From positions 1 through 42,635 of the forward strand of contig CACHJU010000019.1 in NCBI GenBank assembly GCA_902580225.1: a stretch of DNA of 42,635 nucleotides, given 5' to 3'. Positions 1 through 42,635 of the stretch are shown one piece after another. The stretch comes from an uncultured Verrucomicrobiota bacterium. Lineage in GTDB: Bacteria > Verrucomicrobiota > Verrucomicrobiia > Opitutales > Seribacteraceae. A program made the translations under genes and the position numbers. Position 1 is the first letter of the stretch; each line of letters begins with the position of its first letter. Below the pieces are notes generated by a model that saw nothing but the letters and a program-made list of their open reading frames with translations, was not told the DNA's origin and made no database searches.

Positions 1-11
1 TGGTACCCAAA

Positions 12-1295
12 GTGCATAATCAGGAATTAATGAAGAAAAATGAAAAAGTCGCTTTTCAGAAAAAAACTGCACAGATAATCCCAAGAATTTTGAGTCCAGA
101 AAAAGTTGGTAAACATTTGGATTTGCCCACACAAAGGGTCAAGCCCAAGCCAATTATTTTGACAACCCAAAAGAAATGTTCACCTTCTCCTCGAAATCCT
201 CAACCGGTATCACCCGCCGTGTTTTACTATGCACCCAGAATGAAGAGCATAAGGGTATCGTCTCCTCCAAATATTGTAGGTTGGGAGAGAAGTTTAAGGG
301 AGGAAATGAGATTAAATGGTCGTTCCAGGAGCACCATAAATCAGCTCCTTGGAAGGATTCAAAGCTATTACGACGACCCTACGATTACTGCGGAAGATTA
401 TTCCCCCGAGAACGAAGGCTATCAACCCAATCCGGTCCTTCGAGAGTTGGCAGAAAGTAGAATTAGACGGGCGGTTGAATCAATCGCAGAATTCTTTAAA
501 AAATCGGGTAATTACGAAATGGACTTGGGTAGATCCAGCAGTGGTACTGACATGATGAATGGAAAACTTGCTTTTATCAACACTCAGCTTGCCAAGCTGG
601 GTAAGGATCGGGTCACAATGGCAGAGTTGGAGGAAATAGTAGGATTAAAGATTCAACCTAATCATCCAATTCCAATGCATATAAAAGAAGTTGAACTAAA
701 GGAAGAATTAAGACCCAAGGTGGTGGTGCCAGAAATTGCTGAACTAGTTCCGATGCATGACCCTAAATTTGAAGATTTGGATTTGGCTGATCCTAATTTT
801 GACAAAGAATTGTTGGTTGAGGAAAACATTGAGGAATTATATTTATCTTTTGCCACTTGGTTGGCTGATCATCAAAAACCTTTTCCTTCACTCGATCCTC
901 TTGTGGATGCCAAGACTCATAAATATTATGATCGTATAAATGCTGAACTTCGGGAGGTAGGAAAGTTTGAAAATATGCAGATTTTTCGGGAAAAAGCACT
1001 GGCTCACCTGGATGAAATTTTAGACGATCGAGGAGAAAGATCTCATCGGGAGGGTCCAAGTCGAGAATTGCATAAACCTAATCAGACTGAAGATTTAGAT
1101 GACCCTGTTTTTCGTAAAAAAAATCCTCATGTTCATCGCTATGTGCATTTGGCGAGTCTTCCAGGAAAAGTGGTTTCATTCAATCCTACCTCAGTTCCCA
1201 CTGAATTACCTGGAAACAAGACCCCATTCGATCACAATGGAAACAAGCGGGTTTTTCGGGTTATGAACAATCTACCCGGTTCAGCCGTTTATTAA
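12..1295 (+). CDS. Hypothetical protein, 5' end possibly outside the window
   Basis: I do not recognise this 427-residue protein. The frame is still open at the left edge of the window, so the true start may lie outside it; inside the window the options are GTG at 12 or ATG at 30. The first ~80 residues are Lys/Pro-rich and low in complexity. From about residue 85 to 170 there is a predicted helical stretch (SINQLL-like and ESRIRRAVESIAEFF segments). The middle is acidic (LDLADPNFDKELLVEENIEEL) and the C-terminal third is polar, with Asp, His and Pro. There is no signal peptide, membrane segment or obvious catalytic motif. The long uninterrupted frame argues that it is real. It is followed at once by a broken sulfatase-modifier gene. 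Confidence 0.6.
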   Translation: MHNQELMKKNEKVAFQKKTAQIIPRILSPEKVGKHLDLPTQRVKPKPIILTTQKKCSPSPRNPQPVSPAVFYYAPRMKSIRVSSPPNIVGWERSLREEMRLNGRSRSTINQLLGRIQSYYDDPTITAEDYSPENEGYQPNPVLRELAESRIRRAVESIAEFFKKSGNYEMDLGRSSSGTDMMNGKLAFINTQLAKLGKDRVTMAELEEIVGLKIQPNHPIPMHIKEVELKEELRPKVVVPEIAELVPMHDPKFEDLDLADPNFDKELLVEENIEELYLSFATWLADHQKPFPSLDPLVDAKTHKYYDRINAELREVGKFENMQIFREKALAHLDEILDDRGERSHREGPSRELHKPNQTEDLDDPVFRKKNPHVHRYVHLASLPGKVVSFNPTSVPTELPGNKTPFDHNGNKRVFRVMNNLPGSAVY

Positions 1296-1310
1296 TAAGT
1301 AATAGCCAAA

Positions 1311-1853
1311 GCTAGTCATTAAGCCCAGTACGAGGCGGTGATCGGCACAAACCCAAGTGAATTTAACGCCACTGGCAATGGTAACCGACCAGTCGAGAAA
1401 GTAAATTGGACGGAGGCGGTTGCGTTTGCACCCAGTTAACCACCCAAGAGCAGGCAGCAGGGCGATTGCCTTCGGGCTGGGACAACCACTGCCTATTCTT
1501 GGGGCACGACAATTGCCAGTTCGAACGCGAATTATAACTGGGACGGCGGTGCTAATGACGGAAACGATTTTAAACAAACCCGCGATGTGGGGCAATATGC
1601 CGCCAACCCGTGGGGCTTTTTCGATATGCATGGAAATGTGTGGGAGTGGACCGCGGACTGGTACCTAGCAGCTTATCCCGCGGGCAACCCAGTGGTTGAT
1701 CCTACCGGAACGGCCTCGGGCTCGAATCGGGTCAAACGGGGAGGTTCCTGGTACGGCGACGGGACGAATTTGCGTTCCGCTCGGTGCGGTAGCCGCACCC
1801 CCAGCAACCGCATCCGCGACCTTGGCTTCCGTGTCGGTTTCCAACAGCAGTAG
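1311..1853 (+). pseudogene. Broken formylglycine-generating enzyme/sulfatase-modifier (SUMF1-like) gene
   Basis: The C-terminal half reads cleanly as an FGE-sulfatase domain: GFFDMHGNVWEWTADWY near 1614-1665, then RVKRGGSWYGDG and a terminal LGFRVGF. Upstream the same domain is recoverable only by switching frames: AQYEAVIGTNPSEFN and PVEKVNWTEAVAF from about 1323. A one-base loss near 1427 then gives a stop instead of FCTQLTTQEQ. A second break lies near 1473, where the expected segment with the LPTEAEWEYACRAG-type motif is missing between LPSGW and TTTAYSWG. The N-terminus is also absent. Intact family members activate sulfatases by making formylglycine or act as lectin-like modules. This copy cannot make a full protein. 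SUMF1-like genes are numerous in PVC genomes, so a decayed paralogue is unsurprising. Confidence 0.85.
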
Positions 1854-1911
1854 TAAGGGGCGAGAAGAATGGCAGCTCAATGGGTTTGCTGTTCCCGTGA
1901 GGTGATCGTGT

Positions 1912-1955
1912 GGATTGCCGTGTCGGGTTTGAAGGAAACCCTTCTCGCAATGACA
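1912..1955 (+). repeat. Short dispersed repeat, copy 1
   Basis: The segment starts GGATTGCCGTGTCGGG and ends TTCTCGCAATGACA. The same head and tail (GATTGCCGCGTCG...CTCGCAATGA) recur at 2665-2706, with a different middle. It lies in the non-coding space after the broken sulfatase-modifier gene. It looks like a REP/MITE-type intergenic repeat. Confidence 0.5.
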
Positions 1956-2038
1956 AAAAAGTAACTCCAATCACTTCATTTCCTTCATAATAAAAATACC
2001 ACTCTTGTCTCAAATGTGGTAAAATTTAATTGTAAGTG

Positions 2039-2060
2039 CTAAATTTAGTACTATATTTAG
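2039..2060 (+). promoter_or_regulatory. Candidate operator of the toxin-antitoxin operon
   Basis: A perfect 10-bp palindrome CTAAATTTAG (2039-2048) overlaps a second palindrome TAGTACTA (2046-2053) and is followed by another half-site ATATTTAG. All lie within 30 bp upstream of the antitoxin start. Phd/RelB-type antitoxins normally repress their own operon by binding such sites. Function is inferred from position and symmetry only. Confidence 0.45.
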
Positions 2061-2067
2061 ATTAAAT

Positions 2068-2319
2068 ATGAATATATTATTAAGTACTTTTTCGGCCAGT
2101 GTTTCTGAACTTAAGAAGAACCCCAGTCAATTAATCGAGCAATCGGAAGGCGAATCAATTGCGATCCTGAATCATAATAAACCGACTGCTTACTTGGTGC
2201 CTGCGGAGAAATACGAACGGATGATGGAGGAGTTGGATGACTTGAATATATCCCGCATCATTCAGGAGCGAGAAGAGGAAAAGAAATTGGCCAAGGAAGT
2301 AAGTCTGGATGACTTATAG
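2068..2319 (+). CDS. Phd/YefM/RelB-type antitoxin
   Basis: This 83-residue protein has the Phd/YefM-type layout. The N-terminal DNA-binding part includes FSASVSELKKNPSQLIEQ and GESIAILNHNKPTAYLVP, the hallmark pattern of these antitoxins. A helical acidic C-terminus (about residues 50-83, rich in Glu and Lys) would wrap the toxin. It should neutralise the RelE-like toxin encoded next and repress the operon with it. The toxin start codon lies 11 bases before this gene's end, so the two are translationally coupled. An AT-rich palindromic region directly upstream is a likely autoregulatory site. The family is clear; subfamily naming is less so. Confidence 0.88.
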   Translation: MNILLSTFSASVSELKKNPSQLIEQSEGESIAILNHNKPTAYLVPAEKYERMMEELDDLNISRIIQEREEEKKLAKEVSLDDL

Positions 2320-2602
2320 GCTAAAATTCCTTCCAAGTGCCTGGAAGGAGTGGAACAAAATAGGAGATGTTATCCGGGAACAGTTCAAAAAGAAGCTTGG
2401 TGAGCGAATTCTGAATCCAATCATTCCGGCTGATCAACTGAGAGGTTTTAAAAATTATTATAAGATTAAACTCCGATCTGCAGGGTATCGACTGGTCTAT
2501 GAGGTGGATCGAAATGAAGTTGTTGTCTATGTGATTACTGTTGGGAAGCGGGAAAATGATTTAATTTTTAAAAAAGTTAAAAAACGGACTCAGAAAGAGT
2601 GA
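2309..2602 (+). CDS. RelE/ParE-superfamily toxin
   Basis: This 97-residue protein shows the RelE fold signature. MTYRLKFLPSAWKEWNKI opens the first strand and helix. LRGFKNYYKIKLRSAGYRLVYEV follows in the middle, with the basic and aromatic residues typical of RelE/StbE ribosome-dependent mRNA interferases. The end is VVVYVITVGKRENDLIF. The Arg of SAGYRLVY and the Lys/Arg cluster match the usual active surface. It overlaps the antitoxin gene by 11 bases. Length and features are complete, so the pair is probably functional. RelE (RNA cleavage) is favoured over ParE (gyrase poison) because of the LRG...YYKIKLRSAGYR pattern. Confidence 0.88.
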   Translation: MTYRLKFLPSAWKEWNKIGDVIREQFKKKLGERILNPIIPADQLRGFKNYYKIKLRSAGYRLVYEVDRNEVVVYVITVGKRENDLIFKKVKKRTQKE

Positions 2603-2659
2603 GGATACGCTGATTCTCACCAACTGAACCGATAATCTCCGTACGCATTCCCTCGAGAT

Positions 2660-2745
2660 ACGATAGATTGCCGCGTCGTCCGCTCCCGCTCCCTCCTCGC
2701 AATGAGAATGTGTGTTGTCATCGCGAGGGCGTTAGCCCATTCATA
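2660..2745 (+). repeat. Short dispersed palindromic repeat, copy 2
   Basis: This contains the same GATTGCCGCGTCG head and CCTCGCAATGA tail as the copy at 1912. Here the tail forms an inverted repeat: CCTCGCAATGA at 2695-2705 faces TCATCGCGAGG at 2718-2728, with ten of eleven positions complementary. The hairpin sits between the toxin gene and the convergent monooxygenase gene, so it may act as a bidirectional transcription barrier as well as a REP-like mobile repeat. Confidence 0.55.
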
Positions 2746-2747
2746 AT

Positions 2748-3071
2748 TTAGCCAACGGTTGCCCCGTCAACCACTTCAAAACCTTCAAATTCGGGATGGC
2801 CTAAATAGAGGTGCCCGCGGTTACCGGCTCCGGAATGGGCTTTTCTAAAGGCCTCCGATTTGGTCCATGCTTCAAACTCGTTTTCTGAATTCCACTGGGT
2901 ATGGGAGGCGTAGAGCACATGGTCTTGGCGTTCGGGTCCTTTAAGCAGGTTGAATTTTATAAACCCGGGCTCGTTTTCGAGATAGGTGGTTCGGGTTTCC
3001 CAAATTTCCTCGAAATCTTTTTCGTGGCCTTTGACAATTTTAAAGCGGTTCATGGCAATGTAGTGACTCAT
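2748..3071 (-). CDS. Antibiotic-biosynthesis-monooxygenase/HmoA-like protein
   Basis: This 107-residue protein is a single ABM (ferredoxin-like) domain. The pattern MNRFKIVKGHEKDFEEIWETR, then EPGFIKFNLLKG, then YASHTQW is typical of the IsdG/HmoA branch, in which the early Asn (here in MNRF) and a later His/Trp contact heme or substrate. Members degrade heme or oxidise small aromatic compounds, usually as cytoplasmic dimers. ATG at 3071 gives MSHYIAMNRF; a second ATG at 3053 gives MNRF directly. The gene stands alone, convergent with the toxin-antitoxin pair. Heme degradation is possible but not shown, as no uptake genes are nearby. Confidence 0.75.
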   Translation of the reverse strand: MSHYIAMNRFKIVKGHEKDFEEIWETRTTYLENEPGFIKFNLLKGPERQDHVLYASHTQWNSENEFEAWTKSEAFRKAHSGAGNRGHLYLGHPEFEGFEVVDGATVG

Positions 3072-3144
3072 AGAAATATCATGCTATGGATAGATTGAAT
3101 AGAGGCGAATATTTTCAACTTGAGATAATGGTAAAATTTACGCT

Positions 3145-3366
3145 ATGAGACCCATGAGTATGGGTAAAATAATTATAATTATTGGAGCGGTCATTGTACT
3201 GGTTGGTGTGATCCTGCAATTTGCCCCGCAATTGCTTTCCTGGTTTGGGAAGCTACCCGGGGATATCAGGTACGAGAGAGGAAACACTAAATTTTTCTTC
3301 CCTATTACCACAATGATTCTTGTCAGTGTGGTCCTGTCTTTATTACTGAAAATTTTTGGCAAATAA
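3145..3366 (+). CDS. DUF2905 family small membrane protein
   Basis: This 73-residue protein has two membrane helices: MGKIIIIIGAVIVLVGVIL and FPITTMILVSVVLSLLLKI. Between them is the short conserved loop LLSWFGKLPGDIRYERGN, the signature of DUF2905 (PGDI.....N/F). Function is unknown in the family. Three ATGs (3145, 3154, 3160) could start it; the longest is given. The VanZ-like gene follows closely on the same strand and may be co-transcribed. Confidence 0.82.
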   Translation: MRPMSMGKIIIIIGAVIVLVGVILQFAPQLLSWFGKLPGDIRYERGNTKFFFPITTMILVSVVLSLLLKIFGK

Positions 3367-3408
3367 TTTCAGTTGCCAAACAGTCCATGCTGGGGCATTC
3401 CAAAAAAG

Positions 3409-3753
3409 ATGGATAAGTGGAAAGTAATCTTGGGGTTATACTGTGGTGCGGTGTTGTATATATCATCGCTTTCGCCCGGTGAAATCCCCGATGCCCCGGT
3501 TGAGGTTTCGGATAAAGCTCTTCACTTAGTTGAGTATGCGATTATGGGAATATTTGCCTGGGGTGCATTTGGAAAGGGTGGTGCCGGGTTTCCGTGGGGC
3601 TTGCTTGCCTTTTGCGCCTGCTTTGGAATTGGGGATGAATGCTTTCAGGATTGGATGGGGAATGCCCGTTCCCCGGATGTATGGGATGCGGCAGCGGATG
3701 CGGTGGGTGCGTTTATCGGTCTTTTAGTTTCGATGGTTTTTTGGAAGAGATAG
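3409..3753 (+). CDS. VanZ-like membrane protein
   Basis: From ATG 3409 this is a 114-residue integral membrane protein. The order of segments fits VanZ/YoaI-like proteins: a first helix (KVILGLYCGAVLYISSLS), then DKALHLVEYAIMGIFAWGAF with the conserved Lys/His/Glu of the family, a third helix (GLLAFCACFGIGDECFQDW) and a last helix after the SPDVWDAAADAVGAFIG motif. VanZ relatives affect resistance to some glycopeptides, but most chromosomal members have no known role. A TTG at 3373 would add 12 residues that do not look like part of the family, so ATG is preferred. Confidence 0.78.
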   Translation: MDKWKVILGLYCGAVLYISSLSPGEIPDAPVEVSDKALHLVEYAIMGIFAWGAFGKGGAGFPWGLLAFCACFGIGDECFQDWMGNARSPDVWDAAADAVGAFIGLLVSMVFWKR

Positions 3754-3776
3754 GAGAATAATTTTTCTCTTTTTTT
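3754..3776 (+). terminator. Weak rho-independent terminator candidate
   Basis: GAGAA (3754-3758) pairs with TTCTC (3765-3769), followed by T and a run of six or more T, directly after the VanZ-like stop codon. The stem is short and AT-rich, so strength is doubtful. Confidence 0.35.
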
Positions 3777-3821
3777 ACATTACACTTGCCAGATGCAGGG
3801 GATTTGGAAAAGGATTTTTAT

Positions 3822-4760
3822 ATGAGTGAAAATCTAAATACTGAAAACAATTTATTAGTCCCTTCAACACGAAGAAATTTATTTAAAGGGGTGGCAACTG
3901 GTCTGGTTGCGGGCTCTGTGGCGGGTCCTGCAATACTTTCTGGTGCAAAAAAGGGGAAGAAAGCCGGTGTAAGAAAGGGCAGGATTAATCAATCTGTCGT
4001 GTCCTGGTGTTTTGCTGATCACTGGAGCGTGGAGGAAACCTGCCAACAGGCCAAGAGGTTGGGCTGTAAGAGCGTGGAATTGATTGATTCCAAGCATTGG
4101 CCGGTCTTAAAAAAGCATGGCCTGACCTGTGCGATTTCAGGCATACCCGTGGATGGCCCTCCATTTATTAAAGGCTATAATAATCCGGAATATCATGGGT
4201 GGTTAATCAAGGCGACCAAGCAGGCAATTGATGAATCGGCTGATTTTGGCTGCCCCAATGTGATTGCATTCACCGGGTACGAGGAGAATTTTTCCCGTGA
4301 ACAGGGAGCGAAGAATTGTATAGAAGGTTTTAAAAAAGTGGCCGGGTATGCCGAGAAAAAAGGAGTGACGATTTGCCTGGAAATGCTCAATAGCCGGGAT
4401 GATACCGATCCCAATAAAGGACACCCCGGATATCAGGGTGACCACACGGATTACTGTATGGAAATTTTAAATGCAGTCGGTTCGCCAAGGGTGAAGCTAT
4501 TGTTCGATATTTATCATGTGCAAATCATGGATGGGGATGTGATCCGCCGGATTGGCGAGTGCGGGGATATGATCGGACATGTGCACACCGCGGGCAATCC
4601 GGGCCGGGGCGAACTTGATGATAAACAGGAAATTAATTACCCTCCAATTATGAAGGCATTACTGGATATTAAATATAATGCCTTTGTGGGGCAGGAATTT
4701 ATTCCGACCCGGGATCCGGTAAAAGGCCTGACCGAAGCGGTCGAGCTTTGCGATGTGTAA
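3822..4760 (+). CDS. Tat-exported hydroxypyruvate-isomerase-like TIM-barrel protein
   Basis: From ATG 3822 the protein has 312 residues. An AAGGA Shine-Dalgarno sequence lies eight bases upstream, which decides against the TTG at 3786. The N-terminus carries a twin-arginine-type signal (STRRNLFKG then a Gly/Ala hydrophobic core). The rest is a xylose-isomerase-like TIM barrel (AP endonuclease family 2): ADHWSVEETCQQAKRLGC, CPNVIAFTG, GVTICLEMLNS with the metal-ligand Glu, LLFDIYHVQ with the Asp/His ligands, IGHVHTAGNPGRGE and a late GQEF. These match hydroxypyruvate isomerase/sugar-phosphate isomerase relatives that are common as exported proteins in PVC bacteria. The exact substrate cannot be read. 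Confidence 0.85.
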   Translation: MSENLNTENNLLVPSTRRNLFKGVATGLVAGSVAGPAILSGAKKGKKAGVRKGRINQSVVSWCFADHWSVEETCQQAKRLGCKSVELIDSKHWPVLKKHGLTCAISGIPVDGPPFIKGYNNPEYHGWLIKATKQAIDESADFGCPNVIAFTGYEENFSREQGAKNCIEGFKKVAGYAEKKGVTICLEMLNSRDDTDPNKGHPGYQGDHTDYCMEILNAVGSPRVKLLFDIYHVQIMDGDVIRRIGECGDMIGHVHTAGNPGRGELDDKQEINYPPIMKALLDIKYNAFVGQEFIPTRDPVKGLTEAVELCDV

Positions 4761-4794
4761 AAAATAAATCCTTTGTCATTGCACTTTTTTATTC

Positions 4795-4815
4795 CCCTTA
4801 CTACTCATAAGGGAG
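4795..4815 (+). promoter_or_regulatory. Hairpin covering the methyltransferase Shine-Dalgarno
   Basis: CCCTTA (4795-4800) is complementary to TAAGGG (4808-4813), loop CTACTCA. The right arm contains the AAGGGAG ribosome-binding site that is correctly spaced (seven bases) for the TTG start at 4823. The hairpin could lower translation of the methyltransferase. This is seen only as base complementarity. Confidence 0.4.
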
Positions 4816-4822
4816 TGGTGAG

Positions 4823-5803
4823 TTGGAGATGGGAAAAGTAAAATATATTGATCTTTTTTGTGGTATCGGTGGGTTTAGGTATGCCTTAAATTCCCCTGAT
4901 AACCGATGTGTTTTTTCCTCGGATATTGATCCGGATGCCCGGTTAATTTACGCCCAAAATTGGGGCGAAGAACCTGCGGGGAATATTGGGGAAGTCGAGG
5001 TCGAAGATGTTCCTGCCCACGATGTGCTCTGTGGCGGTTTTCCCTGTCAGCCTTTCAGTATATCCGGAAATCAGGGCGGATTCGAGGATGTGCGAGGTAC
5101 ATTACTGCATGAGATTTTACGGATTGCACGGTACCATCAACCAAGTGTTTTATTTTTGGAAAATGTAAAGAATTTCCTACGCCATGGAGGGGGAGAGACC
5201 CTGGTTAAAACCATTCAATTACTCAATCGAGCCGGCTATGTGGTACATCATTCCTTGCTCAATGCCTCCCGTTACGGGGTGGCTCAAAAAAGGGAGCGGG
5301 TTTATTTTGTCTGTTTTCGAAAAGAGCTGGGAATTGAGGATTTTTCATTCCCTGAACCAAGCGATGAGGATGTGGCGGTGGAGGATATTTTACTACCCAA
5401 GGGCGACCCCAGGCTTGATGACCTGATCATTGAGCGCTCAGACTTGCGAATCAAAGAAAAACTGCCCAATGAACGGGAGAACCGACCCCTGCGGATTGGA
5501 ACCGTGGGCAAGGGCGGACAGGGAGAGCGGGTATACAGTCCGAAAGGCCATGCGATTACTCTTTCCGCATTTGGCGGTGGGATTGGGGCAAAAACGGGGA
5601 TGTATTTAATCGACGGACAAATCCGCCGGCTTCATCCCGAGGAGTGCCGTCGCCTGATGGGATTTCCAAGTGGCTTTAAACTACATGACCGGCCCAATGT
5701 GTGCTATAAACAATTTGGTAATTCCGTGGCCGTGCCGGTGGTGCGAAAAATCTTTCAATCAATTCTGCCTGCACTCAGTGGACGAACTTTGCAGGCGGCC
5801 TAG
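4823..5803 (+). CDS. M.HhaI-like DNA (cytosine-5) methyltransferase, probably orphan
   Basis: This 326-residue C5 methyltransferase is complete. Motif I is DLFCGIGGFRYAL (residues 10-22), motif IV GGFPCQPFS with catalytic Cys75, motif VI ENV at 113-115, motif VIII QKRERVYFV from 155, and motif X GNSVAVPVV near the end. The target-recognition segment RIGTVGKGGQGERVYS, followed by GHAITLSAFGGGIGAKTG, is strikingly like that of M.HhaI as I recall it, and the total length is nearly the same (327). Recognition of GCGC is therefore predicted. The TTG start at 4823 has an AAGGGAG site at the right distance; ATG 4829 is the alternative. No restriction endonuclease is visible nearby. Its stop codon overlaps that of the convergent WYL regulator. 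Confidence 0.93.
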   Translation: MEMGKVKYIDLFCGIGGFRYALNSPDNRCVFSSDIDPDARLIYAQNWGEEPAGNIGEVEVEDVPAHDVLCGGFPCQPFSISGNQGGFEDVRGTLLHEILRIARYHQPSVLFLENVKNFLRHGGGETLVKTIQLLNRAGYVVHHSLLNASRYGVAQKRERVYFVCFRKELGIEDFSFPEPSDEDVAVEDILLPKGDPRLDDLIIERSDLRIKEKLPNERENRPLRIGTVGKGGQGERVYSPKGHAITLSAFGGGIGAKTGMYLIDGQIRRLHPEECRRLMGFPSGFKLHDRPNVCYKQFGNSVAVPVVRKIFQSILPALSGRTLQAA

Positions 5804-6804
5804 TTGTAAATATTTTTAAGAAATTCAATATCTACTTTTAGCTCACTAATTAATTTTTTTGGCCCTAAAACCCGTGCGTGTCTCCCCCAAGACAGGATCC
5901 AAGCTTTTATTTCGATCAGATCGCAAACTGTAATAGAGAAGTCTACCCCCCCATCTTTTCGAGACTTTGTAGTTTGGGAAGAATTCCATTCTTTTTCCAA
6001 AATAAAAGGTGCGGCGACTGCGTCAAAGAGTACCTTTACTTTATAAGTTTCCTTCCCGATAAAGGCACCAAACGAATATTTTCTTGCCTCATTAAGATCA
6101 AACTTTTGGGCACATTTGAATTCCCTCCCCAATTTGATTTCTCCCTCCATTCGTGCAAGATGGAAACAGGCCGGATCCTCCGATTGAGGGTGTGTGGCAA
6201 TTAAGTACCAGTTGCCACCATGATTAATGAGATGTCGAGGATGTAAAGTTTTCTTCTTTTTCTTTCCAGTTGAGGCCGCGGTGTAGTTTAACTCAATCGT
6301 TCGTTTATCCCGGCAGGCTTGTCCCAAAATATCCAATGTCTCATATTTGGCTGTATTCACGCCATTTGGCAGATAGGATACAAAATTATTCACCTCTTCC
6401 ATATGGCTCAGGTCGAGAGAGGCCAGATGCACGAGTAATTTTTTATAAAAGCTTTTTAAGGGATTTTCGTAAGCACTTCCCTGATATTGCTCGATTGAAG
6501 AACGAGCGATTAGAAGGGCAAAAAGCTCCTGTCTACTCAATTTCATAGCAGGCATATCAATCACTTCCTCAGTGTATATGTAGCCCCCATATTCTCTTGA
6601 ATAAGTTATTGGGAGGTTCATCTCTTTTTTCATAAAAGAAATGTCTCTCTGAATAGTTTTGGTCGAAACCAAAAATTTGTCAGCCAAAAGGGAGAGATTA
6701 GGTGCTCTTTGTTTGTTTAAGTATTCATGAATCCTCAGGATTCGACTTAGCACTTTGTAGGTTGATTCTCCATCATTATCCATAATACAAATTTTACTGG
6801 ACAT
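5800..6804 (-). CDS. WYL-domain transcriptional regulator
   Basis: This 334-residue regulator has an N-terminal winged helix-turn-helix of the DeoR/HTH_11 type (about residues 15-70: LSLLADKFLVSTKTIQRDI) followed by a WYL domain. The WYL core is seen as KRTIELNYTAASTGKKKKK, LHPRHLINHGGNWYLIATH and the later FHLARMEGEI. A C-terminal WCX-like extension starts around residue 245. WYL regulators bind nucleic-acid or nucleotide ligands and often control defence islands and DNA-damage genes (PafBC, BrxR/CapW). It is transcribed away from the island genes that begin at 6912, and a palindrome overlaps its start codon. ATG at 6783 (residue 8) is an alternative start that would leave that palindrome in the leader. 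Confidence 0.9.
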   Translation of the reverse strand: MSSKICIMDNDGESTYKVLSRILRIHEYLNKQRAPNLSLLADKFLVSTKTIQRDISFMKKEMNLPITYSREYGGYIYTEEVIDMPAMKLSRQELFALLIARSSIEQYQGSAYENPLKSFYKKLLVHLASLDLSHMEEVNNFVSYLPNGVNTAKYETLDILGQACRDKRTIELNYTAASTGKKKKKTLHPRHLINHGGNWYLIATHPQSEDPACFHLARMEGEIKLGREFKCAQKFDLNEARKYSFGAFIGKETYKVKVLFDAVAAPFILEKEWNSSQTTKSRKDGGVDFSITVCDLIEIKAWILSWGRHARVLGPKKLISELKVDIEFLKNIYN

Positions 6805-6813
6805 TATATGTCC
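6799..6813. promoter_or_regulatory. Candidate WYL operator, site 1 (GGACAT-TAT-ATGTCC)
   Basis: This is a perfect 6+6 inverted repeat with a 3-bp centre. It spans the start codon of the WYL gene and lies about 100 bp upstream of the divergent island operon. Near-identical sites occur at 18972 and 23865, in the promoter regions of other island genes. Autoregulation by the WYL protein is the simplest reading. Confidence 0.6.
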
Positions 6814-6828
6814 TACTCAATCTTTAAT

Positions 6829-6858
6829 ATAATAGATCACAAAAATAAATCTTTTCAA
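6829..6858 (-). promoter_or_regulatory. Sigma-70-like promoter for the WYL gene
   Basis: On the - strand TTGAAA (6858-6853) and TATTAT (6834-6829) are separated by 18 bases. Transcription would start near 6822, so the palindrome at 6799-6813 would sit just downstream of the start point, where a bound repressor blocks the polymerase. Confidence 0.5.
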
Positions 6859-6911
6859 ACAACTTGAAATAATTAATGTTCTGATTTCTACTTACCAAAT
6901 TACCCCAAATA

Positions 6912-7487
6912 ATGCCAAAACTAATATTACTCTCGCTTGGAAAGAAAGACTTAAGTGTAGTACTCGGACGTAAAGTAACCAAAGACGACCTTTACGGCCA
7001 AGTGAAACGCGTAGTCGAAAAAGACGGCCAGCCTCTTGTCCGGGGTCTGCTCGCTCCTGATGGGAACCTGCTTACCCGAAAAGCACTGTCCAGTATCCGC
7101 TTGGATCCTGAGGGCACGCCCGTTGAAGAGGAGGAGGTGCTTCATGATGGGAAGGCGGTGGAGACGCTTCCATCCTCTTTTGATGAGAGTGCTCCGCTTA
7201 AAAAGCTACCCATTACCGCTCTTGCCGGATTTTGTGCGTCCGATGTTTATCCTCTGGAAGATTGTGAAATTCCCGTTGGACTCTATTCGACATGGTTTGC
7301 CTACCGAAAGGGGCCGGTGCGCAAAGAGGCATTGATTTTGGTTCGGGAAGATGGTGCATTTTTGATGTCTGGTCACAGAAAGAATTCCCCACTTGTCGGC
7401 CTGGGTGTGGTGTATGATTTCTTTGACGCGGCCAGTATCGAAGATGATACGGAAGAGGATGACGATCTTGATTTTGCAATGATGTGA
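6912..7487 (+). CDS. Hypothetical protein, first gene of the island operon
   Basis: I do not recognise this 191-residue protein. It starts with a strand-rich segment (MPKLILLSLGKKDLSVVLGRK). A KDDLYGQVKRVVEKDGQPLVRGLL stretch (here shortened in description to its ends KDDLYG and VRGLL) and an acidic linker follow. The second half (about residues 98-170) is compact, with hydrophobic patches ending in SPLVGLGVVYDFFDA. It closes with a very acidic tail (DDTEEDDDLD). No signal peptide or membrane helix is present, so it is probably cytoplasmic. Base composition is visibly richer in G+C than the adjacent WYL gene. The next gene follows after 28 bases, so the pair is likely co-transcribed and may act together. 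Confidence 0.72.
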   Translation: MPKLILLSLGKKDLSVVLGRKVTKDDLYGQVKRVVEKDGQPLVRGLLAPDGNLLTRKALSSIRLDPEGTPVEEEEVLHDGKAVETLPSSFDESAPLKKLPITALAGFCASDVYPLEDCEIPVGLYSTWFAYRKGPVRKEALILVREDGAFLMSGHRKNSPLVGLGVVYDFFDAASIEDDTEEDDDLDFAMM

Positions 7488-7515
7488 GCCTGTTGGGCGA
7501 CTACTCCATAATTTT

Positions 7516-8223
7516 ATGAATGAAATACACTTTGAGTACGAAGGGAAGGCCGCCCGCCTGAGCCTCCAGTCTTTGAAACGGGAAAAAGCCCAGCCTGCCG
7601 TTCGCAGAAGAACCAGTACGGGCGAGGTATCCATGGTACGGGTTTTAAATGGACAGTCCCAGTCAATCGACAAGGAGAAGCTGACCCCGGATGATTTGAT
7701 CAATGGGGATCCCGAGATTGAGATCGAGAGCGGAGGAACCCTGCCTGAGCTCGAGCTCTTCACCCCCGCTTATTTGATACCCGGAGAGAATGCTGAGATT
7801 TCTCATGAGTTTTCTGAAATAGAAATCGTGCACACTCCCGAAGGAGAAGAAAAAGAGAGACGCCCCCGTGTGCTTCGTTCCTCGAACATCAATGATGTTC
7901 ACCCCATTAAATTTGGAAAAACCTTTCCCATTGAAAAAGCATTCACCAGCTTTGTATTCCGTGCGGTTTATCAACTTGTTCATGATGATGGTATTGGCTA
8001 CGAGTTTTTGCATGGAGTGGCCAAAAGACTGCACGATAAAAAAGAAGTCGCCCTGCTAGGTGCCGGTCCCAAAGGAAATGCTCCACTGATCCTGCGGGAC
8101 AAGGGCAGCCCTCACCGTGCCTTTCTTTTTGGAGAACTGGGCGAGGTTGGAGAGTCGGACAAGTATCGATTGCTGCTTCTTTTATCCAACCAGGAGCTCA
8201 AGCTACCGGTCAAACCTGAGTGA
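7516..8223 (+). CDS. Hypothetical protein, second gene of the island operon
   Basis: This 235-residue protein has no family I can name. It opens with MNEIHFEYEGKAARLSLQSL and an Arg-rich segment (AVRRRTSTGE), continues through an acidic middle (DPEIEIESGGTLPELELF), then a basic RRPRVLRSS. A helical C-terminal half follows (FTSFVFRAVYQLVHDDGIGYEF, then RAFLFGELGEVGESDKYRL). It has no signal peptide or membrane helix. The short gap on both sides (28 and 50 bases) places it in one transcription unit with the 6912 gene and the repeat protein downstream. The paired occurrence of two unknown soluble proteins ahead of repeat proteins suggests an adaptor or structural role, but nothing in the sequence fixes this. 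Confidence 0.7.
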   Translation: MNEIHFEYEGKAARLSLQSLKREKAQPAVRRRTSTGEVSMVRVLNGQSQSIDKEKLTPDDLINGDPEIEIESGGTLPELELFTPAYLIPGENAEISHEFSEIEIVHTPEGEEKERRPRVLRSSNINDVHPIKFGKTFPIEKAFTSFVFRAVYQLVHDDGIGYEFLHGVAKRLHDKKEVALLGAGPKGNAPLILRDKGSPHRAFLFGELGEVGESDKYRLLLLLSNQELKLPVKPE

Positions 8224-8273
8224 TATAATTCTGTAAACCAACTTAACTAGAAAAACAAAAACCTAAAAATACC

Positions 8274-8987
8274 TTGAGCGAAGAAGATATATTAACTAGT
8301 GAGATAGCTGAGGCGTTTGTTCTTGATGAAAACTCGGTGACTTTAAGCCAATACACCGGTATTGAGGATTCGGCGGCCGAGAGTTTGTTAAAATATGAGG
8401 GTGGACTTTCCCTCGATGGCCTGACCGAACTGAGCGATGCGGCGGCGGAGAGTTTGTCGAAACATCAGGGTGGTCTTTGGCTCACTGGCCTGACCGAACT
8501 GAGCGATGCGGCGGTGGAGAGTTTGTCGAAACATCAGGGTGGTCTTTGGCTCTCTGGCCTGACCGAACTGAGCGACTCGGCGGCGGAGAGTTTGTCGAAG
8601 CACAAGGGTGAGCTTTCCCTCTCTGGCCTGACCGAACTGAGCGATTCTCAAGGGCAGGTTGCATTAGCGGAAAAACTGTCGAAACAACAGGGTTTTCTTT
8701 CCCTCTCTGGCCTCACCGAACTGAGCGATGCTGCGGCCGAGAGTTTGTCGAAACATAAGGGAGGACTTCTGGGAGGACTTCTTTCCCTTGATGGCCTGAC
8801 CGAACTGAGCGACTCCGCGGCGGAGAGTTTGTCGAAGCACAAGGGCGATATTTGGCTAAGCGGCCTGACGGAATTAAGCGATGCGTCTGCGGAGAGTCTG
8901 TCGAAGCAAAAGGGTGTGCTTTCATTAGGCTTAACTAAATTAAGCAACGCTTCAGCGGAGAGCTGCGGATGCCTTGTTCTAAAATAA
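8274..8987 (+). CDS. LRR-like 23-residue-repeat protein A
   Basis: This 237-residue protein is built almost wholly of a 23-residue repeat of the type LSLSGLTELSDAAAESLSKH followed by a short Gly turn, about eight or nine units. The pattern (LxLxGLTxLSD strand, then an Ala/Ser helix) is LRR-like and should form a curved solenoid for protein binding. The TTG start has no clear Shine-Dalgarno. It is supported because the N-terminus MSEEDILTSEIAE aligns with the starts of repeat proteins at 9027 (MSEKRILTKEILE) and 17749 (MSAKKLLTKEIAE). One unit is expanded (GGLLGGLLSLDG) and one carries an insertion (DSQGQVALAEKLSK). The last unit degenerates to ESCGCLVLK. Confidence 0.75.
   Translation: MSEEDILTSEIAEAFVLDENSVTLSQYTGIEDSAAESLLKYEGGLSLDGLTELSDAAAESLSKHQGGLWLTGLTELSDAAVESLSKHQGGLWLSGLTELSDSAAESLSKHKGELSLSGLTELSDSQGQVALAEKLSKQQGFLSLSGLTELSDAAAESLSKHKGGLLGGLLSLDGLTELSDSAAESLSKHKGDIWLSGLTELSDASAESLSKQKGVLSLGLTKLSNASAESCGCLVLK
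8355..8965 (+). repeat. 69-bp coding tandem repeats, array 1
   Basis: The nucleotide unit GGCCTGACCGAACTGAGCGA plus about 49 bases recurs in phase through this stretch, with long near-identical runs between units. The same unit occurs in the arrays at 10200 and 12900, so the three genes share DNA-level, not only protein-level, identity. Confidence 0.85.
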
Positions 8988-9026
8988 TTTTAAATCTGTC
9001 TTCAATCCAATCAAAACCCCAACATC

Positions 9027-10550
9027 ATGAGCGAAAAAAGAATACTGACCAAGGAAATCCTCGAATACCGTCTGTTACCAATGAGCGAATTTGGTTCGAT
9101 GACGCCAGGAGCGGCCGAACTTTACGCCGAAAAAGGCGAGCTTACGACACGCGACTATCCTGACCCTAAAGATCTCGCATGGATGCATGAATTGAGTTCG
9201 GAAGTGGCCGAAAAACTGCCGACGAACCAATACGGATACAATGGTTTGAAACTCAACCAACTGACTGAATTGTCCCTTGAGTCCGCCCGCGCTCTTGCCG
9301 GCAACGAAGGTGAAAATCTTTCCCTGAACGGACTGACCAGTCTGTCCCCTGAGGTGGCGGAGGCCTTGTCGGCTTACGGTGGAAAACTGAGATTAGACGG
9401 AATTTGCTCTCTGGATGAGAAGACCGCGGAGGCTCTGTCGTCCTTTAGCGGAGAATCCATATACTTGCCTTCGCTTACGGAGGTGAGCGAGGAGGCCCTA
9501 ATAAAACTTGCCGCCGCTGAGTCGAACTTACATCTCGACGGTCTTCAGGCCCTTTCCGAAAAGGGGGCGGAAGCTTTGGTTAGCAAGAATCGCATTTTAG
9601 ATTTGATAGGGTTGGTTGAAATCAGCGATGCGACCGCCACCATTCTCAGTCGAAACACAAAAAATAATCTCAACGAAAAGATCGATAAGCAGATTAAGGC
9701 GGCGGAGAAAAAAGCATTGGAATCCACCGCGGTGATTCCAAAATCGGAGTTGTCCAAGATTCGCAAGTTCATCAAAACGGACGAAGGCGAAAAGGTGGCT
9801 TTGGCTTGCCAATTATTGGAAAGTTTTGAAGCTTCCGAAGCGGACTACGTCAGGCTTTTTCCTAAGACTGTGATTTACCGGTTGCTTAATACTTGGGATC
9901 CAAAGGCTTGGGACGCTCTTTGGGATAACCTCTGTCGGCATCGAAAAACGGAAGATTTGCTAATTGAGCAGGTAACTAAGAGATTGAAAAGTTTCCCGAG
10001 CGAATGGGGTTTGCGTGACAAGCGAATTAACGACTCTAATGCTATGTTCTCCAACTGTAAGGAATCAACTCTCATACGCAGTTTTATGTGCACTGATCAT
10101 ATCTACACTGATACGGATTGTGGAATGAGACTCAATGAAATTGAAGAGTTGAGCGATTGGGCTTTGGATATGCTCTCCAAGCAGGAGTTGGGACTTAATC
10201 TTAACGCTTTGATTGTACTAAGTGATGTGGGTGCAGAGAGCCTATCTAAATTTAAGGGCAATGAGCTTTCACTTGGAGGCCTAAGGAAATTGAGTGATGT
10301 GGTTGCAGAAAGCCTATCTAAATTTAAGGGCCACTGGCTTTCCCTCGGATCGCTTGTGAGTATGAGCGATGCAGCAGCGGAGAGCCTTTCGAAACATAAG
10401 GGTGAACTTAACCTTAATGGCCTGACTGAGCTGAGTGACTCGGTGGCGCAGAGTTTGTCGAAATATGAGGGTCAACTTTACCTCAATGGCCTGACCGAAC
10501 TGAGCGACTCGGCGGCGGAGAGTTTGTCGAAGCACAAGGGTGGCCTTTAA
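9027..10550 (+). CDS. LRR-like repeat protein B, ended early by an in-frame stop
   Basis: This 507-residue product has three parts. Residues 1-215 hold the shared N-terminus (MSEKRILTKEILE) and old, diverged LRR-like units (KLNQLTELSLESARALAGNE and similar). Residues 230-340 are a helical domain (ELSKIRKFI, EKVALACQLLESFEASEADY) that also forms the N-terminus of the protein at 12409. Residues 365-507 hold young, near-identical units of the LTELSDSAAESLSKHKG type. The TAA at 10548-10550 falls inside a repeat unit: the code on both sides stays in the same frame and keeps the repeat. It is therefore probably a nonsense mutation, and the intact gene would have ended at 10757. Confidence 0.8.
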   Translation: MSEKRILTKEILEYRLLPMSEFGSMTPGAAELYAEKGELTTRDYPDPKDLAWMHELSSEVAEKLPTNQYGYNGLKLNQLTELSLESARALAGNEGENLSLNGLTSLSPEVAEALSAYGGKLRLDGICSLDEKTAEALSSFSGESIYLPSLTEVSEEALIKLAAAESNLHLDGLQALSEKGAEALVSKNRILDLIGLVEISDATATILSRNTKNNLNEKIDKQIKAAEKKALESTAVIPKSELSKIRKFIKTDEGEKVALACQLLESFEASEADYVRLFPKTVIYRLLNTWDPKAWDALWDNLCRHRKTEDLLIEQVTKRLKSFPSEWGLRDKRINDSNAMFSNCKESTLIRSFMCTDHIYTDTDCGMRLNEIEELSDWALDMLSKQELGLNLNALIVLSDVGAESLSKFKGNELSLGGLRKLSDVVAESLSKFKGHWLSLGSLVSMSDAAAESLSKHKGELNLNGLTELSDSVAQSLSKYEGQLYLNGLTELSDSAAESLSKHKGGL

Positions 10551-10690
10551 CTCAATGGCCTGACCGAACTGAGCGATGCTGCGGCGATGAGTTTATCGAA
10601 ACATAAGGGAGGACTTCTTTCCCTCTCTGGCCTGACCGAACTGAGCGATGCGGCTGCCAAAAGTCTCGCAAAGCATCAAAATCTAGCTTT
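10200..10690 (+). repeat. 69-bp coding tandem repeats, array 2
   Basis: These units match arrays 1 and 3, including the GGCCTGACCGAACTGAGCGA core. Units are more diverged at the left end (LSDVGAESLSKFKG) and nearly identical to array 1 at the right end. The premature TAA at 10548 lies within the array. Confidence 0.85.
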
Positions 10691-10757
10691 ACCCTCTGAT
10701 AGCTCATTTCATTCGGGGTGTCCGAAAATAGCGAAGCTCGTTGAGAAGTACCGATGA
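10551..10757 (+). pseudogene. In-frame 3' remainder of repeat protein B
   Basis: Reading on in the frame of the 9027 gene past the TAA gives LNGLTELSDAAAMSLSKH, another full unit ending AAKSLAKHQ, and then a non-repeat tail KIAKLVEKYR before TGA at 10755-10757. That tail looks like a natural C-terminus. There is no start codon that would make this an independent gene. The remaining bases to the ligase gene (10758-10869) show no gene. Confidence 0.75.
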
Positions 10758-10869
10758 TCTTGGATTCCTTGACGGAAATTTTTAGACCAAATCAAAAACG
10801 CATGAAGAGTCAATTTGGACCAATCGAAAAAAAATATTCAACCGAGTTATTTTTAACCCAATTTATCAT

Positions 10870-12339
10870 ATGCTTGATCAAACTAAATTCGTAAAGAAAG
10901 CTGGCAAGTACGCCATTGCCGTAACCGGAGGCGTGACCGACCGCGTACTCCTTGACGTAGGAGCCCGCTATGAGGAAAACCTCAGCAGGAACCTGTCCTC
11001 GCTGCATCCCGATGAAATCTCCAAGCGATTCGCCGGCATCAAGGAATTGCTTTGTTCGACCAAGTATGACGGCGAGGGCGTGCTCGTCTTCTTCGACAAG
11101 GATTTGGATTGCTTTGCATTTACCGCTCCTTCGGGTCGGGCGAGGGTCGGTCTGCCTGCCCTGGATGAACTTTCAAATAAATTAAAGGAGGCGGGCGTGG
11201 GCAAGGCCTTGTTTAGGGGCGAGCTTTACCTGCCGGTGAAAAAGGGAGAGCGCCGACCAACCATTGCAGATGTAGTGAGGGTATCGTTTGGGACGGATGC
11301 AGAGGAGGTTGCCCAACTGCGCCTGGCCTTGTTTGACATCGTGATGCTCGATGGTAAAGATATGCGCGAAGACGCGGGCTCATTTCGCGAGGAATGGAAC
11401 AGGCTTGAGGAGTTGGTTGGTGCGGAAGCGAAGGACCAAGTGCACCGTGCGGAGGGTTCGGTGATCGCAGGTAAGGAGATTGAAAAAATTTTTGTGGACA
11501 AGGTGAAGAAAGGGGAGGAGGGCTTGGTCATCCGTTTGCTCGACAAGGCGGATGGGTTCAAGATCAAACCCAAGCAGACGGTCGACTGCGTGGTCATGGG
11601 TTACGTCGAGGGTGAGGTCGACGGAATAATCGGTGTGACCTCACTGTTCGGAGCTTTGAATTACCCGGCCAAGGGGAAGGATGTAGAAACCGTATTTCAA
11701 AGTTTTGCACGGGTCGGCTCGGGTTTCGGGCATGCCTTGCGCGAAGAACTGCTCAACAAACTCAAGCCCCTCAAGGTGGATAACCCCATCCCCATGACCG
11801 ATTCCGACGGTAGGCCCGTATGGTTCGTAAAACCCGAGCTGATTTTCGAGATGAACGGAGAGGACTTGGTCTCCGCGGATTCGGGTAAGAAACCCCGCCG
11901 TACCCAAGCTTTTTCCTGGGATGCAAAGAAGGGAGCTTATTCCTATGCCGGGCTTTCCCCATGCCCTCGTTTAGTCTTTCCTACCTTTTCGAAAATGCGT
12001 GAGGATAAGCTGCTGGATGCGGGCGGAGCGCGAATCGAGCAGGTCATGGAAGATCCAAAACCACCTGCCATGCGGGCTGAGGGACCCAAGGCACCCAAAG
12101 TCATACGCAGATCCGTTTACAAAAAGGGGGATGCGGTGCGGAAGTTGGTCATTAGCGAACGTGCGGCCGATGACGAGACCATACCTTACGTCCTTTACTT
12201 TAGCGATTTCTCGCCCGCAAGGAAGGATCCACTCAAGGTCACCACCCAGTACGCTTTGTCCAAAACCCGTAGGGACGCTCTGGCGGATGCCCTGATCGAG
12301 AAGAACATAAAAAAGGGCTGGGAGGAAGTGAGTGGATAA
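10870..12339 (+). CDS. ATP-dependent DNA ligase-like protein with WGR-like C-terminus
   Basis: This 489-residue nucleotidyltransferase shows the ligase motifs in order: motif I KYDGEG with nucleophile Lys65, GEL at 117-119, FDIV from 155 (motif III), EGLVIR at 217-222 (motif IV) and FKIKPK from 230 (motif V). An OB-fold-like part follows with RVGSGFGHALREELL and a VWFVKPELIFEM segment, as in LigD/LIG-type ATP ligases. Motif I lacks the usual Arg two residues after KxDG (Gly70 instead). The last 65 residues (RKLVISERAADDETIPYV to IKKGWEEV) resemble a WGR-like domain, a fold found in DNA-break enzymes. Bacteria use an NAD-dependent LigA for replication, so this accessory ligase fits repair or defence. 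It lies between two repeat-protein genes. Confidence 0.87.
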   Translation: MLDQTKFVKKAGKYAIAVTGGVTDRVLLDVGARYEENLSRNLSSLHPDEISKRFAGIKELLCSTKYDGEGVLVFFDKDLDCFAFTAPSGRARVGLPALDELSNKLKEAGVGKALFRGELYLPVKKGERRPTIADVVRVSFGTDAEEVAQLRLALFDIVMLDGKDMREDAGSFREEWNRLEELVGAEAKDQVHRAEGSVIAGKEIEKIFVDKVKKGEEGLVIRLLDKADGFKIKPKQTVDCVVMGYVEGEVDGIIGVTSLFGALNYPAKGKDVETVFQSFARVGSGFGHALREELLNKLKPLKVDNPIPMTDSDGRPVWFVKPELIFEMNGEDLVSADSGKKPRRTQAFSWDAKKGAYSYAGLSPCPRLVFPTFSKMREDKLLDAGGARIEQVMEDPKPPAMRAEGPKAPKVIRRSVYKKGDAVRKLVISERAADDETIPYVLYFSDFSPARKDPLKVTTQYALSKTRRDALADALIEKNIKKGWEEVSG

Positions 12340-12408
12340 AGGAAATGAATGAACCAGACATGAATTTAATAAATCGGTAACGGATTGGTACTTACGGAGT
12401 AGAAACTT

Positions 12409-13476
12409 ATGGGTGAAGATAAGACATTAGAAACCAAGGAACTTGGCAAAATACGAAAGATACTCGATGAAGGCAGTTTGGAAAAGGTAACCTTTGCCCT
12501 CGATTTACTTGAATCGCTGGGAGCTGAAGATGCGGATTACCTAAAACTTTTTTCCCAATCAAGAACCACCAAGCTTTTCAAGGGAAGAGTACATCAGGGA
12601 CCCAGATTTAATACGAATACGAATATGAATGGTGAGATGTTCAACCTCTTGGCAGAACGTCTGTATCCATTTGCTGATGCATATTCAGCCCTGGATGATT
12701 CGGTGAAAAAATTAACCGCCAATCAGATGGTGGGCTTAATGATGAATTTGACTGAATTGAGTGATGCAGCTGCGGAGATTCTTTTAAAAAGCGCTGATTC
12801 AAAATTCAATAATCGAAAAGATCGAGTATCCTATGGTTACGATTTCCGAAACCTTGCTTCCTTGAGCGATAAGGCCGCCCGGTTTTTTTCAAAATGTGAA
12901 GGTTCCATTAATCTCGATGGATTGGCCGATTTAACTCCCTCGGCGGCTGAATCTCTTTCTCAATTCCAGGGAGTTCTTAACCTTAACGGCCTGACCGAAC
13001 TGAGCGACCCGGCAGCGGAGAGTTTGTCGAAACATCAGGGTGGTCTTTCCCTCTCTGGCCTGACCGAACTGAACGATGCGGCGGCGGAAAGCCTTTCAAG
13101 GCACGAGGGAGTTCTTAACCTTAACGGCCTGACAGAACTGAGCGACGCGGCAGCGGAAAGCCTTTCAAGGCACGAGGGAGTTCTTAACCTTAACGGCCTG
13201 ACTGAACTGAGCGATGCAGCAGTTGAGAGCCTGTCGAACCATAAGGGAGAATGTCTGAGTCTCAAGGGCCTTACATCCCTGAGCGAGGCAGCAGCGAAGA
13301 GTTTATCCATGCATACAGGATATCTTAGTCTCAGTGGCCTGACAGAGCTGAGTCAGGTGGCTGTGGAGAGCCTCTCCCGTCACAAAAATCACCAGTCCTT
13401 TGATTTTAATATCAAACTGCTGAAACGCGTTCGGGCTTGTGCCCGAACAAAATACCGAAGTTCACTGCCACCATGA
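12409..13476 (+). CDS. LRR-like repeat protein C with N-terminal helical domain
   Basis: This 355-residue protein lacks the MSxxxLTKEI start of the other repeat proteins. It begins instead with the helical domain seen in the middle of repeat protein B (ELGKIRKILDE, EKVTFALDLLESLGAEDADY). From about residue 110 it carries LRR-like units, first diverged (LTELSDAAAEILLKSADS), then near-identical (LNLNGLTELSDAAAESLSRH). Two adjacent units around 13090-13200 are almost identical at DNA level. It ends RACARTKYRSSLPP. Its stop TGA overlaps the ATG of the glutamate-receptor-like channel at 13473, implying translational coupling. Confidence 0.85.
   Translation: MGEDKTLETKELGKIRKILDEGSLEKVTFALDLLESLGAEDADYLKLFSQSRTTKLFKGRVHQGPRFNTNTNMNGEMFNLLAERLYPFADAYSALDDSVKKLTANQMVGLMMNLTELSDAAAEILLKSADSKFNNRKDRVSYGYDFRNLASLSDKAARFFSKCEGSINLDGLADLTPSAAESLSQFQGVLNLNGLTELSDPAAESLSKHQGGLSLSGLTELNDAAAESLSRHEGVLNLNGLTELSDAAAESLSRHEGVLNLNGLTELSDAAVESLSNHKGECLSLKGLTSLSEAAAKSLSMHTGYLSLSGLTELSQVAVESLSRHKNHQSFDFNIKLLKRVRACARTKYRSSLPP
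12890..13385 (+). repeat. 69-bp coding tandem repeats, array 3
   Basis: About seven units share the GGCCTGACCGAACTGAGCGA core with arrays 1 and 2. Two consecutive units (about 13090-13205) are almost exact copies, which points to recent unit duplication. Confidence 0.85.
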
Positions 13477-14297
13477 TTCACTCAATTCCCCAAAGAAAAG
13501 CAGCAAGCCCAATGAAATCTCCACCCACTTTTAATCCAATCGGACGAGTAATCGCTCTGTTTGTTTTCTTTACTCTTTCAGGGGCTCTCTCCGCAGTCGC
13601 CGAGGACAAGCTCATGGTCGGGATCAAACCGGTGGCTCCTTTTATCATGGAAGACGGTGGAGGAATCTATTCGGGCATTAGCGCAGACTTGTGGGAGGAA
13701 GTCGCTCGGGACCTCGAGCTGTCCTTTGAGTATGTGATGAAGGACTCGACCGAAGACCTTCTTGAGGCATGCAAAAACAAAGAGCTCGATCTTGCGGTGG
13801 CAGCCATAACCATCACCCCCGAGAGAATGGAAACCGTTGATTTTTCGAGCCCCGTCTTCAATTCCTCAGTCGGAGTAGCTATGGGCAAGGAAAAGCCCGG
13901 GTTGATTGATGCGGCGTTCCTAGTACTGGATGCCTGGTTGCTCAAGGTTCTTGTCACACTTGCAGTGCTCCTGCTCTTGGTCGGATTAATCACTTGGCTC
14001 GTGGAGAGGAAGGGAAATCCTGATTACAGCGAATCATCTCTCATACAAGGCATAGGACAAGGGGTTTGGTGGGCTTGCGCCACCATGACTGCAGTTGGAT
14101 ACGGCGACACCGTGCCAAGAAGTTTCCCCGGTCGTCTCCTTGGAATCTTTTGGATGGTTACCGGAGTGGTTATGATTTCCCTTTTCACCGGTTCGCTTGC
14201 CTCTACCCTCACCCGTAGTCAAATGGTTTCCGGAGTGCGCGACTACAACGACTTGGCTTTCAATTCTCCAAAATCCAAAAGGCAAAAGATTCCATAA
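13473..14297 (+). CDS. Glutamate-receptor-like potassium channel lacking the second ligand lobe
   Basis: From ATG 13473 the protein has 274 residues. This start is chosen because it overlaps the previous stop as ATGA; ATG 13512 is possible. A signal peptide (RVIALFVFFTLSGALSAVAE) is followed by a periplasmic-binding-protein lobe 1 (residues 46-140: VGIKPVAPFIMEDGGG, LDLAVAAITITPERMETVDF). Then come a membrane helix (155-177), a pore loop with the canonical K+ filter TAVGYGD (206-212) and a last helix (222-246). This is the GluR0 order: lobe 1, M1, pore, M3. In GluR0-type channels lobe 2 follows. Here the protein ends 28 residues after M3, so the clamshell is incomplete and ligand gating as in GluR0 is doubtful. 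Confidence 0.88.
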   Translation: MIHSIPQRKAASPMKSPPTFNPIGRVIALFVFFTLSGALSAVAEDKLMVGIKPVAPFIMEDGGGIYSGISADLWEEVARDLELSFEYVMKDSTEDLLEACKNKELDLAVAAITITPERMETVDFSSPVFNSSVGVAMGKEKPGLIDAAFLVLDAWLLKVLVTLAVLLLLVGLITWLVERKGNPDYSESSLIQGIGQGVWWACATMTAVGYGDTVPRSFPGRLLGIFWMVTGVVMISLFTGSLASTLTRSQMVSGVRDYNDLAFNSPKSKRQKIP

Positions 14298-14402
14298 AAA
14301 AAAATATTGCACGAACAAGGAATTAGAATATCAAATCACACGATGAATTCGCAAAGCAGTATTCGAAGACTCAATCTATGTTCTCTCGCTCGATTGAGTA
14401 GA

Positions 14403-15713
14403 ATGAGTTTATCTTTGACTGACCAAATTGAAAGGCTACAAAAGCGAATCGAAAGCATGGAAGCGGAGTGTACGAAACTCGCCACGGATGAGGGTTCGGT
14501 TGTTTTGCAGGAATATCACGGTGAGTACTTATTGAAGTTTGATCGAATGGAGTACGAAATCGATAATCTAAGATCAAAATCGCAGGATCTTGAAGAGAAG
14601 CGCAAGGTTATCGATGATGTCAGGTTGTCCAAAGAATTGATGACCAGGCAAGCCGAAGCACTAGGAGGGATGAGAGTCGTTAAGCTCAAGGATTCTCTCA
14701 TCTTCGTTCTGATTATTTTCGTTCTAAGTTTGCTGATCATGGAAATTTACCGAATTGGAGTTAATGGTAAGGGAGCAGAAGTTGAACTTGTTCTGCAAGA
14801 GGGAAGGGTAGTGGATGTTCGCGTTGTCAATGCGGGGGGCGGATACGAGGCATTGGAAATTAACACGGCTGGTGAAAGACCCAAGCAAGAGGCATTTTTC
14901 AAACCTTTGCTTGAGAACGGTAAGCTGATCGAGGTGGAAATAATATTGAACGGGGAGGGATACACCAAGAATTCAAATCTGTCGGTAATTCCGGATTTCT
15001 CAGACAAAATTCATTGGACCTTTTGGGGGCTCGACACATTTTGCTGCTGCCTATTTATGCTCAATTTCTTCTTTGAACTCAAGCTCTCAGGGAACAAGAG
15101 ATGGTATTGGCGTAGAAATTGGATTGATTTTCTTACCTCCATTCCCTTTCCCCCTCTTCACTTGATCAGCTTGGGGGGAGAGAGCGTCAATGCTCTTCGA
15201 GCAGGAAGAATTATCAGGGTGATACGAGTCTTGCGGGCCCTGAGAGTGTTACGGATGTTTTTTTTCTTTTGGCGCGGCTTGGATCACTTGTCTTCGGTTA
15301 TGGATGTCAAGTTGCTCAAACGCTCACTAATCTACGGACTGTTCTCAATGTTTGCAGGGGCCATGATTTTCATGAGCATGGAAAGAATGGAGGGAGGAGA
15401 TGGAAGTTTTCTCGAGTCCCTGTGGTGGAGTTTCACAACCTTGGTGACAGGAGGCTTTGCGGATATTCACAATCCCCTAACCTTGGGAGGAAAAATTCTC
15501 ACCGTGATGCTCGTAATCGGAGGTATGGTCTTGGTCGGTGTTTTCACTGCTACGCTTACGACGGTCCTGGTAAGGGATGACGAAACATGGCAAAGGCATG
15601 ATATTGACGAGCAATTCAATCAAATGGCAAAGCTTGAAGAGAAGGTGGATGGAATTGCGGACGCCCTCCAGCAATTGAAGGAAAAGTCCAACCCGGAAAA
15701 AAAATCAAACTGA
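14403..15713 (+). CDS. Six-helix voltage-gated-type ion channel with unusual filter
   Basis: The ATG at 14403 (436 residues) is chosen because the paralogue at 22897 aligns from this Met. Residues 5-85 are coiled coil. S1 is 97-117. A ~80-residue insertion between S1 and S2 holds two Gly-Gly-Tyr-type strand motifs (NAGGGYEALEI, LNGEGYTKN). S2 and S3 cover about 205-255, then S4 at 266-285 with regularly spaced Arg (GRIIRVIRVLRALRVLR). S5 is 309-326, a pore helix follows, and S6 is 364-388. The filter reads TGGFA-D (350-354) where K+ channels have TVGYG-D. A short coiled coil ends the protein. This is a voltage-gated ion-channel superfamily protein; ion selectivity cannot be assumed. Its end overlaps the convergent vWA gene by nine bases. 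Confidence 0.87.
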   Translation: MSLSLTDQIERLQKRIESMEAECTKLATDEGSVVLQEYHGEYLLKFDRMEYEIDNLRSKSQDLEEKRKVIDDVRLSKELMTRQAEALGGMRVVKLKDSLIFVLIIFVLSLLIMEIYRIGVNGKGAEVELVLQEGRVVDVRVVNAGGGYEALEINTAGERPKQEAFFKPLLENGKLIEVEIILNGEGYTKNSNLSVIPDFSDKIHWTFWGLDTFCCCLFMLNFFFELKLSGNKRWYWRRNWIDFLTSIPFPPLHLISLGGESVNALRAGRIIRVIRVLRALRVLRMFFFFWRGLDHLSSVMDVKLLKRSLIYGLFSMFAGAMIFMSMERMEGGDGSFLESLWWSFTTLVTGGFADIHNPLTLGGKILTVMLVIGGMVLVGVFTATLTTVLVRDDETWQRHDIDEQFNQMAKLEEKVDGIADALQQLKEKSNPEKKSN

Positions 15714-17036
15714 ATTCGGTAATTCAAGCACTTTACCAAAAGGAAGCTCCGCCGCATCCACAGCATATTCCTCGGGCACGACCCAGAGCATCCTGCAACT
15801 TGGTGGAGTGGTTGGCGGTGGCGCGTAGCCGTCGGTGAGGTAAAGCAAACCGTCGAACCTGCGTTGTTCCTGCATCCATAGGAAAACCGGTTCGAATTCC
15901 GTTCCACCTCTTCCTTCGACCGTTTTGGGTGGTTTCCCATTATAATCGTACCTCCTGTGGATTTCTGCATCGCACTCCACAATGGTCACGCTTGCGCCTG
16001 CCTGCCAAATCCCGTGAATTTCTGTGAAGAACTCCTCAAGCATCTGATCATCGACCGAACCCGACGTGTCTATGGCAATAAGTAACCTCTGAAACCGTTG
16101 GATTTTGACGCCAGGTCGGGTGCCAAAACGTTTACTCACGCGTTTTACGGTATGCCTGATTCTCGTCTTTCCCGTAGCTGCGCAAAAGATTCTCAGGGCC
16201 CGTTTCCAATCGAGCTTGGGTTGTCGGTCCTCCAAGATTTCCGAGAGTTGGGCTAGTATCTGGGCGGGCAGCGAACCCCATTCTCGGGCTGAGGTACGGT
16301 CCTTCGCAGTCAAGATCGTGCTTTCAACAGAATACCGGCCCATGTTGTCATTAATCTGATCTTTGCCATCGCTCCAGCCGCCATGGTCGTCAGCCTGGGA
16401 ATTGCCCAAGTGCCGGGCCAATGAAGAGGCACTTTTCGGGGCTCCGGTTTTCGTCCAGTCTCTTTCTTCCCAAGACTCTTTTCCTTCGCCATCCTGACCG
16501 TTCCCTCCTTCGCCGCTCTCGCTTGCGTCGTCTGACTTTTCCATTTTCTTCAACAGCTCCATCAGTTTTTCGTAGTAGTGATCGAGCGTTTGATCGGGTG
16601 CAAGATCGAGTTCGGGGAAATCGTCCGGGCATAGAAATCCATCCGGCAGGGGCAGGGGTGCGACCAACTGATTGACCACCAGATCAGCTGCAAGATCATA
16701 GATCCTTTCATTCCGGTCCGCCAATCGGAAAAGATGACGAAATACAACATGGAGGAGCAAGTGCTTGATCACGCCCATCCGCAGCTTGTCCGTCTGGATC
16801 GGACTCCTTCTCTTCAGATCGTTGAGAAAGAAATCGGGGTTTACCTGAACGACGACTTGATTCCCATTCCACAAAATGCCCGCAGTCTCGGTTTTCAGAG
16901 TGACTTCCCTGGGCATCGTTCCGAGCAAATGAGCGTAGAAGGGTTCCTTGAGCAAAAGATCGAATCCCGTCCTGGCCAATTCCTCTTCCGCTTCTCCAAG
17001 GCACGGCACCGAGTCCTCTTTTCTTTTCACGCTCAC
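15705..17036 (-). CDS. vWA/DUF2201 metallopeptidase-like protein, HExxH lost
   Basis: This 443-residue protein has the DUF2201 layout: an N-terminal zincin-like domain and a C-terminal vWA-like domain. In the N-domain the expected HExxH reads H92-LLL-H96, with His101 and the AADLVVN motif (116-122) retained; the catalytic Glu is replaced by Leu, so peptidase activity is unlikely. A low-complexity acidic linker (about 165-235) follows. The vWA part keeps the metal-ion site: IDTSGS, the Thr of RGGTEFEP, and LTDGYA. It is the last gene of a - strand operon with a MoxR ATPase. MoxR and vWA proteins generally work as chaperone pairs that insert metals or remodel complexes. Confidence 0.9.
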   Translation of the reverse strand: MSVKRKEDSVPCLGEAEEELARTGFDLLLKEPFYAHLLGTMPREVTLKTETAGILWNGNQVVVQVNPDFFLNDLKRRSPIQTDKLRMGVIKHLLLHVVFRHLFRLADRNERIYDLAADLVVNQLVAPLPLPDGFLCPDDFPELDLAPDQTLDHYYEKLMELLKKMEKSDDASESGEGGNGQDGEGKESWEERDWTKTGAPKSASSLARHLGNSQADDHGGWSDGKDQINDNMGRYSVESTILTAKDRTSAREWGSLPAQILAQLSEILEDRQPKLDWKRALRIFCAATGKTRIRHTVKRVSKRFGTRPGVKIQRFQRLLIAIDTSGSVDDQMLEEFFTEIHGIWQAGASVTIVECDAEIHRRYDYNGKPPKTVEGRGGTEFEPVFLWMQEQRRFDGLLYLTDGYAPPPTTPPSCRMLWVVPEEYAVDAAELPFGKVLELPNSV

Positions 17037-17055
17037 CTTTGAAGCCTTGGCTCAC

Positions 17056-17749
17056 TCATTCAAACCGATAACCCTTCATCAGTTGATCGACTATTTTCTT
17101 CTTCTTGTCATAGACGGTTCCCGATTTGTTGGAAGCCCGGGCGGATCCGCCCGAAATGCCCGACAAGGTCTCAAGGACCGGCTTTCCCTGGCCTGTGAGC
17201 GAGTGGGTCGACAATTGCATGAAGCGAGTTGACTTTCCGCTTTCCTTGACGAGCATCGTCGTCCCCAAAAATCCTAAGTCGAAATTTTCGTTTTCCTCAA
17301 GCACTGCGATCGATTCCTTGGATAAAATGAAAGGAGAGCTACGCCAGGCATATGCGTCTCTGATTTGATCAAAACGAAACTTGGTGGGAAGATCCCGCTC
17401 GGCCAAAACGGCGGCCGTTTCATCAGGGATTTCAACCTGATCATGCTCTTTGCAGGCTAAAACGAGAGGGAAGGGCAGAGCTGCCAAGGCGGTTCGCTTC
17501 TCCCCAACCCGAGCCAGTCAGACCCCAGAGATAAAGGGTGCCCTTGAACGCGGACAGGCTCTTTGCCGCCGTTGAGCCAAGGCTAGTCAGACCATAGAGA
17601 TCAAGAGAATCCCATTTGGAAGTCTTCCTTGCCCCGAGGACAAGTACAGCCGCGTCTTCAATTTCCGTAAAATCACCAACCGCGACCGAGTTCTCATCCT
17701 CAAGGTACTGCTCGGCGATCTCCTTGGTCAGTAGCTTTTTCGCACTCAT
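17056..17749 (-). pseudogene. LRR-like repeat gene with a frameshift, between moxR and vWA genes
   Basis: The 5' part (17749 to about 17520) encodes MSAKKLLTKEIAEQYLEDE, shared with the other repeat proteins, and two or three LRR-like units (LDLYGLTSLGSTAAKSLSAF). Near 17520 the reading frame must shift by one base to continue. The 3' part then reads LARVGEKRTALAALPFPLV and a ~140-residue non-repeat domain (FRFDQIRDAYAWRSSPFILS, FLGTTMLVKESGKSTRF) ending MKGYRFE. Total length is 694 bases, one more than a multiple of three. Either a one-base insertion broke the gene, or it is a sequencing error or programmed frameshift. The start overlaps the moxR stop as ATGA, so it belongs to that operon. 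Confidence 0.7.
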
Positions 17750-18879
17750 AGTTTTTGGATCAGTTCACGGGCCAGGTTCTTGTCCTTGAGAAAGCTCTTT
17801 GCTGCGGCCGAGGAACTTGAGCTTAGGTCTAGCATGATGCTCGCCCGTAAATCGTTCGGGATTTCTTTTTGGAGCAAAAACGAAGAGAAATTTTTCAAGT
17901 GAACATCCTTGGGTATGTATTTCTCAGAGGTCACATGCAGAAAAAGCCGGGTGCAAACCGAAGAAATTCGGTCGATTCTTTTCCTGCCGTCTTTTCCTAA
18001 AGACAATTCTTTGAATTTTTTTTCCCAACTCTTGGAAGATTTGGCATCGAGAATGTCCTCGGGGTTGAGAAGAACGGTCAACTCGTCGTTTACGAAATTG
18101 ATGAAAGCAGCGACCGTCGTGTCGTCGAGCACGCTTCCAGCCAGGTTTGCAATGGTGTCCAAGTTTCCCTTCAAGTCGTCGATGTCCTCAATCTGCTCGA
18201 AAAACTGGACGAGCGTTCGGGGGGTCGTTCTCAGACCGGTCACGGATTCGGGATAGTTTAAGACGAATGCAATGCCCCGCGGGTCGACCTCGGCTCCTTG
18301 CGCCCACTTGGCCCATACTTTCGCATCGAAAGTGAGTGTAAAATGAAGCATTCGGGTGAGCATGGCGTCATCCATCGGAGTTACCGAGTAACTGGCTCCT
18401 TCGGGGTTGGCGGTGGCGACGATCTGCCATTTGGTCGGCAGTTCCCAGGAAAACATGGCGAAGTTTTGGAGCAGTTGCATAATCCCGCGCAGGATTCGGT
18501 CATCTGCCCGATTGACATCGTCAAGCAGAAGAATGCCAGGACCTTCGTCTTTGGGTACCCAATCGGGCGGGGCGAATACGGTTCGTTCGTCTCCACTGTT
18601 TGGCTTGTCAGGAGTAGGGTCGACTACGATAGGCATACCGTGCAAATCGCCCATTTCCTCAAACTGAGCCGGTGCACAATAGGCAAATTTCCAGTTTTTC
18701 GCTTTGGCATACTCCTGAACCATCTGTGTTTTTCCAAGACCGTGAGTTCCCCAGATGCAAATCGGTGTGCCCGTTTTGCCATCTGCGTTCATCTTTTCGT
18801 TTTTTTCGAAAATTTGGGCAAGCAGGTTTTGCATCGCTACTGAATTGAGACTGGGCCCGTATCCGTTTTTTGACTTCAT
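17746..18879 (-). CDS. MoxR-family AAA+ ATPase
   Basis: This 377-residue AAA+ protein has Walker A GTHGLGKT (44-51), Walker B GILLLDDVNRAD, sensor 1 IVATANPEG and a Pro/Asp-rich loop (MDDAMLTRMLHF) typical of MoxR. The C-terminal third is helical and Ser-rich (LDLSSSSSAAAKSF). MoxR ATPases remodel partner complexes together with a vWA protein; the partner here is the vWA/DUF2201 gene two positions downstream. The operon order is moxR, repeat gene, vWA, with ATGA overlap at the first junction and 19 bases at the second. A candidate WYL operator lies about 95 bases upstream of the start. Part of this gene's 5' end is duplicated at 23686. Confidence 0.9.
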   Translation of the reverse strand: MKSKNGYGPSLNSVAMQNLLAQIFEKNEKMNADGKTGTPICIWGTHGLGKTQMVQEYAKAKNWKFAYCAPAQFEEMGDLHGMPIVVDPTPDKPNSGDERTVFAPPDWVPKDEGPGILLLDDVNRADDRILRGIMQLLQNFAMFSWELPTKWQIVATANPEGASYSVTPMDDAMLTRMLHFTLTFDAKVWAKWAQGAEVDPRGIAFVLNYPESVTGLRTTPRTLVQFFEQIEDIDDLKGNLDTIANLAGSVLDDTTVAAFINFVNDELTVLLNPEDILDAKSSKSWEKKFKELSLGKDGRKRIDRISSVCTRLFLHVTSEKYIPKDVHLKNFSSFLLQKEIPNDLRASIMLDLSSSSSAAAKSFLKDKNLARELIQKL

Positions 18880-19329
18880 GGCATCAGCAAAATCAATTTA
18901 TTTTTTATACTCAACCTTATTGTGGTGAAATAAGTTCAGGGGCTTGGAGGAATTGTACAAGAAGTTGCAAGGGACATTATTTGTCCTTTAGACATGTTAT
19001 TGTTTTCCTATGATTAATATGGAAGATTTTTTCGGAATGGGCTTCGAGGAAGAGCCTGAATTAACTAATGATTTGGTTCAGGGCAACGAACCCGAAGGAG
19101 GAGGGTGGGGGAGTTTCCTTTTGGGAGGAGCGATTGGTTCCGTTATGGGAGCTGTTAGCCAGACTTCGGAGAGGTCATGTCATCCCGCAGTCTTCGAATC
19201 CTTCAGTTCCGAGGAAAAAATCTTTCTCCGTCAGATTTGGCGTTTTGAGGAAGAAATTGACAAAGCACAGGAGCAGGATGATGTCGAGCGGATGGTTCTG
19301 CTGCTAAACGAATTCGTCGGGTGCATGCA
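18790..19329. repeat. Direct repeat copy 1 (moxR 5' end, intergenic, small gene)
   Basis: This stretch recurs at 23686-24222. The small-gene part is almost identical (about five differences in roughly 320 bases). The intergenic region has two well-conserved blocks around a diverged middle (18941-18971), and the moxR part is more diverged. Homology ends at 19329 inside the small gene, which is thereby truncated here. Confidence 0.9.
18972..18986. promoter_or_regulatory. Candidate WYL operator, site 2 (GGACA-TTATT-TGTCC)
   Basis: The inverted repeat lies between the divergent moxR and small-protein genes. A third half-site GACAT follows at 18991-18995. The site matches site 1 at 12 or more of 15 positions and is kept in the duplicated promoter at 23865, although the 30 bases on its moxR side have diverged. 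Confidence 0.6.
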
Positions 19330-19423
19330 TGTATTCACCCTAAATGTGGGGGCGGCGGAGAATATATCGGTTTTTCCCCGCATTAGCTCGATTTGCCCCT
19401 TAAGCTTTAAAGGCGACTGGTAA
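19010..19423 (+). CDS. Small Gly-rich protein, copy 1, C-terminus replaced
   Basis: Residues 1-107 match the intact paralogue at 23903 almost exactly: acidic start MEDFFGMGFEEEPEL, Gly-rich segment GGGWGSFLLGGAIGSVMGAV, and helix FSSEEKIFLRQIWRFEEEID. After FVGCMH the sequence changes completely to about 30 unrelated residues and a stop. The conserved GPWKDHF and the last ~70 residues are lost, so this copy is probably non-functional. The join marks one edge of the inserted segment. The family is unknown to me. The Gly-rich stretch could be a membrane-active or multimer-forming segment. ATG 19019 is an alternative start. Confidence 0.65.
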   Translation: MINMEDFFGMGFEEEPELTNDLVQGNEPEGGGWGSFLLGGAIGSVMGAVSQTSERSCHPAVFESFSSEEKIFLRQIWRFEEEIDKAQEQDDVERMVLLLNEFVGCMHVFTLNVGAAENISVFPRISSICPLSFKGDW

Positions 19424-19638
19424 GAAAGCCAGGCCGAGCCAGTACCTCAACTGCACCCACCTCTTTCCTTTTAAGGCATAACTGTTTTTGTCATGAGCGA
19501 AGAAGAAATGGTCTTTTATCTGGAAAAATCCATAATTTGCCCTTTTGATTTGATTATGAATGTATCCGACTGCAAAGTCCTTAAACAGCATTTATGTCGA
19601 AAGGCTTAAGGCCCGCCCGAAAATGAAACTGTGATTTA
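19330..19638. other. Spacer at the left edge of the inserted segment, no convincing gene
   Basis: The first ~90 bases are read as the false C-terminus of the truncated small gene. The rest has no start with good support. A 63-codon frame on the - strand (19591-19400) reads KGKRWVQLRYWLGLAFLPVAF and could be a remnant of a transposon or repetitive element, but I cannot assign it. Confidence 0.4.
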
Positions 19639-20856
19639 ATGAGAAAAATTCGTAGGATAGAACTTGAGGACTTTATGTCCCACAAAAAAACCGTTTTGGA
19701 TTTTGCTGATGGTATTACCTTATTGTCGGGTGATAATAATTGCGGAAAGTCCGCCGTGGTGGTGGCGTTGGAGGGTATTTGCGGGATGACTCACAGTGGA
19801 TGGATGGTTCGCCACAAGGCCAAACAGGCAAAGGTAACTTTGCACTTGGAGGATGAGGATGGAACCGTTCACCTTGTCGAGTGGAGAAGAAAGCAGAAAA
19901 CCCATGGATGGACAGTCAATGGAGTGAAGTCTGATCGTGGTAAACCAGATGACCTTCATGATGTTTTACGAATGGGTGAAGTAAAAAAGAAGACGGGTAC
20001 GGGTTCATTCAATGTTCACTTTGCTCAGCAAAAAGACCCGATTTTTCTGTTGAATGATACGGGAAGTCACCGGGCTGAATTCTTCACTACCGCGGGGGAT
20101 GCCCAACTACTCCTCGCAATGAGGCAAAAGCTTAAAAGTAAGCAGAAAGAAGCGACCGGGAGGCTGTCACAATGTGAGCGGGAAATTAAAATCAGTAAAG
20201 CCAGAATTGAGTCACTTAGTGAAGTGCCCGAGATGGTGAAGTCGGTGGATGAATTATCAGAAAGAAGAGCAGGTCTAATTGAAGTTCGTGAAAAGATATT
20301 GGATATGAGAGGTATGCGTAACAGTCTGGTTCTGGCTGAGGCCGCGGAGAATTCTGCTCAGGACCGTGTAACTATACTTGCCGATCTCCCGGACACCCCT
20401 GAGATTGAGAACCTGGATGAACTAAAGGCAAGTTTGCACAAAATCCAAGATTCCGAAAGTGTACTCGTTTATCTTAACCAAAAAGTGGGCGCATTTAAGG
20501 AGATCCCAAAATCTCTGAATGTTGTGGACACCACTTCTATTGAAAATATTCTTCAGCAATTGTATGCCTCCCTTAAAAACTTGGATTTGTTCAAGGAAAT
20601 ATTCGAAACTTTAAAGACGCTGCCAGAAGATGGTCCGGAGCTAGCTAATACAGAGAATATTGAAGCTGATTTAAATTCATTGCATGCTCACTCAAGTGAG
20701 CTTTCCAAAAGGGAGAGGGAGTTAAAAAATATCGATGGTGAATTAAAGTCCTTACAGGAAAACTGGAAGGATTTGATGAAGAAAAATCCGAAGTGTCCAA
20801 CATGTGGATCGATTCTCGATGAAAGACATTTGGAGGGATTCCATGATAAGACCTAG
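19639..20856 (+). CDS. Rad50/SbcC-like ATPase, N-terminal half ending at the zinc hook
   Basis: This 405-residue protein is the front half of an SMC/Rad50-type ATPase. It opens KIRRIELEDFMSHKKTVLDF, with Walker A GDNNCGKS (31-38), a β-rich lobe-1 section and a Q-loop (HFAQQKDPIFLL). From about residue 170 it is coiled coil. Near the C-terminus comes a single CPTC (Cys386, Cys389), the zinc-hook motif by which Rad50 coiled coils join, and the protein stops 16 residues later. There is no ABC signature or Walker B. Those lie in the separate gene at 22111. The Mre11-like nuclease gene overlaps its end by 14 bases. Composition is more AT-rich than recCBD, consistent with transfer. Confidence 0.9.
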   Translation: MRKIRRIELEDFMSHKKTVLDFADGITLLSGDNNCGKSAVVVALEGICGMTHSGWMVRHKAKQAKVTLHLEDEDGTVHLVEWRRKQKTHGWTVNGVKSDRGKPDDLHDVLRMGEVKKKTGTGSFNVHFAQQKDPIFLLNDTGSHRAEFFTTAGDAQLLLAMRQKLKSKQKEATGRLSQCEREIKISKARIESLSEVPEMVKSVDELSERRAGLIEVREKILDMRGMRNSLVLAEAAENSAQDRVTILADLPDTPEIENLDELKASLHKIQDSESVLVYLNQKVGAFKEIPKSLNVVDTTSIENILQQLYASLKNLDLFKEIFETLKTLPEDGPELANTENIEADLNSLHAHSSELSKRERELKNIDGELKSLQENWKDLMKKNPKCPTCGSILDERHLEGFHDKT

Positions 20857-21823
20857 AAGAAATAATCAAGAAGGATTCCTTTTTATTGGTGATCCTCACT
20901 TATCGGGCCGCAATCCTGGCTTGCGTAAGGACAAGTACCCCGAGGAAATACTAAAAAAATTAACCTGGTGCTTGGAAAAAGCTAAGGAGCAAAATTTGCA
21001 ACCTGTTCTCTTGGGTGATCTCTTCCATTATCCAAGGGATAATCCCAATTGGTTGATTAATCGATTGATTGAGTTGTTTAACCAATATTATGTGGTAGGG
21101 ATCTATGGGAACCATGACTGCTATGTTAATGAGCTGACGGAGGATGATAGTTTGATGCTCTTGAGCACAGGGGGGCATCTGCCACTTCTCTCAGAAGATA
21201 ATTGGATGGAGCTGGAGATGAGTGATCAAAGAGTGATTCTTGCAGGCACGCCATGGGGAAAGAAGTTTCCTCCCAGCCGAAAAAGTATTGAAGAAAAGTA
21301 TGGCTCGAAAGATGCAAAAATTGTCTGGATCACCCATCACGATCTAAAGGTTTCTTTATACGAGTATTTTGGACGAATTAAGCCACAGGCAATACCGGGA
21401 GTGGATTATGTGGTAAATGGTCATTTGCACCATCCCGTAGATACCATTACGAGAGAAATGACCAAGTGGTGTATTCCGGGAAATATTTCTCGGGTCAAAA
21501 AAAGTGATGCCACTGCCAGTGCAAAGCCACAAGTGTTAACACTAAAATTAGACAGTGGTTCCTGGGTAGAGAAATATTGGGAAGTACCGCACAAGCCATT
21601 TGAGGAGGTTTTTCATGAGGGCGTAAAAAAACAAAATGTTGGCGAAGATGAATTCTCCGGCTCCGTGGTAGGCTTACGCGAGTTGCTTAAAGAAAAGACC
21701 AACGAAGGAGCAGTATTGGATGAATTTCTCCAAATTAATTTTGAGACATTGAAACTTTCAGCCGATGTGCGGCAGGAAATACTTAATCTAAAAGAGGAAA
21801 CAGCAAAAGAGTGGAAAGAATAA
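20843..21823 (+). CDS. Mre11/SbcD-like metallophosphoesterase
   Basis: From ATG 20843 (GGAGGGA Shine-Dalgarno five bases upstream) the protein has 326 residues. The calcineurin-like nuclease motifs are all present: GDPHL (Asp17, His19), LLGDLFHYP (Asp59), YGNHDCY (Asn90, His91), the later WITHHDLK, and NGHLHHP. A C-terminal part (about 210-326) is probably the Rad50-docking region. Mre11/SbcD cuts DNA ends and hairpins when the Rad50 partner hydrolyses ATP. The gene lies between the two halves of that partner, so a complex is very likely. The GTG at 20804 would overlap the upstream gene by 53 bases and is rejected. Confidence 0.9.
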   Translation: MIRPRRNNQEGFLFIGDPHLSGRNPGLRKDKYPEEILKKLTWCLEKAKEQNLQPVLLGDLFHYPRDNPNWLINRLIELFNQYYVVGIYGNHDCYVNELTEDDSLMLLSTGGHLPLLSEDNWMELEMSDQRVILAGTPWGKKFPPSRKSIEEKYGSKDAKIVWITHHDLKVSLYEYFGRIKPQAIPGVDYVVNGHLHHPVDTITREMTKWCIPGNISRVKKSDATASAKPQVLTLKLDSGSWVEKYWEVPHKPFEEVFHEGVKKQNVGEDEFSGSVVGLRELLKEKTNEGAVLDEFLQINFETLKLSADVRQEILNLKEETAKEWKE

Positions 21824-21824
21824 A

Positions 21825-22118
21825 ATGAGTGAAGATGACCAGATAAAAGAGCTGCTTAAAAGGCACCAGGATTTACTAAGTCAAAAAGCAATTGCGGAAG
21901 ACCGACTGAAAACCGCAAGCAATCAATTACAAAAAGCCAAAGAGGATGCTCAAGAAAAGTACGGTACCGATGACCCGGAAAAACTTTCAGCCAAGCTCGA
22001 TGAATCGAGGGCAGAGAACGAAAGTAAGATCGCCAAGTTTGCCAAGGACTTGGGTATCGTAGAAGAAAACCTGAAAAGCATAGACGAGAAGGCCAAAACC
22101 GCTGGCGATAATGACTGA
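21825..22118 (+). CDS. Small coiled-coil protein of the split Rad50 cassette
   Basis: This 97-residue protein is strongly charged and almost entirely helical, with heptad-like Leu/Ala spacing (IKELLKRHQDLLSQKAIAE, ENESKIAKFAKDLGIVEENL). There is a possible turn at YGTDDPEKL. It has no cysteine pair. It starts one base after the nuclease stop and overlaps the next gene by eight bases. Position between the N- and C-terminal ATPase genes suggests that it supplies the missing return arm of the Rad50 coiled coil as a separate chain. That role is an inference. Confidence 0.75.
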   Translation: MSEDDQIKELLKRHQDLLSQKAIAEDRLKTASNQLQKAKEDAQEKYGTDDPEKLSAKLDESRAENESKIAKFAKDLGIVEENLKSIDEKAKTAGDND

Positions 22119-22791
22119 ACTTATCCATAGGGAAATTCCTTCCTTAGATAAGATAAACCGACATGCCGCAATTTTGTCGCGTTTACTTGACGACGAGAAG
22201 GGAGAGCTAGAAAGAGCGGAGCAAAACAAAAAGAAGGAAGAGGACTTATTGAACCTGTATCCCAAAGTGGATCAGGCAATGGAGAGTCTTAGCCAGAAAC
22301 TCTTACATCAAACCGTTGGGAAGGCGGAGCGATTAATGAGTGAAATGGCCCAGGAGGTCCTTGACCAACCAATTGAGGTGAAAGCGAGGGTTTCTGAAAA
22401 TCGTGGTGCTGCAAATGTTGATTTTCATGTTGAGAAAAATGGAGAAGTAGAGGACATTATAAAAGGGCAGGGAGGTTCCGTAGCCAATGTCTTATCAGTC
22501 GCCCTTCGAATTTATGCTCTGGAATTTCAACCTGATAATGAACACCTAAAGTTCCTCGTGCTTGATGAGCAGGATTGCTGGTTGAGGCCGGAGTTAGTTC
22601 CCCGCTTGCTTAGTGTAGTCCAAGAGGCAGCTAATGATCTGGGATTTCAAGTGCTTTATATCAGTCACCATGATTCTGCTATGCTTGAGAGGTATGTAGA
22701 TAAAACATATTTGCTTGAGCCTGATACAAATGGCGACGCTCAGGTGCGTGAGATATTTTTCCATCCTAGCGAGCAGGACAATACTGTTTAA
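22111..22791 (+). CDS. Rad50/SbcC-like ATPase, C-terminal half
   Basis: This 226-residue protein holds the back half of a Rad50-type ATPase. Residues 10-85 are coiled coil. An ABC signature-like stretch KGQGGSVANVLSVALR (118-133) stands where SbcC has LSGGE. Walker B is FLVLDE (148-153) and the H-loop is YISHHD (184-188). It has no Walker A and no CxxC. Paired with the product of the 19639 gene it would complete two composite ATP sites in the usual head-to-head way. The gene overlaps the small coiled-coil gene by eight bases, closing a compact four-gene operon. Confidence 0.9.
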   Translation: MTELIHREIPSLDKINRHAAILSRLLDDEKGELERAEQNKKKEEDLLNLYPKVDQAMESLSQKLLHQTVGKAERLMSEMAQEVLDQPIEVKARVSENRGAANVDFHVEKNGEVEDIIKGQGGSVANVLSVALRIYALEFQPDNEHLKFLVLDEQDCWLRPELVPRLLSVVQEAANDLGFQVLYISHHDSAMLERYVDKTYLLEPDTNGDAQVREIFFHPSEQDNTV

Positions 22792-22896
22792 ATTAGTATT
22801 GGCTTATCATTTTAAGTTTATGTCTAAATTTAACCTGTGAGTTCTCAATCCAGTATAAAGCGACTTAAACTATGCTAATTGGGCAGGTTGCATAAA

Positions 22897-23604
22897 ATGT
22901 CTGATACTCTGTCTGCTGAAATTACTAAGTTAAACTATAAAATTGATAAAATGGAGGGACAGTGCAACCAATTGGCAGTTGATGAAGGCACAGTCGTCAT
23001 ACAGCAATATCATGGAGAATATTTACTCAAATTTGATCGAATGGAATACGAGATCGATGGATTTCGTAGGAAAGTCGATGATATGTCAGAAAAGAGAAAG
23101 ACCATTGATGAAGTTCGCTTAGTCAACGAGTTGGAGCAAAAACAGGCTGCAATTTTAGGGGGAGTCAAAATGGTAAAGGCGAAGGATACTATAATCTTTT
23201 TCCTTATCCTATTTGTACTTTGCTTACTCGCGATGGAAATCTATCAGATTGGAGCACCTGGGAATGGTGCACATATCGAGCCTTGAGGGGTGGAAGATCG
23301 AGATGGCAGTTTTTTGGAGTCTTTGTGGTGGAGTTTTACCACCCTTGTCACTGGTGGATTTGCAGATATTCACAACCCAGCAACCATGGAAGGGAAAATT
23401 CTCACTGCACTTTTGGTAATTGGCGGGATGATATTAGTGGGAGAATTTACCGCTACCTTGACTTCTGTATTGGTGCGTGAAGATGATTCTTGGCAAAGAG
23501 ATGATATTGATGTGCAACTTAGCCAAATATCAGCTCTTGAAAATAAACTGGAGTCCATAGAACAGGAACTCAAAAACCTAAAAACTAAGCAAGGCAAAGA
23601 CTAA
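22897..23604 (+). pseudogene. Second ion-channel copy, internal deletion and in-frame TGA
   Basis: From ATG 22897 the first 124 residues align with the channel at 14403: coiled coil with AVDEGTVVIQQYHGEYLLK, then S1 (TIIFFLILFVLCLLAMEIY). After GNGAHIEP comes TGA (23284-23286). The same frame resumes as DRDGSFLESLWWSFTTLVT, GGFADIHNP, S6 and a C-terminal coiled coil. Relative to the other channel about 200 residues are gone: the S1-S2 insertion, S2-S4 and S5. Read through, it would be a two-helix pore protein. As it stands it gives an S1-only fragment plus, if GTG 23290 is used, a pore-S6 fragment. Protein identity to the first copy is moderate, so the duplication is old. Confidence 0.75.
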
Positions 23605-23685
23605 GACCAAAATCACCCAGGATATTTTGAAAAGATTAGCAATTCCAAATTAATCAGCCCAAACCATTATATTCCTTTGCGCACG

Positions 23686-23774
23686 CATCTTCTCTTTTTT
23701 TGGAAAATATGGGCGAGCAGGTTTTGCATCGCTGCTGAATTGAAACTTGGACCATATTGGTTTTTTGGCTTCAT
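23686..23774 (-). pseudogene. moxR 5' remnant
   Basis: On the - strand this reads MKPKNQYGPSFNSAAMQNLL then AHIFQKK. That is clearly the start of the MoxR protein at 18879 (MKSKNGYGPSLNSVAMQNLL) with several substitutions. Homology stops after about 28 codons and no ATPase motifs follow. Confidence 0.85.
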
Positions 23775-23864
23775 GGCATCAGCAAAATCAATTTATTTTT
23801 TATATTCAACCTTATTGTGGTGAAATCATTTCAGGGATTTGTAAAATGTGAAAGAAGTTATAAT

Positions 23865-23879
23865 GGACACTATTTGTCC
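23865..23879. promoter_or_regulatory. Candidate WYL operator, site 3 (GGACA-CTATT-TGTCC)
   Basis: This is the counterpart of site 2 in the duplicated promoter, 24 bases upstream of the intact small-protein gene. Both half-sites are unchanged, and so is the downstream GACAT half-site (23884-23888). Confidence 0.6.
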
Positions 23880-23902
23880 TTTAGACATGTTATTGTTTTC
23901 CT

Positions 23903-24439
23903 ATGATTGATATGGAAGATTTTTTCGGAATGGGCTTCGAGGAAGAGCCTGAATTAACTCATGATTTGGTTCAGGGCAACGAACCCGAAGGAGGAGGGTG
24001 GGGGAGTTTCCTTTTGGGAGGAGCGATTGGTTCCGTTATGGGAGCTGTTAGCCAGACTTCGGAGAGGTCATGTCATCCCGCAGTCTTCGAATCCTTCAGT
24101 TCCGAGGAAAAAATCTTTCTCCGTCAGATTTGGCGTTTTGAGGAAGAAATCGACAAAGCACAGGAGCAGGATGATGTCGAGCGGATGGTTCTGCTGCTAA
24201 ACGGATTCGTCGGGTGCATGCACGGTCCATGGAAAGATCATTTCCCCGGAAACGAGGATTATTGTCCGACCGAGAAATTCAATGCGGAGATCGACAACTT
24301 GGTCCTTCCTGTCCTCCAAAAAGCGGCTTCTTTTAGTGAGGACGAACTGAATGCCCGGTTGACGCCCGAACAGTTCAAACGGATTGATGGCCGTAATATG
24401 ACCTTAAATCCAGACGACTGGACTTTCTGGTTGAAATGA
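23903..24439 (+). CDS. Small Gly-rich protein, copy 2, intact
   Basis: This 178-residue protein is the complete member of a three-copy family in this window. It has an acidic N-terminus (EDFFGMGFEEEPELTHDLV) and a Gly-rich hydrophobic segment (about residues 35-50, GGWGSFLLGGAIGSVMGAV). A helical region follows (EEKIFLRQIWRFEEEIDKAQ), then CMHGPWKDHF and a C-terminal part ending LNPDDWTFWLK. I do not recognise the family. It has no signal peptide. A candidate WYL operator lies just upstream, and recC starts 140 bases downstream, so it may be the lead gene of the recCBD transcript. ATG 23912 is an alternative start. Confidence 0.75.
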   Translation: MIDMEDFFGMGFEEEPELTHDLVQGNEPEGGGWGSFLLGGAIGSVMGAVSQTSERSCHPAVFESFSSEEKIFLRQIWRFEEEIDKAQEQDDVERMVLLLNGFVGCMHGPWKDHFPGNEDYCPTEKFNAEIDNLVLPVLQKAASFSEDELNARLTPEQFKRIDGRNMTLNPDDWTFWLK

Positions 24440-24579
24440 CGATCATAATTTGACGGAATTGGAATCACTCTTTGTCATTTCGATATTGTATTCATTCATA
24501 AAAGACATTCGATTGAGATATCAAAGGTCCTTTCAGTCTTGTATACTTAAATCCCAAACTCTAATTATTTCCCACAACT

Positions 24580-27500
24580 TTGAGCCAACAGCAACTCAAC
24601 TTCGACCCGGAGGAGCCGATCGTTTCGACGATCAGGCAGGCTCCGGGTGGGCATGGGATCACCCTGTACGGATCGAATGATCCGGAAGAGCTGATTGCCC
24701 GCTGCTCCGAGGATTTAAAAAAACCGCTTACAAATCCATTCAAGAAAGAGGAGTTCCTCGTGCAAAGCCGAGGAATGAATTCTTGGATAAAACTGCAAAT
24801 GGCGGACAGGTTGGGGGTGTTCGCAAACGTCGAATTCCGGTTCCCGGAAGAAACGATTTGGATGATTCTGCGAGGCTTCCTGGGAGAGGGGCCGAAAAGA
24901 AATCCCTTCACCAAAGAGGGGATGGCATGGAAGATTTATGATCTGCTTCCCGAACTGATAGAGGTCGAAAAAACAGTCTTTGATCCGGTTTCCAGTTACC
25001 TCCGATCAGACTCCAATGGGAATGAGAGAAATGCGGACAGGGCGTTTCGCTTGTGCAGACAGGTGGCGACCCTTTACGATTCCTATCAGGCGTACCGGCC
25101 GGAGATGATTATCGATTGGGAGGCCGGCAGATTGCCCGAAGGTGGGAATTTATGGCAGGGCGTTTTGTGGCAAGCCGTTCGCAAGGCCTTTGGGCAGGAG
25201 TCTCTTCCCGAACTCGCTCACAGGCTTCAGGCGGCGGAGGTGCCCGCTCGGGACGATTGGTTGCCCGAGAGGTTGTCGGTCTTCGGTATTTCCACCCTCC
25301 CTCCCGTCTTTCTCGATGTTTTGCAGGCATACGGGCGCTTCCGTCCTTTGCGCATCTACGCTTTGCAACCGGCTCCGGTCATGTGGGGAGAGGTGGAATC
25401 AGAAAAGACCCTCGAAAAATGGAAGGCCAGGGCGATTGACCGGGCCCGGGTCCAATCAGGCAGGCAAGTTGCCGAGGAGGACTTGAGCGAGGTGGGAGGA
25501 AATCCTTTGATCGGATCGCTCGGACGGACGGGTAGAGAGTTTTTCAATTTGTTGGTCGATCGGGATGCTCATGACATACCCTTGAAATTCAGAGAACCTG
25601 TTGGAGATTCCCTTCTTGCCCGCATGCAACGATGGACCTTCGAGGTCTTTTCCGAGCACCCGGAGGAACGAAAACCACTCGCTGAAAATGATGAGTCCAT
25701 CGTTATCAACAGTTGTCACGGAGCGATGCGGGAAGCGGAAGTGTTGCGGGATTATCTTCTGCGTCGTTTTGCCGAAGACCCGACTCTGCGTCCGCGTGAC
25801 GTCTTGGTGATGATGCCTGACCCCGAAGGCTACGCTCCTTATCTGCGGGCAACCTTTGGCGGGATGGAGAAGGGGATGCCCGAATTCTTCCCTTTTTCAA
25901 TCGTGGACCGCGAGCCAAGGCAGGAAAGCCAATTGGTCGATTGCTTTTTCGATCTTTTGGAATTTTTCGACGGACGGGCTACCAACCGGGAGGTGATGGA
26001 CTTGCTCGACTCAACGGTTTTCCGGGCGAGGTTCGAGCTTGAGGACGAGGATATCGAGGCTTTCAGGGATTGGATCCGCGATTGCCATGCTCATTGGGGG
26101 TTGAACGCAGAGCATCGCGAGCGCTTTGGTTCGGTCAAGACCGACGAGCATACCTGGCGCTGGGCCCTTGACCGAATGGCTCTGGGCTTTTGCATGCGCT
26201 CAAACGGTGAGCGCATGTGGGACGAGGTATTACCTTACGACGAAATCGAAGGAGAAAATGCCTTGCGCTTCGGAAAGTTGTTCAAGGCAATCGATGCCTT
26301 GACCGAACTTGAGGAGAAATCCGCAAAGGAACATAGCCTAGTCGGTTGGGTTGAGTTTCTCGGTCAGCTCACGGACGAATTCTTTCCGGAAAACAATGAG
26401 ACGCTGATGGATCGCGGTCGCGTGCAAAAGGCGATCAGGGCATTGCAGGTCGAATACTCCGAACTCGCCGCAAAATCAGTCGTTCCTCTACGGGTGATTC
26501 GTTACCACTTGAGCAACGTTTTGGAGGTCGGATCACCAAAAGGACAGTTTCTCACCTCGGGGGTCACCTTCTGCGGGTTACGCCCGATGAGAAGCGTGAA
26601 TGCCCGGGTGATCTGTCTGATCGGAATGGATGACGGAGCCTTTCCGCGCCATACGAGGAAACCCAGTTTTGATCTTTCGGGAGAGCGCGAACCGGGTGAT
26701 CGTTCATCCAGAGAGGACGACCGTTACCTTTTTCTCGAAACGATCTGGTGTGCTCGTGAGCACCTTTATCTGAGCTACGTCGGCCAATCGATCCGCCAAA
26801 GCCAGAAGATTCCCCCCTCCGTTGTGGTAAACGAATTACTCGACGGTTTGGACAAGTTGGTGGATTTCGGATCCAAGGATGGAAAACCGGCCAGAGCGCG
26901 AGATGAATTGGTACGCGTCCAGACGCTGCACCCCTTTGGTAAGGAAAACTATTTGGGTGGCAGGATTATGCGCTCCTTCTCTTTGGACAATTTGGATGCG
27001 GCCAATGCTTTGCTTAGTCCGGATGAAGAGACTCCTCATTTCTTATCTGAAAAAATGTCCGAACCCGAAGAGGATTTGGACGAGTTGAGCCTGGATGATC
27101 TGATCCGTTTTTTCGAAAGCCCGGCAGAGGCCTTTCTCAAGGAAAGATTGGGTATGAGCCTGTGGGACGAAGATCCTCCGCCCGATGAATGCGAACCTCT
27201 CGATCTGGGTAATCTTGAAAAGTATGCAATCAAGGACCGCCTGCTTGGCATTGCCTTGGAGTTGGAAGAAGACGCCGATCTTTTCGCTTTGGAAAGAGCG
27301 GATGGAGGACTTCCTCCGGGAAGTCTCGGAGAGGTTTGGTACAATGAATCCAAGCGGGAGGTCGACCAGTTCATCGAGCAATGGGGAGAGGAGTTGAAGG
27401 GCGAAAAAGAGGAACCCGTGCTTATCGACGAGGAATTCAAGGGAATCAGGTTGCGTGGAGAGTTGGGTCCGTTCGTTAACCGTAGGCAGATTCTTTACCG

Positions 27501-27990
27501 TTGCGTCAAAGAGATCAAGGGCAAGGATCGTCTGAGGAGCTGGGTCAGGCATTTGTTCGCTTCCGCATTCGCAGAGCGTTCCGTGGAGACGAGGTTTTAT
27601 TCTTCGGACAAGAAATATCTTTGCCTCAAGCCAATGGCAAAGGATGCGGCCTGCGAGTTGGTCAAGGATTTGATCGAACTGTATGAATGCGGAATGTGCG
27701 AACCTCTGCCTTTCTTCCCGGAGGCTTCCTTTGCGTATGAATCCGAGCGCAACGATCCGTCACCGGACAAAAAGGACGAGGAAGAAAAAAACCCCGAAAC
27801 CAAGGCCTTGGTCGAAGCGCGCAACAAATGGAATTCCGGCAGACATCATACCGGAGAAGGCGAGGATTCCGCCAATCAGCTTTGTTTTCGGGAAGAGCCT
27901 TTCGATGATCCGTCCTTCCCTGAATTGGCCAAGAGAATTTACGGTCCTTTCATCAAGTCGAGCGGAAGCGACGAGGGAGGTGGCGAATGA
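24580..27990 (+). CDS. recC: Exodeoxyribonuclease V gamma subunit RecC
   Basis: At 1136 residues this is close to E. coli RecC (1122). The start is typical: ITLYGSNDPEELIARC, then FLVQSRGMNSWIKLQMADRL and GVFANVEFRFPEETIW, the first (inactive) helicase domain. Later NSCHGAMREAEVLRDYLLRR, DVLVMMPDPEGYAPY and VNARVICLIGMDDGAFPR mark the second helicase-like domain, and the C-terminus holds the inactivated nuclease-like domain. RecC recognises Chi and holds the RecBCD enzyme together. TTG 24580 is used because the next in-frame ATG (residue 65) is inside conserved sequence. recB starts in the ATGA overlap at the end. Confidence 0.95.
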   Translation: MSQQQLNFDPEEPIVSTIRQAPGGHGITLYGSNDPEELIARCSEDLKKPLTNPFKKEEFLVQSRGMNSWIKLQMADRLGVFANVEFRFPEETIWMILRGFLGEGPKRNPFTKEGMAWKIYDLLPELIEVEKTVFDPVSSYLRSDSNGNERNADRAFRLCRQVATLYDSYQAYRPEMIIDWEAGRLPEGGNLWQGVLWQAVRKAFGQESLPELAHRLQAAEVPARDDWLPERLSVFGISTLPPVFLDVLQAYGRFRPLRIYALQPAPVMWGEVESEKTLEKWKARAIDRARVQSGRQVAEEDLSEVGGNPLIGSLGRTGREFFNLLVDRDAHDIPLKFREPVGDSLLARMQRWTFEVFSEHPEERKPLAENDESIVINSCHGAMREAEVLRDYLLRRFAEDPTLRPRDVLVMMPDPEGYAPYLRATFGGMEKGMPEFFPFSIVDREPRQESQLVDCFFDLLEFFDGRATNREVMDLLDSTVFRARFELEDEDIEAFRDWIRDCHAHWGLNAEHRERFGSVKTDEHTWRWALDRMALGFCMRSNGERMWDEVLPYDEIEGENALRFGKLFKAIDALTELEEKSAKEHSLVGWVEFLGQLTDEFFPENNETLMDRGRVQKAIRALQVEYSELAAKSVVPLRVIRYHLSNVLEVGSPKGQFLTSGVTFCGLRPMRSVNARVICLIGMDDGAFPRHTRKPSFDLSGEREPGDRSSREDDRYLFLETIWCAREHLYLSYVGQSIRQSQKIPPSVVVNELLDGLDKLVDFGSKDGKPARARDELVRVQTLHPFGKENYLGGRIMRSFSLDNLDAANALLSPDEETPHFLSEKMSEPEEDLDELSLDDLIRFFESPAEAFLKERLGMSLWDEDPPPDECEPLDLGNLEKYAIKDRLLGIALELEEDADLFALERADGGLPPGSLGEVWYNESKREVDQFIEQWGEELKGEKEEPVLIDEEFKGIRLRGELGPFVNRRQILYRCVKEIKGKDRLRSWVRHLFASAFAERSVETRFYSSDKKYLCLKPMAKDAACELVKDLIELYECGMCEPLPFFPEASFAYESERNDPSPDKKDEEEKNPETKALVEARNKWNSGRHHTGEGEDSANQLCFREEPFDDPSFPELAKRIYGPFIKSSGSDEGGGE

Positions 27991-30900
27991 GCGGATTGAC
28001 TGCATTCGATTCTTCAAAGACCAAGCTCGAAAAGGGCGTGACTTTGCTTGAGGCGAGTGCTGGTACGGGAAAGACTTATGCGTTGGCTCGAATCTTTTTG
28101 CGATTGATTGCAGAGGAAGACGTGGAGGTGGGAAAGATCCTGACCGTTACCTTTACCTCCGCGGCGACCGAGGAGTTGCGTGACCGAATCCGATCGCTTC
28201 TCGTCGAAGCTCACGAGACCTTGCAGGAAGAACCCAAAGCCGATGAAGACGCTGCTTTCCTTCGATTGAGAAACGAGGAAAAGACCGGGGTGTCCAAGGA
28301 TGAATGCTTGCGCAGGATCAAGCTTGCGATCACTTGCTTCGACGAGGCGATCATCAGTACGATTCACGGGTTCTGCAACCGTGTGCTTACCGAGAATTCG
28401 TTCGAGACCCGCTCATTATTCGATGCGCAATTGGACAAGGCTTCCAAGGAAATGGCTCTGGAAGGAGTACAGGAGTATTGGAGAGAAAGGTTTTCTTGCA
28501 CTCCCCCGGTGGTCTCCGCTTGCGCTTCCACCAAAAGCATAAAGCCTGATGAAATGGCCGATTTTTTGAATGGCTTGCCCCGGACTCAGGAGTACGTTCT
28601 CGGATTTGAGCAGGAAGCGGATATTCGGGAAGAAGTGGATTCTTTGCTCGCAGGTTTCGAGAACCTCAAGGCGTCTTGGCCAAGTGGGCATGCCGACTAT
28701 GCCGATTATGTTACCAATTGTCTGTTCAAGAATGCCCGTGCGAAGACCAACTTGGACAGGCATTCGCGTATTCTCAATCAAGCTCTTTTGAAGGACGAGC
28801 CTTCGCCTGCGGGTATAGAGATTTTGGATGAAATGCGCGCTTCGAAGCTCAAGCCAAAAAATGCATTCGGGGACAGAGAAAAACCCGCTTTCTCCTATGA
28901 GGCGGATACCTTTTGGTCGACCTTGGAACGTTTTGGCCGGGCGGTACGGGTCGATTGCATCCGCTTTTTGGAAAAGAGAATGGAAGAATGGAAAGCCAAG
29001 CGGGGCTTGCTCTTTTTTGACGATTTGCTGAGCTTGACCGCAAAGTCGGTCGCCAGTGAGGATCAGGATGGAGAAGCATTGAGGGTGGGGCTTCGGGAAT
29101 CGTTTGATGCCGCTTTGATCGATGAATTTCAAGATACCGATCCGGTTCAGTTTGAAATCTTCAGCAAACTTTTCGGGGAATTGGGCGAGCATTGGCTTTA
29201 TCTGATTGGCGATCCGAAGCAATCGATCTACCGTTTCCGGGGAGCCGATCTGGAAGCCTACTTCAATTTCGCAAAAAAGACCAAGGCGCTCAAGTACTCG
29301 CTCGATACCAATTTCCGGGCCGTTACCCCTTTGGTGGAGTCGGTCAATGCATTCTTTTCCCATTCGCTCGAACCGTTCCTTCATCAGGAGCTACCCTTCG
29401 CTCCCGTTAAGCCAAACCACGCCGGCAAGGCTGACAAGGAAAAGACCTATGCGGAAGAGAACGAAGGCAAACCGGCTTTCGTCATCAGGGAGCTTGGTTG
29501 GAGAAAGGAAAAGGAACCGAAGGCGGATGAGGCAAGAAGAGCCATCCGCAAGGATATGGCAAATGAGATTTACCGTATCCTGTCCACGGGAACGATCGGC
29601 GGGGAAAAGGTGAGGGCCAAAGACGTCGCGGTTTTGGTCAGGAGCAATCTGGATGCCCGTAACATTTGGAAATACTTCAGGAAGAGAGGACTGGCTGCAG
29701 TTGTTTTTACTGACGTCAGCCTTTTCGAGTCCCAGGAGGCCAAGGAACTCCTTTGGGTTCTCGAGGGTCTGGTCAACGCAAGAAACGAACGCGCAATCAA
29801 GCGGGCATTGGCTACAGGTTTACTCGCCATGACGAGCAAGGATTTTCAACTTTGGCAGGACGAACCCGCGAAATGGGACGAGTGGGTCGGTAGATTCAGA
29901 GAATACCACGAGACTTGGAGAAAGAAAGGCATCTATGTGGCTTTGCGCGTACTATTTAGGGAAACCCGGGCGATTCCTCAGAACATTAGACGGCCCGACG
30001 GAGAGAGAAGAGTGACGAATTTCCTTCACCTTGCCGAGGTGCTTCATCAAGCCACCTCGACCAACCCGCTTGCCCCGTCTTCCCTCGTCGTTTGGCTAAG
30101 AACGAGAATGGAACAAAGGGACGTGTCCAACGACGAATACCAACTTCGCTTGGAATCACAGTCCGAATCCATTCGCATCCTTACGGTTCACAAGTCCAAG
30201 GGTTTGGAATATCCGATTGTCTTTTTACCGGGGCTCTCCTTTCTTTCTGGAAAAAAGGGGGACGACTTCAAATATCATCGGGAAGATGGAAAATTGGTCG
30301 TCGATCTTAAGAAGACCGCGGGCGAAGACGCTCAGGCTCTCGGTAAACGTGAGGAGGAGCAGGAAGACGCCCGCGTGCTCTACGTTGCACTGACCCGTTC
30401 CGCCGCTCGTTGTTACGTCTATCATGCTCCGGTAAAGATCTCGGAAAAGGCAAGGGTGCCTGCGCAAGTAAGATTGATGCGTTCATGGGGTTCGCAGGCC
30501 CAAGCGTCCGAATCCGAGGATTCTGGTTTTCAGGAAGCCAATACGATTCAAGAACAGGCACAGATCTGGGTGAACGGGTTGTCCGGGCAAGCCGACTACA
30601 TGTCCTGTTCCGACGGGCAATCTGATTTTCAAGGAGAGGAAAATCCAGCGCTCAAGAGTTCTCATGATGATTCACTGGAGGCTCGGAATTGGAAACCGGA
30701 TCGCAAAATTCCGAGAGCCAAAATCGTCGAGTCTTTCAGCGGTTTGTCCAAGCAAGTGGGCTTTGATGGGCGCGATCTGGACGGCATAAGCGAAGGCCAG
30801 GACAAGCAGCAGGACTTTCTGGGCGAGGAAAAGACCCCGATTTTCAAGTTCCCGGCAGGAGCCAATGCGGGAAGCTTCATGCACGACGTTTTTGAGCATC

Positions 30901-31559
30901 TGGAGTTTTCCGACTCCTCAAATTGGGAGGGCTTCATTGAAGAAAAGCTGAAGGAACATCAATACGATTCGAAAAAATGGACGTCGGTTATTTTGGGTAT
31001 GGTCGAAGAAGTCATGGGTACCGAGTTGGAGCCCGGGTTTTCACTGAACAAACTGGAAACAGAAGACCGCTTGGAGGAGATGGAGTTTCACTTTCCTATG
31101 GCCCCGGGTTTCCTTCCCGAACTTGCCGGGTCTCTTCCCGATAGCTCGATCCTAAAGAAATATCTTGGCCGGTTGAACCGTGGGGATTGCAGCAGAATTG
31201 AGGAATCCGGTTACCTCAAGGGCTTGGTGGATCTGACTTTCAGGGCAAATGGAAAATACTACGTCCTGGACTGGAAATCGAACAAGCTTGGAGGAAATGC
31301 AGAAGGCTTCGGGGAGAAGGAAATGGAAAAGGAAATGCTCACCCATCACTACGTTCTGCAGTATCATCTCTATGTGGTCGCCGTTCACCGTTTCCTCCTT
31401 AGCCGAATGAAGGATTACTCATATGAAAGAAACTTCGGAGGCGTGTACTATCTGTTTGTGCGCGGAATGAAAGTCGGTTCCGAAAACGGAATTTATTTCG
31501 ATTTGCCCGATCTCGAAACGGTAAGGATTTTGGAAAACTTTCTAGTTGCGGGCAAATGA
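27987..31559 (+). CDS. recB: Exodeoxyribonuclease V beta subunit RecB
   Basis: This 1190-residue UvrD-type helicase-nuclease is complete. Walker A is ASAGTGKT (23-30), followed by TSAATEELRDRI, FFDDLL, LIDEFQDTDPVQF (motif II), LIGDPKQSIYRFRGAD (motif III), ILTVHKSKGLEYPIVF (motif V) and YVALTRSAAR (motif VI). The C-terminal nuclease domain has GSFMHDVFEHLEF, VDLTF and YYVLDWKSNKLG, matching the E. coli Asp-Asp-Lys active site and the QYHLYVVA motif. It drives 3'-5' unwinding and all DNA cutting by RecBCD. Both neighbours overlap by four bases (ATGA), so the three subunits are coupled. A long open frame on the opposite strand (28416-29384) is a composition artefact. Confidence 0.96.
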   Translation: MSGLTAFDSSKTKLEKGVTLLEASAGTGKTYALARIFLRLIAEEDVEVGKILTVTFTSAATEELRDRIRSLLVEAHETLQEEPKADEDAAFLRLRNEEKTGVSKDECLRRIKLAITCFDEAIISTIHGFCNRVLTENSFETRSLFDAQLDKASKEMALEGVQEYWRERFSCTPPVVSACASTKSIKPDEMADFLNGLPRTQEYVLGFEQEADIREEVDSLLAGFENLKASWPSGHADYADYVTNCLFKNARAKTNLDRHSRILNQALLKDEPSPAGIEILDEMRASKLKPKNAFGDREKPAFSYEADTFWSTLERFGRAVRVDCIRFLEKRMEEWKAKRGLLFFDDLLSLTAKSVASEDQDGEALRVGLRESFDAALIDEFQDTDPVQFEIFSKLFGELGEHWLYLIGDPKQSIYRFRGADLEAYFNFAKKTKALKYSLDTNFRAVTPLVESVNAFFSHSLEPFLHQELPFAPVKPNHAGKADKEKTYAEENEGKPAFVIRELGWRKEKEPKADEARRAIRKDMANEIYRILSTGTIGGEKVRAKDVAVLVRSNLDARNIWKYFRKRGLAAVVFTDVSLFESQEAKELLWVLEGLVNARNERAIKRALATGLLAMTSKDFQLWQDEPAKWDEWVGRFREYHETWRKKGIYVALRVLFRETRAIPQNIRRPDGERRVTNFLHLAEVLHQATSTNPLAPSSLVVWLRTRMEQRDVSNDEYQLRLESQSESIRILTVHKSKGLEYPIVFLPGLSFLSGKKGDDFKYHREDGKLVVDLKKTAGEDAQALGKREEEQEDARVLYVALTRSAARCYVYHAPVKISEKARVPAQVRLMRSWGSQAQASESEDSGFQEANTIQEQAQIWVNGLSGQADYMSCSDGQSDFQGEENPALKSSHDDSLEARNWKPDRKIPRAKIVESFSGLSKQVGFDGRDLDGISEGQDKQQDFLGEEKTPIFKFPAGANAGSFMHDVFEHLEFSDSSNWEGFIEEKLKEHQYDSKKWTSVILGMVEEVMGTELEPGFSLNKLETEDRLEEMEFHFPMAPGFLPELAGSLPDSSILKKYLGRLNRGDCSRIEESGYLKGLVDLTFRANGKYYVLDWKSNKLGGNAEGFGEKEMEKEMLTHHYVLQYHLYVVAVHRFLLSRMKDYSYERNFGGVYYLFVRGMKVGSENGIYFDLPDLETVRILENFLVAGK

Positions 31560-33259
31560 GTGCGGAAAAACAAGAGCAAAGAGATTGGGAGCTGGATGCA
31601 TTGGCTTCGGCAATCTCATCTTTTTTCAAACGCCGGGTAGCGGGAGAAGAAGGCAAAGCGTTGGCGGGGTTGACGCGGGAATTGGCAGCAAGGGCAGGAA
31701 GCGGTTCTAGTCATCTTGGTTCCGAACAGGCGGATGAAATTTATGAGAATTGGGCTTCGCTTCCCGGGATGGGTAGCGCGGACGAAAACCTGCCCCTCGT
31801 CCGCACCGGTGGAAAACTTTATTTCCGCAGGTTTTTCGAATATGAAAAGAAGGTAGCCGAAGCTCTCGGTCAACGCATCTCCAGTTCTCCCGTCCGGGCA
31901 TCTCAGGGCATGGTCGATTTCTTCAAGGATTCTCTTGCAGGTCAGGTTGATGATCAGCAGGCTCTTGCCGTCGGGGTCGCGCTGCAAAAGGATCTTCTCC
32001 TGCTCACGGGTGGGCCGGGCACGGGCAAAACACGAACCATTGTGACCATGCTGGCCGCCCATTTGCAAGCAAATCCGGGCATGCTCGTTGCCCTGGCCGC
32101 TCCGACGGGCAAGGCAGCCTTCCGGATGAGGGAGTCCATCCTCGAGACAATGGGATCCTTCGACTTACCTTATTCAATCCGCTCCGCTCTTTTGGATTCC
32201 GCACGCTCGACCACTATCCATCGATTGCTTGGCTCACGGATCGGATCCGTTGAGTTTCGCAGAAACAAAGGCAATCCGCTTCCGCATGATCTGGTTGTGG
32301 TGGACGAGGCTTCCATGGTTGATCTTCCTTTGATGGCCAAACTGTGCGACGCTTTGAGTGAGAAGGCCAAATTGATTCTCGTCGGTGATGCGGATCAATT
32401 GGCACCCGTTCAGGGTGGAGCGGTTTTCAACGGGTTGGTAAAGCCTTCGAAACGCAATGTATTTTCTCCTGGAGATTTACCCATGACGACCGCTTTCTCA
32501 AGTTCGGGAACCGCATCGGAGGGTGACGATCCTCTAGCGGGCAGTTTGGTTTGTCTTAGCCGGGTTCATCGTAGGGAAGGGAGTCCGTCGGCGGCTGTTT
32601 TGGGAAAACTATGCGATGCGGTCAGAGACGGAAAGGCGGACGATGCATTGGCACTGGTGGAAGCTGGGGAAGAGTGCATTCGTTTTGTCGAGAAATTGGA
32701 TGATCCCGTAATCGATCCTTCTATTCAGGCAGGCTTTCGGGATCTTGCGAATGCACAATCAGCGGAATATGCACTTTTAGCTCTGGGAAAATTTCGCATC
32801 CTTTGCGCTCACAATCATGGTCACTTCGGCGTTTCGAATTGGAACTTGCGGGCGGACAGTTTGCTTCCTTCCGAGGAGTTACGTCCCCGCCCCATTGTGG
32901 TAGGGGTGAACGACTATACGGTCGGCTTGTTCAACGGGGACGACGGAGTCGTTTTGGGCAAGCGGGCGCATTTCGGAGCGGAAAACGGCACCCGTGAGGT
33001 TGCCCGATCCAGGCTTCCTCAACATAAAGCCGGATACGCCTCTTCGATTCACCGAAGTCAGGGATCCGAATTCGATAAAGTAATGATTATTCTGCCTCCC
33101 GCGGATGCACACCTGCTGACCAGAGAACTCCTTTACGTGGCGGTCAGTCGGGCCAAATGTGCAGTTACATTGGTTGGTGATGGACACGCCCTCAGAGCTG
33201 CAGTCGAACATAGTGAGGAATCTCGCTCCGGCGTGCTTGACATGATTGCCAAGCGGTGA
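31556..33259 (+). CDS. recD: Exodeoxyribonuclease V alpha subunit RecD
   Basis: This 567-residue superfamily-1B helicase is slightly shorter than E. coli RecD (608). Walker A is GGPGTGKT (152-159), motif II VVVDEASMVDLPLM, motif III LVGDADQLAPVQGGAVF, the pin/SH3 region ends in PIVVGVNDYTVGLFNGDDG, and motifs V-VI are SSIHRSQGSEFDKV and LLYVAVSRAK. It is the fast 5'-3' motor of RecBCD. The residue-20-150 region corresponds to the RecC-contacting N-domain. It closes the recC-recB-recD operon. This order differs from E. coli, where recC is apart and the order is recB-recD. A decayed copy of the small Gly-rich gene follows directly. Confidence 0.95.
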   Translation: MSAEKQEQRDWELDALASAISSFFKRRVAGEEGKALAGLTRELAARAGSGSSHLGSEQADEIYENWASLPGMGSADENLPLVRTGGKLYFRRFFEYEKKVAEALGQRISSSPVRASQGMVDFFKDSLAGQVDDQQALAVGVALQKDLLLLTGGPGTGKTRTIVTMLAAHLQANPGMLVALAAPTGKAAFRMRESILETMGSFDLPYSIRSALLDSARSTTIHRLLGSRIGSVEFRRNKGNPLPHDLVVVDEASMVDLPLMAKLCDALSEKAKLILVGDADQLAPVQGGAVFNGLVKPSKRNVFSPGDLPMTTAFSSSGTASEGDDPLAGSLVCLSRVHRREGSPSAAVLGKLCDAVRDGKADDALALVEAGEECIRFVEKLDDPVIDPSIQAGFRDLANAQSAEYALLALGKFRILCAHNHGHFGVSNWNLRADSLLPSEELRPRPIVVGVNDYTVGLFNGDDGVVLGKRAHFGAENGTREVARSRLPQHKAGYASSIHRSQGSEFDKVMIILPPADAHLLTRELLYVAVSRAKCAVTLVGDGHALRAAVEHSEESRSGVLDMIAKR

Positions 33260-33270
33260 GTCTCGAATAA

Positions 33271-33572
33271 TCGAAAGATTTTGTTCTGGGAAACTACAAA
33301 CCTGAAGGAGGAGGGGGAGTTCCCTTTTGAGAGTAGGAATCGGGGCCTTGGTCGTTTCGAACTTGCCAAGCGGGGAACAAGATTTTGAAGACCACTGGTC
33401 TATTCCCGAAGGTTTTTCGAAGGACAAAAGAATCTTCCTTTCCCAACAATCCTACTTTGAGCAAGAGTTGGATTCGGCATTGGGAAAAAATAATTACGAA
33501 AGAGTTTTTATTATACTGAACGGATTGTTTTATTACATTATTGGTCCTTGGAAAAAATCCAAAACCAAATAA
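33271..33572 (+). pseudogene. Small Gly-rich protein, copy 3, frameshifted remnant
   Basis: The frame from 33277 reads DFVLGNYKPEGGGGVPF then stop, matching DLVQGNEPEGGGWGSF of the intact copy. A 4-base loss near 33318 shifts the frame. The rest continues from 33327 as GFSKDKRIFLSQQSYFEQEL, NNYERVFIILNGLF and IIGPWKKSKTK, matching FSSEEKIFLRQIWRFEEEID, LLLNGF and HGPWKDHF. It lacks a start codon and ends soon after GPWK. Divergence is much larger than between copies 1 and 2. With copy 2 it brackets recCBD. Confidence 0.7.
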
Positions 33573-33830
33573 ATTTTTTTTCCTGATTATCTCAAGTTTG
33601 AGCTTGAAATGAGCGTACTTGTGCTCCGAATTCAGAAAGAGCTTAGAGAATTCTTGAGAACAAGGTAATCGAGAAATCAATCCTGAAAGGCTGAGGAAGT
33701 TGAAAAATGCAATTTATACTTTTAACCCTAAAACTTGGCACTTTACATAGCAAATGATTAAATTCGATAATCGGATGGATGGTTATATTTTACACTTTAT
33801 CCAAGCACCCAAATTTATTTTGATAAGGAT

Positions 33831-34247
33831 ATGATTGCAGCTAGGTCAGCCAAAAATACACTGGGTTGTTTAATCGGGTGTGCGATTGGGGATTTGGGGG
33901 CAATTTTTCTTTTTCAGAGTCATTTTGCACCGGAGTCTATTCCCCAAGATTTATGGACTATGGTTTGGATCGTGGCCATGAGTTCGGGCATTGTAACCAG
34001 TGTGATTTTGGAAACTTTTATATTATGGAAACAGTTGGGTGCAAAGGAAGCCTTTAAAACTGCGGTTGGAATGAGTATGATTTCCATGCTCCTCATGGAA
34101 GTGGCAATGAATGTGGTTGATTATGGGATGATGGGTGAGCCGGCAATCACCTTTGCTGTTTTACCTTTTACATTAGGTGCAGGCTTTTTAGCGGCATGGC
34201 CATATAATTTCTGGCGTTTGAAAAAACATGGAAAATGTTGCCATTAA
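33831..34247 (+). CDS. DUF4396-type membrane protein
   Basis: This 138-residue protein has four membrane segments. The pattern LGCLIGCAIGDLGAIFLF, then GMSMISMLLMEVAMNVVDY, then LPFTLGAGFLAAWPYNFWRL and a terminal KKHGKCCH is that of DUF4396. The Cys/His tail suggests metal binding, and the family is often found near metal or thiol genes, but its role is unknown. It lies alone after a 258-base spacer (33573-33830) in which I see no gene. Confidence 0.78.
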   Translation: MIAARSAKNTLGCLIGCAIGDLGAIFLFQSHFAPESIPQDLWTMVWIVAMSSGIVTSVILETFILWKQLGAKEAFKTAVGMSMISMLLMEVAMNVVDYGMMGEPAITFAVLPFTLGAGFLAAWPYNFWRLKKHGKCCH

Positions 34248-34321
34248 AAATCAGAAAAGAGAACTTTACACTTTTTCTATCCTTGCCCTTCGACGCGTTT
34301 TATTTCTAATCTTTTAATATT

Positions 34322-35941
34322 ATGAAACTACTTCACCGTGAAGATGTGTTAGAAGCAGGGCACGACCTACCTACAACTGGACTTTGTGCGAACATCGGCC
34401 CGGCTGAAATGGAGGAGTTGAAATTTGGTGGGGAGTGGATTCTTGCTGAGGATGAGACCTTGGTTGCGGACGGTCATGAGCAGAGATTTTTATACATGGT
34501 GGTGATGGGGGAGGTCGGAATTTTTAAGGCCAATGATCAGGGAAAGAGCCAGCATATTGCCACTTTGGGAAATGGAGCCGCTTTCGGAGAAATGGCCTTT
34601 CTAAGTGGAGGTGTGGCTTCAGCAAGTGTGCAGGCCGTGGGCGAATGTATTCTATGGAGGCTCGATCACGAACGGCTGATCGAATTTATTGGCGAGCATG
34701 GTGCAGCTGGTGGACAGCTTTGTTTAAATGTGGCCAGTATTCTTTCCGGTCGTCTGGTGGAGGGGAATGGAAAAGTAGTCCAAATGGGTAAGGAATTACA
34801 AACTTCTCTGGCTCAGCTTCAACAGGTAGCTTCGGCAGGAACCCAGAAGGATCAGGCGTTAAGACAGATGCAGGGCAAGGTTTCCAACATGCAAAATGCA
34901 TTCAAGGGAAGTGCTGTTCAGAAAAAAGGTAATAATTGGTTTGCGATTGCCGCGAGTGCAGTTGCATTTTTAAGCACTGCAGGATTGGTTGCTATGTTTG
35001 TGGCCACAGATGATTCTTCCGAACAACTCAGTGTTGACCTCAGCCAAGAAGTGAAAGAATTAAAAGCCAATGAGGAATTTTTTCTGGGTCTAAAGAAAAA
35101 ACTGGAAGCCGAAAATAAAAGCCTCGCCGAAGATAAAACTGAATTAACTGAGTCCAAAGAAGAACTTTCCGAAAACATTGCTAGGCTTATGTCCAGTGAA
35201 CTGGCACTCAGGGACGATGTGAGGGGATTGGAGCGAAAATTATCGGATGCCCGGGACGAAATAGTACGGGCCGGTTCTTTAGCAAAGGCGAGTGAGAAAA
35301 TTGATCCTCAAGCAAAGAAGCCCGTTGATCAATCTGAGACCGATGCAATCCTTAAATGGGCTCGAAGTAACACTACCCTAGTTTTCCCTCTTGTCTTAAA
35401 GGCTCTAAAACCAGTAGTTTTACAGGACCGTGGGCAACAGGTGAAAATCCCTGTCCCAGTTGGAGGATTTTTGAAAGCCTCTCGATTTCACCCGACTGCT
35501 CCGGACTATTTGATTGTTTCCCAAACAAATAGTGACAAGTTTCTCGCTACTATGCCGATTGCAAATGGAAGCTTTGTAGAAGTGATCAAACCGAAGTATC
35601 AGGCTCACATGAGTCGAATGGGAAGTGGAGGGAATCCGCTTTTTACCCCCTCCAGGAAGAAAGTGAGCCCATCCCCAGTCTCTAGGCCCGTTTCCAATAT
35701 GAGTTCAAGCCCGTCCAAACCAGCAATTGCTGATAATATGGAATCTGAAAAAACTATTAAAACTGCTCCCGTTTTAACCGGTCGTCCAAAAAATCCTCAA
35801 AAACCGGCTAATCTTTTAGACCAAGTTTCAAGTAAGCCAGCCAAGGAAGAGGATACCAGTGATCATGGACCCAATTGTGTTTGCAGGGCCTGTCGTACTA
35901 AGAAAATGGGTAAAGGGGGAAGTCTTTTTCCAGACTTATAG
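34322..35941 (+). CDS. Cyclic-nucleotide-binding-fold protein with membrane helix and coiled coil
   Basis: This is a 539-residue modular protein. Residues 25-150 form a CNB-type β-roll with FLYMVVMGEVGIFKANDQG and FGEMAFLSGGVASASV. In the latter the phosphate-binding Arg of cAMP-binding members is replaced by Ala/Ser, so cyclic-nucleotide binding is doubtful. A linker helix leads to one membrane segment (WFAIAASAVAFLSTAGLVAMF, about 207-227). A long charged coiled coil (235-320) follows, then a small folded part (about 345-425), a Pro/Ser-rich stretch and a tail with CVCRACRTKK that could bind metal. Topology (cytoplasmic sensor, outside coiled coil) is inferred. It is single-gene, with its own 5' region. 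Confidence 0.8.
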   Translation: MKLLHREDVLEAGHDLPTTGLCANIGPAEMEELKFGGEWILAEDETLVADGHEQRFLYMVVMGEVGIFKANDQGKSQHIATLGNGAAFGEMAFLSGGVASASVQAVGECILWRLDHERLIEFIGEHGAAGGQLCLNVASILSGRLVEGNGKVVQMGKELQTSLAQLQQVASAGTQKDQALRQMQGKVSNMQNAFKGSAVQKKGNNWFAIAASAVAFLSTAGLVAMFVATDDSSEQLSVDLSQEVKELKANEEFFLGLKKKLEAENKSLAEDKTELTESKEELSENIARLMSSELALRDDVRGLERKLSDARDEIVRAGSLAKASEKIDPQAKKPVDQSETDAILKWARSNTTLVFPLVLKALKPVVLQDRGQQVKIPVPVGGFLKASRFHPTAPDYLIVSQTNSDKFLATMPIANGSFVEVIKPKYQAHMSRMGSGGNPLFTPSRKKVSPSPVSRPVSNMSSSPSKPAIADNMESEKTIKTAPVLTGRPKNPQKPANLLDQVSSKPAKEEDTSDHGPNCVCRACRTKKMGKGGSLFPDL

Positions 35942-36144
35942 GTTTCAGTTAAAAAAAATTACTTAATCCATTTATGGAAAGAGTCTTTCCCAATTCTTAA
36001 TAAGTACGAATTGTTTCTTTAGAATGTTAAATTTTGGTAACGAGAAATTTAAGGTTTGTTTTAAGGTCTTTTCATTCAATTCTAATATCTTTATTAACCC
36101 ATTTTAATATATAAAAAATCAACATACCTTCTGCTATCAATTTT

Positions 36145-36370
36145 TTGATAGGAATTTCCTCTGTATTTTCTCAAGATAGAGAGCCCCGTGATCCTCGCGG
36201 AGCAACAGTGGTTCCTAGAGGACTCCGTGCAACGCGTCTCGAGCTTCCTGATCCCCGTGGACCAGCTGTTTATCCTCGCAGTGCACCACCGTGATCCTCG
36301 TATTGACCCTCGTGGTGCTCCGCCGCGCGATCCGCGTGTCGATCCTCGAGAAGCACCGCCACGACGATAG
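36145..36370 (+). pseudogene. Decayed secreted Arg/Asp/Pro-repeat peptide gene
   Basis: From TTG 36145 one frame reads a short signal-like LIGISSVFSQDREPRDPRG, then PRGLRATRLELPDPRGPAVY and PRSAPP before a TGA near 36292. Shifting frame at that point continues the same composition: RDPRIDPRGAPP, RDPRVDPREAPPRR and stop TAG at 36370. The loss of two bases (CG before TGATCC) explains the break. An earlier TGA-like block in the other frames excludes them. The product would be an exported, very basic/acidic repeat peptide. A strong terminator follows, supporting that this was a transcribed gene. Confidence 0.5.
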
Positions 36371-36402
36371 GAAATTAAGTAAAATTTCGCTTTAAGACGT
36401 AG

Positions 36403-36435
36403 GGAAGGCTGTGGAAACGCAGCCTTCCTTTTTTT
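36403..36435 (+). terminator. Strong rho-independent terminator
   Basis: GGAAGGCTG (36403-36411) pairs perfectly with CAGCCTTCC (36420-36428) around an 8-base loop, followed by seven T. It ends + strand transcription after the RDPR-repeat gene. Confidence 0.88.
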
Positions 36436-36473
36436 GCAACAAAGAAGATCTATAAAAAGTGAAGAAGAGTATT

Positions 36474-37568
36474 CTACCTGCTAAAAAGTGCATGTAATCC
36501 GGCACCGATAAGAGCGGAAAATATGGCAAGGATTAAATAAGCATTACGATTATTCCACCGGGTCAGTTTTTCCCATCCCGAATACCAGTAAACTGAAACT
36601 TCTTCACCGTGTCGAAAATGTTGTAAGTCCTCAAGAAATGAGGAAACCGATGAATATCTATCATATTTCTTTCTTTTTAATGCTTTTAAACAGATTGCCT
36701 GAAGGTCACGGGGCAGATCGAAGTGAGGAGCAACTTCTCTAGGCAAAGGAAGGGAGTGTTCGAGAATCTTCTTTTTGATTTCATAGGGGTCTTCTCCTTC
36801 AAATAAAAATTGATGAGTCATCATCTCATACAGAATGATACCGAGGGAAAACACATCGGTTCGCCCATCAAGGTCGGGTTCGCCCTTAGCTACTTCAGGA
36901 GTCATGTACATTGGGGTACCATAGTGTTTACCAACAGGTGTCAAAGTTGTATCTGTTTTCCCATTTTCAATATCTTCCGATTCGGCGATTGGAGCCGAAC
37001 CTAAAACTTTAGCCAAACCCCAATCAAGAACATAGACCTCCCCAAATTTACCCACGATAATATTTGCTGGTTTTAAATCTCGGTGAATGACTCCGAGATC
37101 GTGAGCATAGGCAATGGTCTGGCTAACTTGAATAAGAATATCCAGGAGACGTGGAAGGGGAAATTTTTCCACAACCTCGGGAACTTCCTGTCTTAAGTCA
37201 AAAAGGATATCCCTGAGATCCCTTCCATCCACTTTTTTCATGGTGAAAAATAACTGACCTTCCCGGTCACGTCCTAGTTCATACAGTGGAATAGTACCTG
37301 GATGTTCAATATTGGCAGTGACCCTTGCTTCTCTGAGAAATCGCTTATTTTCAATTTCAGAATCCTGTAAGTCCTGATGTAAAGTCTTATAGGCGACTTC
37401 GCGATGTAGATTTAAGTCACTGGTGTGAAATAATTTAGCAGTTCCCCCTTCGGAAAGAGGTTTGAGGTCACCATATTTTAATGACCCGCTTTTCCAAGCC
37501 CGGGGGAGAAGGGCGTCGGTTTCATCTGATTGAAAAATATTGGAAATTTTGGATTCTTTTTTAATCAC
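36474..37568 (-). CDS. Ser/Thr protein kinase with C-terminal membrane anchor
   Basis: This 364-residue Hanks-type kinase has a Gly-rich loop LSEGGTAKLF, Lys61 in AYKTL, Glu80 on the C-helix, the catalytic loop HRDLKPANI (162-170), DWG at 182-184 where most kinases have DFG, and YGTPMYMTPEV in place of the APE region. One membrane helix near the C-terminus (AYLILAIFSALIGAGLHAL) anchors it with the kinase in the cytoplasm and almost nothing outside. DWG is common in PVC-group kinases and does not imply inactivity. The GTG start overlaps the trhO stop as GTGA, so the two are co-transcribed. No extracellular sensor domain is present. Confidence 0.92.
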   Translation of the reverse strand: MIKKESKISNIFQSDETDALLPRAWKSGSLKYGDLKPLSEGGTAKLFHTSDLNLHREVAYKTLHQDLQDSEIENKRFLREARVTANIEHPGTIPLYELGRDREGQLFFTMKKVDGRDLRDILFDLRQEVPEVVEKFPLPRLLDILIQVSQTIAYAHDLGVIHRDLKPANIIVGKFGEVYVLDWGLAKVLGSAPIAESEDIENGKTDTTLTPVGKHYGTPMYMTPEVAKGEPDLDGRTDVFSLGIILYEMMTHQFLFEGEDPYEIKKKILEHSLPLPREVAPHFDLPRDLQAICLKALKRKKYDRYSSVSSFLEDLQHFRHGEEVSVYWYSGWEKLTRWNNRNAYLILAIFSALIGAGLHALFSR

Positions 37569-38542
37569 ATCATTTTTGCAGTCTTGGAATAAGCATTCTT
37601 TTTCCGGGCCATTTTCTTTTGAGTCATGAGGGGTACATTTTGTCCGAGGTGAGGTCGATTCTTGGCACGGGCCATTTTAATTTGCCGATTTCTTTCTTCC
37701 AAGCTCGAGCGTTTAATTGGATCTAATAAATCGGCACAATGAGGGCAGCAGATTCCTGCCTCATATTTTTCAGATTTCATATCGTTGGCATTTAATGGCC
37801 ATCGGCAACCGAAACATATTTTCGAATCACCATCCTTTAAACCGTGAACTACTGAGACCCGGTGGTCGAAGACAAAACATTCTCCTTCCCAAAGGCTTTT
37901 TTCCAGTTTCACTTTTTCTAGGTAGTTTAAAATTCCCCCCTTTAAGTGAAAAACTTCTTTGAATCCTTTTTTAAGTAGATGAGAAGAAGCTTTTTCGCAA
38001 CGAATGCCTCCGGTACAGAACATGGCGATTTTTTTATCCTTATGCGCCTGTAGATTTTTCTGGACATAATCGTTCCATTGTCCGAATGCTTGGGTTTTGG
38101 GATTAACCGCTCCTTTAAAAGTACCAATTTGCACTTCATAATCATTACGGGTATCAATGAGAATCACATTGGGATCTTCCACGATGCTATTCCATTTCTC
38201 AGGTTCGACATAAGTACCAACTTTTTCATTTGGGTTAACGGATGAATCACCTAGAGTAACAATTTCTTTTCGTACTACCACCCGAATTCTGTAAAAAGTT
38301 TTTCTCGGAGTTATGGTTGTGCGAAAAGGCATTTTAGCGAACCGCTCATCTTTTTTGATGAAGGTTATAACTTCATTTATGCCCTCTACAGTGCTAGAAA
38401 TGGTTGCGTTGATTCCCTCTTCTGCAAGAATTATGGTACCCACTACACTGAATTTTTTACACTTGGTTCTTAGCTTTCTTTGCCAATCCAAACAATCGGG
38501 TAAGTGGGCAAATTGATAAAATGTCGCTATAGTTTGCTCCAT
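37565..38542 (-). CDS. trhO: tRNA uridine(34) hydroxylase (rhodanese family)
   Basis: From ATG 38542 the protein has 325 residues, as expected for TrhO/YceA. The N-terminal acylphosphatase-like part reads ATFYQFAHLPDC, GTIILAEEGINATISST and FYRIRVVVRKEIV. The rhodanese domain has VLIDTRNDYEVQIGTFKGA and the active-site loop CTGGIRCEKAS. A Cys-rich C-terminal segment (CFGCRWPLNAND, GICCPHC) follows. The enzyme makes 5-hydroxyuridine at the tRNA wobble position. A TTG at 38581 would add 13 residues without family support. It heads an operon with the kinase. Confidence 0.93.
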   Translation of the reverse strand: MEQTIATFYQFAHLPDCLDWQRKLRTKCKKFSVVGTIILAEEGINATISSTVEGINEVITFIKKDERFAKMPFRTTITPRKTFYRIRVVVRKEIVTLGDSSVNPNEKVGTYVEPEKWNSIVEDPNVILIDTRNDYEVQIGTFKGAVNPKTQAFGQWNDYVQKNLQAHKDKKIAMFCTGGIRCEKASSHLLKKGFKEVFHLKGGILNYLEKVKLEKSLWEGECFVFDHRVSVVHGLKDGDSKICFGCRWPLNANDMKSEKYEAGICCPHCADLLDPIKRSSLEERNRQIKMARAKNRPHLGQNVPLMTQKKMARKKNAYSKTAKMM

Positions 38543-38594
38543 ATTGTTATCAAGATAGTCGAGTCTGGAAGGATAATCCAAACAAAAAATTTAT

Positions 38595-39626
38595 TTACTG
38601 AGGAGCAACCTCAATCATTGCTTTTAAAACTCCGGAATTAGATTGAATAAGGCTATCGAATTTATCTTTTACCTGATCCATAGTAATGCGGTGGGTAATC
38701 CAAGGGTCGGTGTTAATAGTTCCATCTTCAATCAATCGTAGAATGCGGGGGAAATCCGAGGGTAATGCATTGCGGGAGGCTAGCAGGTCAATTTCACGTC
38801 GATGAAGGGCAGGGTGCAAAAAAGAAATTTCCTGTGTGGTGATTCCAACATAGACAAGGGAGCCACCAAAAGAGACATATTCAAGTGCGTTGGACATGGA
38901 ATGATTATTTCCGGTAGCATCGGTAACCACATCAAAAAAGCCTCCCTGGGTAATTTCTTTCATCTGTTCGAGTTCAGAACCATCTGCTTTGAAGGTTATC
39001 AAATTTTCAATACCATAATTCATTCGACAAAATTCGAGTCTTTCTTCAGACATATCCATCACCGTGATAGAAGCACCCGTAAGGCGGTTAAATTCAAGTA
39101 CAGACAGACCGATTGGCCCAGCTCCAATAATTAATACATGATCACCTTTTTGAGGGTTTCCTCGATCCGATGCATGGCACCCGATGGCAAGGGTTTCAAC
39201 CAATGCGAGTTGTTCAAAAGATAAGCTTTTGGATGGGTGTAACTTGTCTGCCCGGATAACCGAGCGTTCGCACAATCCTCCGTTCATCATAACTCCAAAG
39301 ACTTTTAGGTTTTCGCAACAATTACCATATTCTTTTTGGCATGGATGACATTTTCCGCAGTTGAAATAAGGTTCAACCGAACAGCGATCACCTGGTCTCA
39401 CATTGTTTACCCCTTCACCAATTTCGAGTACTTCTACCCCGAGTTCATGACCTGGTATACGAGGATAATCAAAGAAGGGGAACTTGCCTAAGTAGCAACT
39501 CACATCAGTTCCACAGATACCCATCTGTATGGTCCGAATTAAAGCTTCGCCCGGACCAGGTTTCTCTGGTTCTTCGATTGCAAAATCTTGAAATTCCTTG
39601 GGCGCAACTAAACGGATTGCTTTCAT
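38595..39626 (-). CDS. Zinc-dependent alcohol/polyol dehydrogenase (MDR family)
   Basis: This 343-residue medium-chain dehydrogenase has all its zinc ligands: the catalytic site in GICGTDV and GHELG, and a structural site in NCGKCHPCQKEYGNC. The NAD-binding fold shows GAGPIGLSVLEF and an Asp after the second strand (ITVMDMSEERL), which favours NAD over NADP. It resembles sorbitol/threonine-dehydrogenase-type enzymes found in PVC sugar-degradation clusters; the substrate is not readable. It follows the SGNH gene on the same strand, 31 bases apart, so the two may be expressed together. Confidence 0.9.
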   Translation of the reverse strand: MKAIRLVAPKEFQDFAIEEPEKPGPGEALIRTIQMGICGTDVSCYLGKFPFFDYPRIPGHELGVEVLEIGEGVNNVRPGDRCSVEPYFNCGKCHPCQKEYGNCCENLKVFGVMMNGGLCERSVIRADKLHPSKSLSFEQLALVETLAIGCHASDRGNPQKGDHVLIIGAGPIGLSVLEFNRLTGASITVMDMSEERLEFCRMNYGIENLITFKADGSELEQMKEITQGGFFDVVTDATGNNHSMSNALEYVSFGGSLVYVGITTQEISFLHPALHRREIDLLASRNALPSDFPRILRLIEDGTINTDPWITHRITMDQVKDKFDSLIQSNSGVLKAMIEVAPQ

Positions 39627-39657
39627 TATTTTACAGGAAAGGTGGTGGTGGAGCTCT

Positions 39658-40416
39658 TTATGATTGAATGGCTTTAAGCCAGAAATGAGCCATCAGTGAT
39701 GCTCCATGAGAGGATGGATGAACGCCGTCGCCAGCCCAGTGTTTGGCAGGTGCATATTTTAAAGCTTCATCAAACAAAGATTGAAAAGGAACAAAAATCC
39801 CTTCAAATCGATCCGCAACTTTGCGGGCAGATTCACGGTAATGATCGAATTCAGGAAACCATTTGTCATTCACAGCCCCACATTTAAGAACAAAAGGTTC
39901 GCAAATTATGAAGCGAGTATTGGGCAAGGACTTCCGAGTTCTATCGAGTAGGGCAATAAAATCATTTTCATAAGTTTTTACGGTACCATCATACCTTCCA
40001 TTTAGACCGTGCCAAATATCATTAACTCCAATCAGAATGCTAAGAATATCAGGTTTTAAGTCGATGCAGTCCTTATCCCATCTGGCGGCAAGTTGATGTA
40101 CTTTATTTCCCGAGATACCGCGATTTTGAAAGGTCAGTTTTAATTCTGGATTTCCGATGAGTAGATGGGAGGCGGCCATCCATGCGTACCCACTTCCAAA
40201 TGCTTTTTGTTGATTGGCCAATTGTTTCTTTTTGTCTCTTCCTGCATCGGTTATAGAATCACCCTGAAAAAGGAAACATTGACCTTGATGAAGGCTTAAT
40301 ATATTATTAGAAATTGGTTCAGCAAAAATACTGTTAGATATGGAAGATGCAATTCCGGTCATCGTAGCGGTTCCAATAAGTTTTCTGCGGGAAATGCTGA
40401 AGTGTGGATTATTCAT
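39658..40416 (-). CDS. Exported SGNH/GDSL hydrolase
   Basis: This 252-residue esterase-fold protein has a twin-arginine-type signal (SISRRKLIGTATMTG). Block I is FQGDSITDAGRD with the catalytic Ser, block II Gly is in NRGISGNKV, block III GVNDIWHG, and block V DGVHPSSHG with the catalytic Asp/His. Such enzymes remove acyl groups from sugars or polysaccharides in the periplasm. It is divergent from ridA; the 112 bases between them (40417-40528) are AT-rich and should hold both promoters. Confidence 0.9.
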   Translation of the reverse strand: MNNPHFSISRRKLIGTATMTGIASSISNSIFAEPISNNILSLHQGQCFLFQGDSITDAGRDKKKQLANQQKAFGSGYAWMAASHLLIGNPELKLTFQNRGISGNKVHQLAARWDKDCIDLKPDILSILIGVNDIWHGLNGRYDGTVKTYENDFIALLDRTRKSLPNTRFIICEPFVLKCGAVNDKWFPEFDHYRESARKVADRFEGIFVPFQSLFDEALKYAPAKHWAGDGVHPSSHGASLMAHFWLKAIQS

Positions 40417-40528
40417 AATATCGAATTATAGGATTACATTTAATTTCCAAAATCAATATCCAAATTATAAGAGATAAAGAATATCGTTGTTTATAATCGA
40501 GTAAAATTGAGTTAATGTTTCATCATTT

Positions 40529-40993
40529 ATGAAAATCCTAGAAAAACTTTCCGCATATAACATAGAACTTCCACCTGTACCTAAAGCTGCCGGACTTTAT
40601 AAAACCGTGCTTGTGCAAGATCGAATAGCCTATTTTTCCGGTCATCTTCCCATTCGTAAAGATGGCACGCTGATAACCGGGAAAGTGAATCTTGATTTAA
40701 CTTTGAAAGAAGCTGTTTTGGCCGCACGCCAAGTGGGTTTAAATATTCTAGCCAGTTTACAATATGAGCTGGGTGATTTGGAAAGAATTGAAAAACTTGT
40801 CAAATTACTGGGAATGGTCAATGCAGAATCTGATTTTACCGATCATCCTACGGTAATGAATGGTTGCAGTCAGTTATTTCTGGATATCTTTGGAAATGAA
40901 TCTGGAGTGGGTGTTCGGAGTGTCTACGGAGTCTCTGGATTGCCTCTTAATGCTACAGTGGAGGTGGAGGGGGCATTTTTTCTTAAGAAATGA
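40529..40993 (+). CDS. RidA/YjgF-family protein
   Basis: This 154-residue protein has the RidA fold: GLYKTVLVQDRIAYFSGHLP, LTLKEAVLAARQVGLNILASL, and a C-terminal GVSGLPLNATVEVEGAFF. In canonical RidA an Arg precedes the last conserved motif and binds the imine substrate. Here VRSVYGVSGLPLNATVEVE retains an Arg two positions earlier, and the sequence fits the longer YjgF-like branch. Deamination of reactive enamines/imines is the known family role. Its stop overlaps the next gene's ATG (ATGA). Confidence 0.88.
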   Translation: MKILEKLSAYNIELPPVPKAAGLYKTVLVQDRIAYFSGHLPIRKDGTLITGKVNLDLTLKEAVLAARQVGLNILASLQYELGDLERIEKLVKLLGMVNAESDFTDHPTVMNGCSQLFLDIFGNESGVGVRSVYGVSGLPLNATVEVEGAFFLKK

Positions 40994-41643
40994 GGGTGAT
41001 CAGATGGTTTTTTTGGACCTTTGGTTTGGGGTTAGTCTTTTTTTTAAGTGTATTTCTTCTTCATCCCATTATTTTGCCTGAATATGCCCGTTTATTTCAT
41101 AAGCAGAGTGCGACCAAAGGTGCGGACGCGATTATTTGCCTTTCGGGCGGACGAAGCAACCGTGTTCCAGAATCGCTGAGACTTTGGAATCTGGGTTATG
41201 CAAAACTTCTCTTTGTCACTGCTGCAAAACCCATTAATGCCGAATTTCATAAATTGGAGCGAAGCAATCTTGAATTTGCCCAGGAGGTTACCAAAAGAAT
41301 GGAACTAGATGCTGGTTGGCAAATTCTACCATCTACCACTGGAGGGGCGACTTCCACTTTTGATGAGGCAGAGGATAGCCTTGTCTATGGAAAGAAAATG
41401 AAATGGAAGAGAATTATTATTGTGACCGATGATTTTCATACCATGCGGGCTCATTATGCATTTGAGAAAATTTTCCAAGACTCTGGAATTAATGTAGAAG
41501 TCGCAGGTGCATCCAATGAAGTGTATTCGATAGAAGACTGGTGGAAATCAGATCGTGGCATTATGGCTTATTTGGGGGAGAGTATTAAATTCCCAGTTTA
41601 TTTTTTTTCTGATTCTGAGCCCAAAGTTGTGCGCAACGATTAA
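40990..41643 (+). CDS. YdcF/SanA-like DUF218 protein
   Basis: This 217-residue protein has one N-terminal membrane helix (FFWTFGLGLVFFLSVFLL) and a DUF218 domain. The domain shows GADAIICLSGGRSNRVPESL, GYAKLLFVTAA, a TFDEAEDSLVYGKKMKW segment and IIIVTDDFHTMRAHYAF, which carries the Asp/His motif of the family. DUF218 proteins act in the periplasm and have been linked to envelope polysaccharide or vancomycin permeability. It is translationally coupled to the RidA gene. Confidence 0.85.
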   Translation: MRVIRWFFWTFGLGLVFFLSVFLLHPIILPEYARLFHKQSATKGADAIICLSGGRSNRVPESLRLWNLGYAKLLFVTAAKPINAEFHKLERSNLEFAQEVTKRMELDAGWQILPSTTGGATSTFDEAEDSLVYGKKMKWKRIIIVTDDFHTMRAHYAFEKIFQDSGINVEVAGASNEVYSIEDWWKSDRGIMAYLGESIKFPVYFFSDSEPKVVRND

Positions 41644-41653
41644 GCGATAATCT

Positions 41654-42635
41654 TTAAACCTTTTCGGGTACCATGTAGGGTGGTCGGTAGGTTCGGGAAA
41701 GCATTTTATTGGCTTCCTCGTCCCCGGTAATAGTTTCAGTTTTGGAGTCAAAGTTTAAGGTTCTTCCGACAATATAGTCGGTTTCCTCTAACTTTAATCC
41801 ATTTTCCTTTAGATGTTCCTGCATCCGTTCGAAATATTCATAGGCTTGTTTATTTCCGCCGAAGTCCTTATTTTTTTTATTAAAACCTGATTTTTCACCT
41901 AAACGGTAGGAAATATTTGCGAGATGGCATAGTCCACTGGAAACATGACCCTCATAAACATGGGCGTCGAGATGATTTTCTTTTCGATTTCGGACCGCTT
42001 CGATGAAATTTTCAAAAATATCGACTTTCCCTCTGTCTGCGAGTGGATTTTTTATATTTTTAAGTCCGTGACTTTGAGAGGTTTTTTGTTTTGCATTCTT
42101 ATTAAAGTAAACATGGTTGGAAACCCCCATATTTGATTTCCCGGATAGCCCTCGGACATCAAAAACAAGGAGGGATTCACCGTAGTCAAAAATAGCTATT
42201 TGAGTGTTAGCGGTTTGAGCTTGGTCCTTATACCCGAATCTTCCGCCGACACAGAATATCTTTTTCGGCCAGACAGCTCCAGGAATCATCCATCTAGCAA
42301 TATCCATCTGATGGACGCCTTGGTTACCGATATCTCCATTTCCGTAATTCCAAAACCAATGCCAATTATAATGAACTAGGTTTTCATGATATTTTTCCTT
42401 GGGAGCCGGACCGGTCCAAATATCAAAATCGAGTTCAGGGGGAGGGGATTTTGGATCTTTAAAACCGATTGATTTTCGTCGCTTATGGCAAGTGCCTAGA
42501 GCAATTTCCAATTTCCCTCTTTTTCCGGATGCAATTTCCTGCGCTAGTTCTGACCATTTGCTAAGTGAACGGTTTTGGGTTCCATGCTGAACAATACAAT
42601 TATATTTTTTGGCCGCTTCGACTAATTTTTTTCCT
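41654..42635 (-). CDS. Gfo/Idh/MocA-family oxidoreductase, N-terminus outside the window
   Basis: The frame runs off the right edge; about 327 residues are visible. They begin GKKLVEAAKKYNCIVQHGTQ, the end of the NAD-binding fold. The rest is the C-terminal substrate domain: WHWFWNYGNGDIGNQGVHQM with the catalytic-type Asp/His, then DIARWMIPGAVWPKKI, and a late RNRKENHLDAHVYEGH. These match PVC-type Gfo/Idh/MocA dehydrogenases (often Tat-exported, acting on sugars). No stop or frameshift is seen. A start inside the visible part (42511) would cut the conserved fold and is rejected. Confidence 0.9.
   Translation of the reverse strand, partial: GKKLVEAAKKYNCIVQHGTQNRSLSKWSELAQEIASGKRGKLEIALGTCHKRRKSIGFKDPKSPPPELDFDIWTGPAPKEKYHENLVHYNWHWFWNYGNGDIGNQGVHQMDIARWMIPGAVWPKKIFCVGGRFGYKDQAQTANTQIAIFDYGESLLVFDVRGLSGKSNMGVSNHVYFNKNAKQKTSQSHGLKNIKNPLADRGKVDIFENFIEAVRNRKENHLDAHVYEGHVSSGLCHLANISYRLGEKSGFNKKNKDFGGNKQAYEYFERMQEHLKENGLKLEETDYIVGRTLNFDSKTETITGDEEANKMLSRTYRPPYMVPEKV

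Follow-up and report, generated by a model that had tools for sequence, protein, structure and literature searches.

Rad50 and SbcC are normally single chains with the zinc hook in mid-chain, and models of how Rad50 and SMC proteins act have one chain folding back, which keeps the two strands of the arm and the two lobes of the head linked. Rearranged and small relatives have also been described. As set out in PMC3175470, Mimivirus R555 and megaplasmids carry Mre11/Rad50 fusion proteins in which Mre11 stands ahead of Rad50. LmuB of the Lamassu system is, according to PMC10586767, one chain of ~650 residues with short coils and a Walker B that is usually Glu-to-Gln substituted. No description of a Rad50 split in the way reported below was found in the literature searched.

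Here we analysed a window of 42,635 nucleotides, positions 1 to 42,635 of contig CACHJU010000019.1 (assembly GCA_902580225.1), from an uncultured Verrucomicrobiota bacterium of the Seribacteraceae, in which positions 19639–22791 hold four genes on the forward strand. An earlier note, made from the letters of this window, had proposed a Rad50-type ATPase divided into two halves around an Mre11-like nuclease, and all four open reading frames were seen as it described them. Gene A (19639–20856, 405 aa) encodes the Rad50 N-terminal half with the Walker A lobe, arm and hook; gene B (20843–21823, 326 aa) an Mre11/SbcD-like metallophosphoesterase, its start taken as the ATG at 20843 where the program-made list of reading frames has the GTG at 20804; gene C (21825–22118, 97 aa) a small protein; and gene D (22111–22791, 226 aa) the C-terminal half, that is, the lobe with signature, Walker B and H-loop preceded by one N-terminal helix. 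A overlaps B by 14 bp and C overlaps D by 8 bp. Approximately 1.25 kb, filled by the complete genes B and C, separates the end of A from the start of D, so the halves cannot be joined by a frameshift, as the note had held. Taken together, the locus probably encodes a four-subunit Mre11-Rad50-type DNA-end nuclease in which Rad50 is supplied as two proteins.

A total of 80 loci were kept from a search with D, and the proposed split was borne out by their gene order: in 64 of them A-B-C-D lie in the same order on one strand, A being cut by the contig start in 10. In 5 further loci the contig begins within the operon (four with B-C-D, one with C-D), and the remaining 11 have D without A, B or C. 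Six of these D-alone genomes have the partners on another contig (A-B-C in three, A-B in three), which indicates that D works as a free gene; A was not found in the other 5 of the 11 D-only genomes, which are draft genomes. The split arrangement occurs across several phyla. In the phylum around genome G007, D was detected in 9 of 199 genomes and A in all nine of these, while the 12 D-less genomes gave only two weak A matches of ~45 positions. Furthermore, across 51 loci the between-locus distances obtained for the four proteins agreed with each other (Mantel r 0.71–0.89). Full-length fused homologues, which the note had named as a finding that would count against it, were not seen in canonical order among close relatives; the fused ones have D before A and lie on megaplasmids. 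All 14 of the megaplasmid loci that were examined encode D and A as one chain with D first, which is a circularly permuted Rad50.

Residues were counted in aligned sets of 55 A, 78 D and 64 B proteins, the window included. First, A carries a Walker A motif (GDNNCGKS, residues 31–38, 19729–19752) whose G36 and K37 are present in 55 of 55 proteins, the Q-loop glutamine Q131, a coiled coil and a CPTC motif (residues 386–389, 20794–20805) followed by 16 residues to the chain end. Pfam AAA_23 matched A over the family cut-off (E 2e-10), and the NCBIfam score for PRK03918 was 53.0 bits against a Rad50 cut-off of 700. CxxC lies 15–42 residues from the C-terminal end in 53 of the 55 A proteins, and the A profile matched the solved Rad50 hooks 6zff_A and 1l8d_A; a Pfam scan of 52 A proteins listed 25 families, and Rad50_zn_hook is not one of them. 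The two proteins without CxxC, L026 and L045, are sister rows in our tree (a quick one, in which the window and the permuted rows drew long-branch warnings), and the hook is therefore not essential in every relative. Judged by these motifs, A is a Rad50-type N-lobe with Walker A, Q-loop and a putatively zinc-binding CxxC hook near the chain end.

Second, D is a Rad50-type C-lobe. Its signature-like GQGGS (residues 119–123, 22465–22479) has G119, G121, G122 and S123, its Walker B LVLDEQDCW (residues 149–157, 22555–22581) D152 and E153, and its H-loop H186 and H187 (22666–22671), each in 78 of 78 proteins. The AlphaFold model of D (mean pLDDT 90.6, pTM 0.74) has a single helix of ~73 residues ahead of the lobe, and its top Foldseek matches were the Rad50 C-lobe chains 1ii8_B, 9a9j_B, 1f2t_B and 1f2u_D; sequence profiles of D against PDB gave no Rad50 chain and one weak SMC3 match. 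With the model of A (mean pLDDT 82 but pTM 0.39, with low confidence at the arm joints), two Smc6 chains came top, followed by the Rad50 N-lobe chains 9a9j_A, 1f2u_C and 1f2t_A, the Rad50 N-lobe matches falling in PDB entries 1f2t, 1f2u, 1ii8, 1us8 and 9a9j, as for D. Both halves thus match heads that were solved as two separate chains.

Third, B matched Pfam Metallophos over the family cut-off (E 1.5e-8) and reached 13.8 bits against a cut-off of 450 in NCBIfam SbcD. Its residues D17, H19, D59, N90, H91, D92, H165, H194 and H196 are present in 64 of 64 proteins and H166 in 63 of 64. The nuclease motifs are intact in the chromosomal forms; several megaplasmid relatives have a B without them, so nuclease action is not what matters in every case. 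C has conserved positions (L10, L17, a GTxD turn at 47–50, L54, N65 and L83), and its core is exactly 74 residues long in each of the 51 loci compared. It gave only weak coiled-coil matches to PDB (best E 0.02) and, judged from its sequence, is probably a small helical hairpin.

The arm of A is modular. In the AlphaFold model, DSSP places a first long helix at residues 153–248 (20095–20382), followed by three 39-residue units (20374–20784) ending in the separate helices 260–287, 298–326 and 339–382, which are linked by low-confidence proline loops. The first part is nearly constant, with the first proline pair 101–106 residues from F148 in 41 of the 53 hook-bearing A proteins. Arm length differs between loci from 199 to 513 residues, for the most part by multiples of 39, and arms gain single units (237, 276, 315, 354). 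The period test on arm lengths peaked at 39 (0.893) but was broad (40: 0.881; 38: 0.843); proline spacing was sharper, with 311 pairs at 39 and 216 at 78. Since prolines served as the anchors for delimiting the units, proline frequencies within them are inflated. A unit carries mainly a single hydrophobic stripe.

These results suggest how the complex may work. Chain A, with the Walker A lobe, and chain D, with the signature, Walker B and H-loop lobe, would together form one ABC head. By analogy with Rad50, two such heads would close on ATP together with two B nucleases, the signature motif of D acting on ATP bound by the opposite head. Judging from the fixed lengths, the constant first helix of A would be paired with the single helix of D close to the head and packed against C along its remaining length. 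Past it, A would continue as a rod of 39-residue units for which no gene of the operon supplies a return strand, and the zinc hook at the end of the rod may join two A chains. Opening and closing of the heads with ATP would expose DNA ends to B, which may trim or clip them in place of SbcCD. The SbcCD model TIGR00618, at E 1e-8, had no match in any of nine D-bearing genomes, nor in 2 of 12 without D; at that threshold it missed 3 of 14 control genomes too, and only 1 of the 14 passed its cut-off, so that the absence of SbcCD argues weakly for replacement by the A-D unit.

We tentatively propose, as an idea with somewhat less than an even chance, that this is a third SMC/Rad50 architecture: two exchangeable head chains; a one-strand arm per chain, made of a variable number of 39-residue units, whose pairing partner, if there is one, would be the arm of the other A chain; a terminal hook; an arm length given by unit number; and a family circularly permuted to a single chain on megaplasmids. 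Alternatively, the complex may be the same while the arm of A folds back on itself, its 28-residue helices and proline loops making a zigzag or solenoid, a self-contained rod with the hook away from the far tip. The separate helices and low-confidence loops of the model would suit this arrangement, and a lone A chain without a partner strand would otherwise expose a long helix. However, arms grow by single units, each of which would reverse the way the hook points in a strict zigzag; moreover, the mainly single hydrophobic stripe per unit is more in keeping with a two-stranded coil than with a bundle. We regard a folded-back arm as possible yet unlikely.

A different question is what the four-subunit complex is for. 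It might, though this is less likely than not, be a mobile nuclease directed against phages or plasmids, or a plasmid or phage recombination module, rather than a housekeeping substitute for SbcCD. Its spread is patchy (1 of 27 genomes of the genus and 1 of 288 of the phylum; elsewhere 9 of 199 and 14 of 297), direct repeats flank the locus, permuted forms lie on megaplasmids, and A has a weak PADLOC match to LmuB of Lamassu (E 2e-10). The stretches upstream of RecC in five genus mates show no common flank; since they have only RecC in common with the window, no clean empty insertion site was found in that comparison. In contrast, apart from A-D, clustering of the flanking frames gave no LmuA-like effector, defence gene or other partner common to many loci, and its groups were mostly shadow frames lying antisense to A-D or small and local; four IMG/VR scans returned no relative; and chromosomal forms keep the nuclease motifs. 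Two neighbours, MoxR (17746–18879) and VWA/DUF2201 (15705–17036), were rejected as partners, as neither has relatives in the other 80 loci. A viral origin was likewise rejected on the IMG/VR scans; phages gave only 5 weak matches. A D-like gene (E 8.8e-22) occurs in Microbacterium phage Magritte, but the 5.9 kb read from this phage showed no A-like gene, and its 'ASCE ATPase' scores E 1.1 to A. A protein of a Burkholderia phage has the canonical order in one chain and did not match D up to the E 10 limit.

The earlier note went further in reading the return arm as a separate protein, and this part was not supported. On such a reading, C and D would run antiparallel along the whole arm of A. 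Both proteins carry helices that precede the C-lobe or lie next to it, and the D helix could pair near the head. Yet the C core is fixed, the part of D ahead of the signature measures 111–153 residues and D barely changes in size between loci, against 199–513 for the arm, and arm length correlated significantly with neither (Spearman −0.12 for D, 0.14 for total C). Neither protein therefore pairs along the whole arm; for the 39-residue units the reading is already contradicted, and overall it is very improbable. That a single rad50/sbcC gene was merely rearranged or is decaying in this genome, as the partial duplications on both sides might hint, has next to no chance of being right, and a pseudogene or frameshifted gene, the outcome that the note had set against its own proposal, was rejected, because the split recurs in 64 of 80 loci from several phyla with invariant or nearly invariant motifs.

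The two half-proteins that appear to make up this DNA-repair motor in various bacteria, and their fusion in reversed order on certain large plasmids, alter the picture of what form a Rad50-type machine can take. Because its lobes are separate and its hook lies on a free chain end, such a natural family would put to the test whether hook-head signalling needs the linkage, and the series of arm lengths, together with the split and permuted topologies, would make long-arm function directly testable. Compared with Rad50/SbcC, the A-D unit shares both head lobes, Walker A and B, signature, H-loop, CxxC hook and an Mre11-type nuclease partner, but it has two genes instead of one chain with the N-lobe first (separate in 64 of 80 loci), a hook near the C-terminus of A, a distal arm without a return strand and an extra subunit C, and A falls far under the NCBIfam Rad50 cut-offs (53 vs 700 bits). 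B is a calcineurin-like phosphoesterase as Mre11/SbcD is, with metal-binding motifs invariant or nearly so; unlike these, it scores under the SbcD cut-off, and some partners of the permuted form lack the motifs. With SMC proteins such as Smc5/6 the unit has the head fold in common, Smc6 chains being the top matches of A; it differs in having no hinge, a CxxC hook and an Mre11-type partner. Like the fusions described in PMC3175470, these are rearranged Mre11-Rad50 genes, often on megaplasmids, but the A and D halves of Rad50 stand apart or are joined to one another in reversed order. LmuB, as PMC10586767 presents it, is also a small Rad50 relative, many with a hook; D, however, keeps the DE of Walker B in 78 of 78 proteins, where LmuB usually has Gln for Glu.

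The split Rad50-type ATPase lies in a group of four adjacent genes on the plus strand. Gene A (19639-20856) codes for a Rad50-type N-lobe, which bears Walker A and the Q-loop, then an arm and finally a CPTC zinc-hook motif 16 residues from the chain end; gene B (ATG at 20843, 20843-21823) codes for the Mre11-like nuclease, a calcineurin-type phosphoesterase (Pfam Metallophos); gene C (21825-22118) codes for a short helical protein; and gene D (22111-22791), to which Pfam gave only a weak match (AAA_15, E 0.044), carries a signature-like GQGGS, Walker B (LVLDEQDCW) and an H-loop. A D-based scan of contigs, with one genome per species, found 104 relatives, of which 80 were kept. The order A-B-C-D on one strand was present in 64 of these 80 loci (in 10 of them the contig starts within A), a contig start fell inside the operon in five, and D stood alone in 11; the earlier note had proposed a search for the two half-proteins as conserved neighbours, and they do share one unit in those 64 loci. 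Among the 64 loci, genes overlapped or the next start lay within 15 bp at 53 of 54 measurable A/B junctions, 59 of 63 B/C junctions and 46 of 63 C/D junctions (largest C-D gap 451 bp), counts that omit L080, a locus of unsure start, and rest on approximate, script-picked start codons. Named hosts include Planctomycetota, Thermodesulfobacteriota, Chlamydiota, Bacillota, Sumerlaeota, Poribacteria and Pseudomonadota bins.

In the aligned sets, which included the window and omitted loci with the gene cut by a contig end, Walker A residues G36 and K37 as well as Q131 were present in all 55 A proteins, and G119, G121, G122, S123, D152, E153, H186 and H187 in all 78 D proteins. Nine of ten metal-motif residues of B were found in 64 of 64 proteins, and the tenth, H166, in 63. 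Judged from these motifs, the predicted ATP site is divided, with one half in A and the other half in D.

A and D belong together. In the phylum around genome G007, D was detected in 9 of 199 genomes and A in all nine, and 12 genomes without D gave no strong match to A and two weak ones of ~45 positions each. Pairwise distances of the A head, B, C and D were concordant across the 51 loci compared, with Mantel r of 0.71 to 0.89 against a maximum of 0.20 in 500 shuffles. D also exists as a free gene: in 6 of the 11 D-only genomes A lay on a separate contig, with B and C after it in three (L142-L144) and only B after it in the other three (L139-L141). A was not found in the remaining five, which are draft genomes. 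L139-L141 are Pirellula-type genomes, with A adjoining B, D on another contig and no C detected in the stretch examined.

A plasmid protein search with D returned 21 records, and in all 14 loci examined D and A formed one chain, D first, with CxxC near the C-terminus. At E 0.01, a C-like gene was located upstream of this chain in 13 of 14 loci and a B-like gene downstream in 12; a smaller search scored C of L091 (E 0.0013) and B of L093 (E 0.0019), both missing from that count. By gene order, plasmid C-[D-A]-B is thus a cyclic rotation of chromosomal A-B-C-D. In a quick tree, a fully supported branch parted the split proteins (window and genome loci) from the permuted ones, and the window was placed on a long branch at the edge of the split group, with long-branch warnings. 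The B-like proteins of plasmid loci L091 (8635-9411), L092 (8703-9599) and L093 (8893-9666) lack the GNH and GHxH motifs and are therefore probably not nucleases. The earlier observation of a split Rad50 was right, and stronger than stated, since the split is conserved and permuted relatives exist. In addition, a short gene for a D-like ATPase half (E 8.8e-22) lies in Microbacterium phage Magritte (L094, 284-934), where the 5.9 kb examined contained no gene resembling A.

The arm of A, from F148 to the hook, ranged from 199 to 513 residues in 53 A proteins with CxxC; two of 55, L026 and L045, were dropped as they have no CxxC. These two are sister proteins with similar other sequence at their ends in place of the hook. 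The commonest arm lengths were 237 (10 proteins), 276 (14), 315 (4), 354 (6) and 362 (4) residues, and length equalled 3 modulo 39 in 34 of 53 proteins and 11 modulo 39 in six more. Prolines in the arm were spaced by 39 (311 pairs) and 78 residues (216 pairs), and 244 arm units, 2 to 10 per arm, gave a consensus of approximately LxxLxxPPxLxDxxxLxxLIxxL, mainly one hydrophobic stripe. The proposal that the return arm is a separate protein was not supported: the C core (L10 to L83) measured 74 residues in each of the 51 loci compared, the part of D before the signature 111-153 residues, and neither correlated with arm length, which rules out C and D as a return strand running the full length of the arm. 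Rather, the D helix may pair with the head-near part of the first helix of A, C might pack beside this pairing, and the 39-residue units would continue to the hook without a partner from the A-D operon, alone or paired with a second A.

The pairing of an Mre11-type nuclease with an ATP-driven Rad50-type head points to DNA-end processing as the function, and the role may be repair, or defence or plasmid maintenance. TIGR00618 (SbcC), an insensitive model, had no match at E 1e-8 in any of the nine D-bearing genomes; the window's own genome (67% complete) showed AAA_23 matches at eight places and one fragmentary SbcC match. The distribution of the system is patchy: it was present in 1 of 27 genomes of the genus, 1 of 288 of the phylum and 14 of 297 genomes in the phylum around genome G009, the starting genome being counted in each. 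The RecC gene adjoining the locus has a counterpart of 69% identity in a genus mate and was found in 9 of 27 genus genomes, by which the contig fits the genus, while the split Rad50 looks acquired. Direct repeats at 18800-19250 and 23695-24143 (147 nt at 89% plus 300 nt at 97%, spaced ~4.9 kb) flank A-D, an arrangement resembling a duplication of this region on either side of an insertion. An ion-channel gene (14307-15713) lies on one side of the locus and a broken, shorter second copy (22879-23604) on the other. On the minus strand, 15705-18879 holds a pair of genes that match the phage families phrog_1297 and phrog_1314, one for a MoxR-type AAA ATPase and one for a VWA/DUF2201 metallopeptidase-like protein; such a pair has been described in jumbo phages (PMC7824862). 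An Alteromonas plasmid also has a VWA-like gene close to its permuted locus.

No paper on such a split system was found among titles and abstract starts, subscription papers and preprints aside, whether under split, bipartite, permuted or heterodimeric Rad50/SbcC or under Rad50/SbcCD of planctomycetes; related papers concern Mre11-Rad50 fusions (PMC3175470), SMC immunity (PMC10586767) and hook and hinge (PMC6969161). The A profile matched solved Rad50 zinc hooks (6zff_A, E 6.7e-6; 1l8d_A, E 1e-4), with matches confined to their first part (residues 13-79 of 140 and 5-61 of 112, respectively). The D model (75 sequences; mean pLDDT 90.6) displayed a helix at 12-84 and a lobe after it, and its first Foldseek matches were to P. 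furiosus Rad50, namely to the separately solved chains of the C-lobe (1ii8_B, 9a9j_B, 1f2t_B, 1f2u_D). For the A model (52 sequences; mean pLDDT 81.8, pTM 0.39), two Smc6 chains came first, and later matches included the Rad50 N-lobe chains 9a9j_A, 1f2u_C, 1f2u_A and 1f2t_A. The N-lobe matches of A and the C-lobe matches of D come from the same Rad50 PDB entries, and the two models thus match two chains of heads solved as two polypeptides, the N- and C-lobe chains of which were reportedly co-expressed in the laboratory as separate chains.
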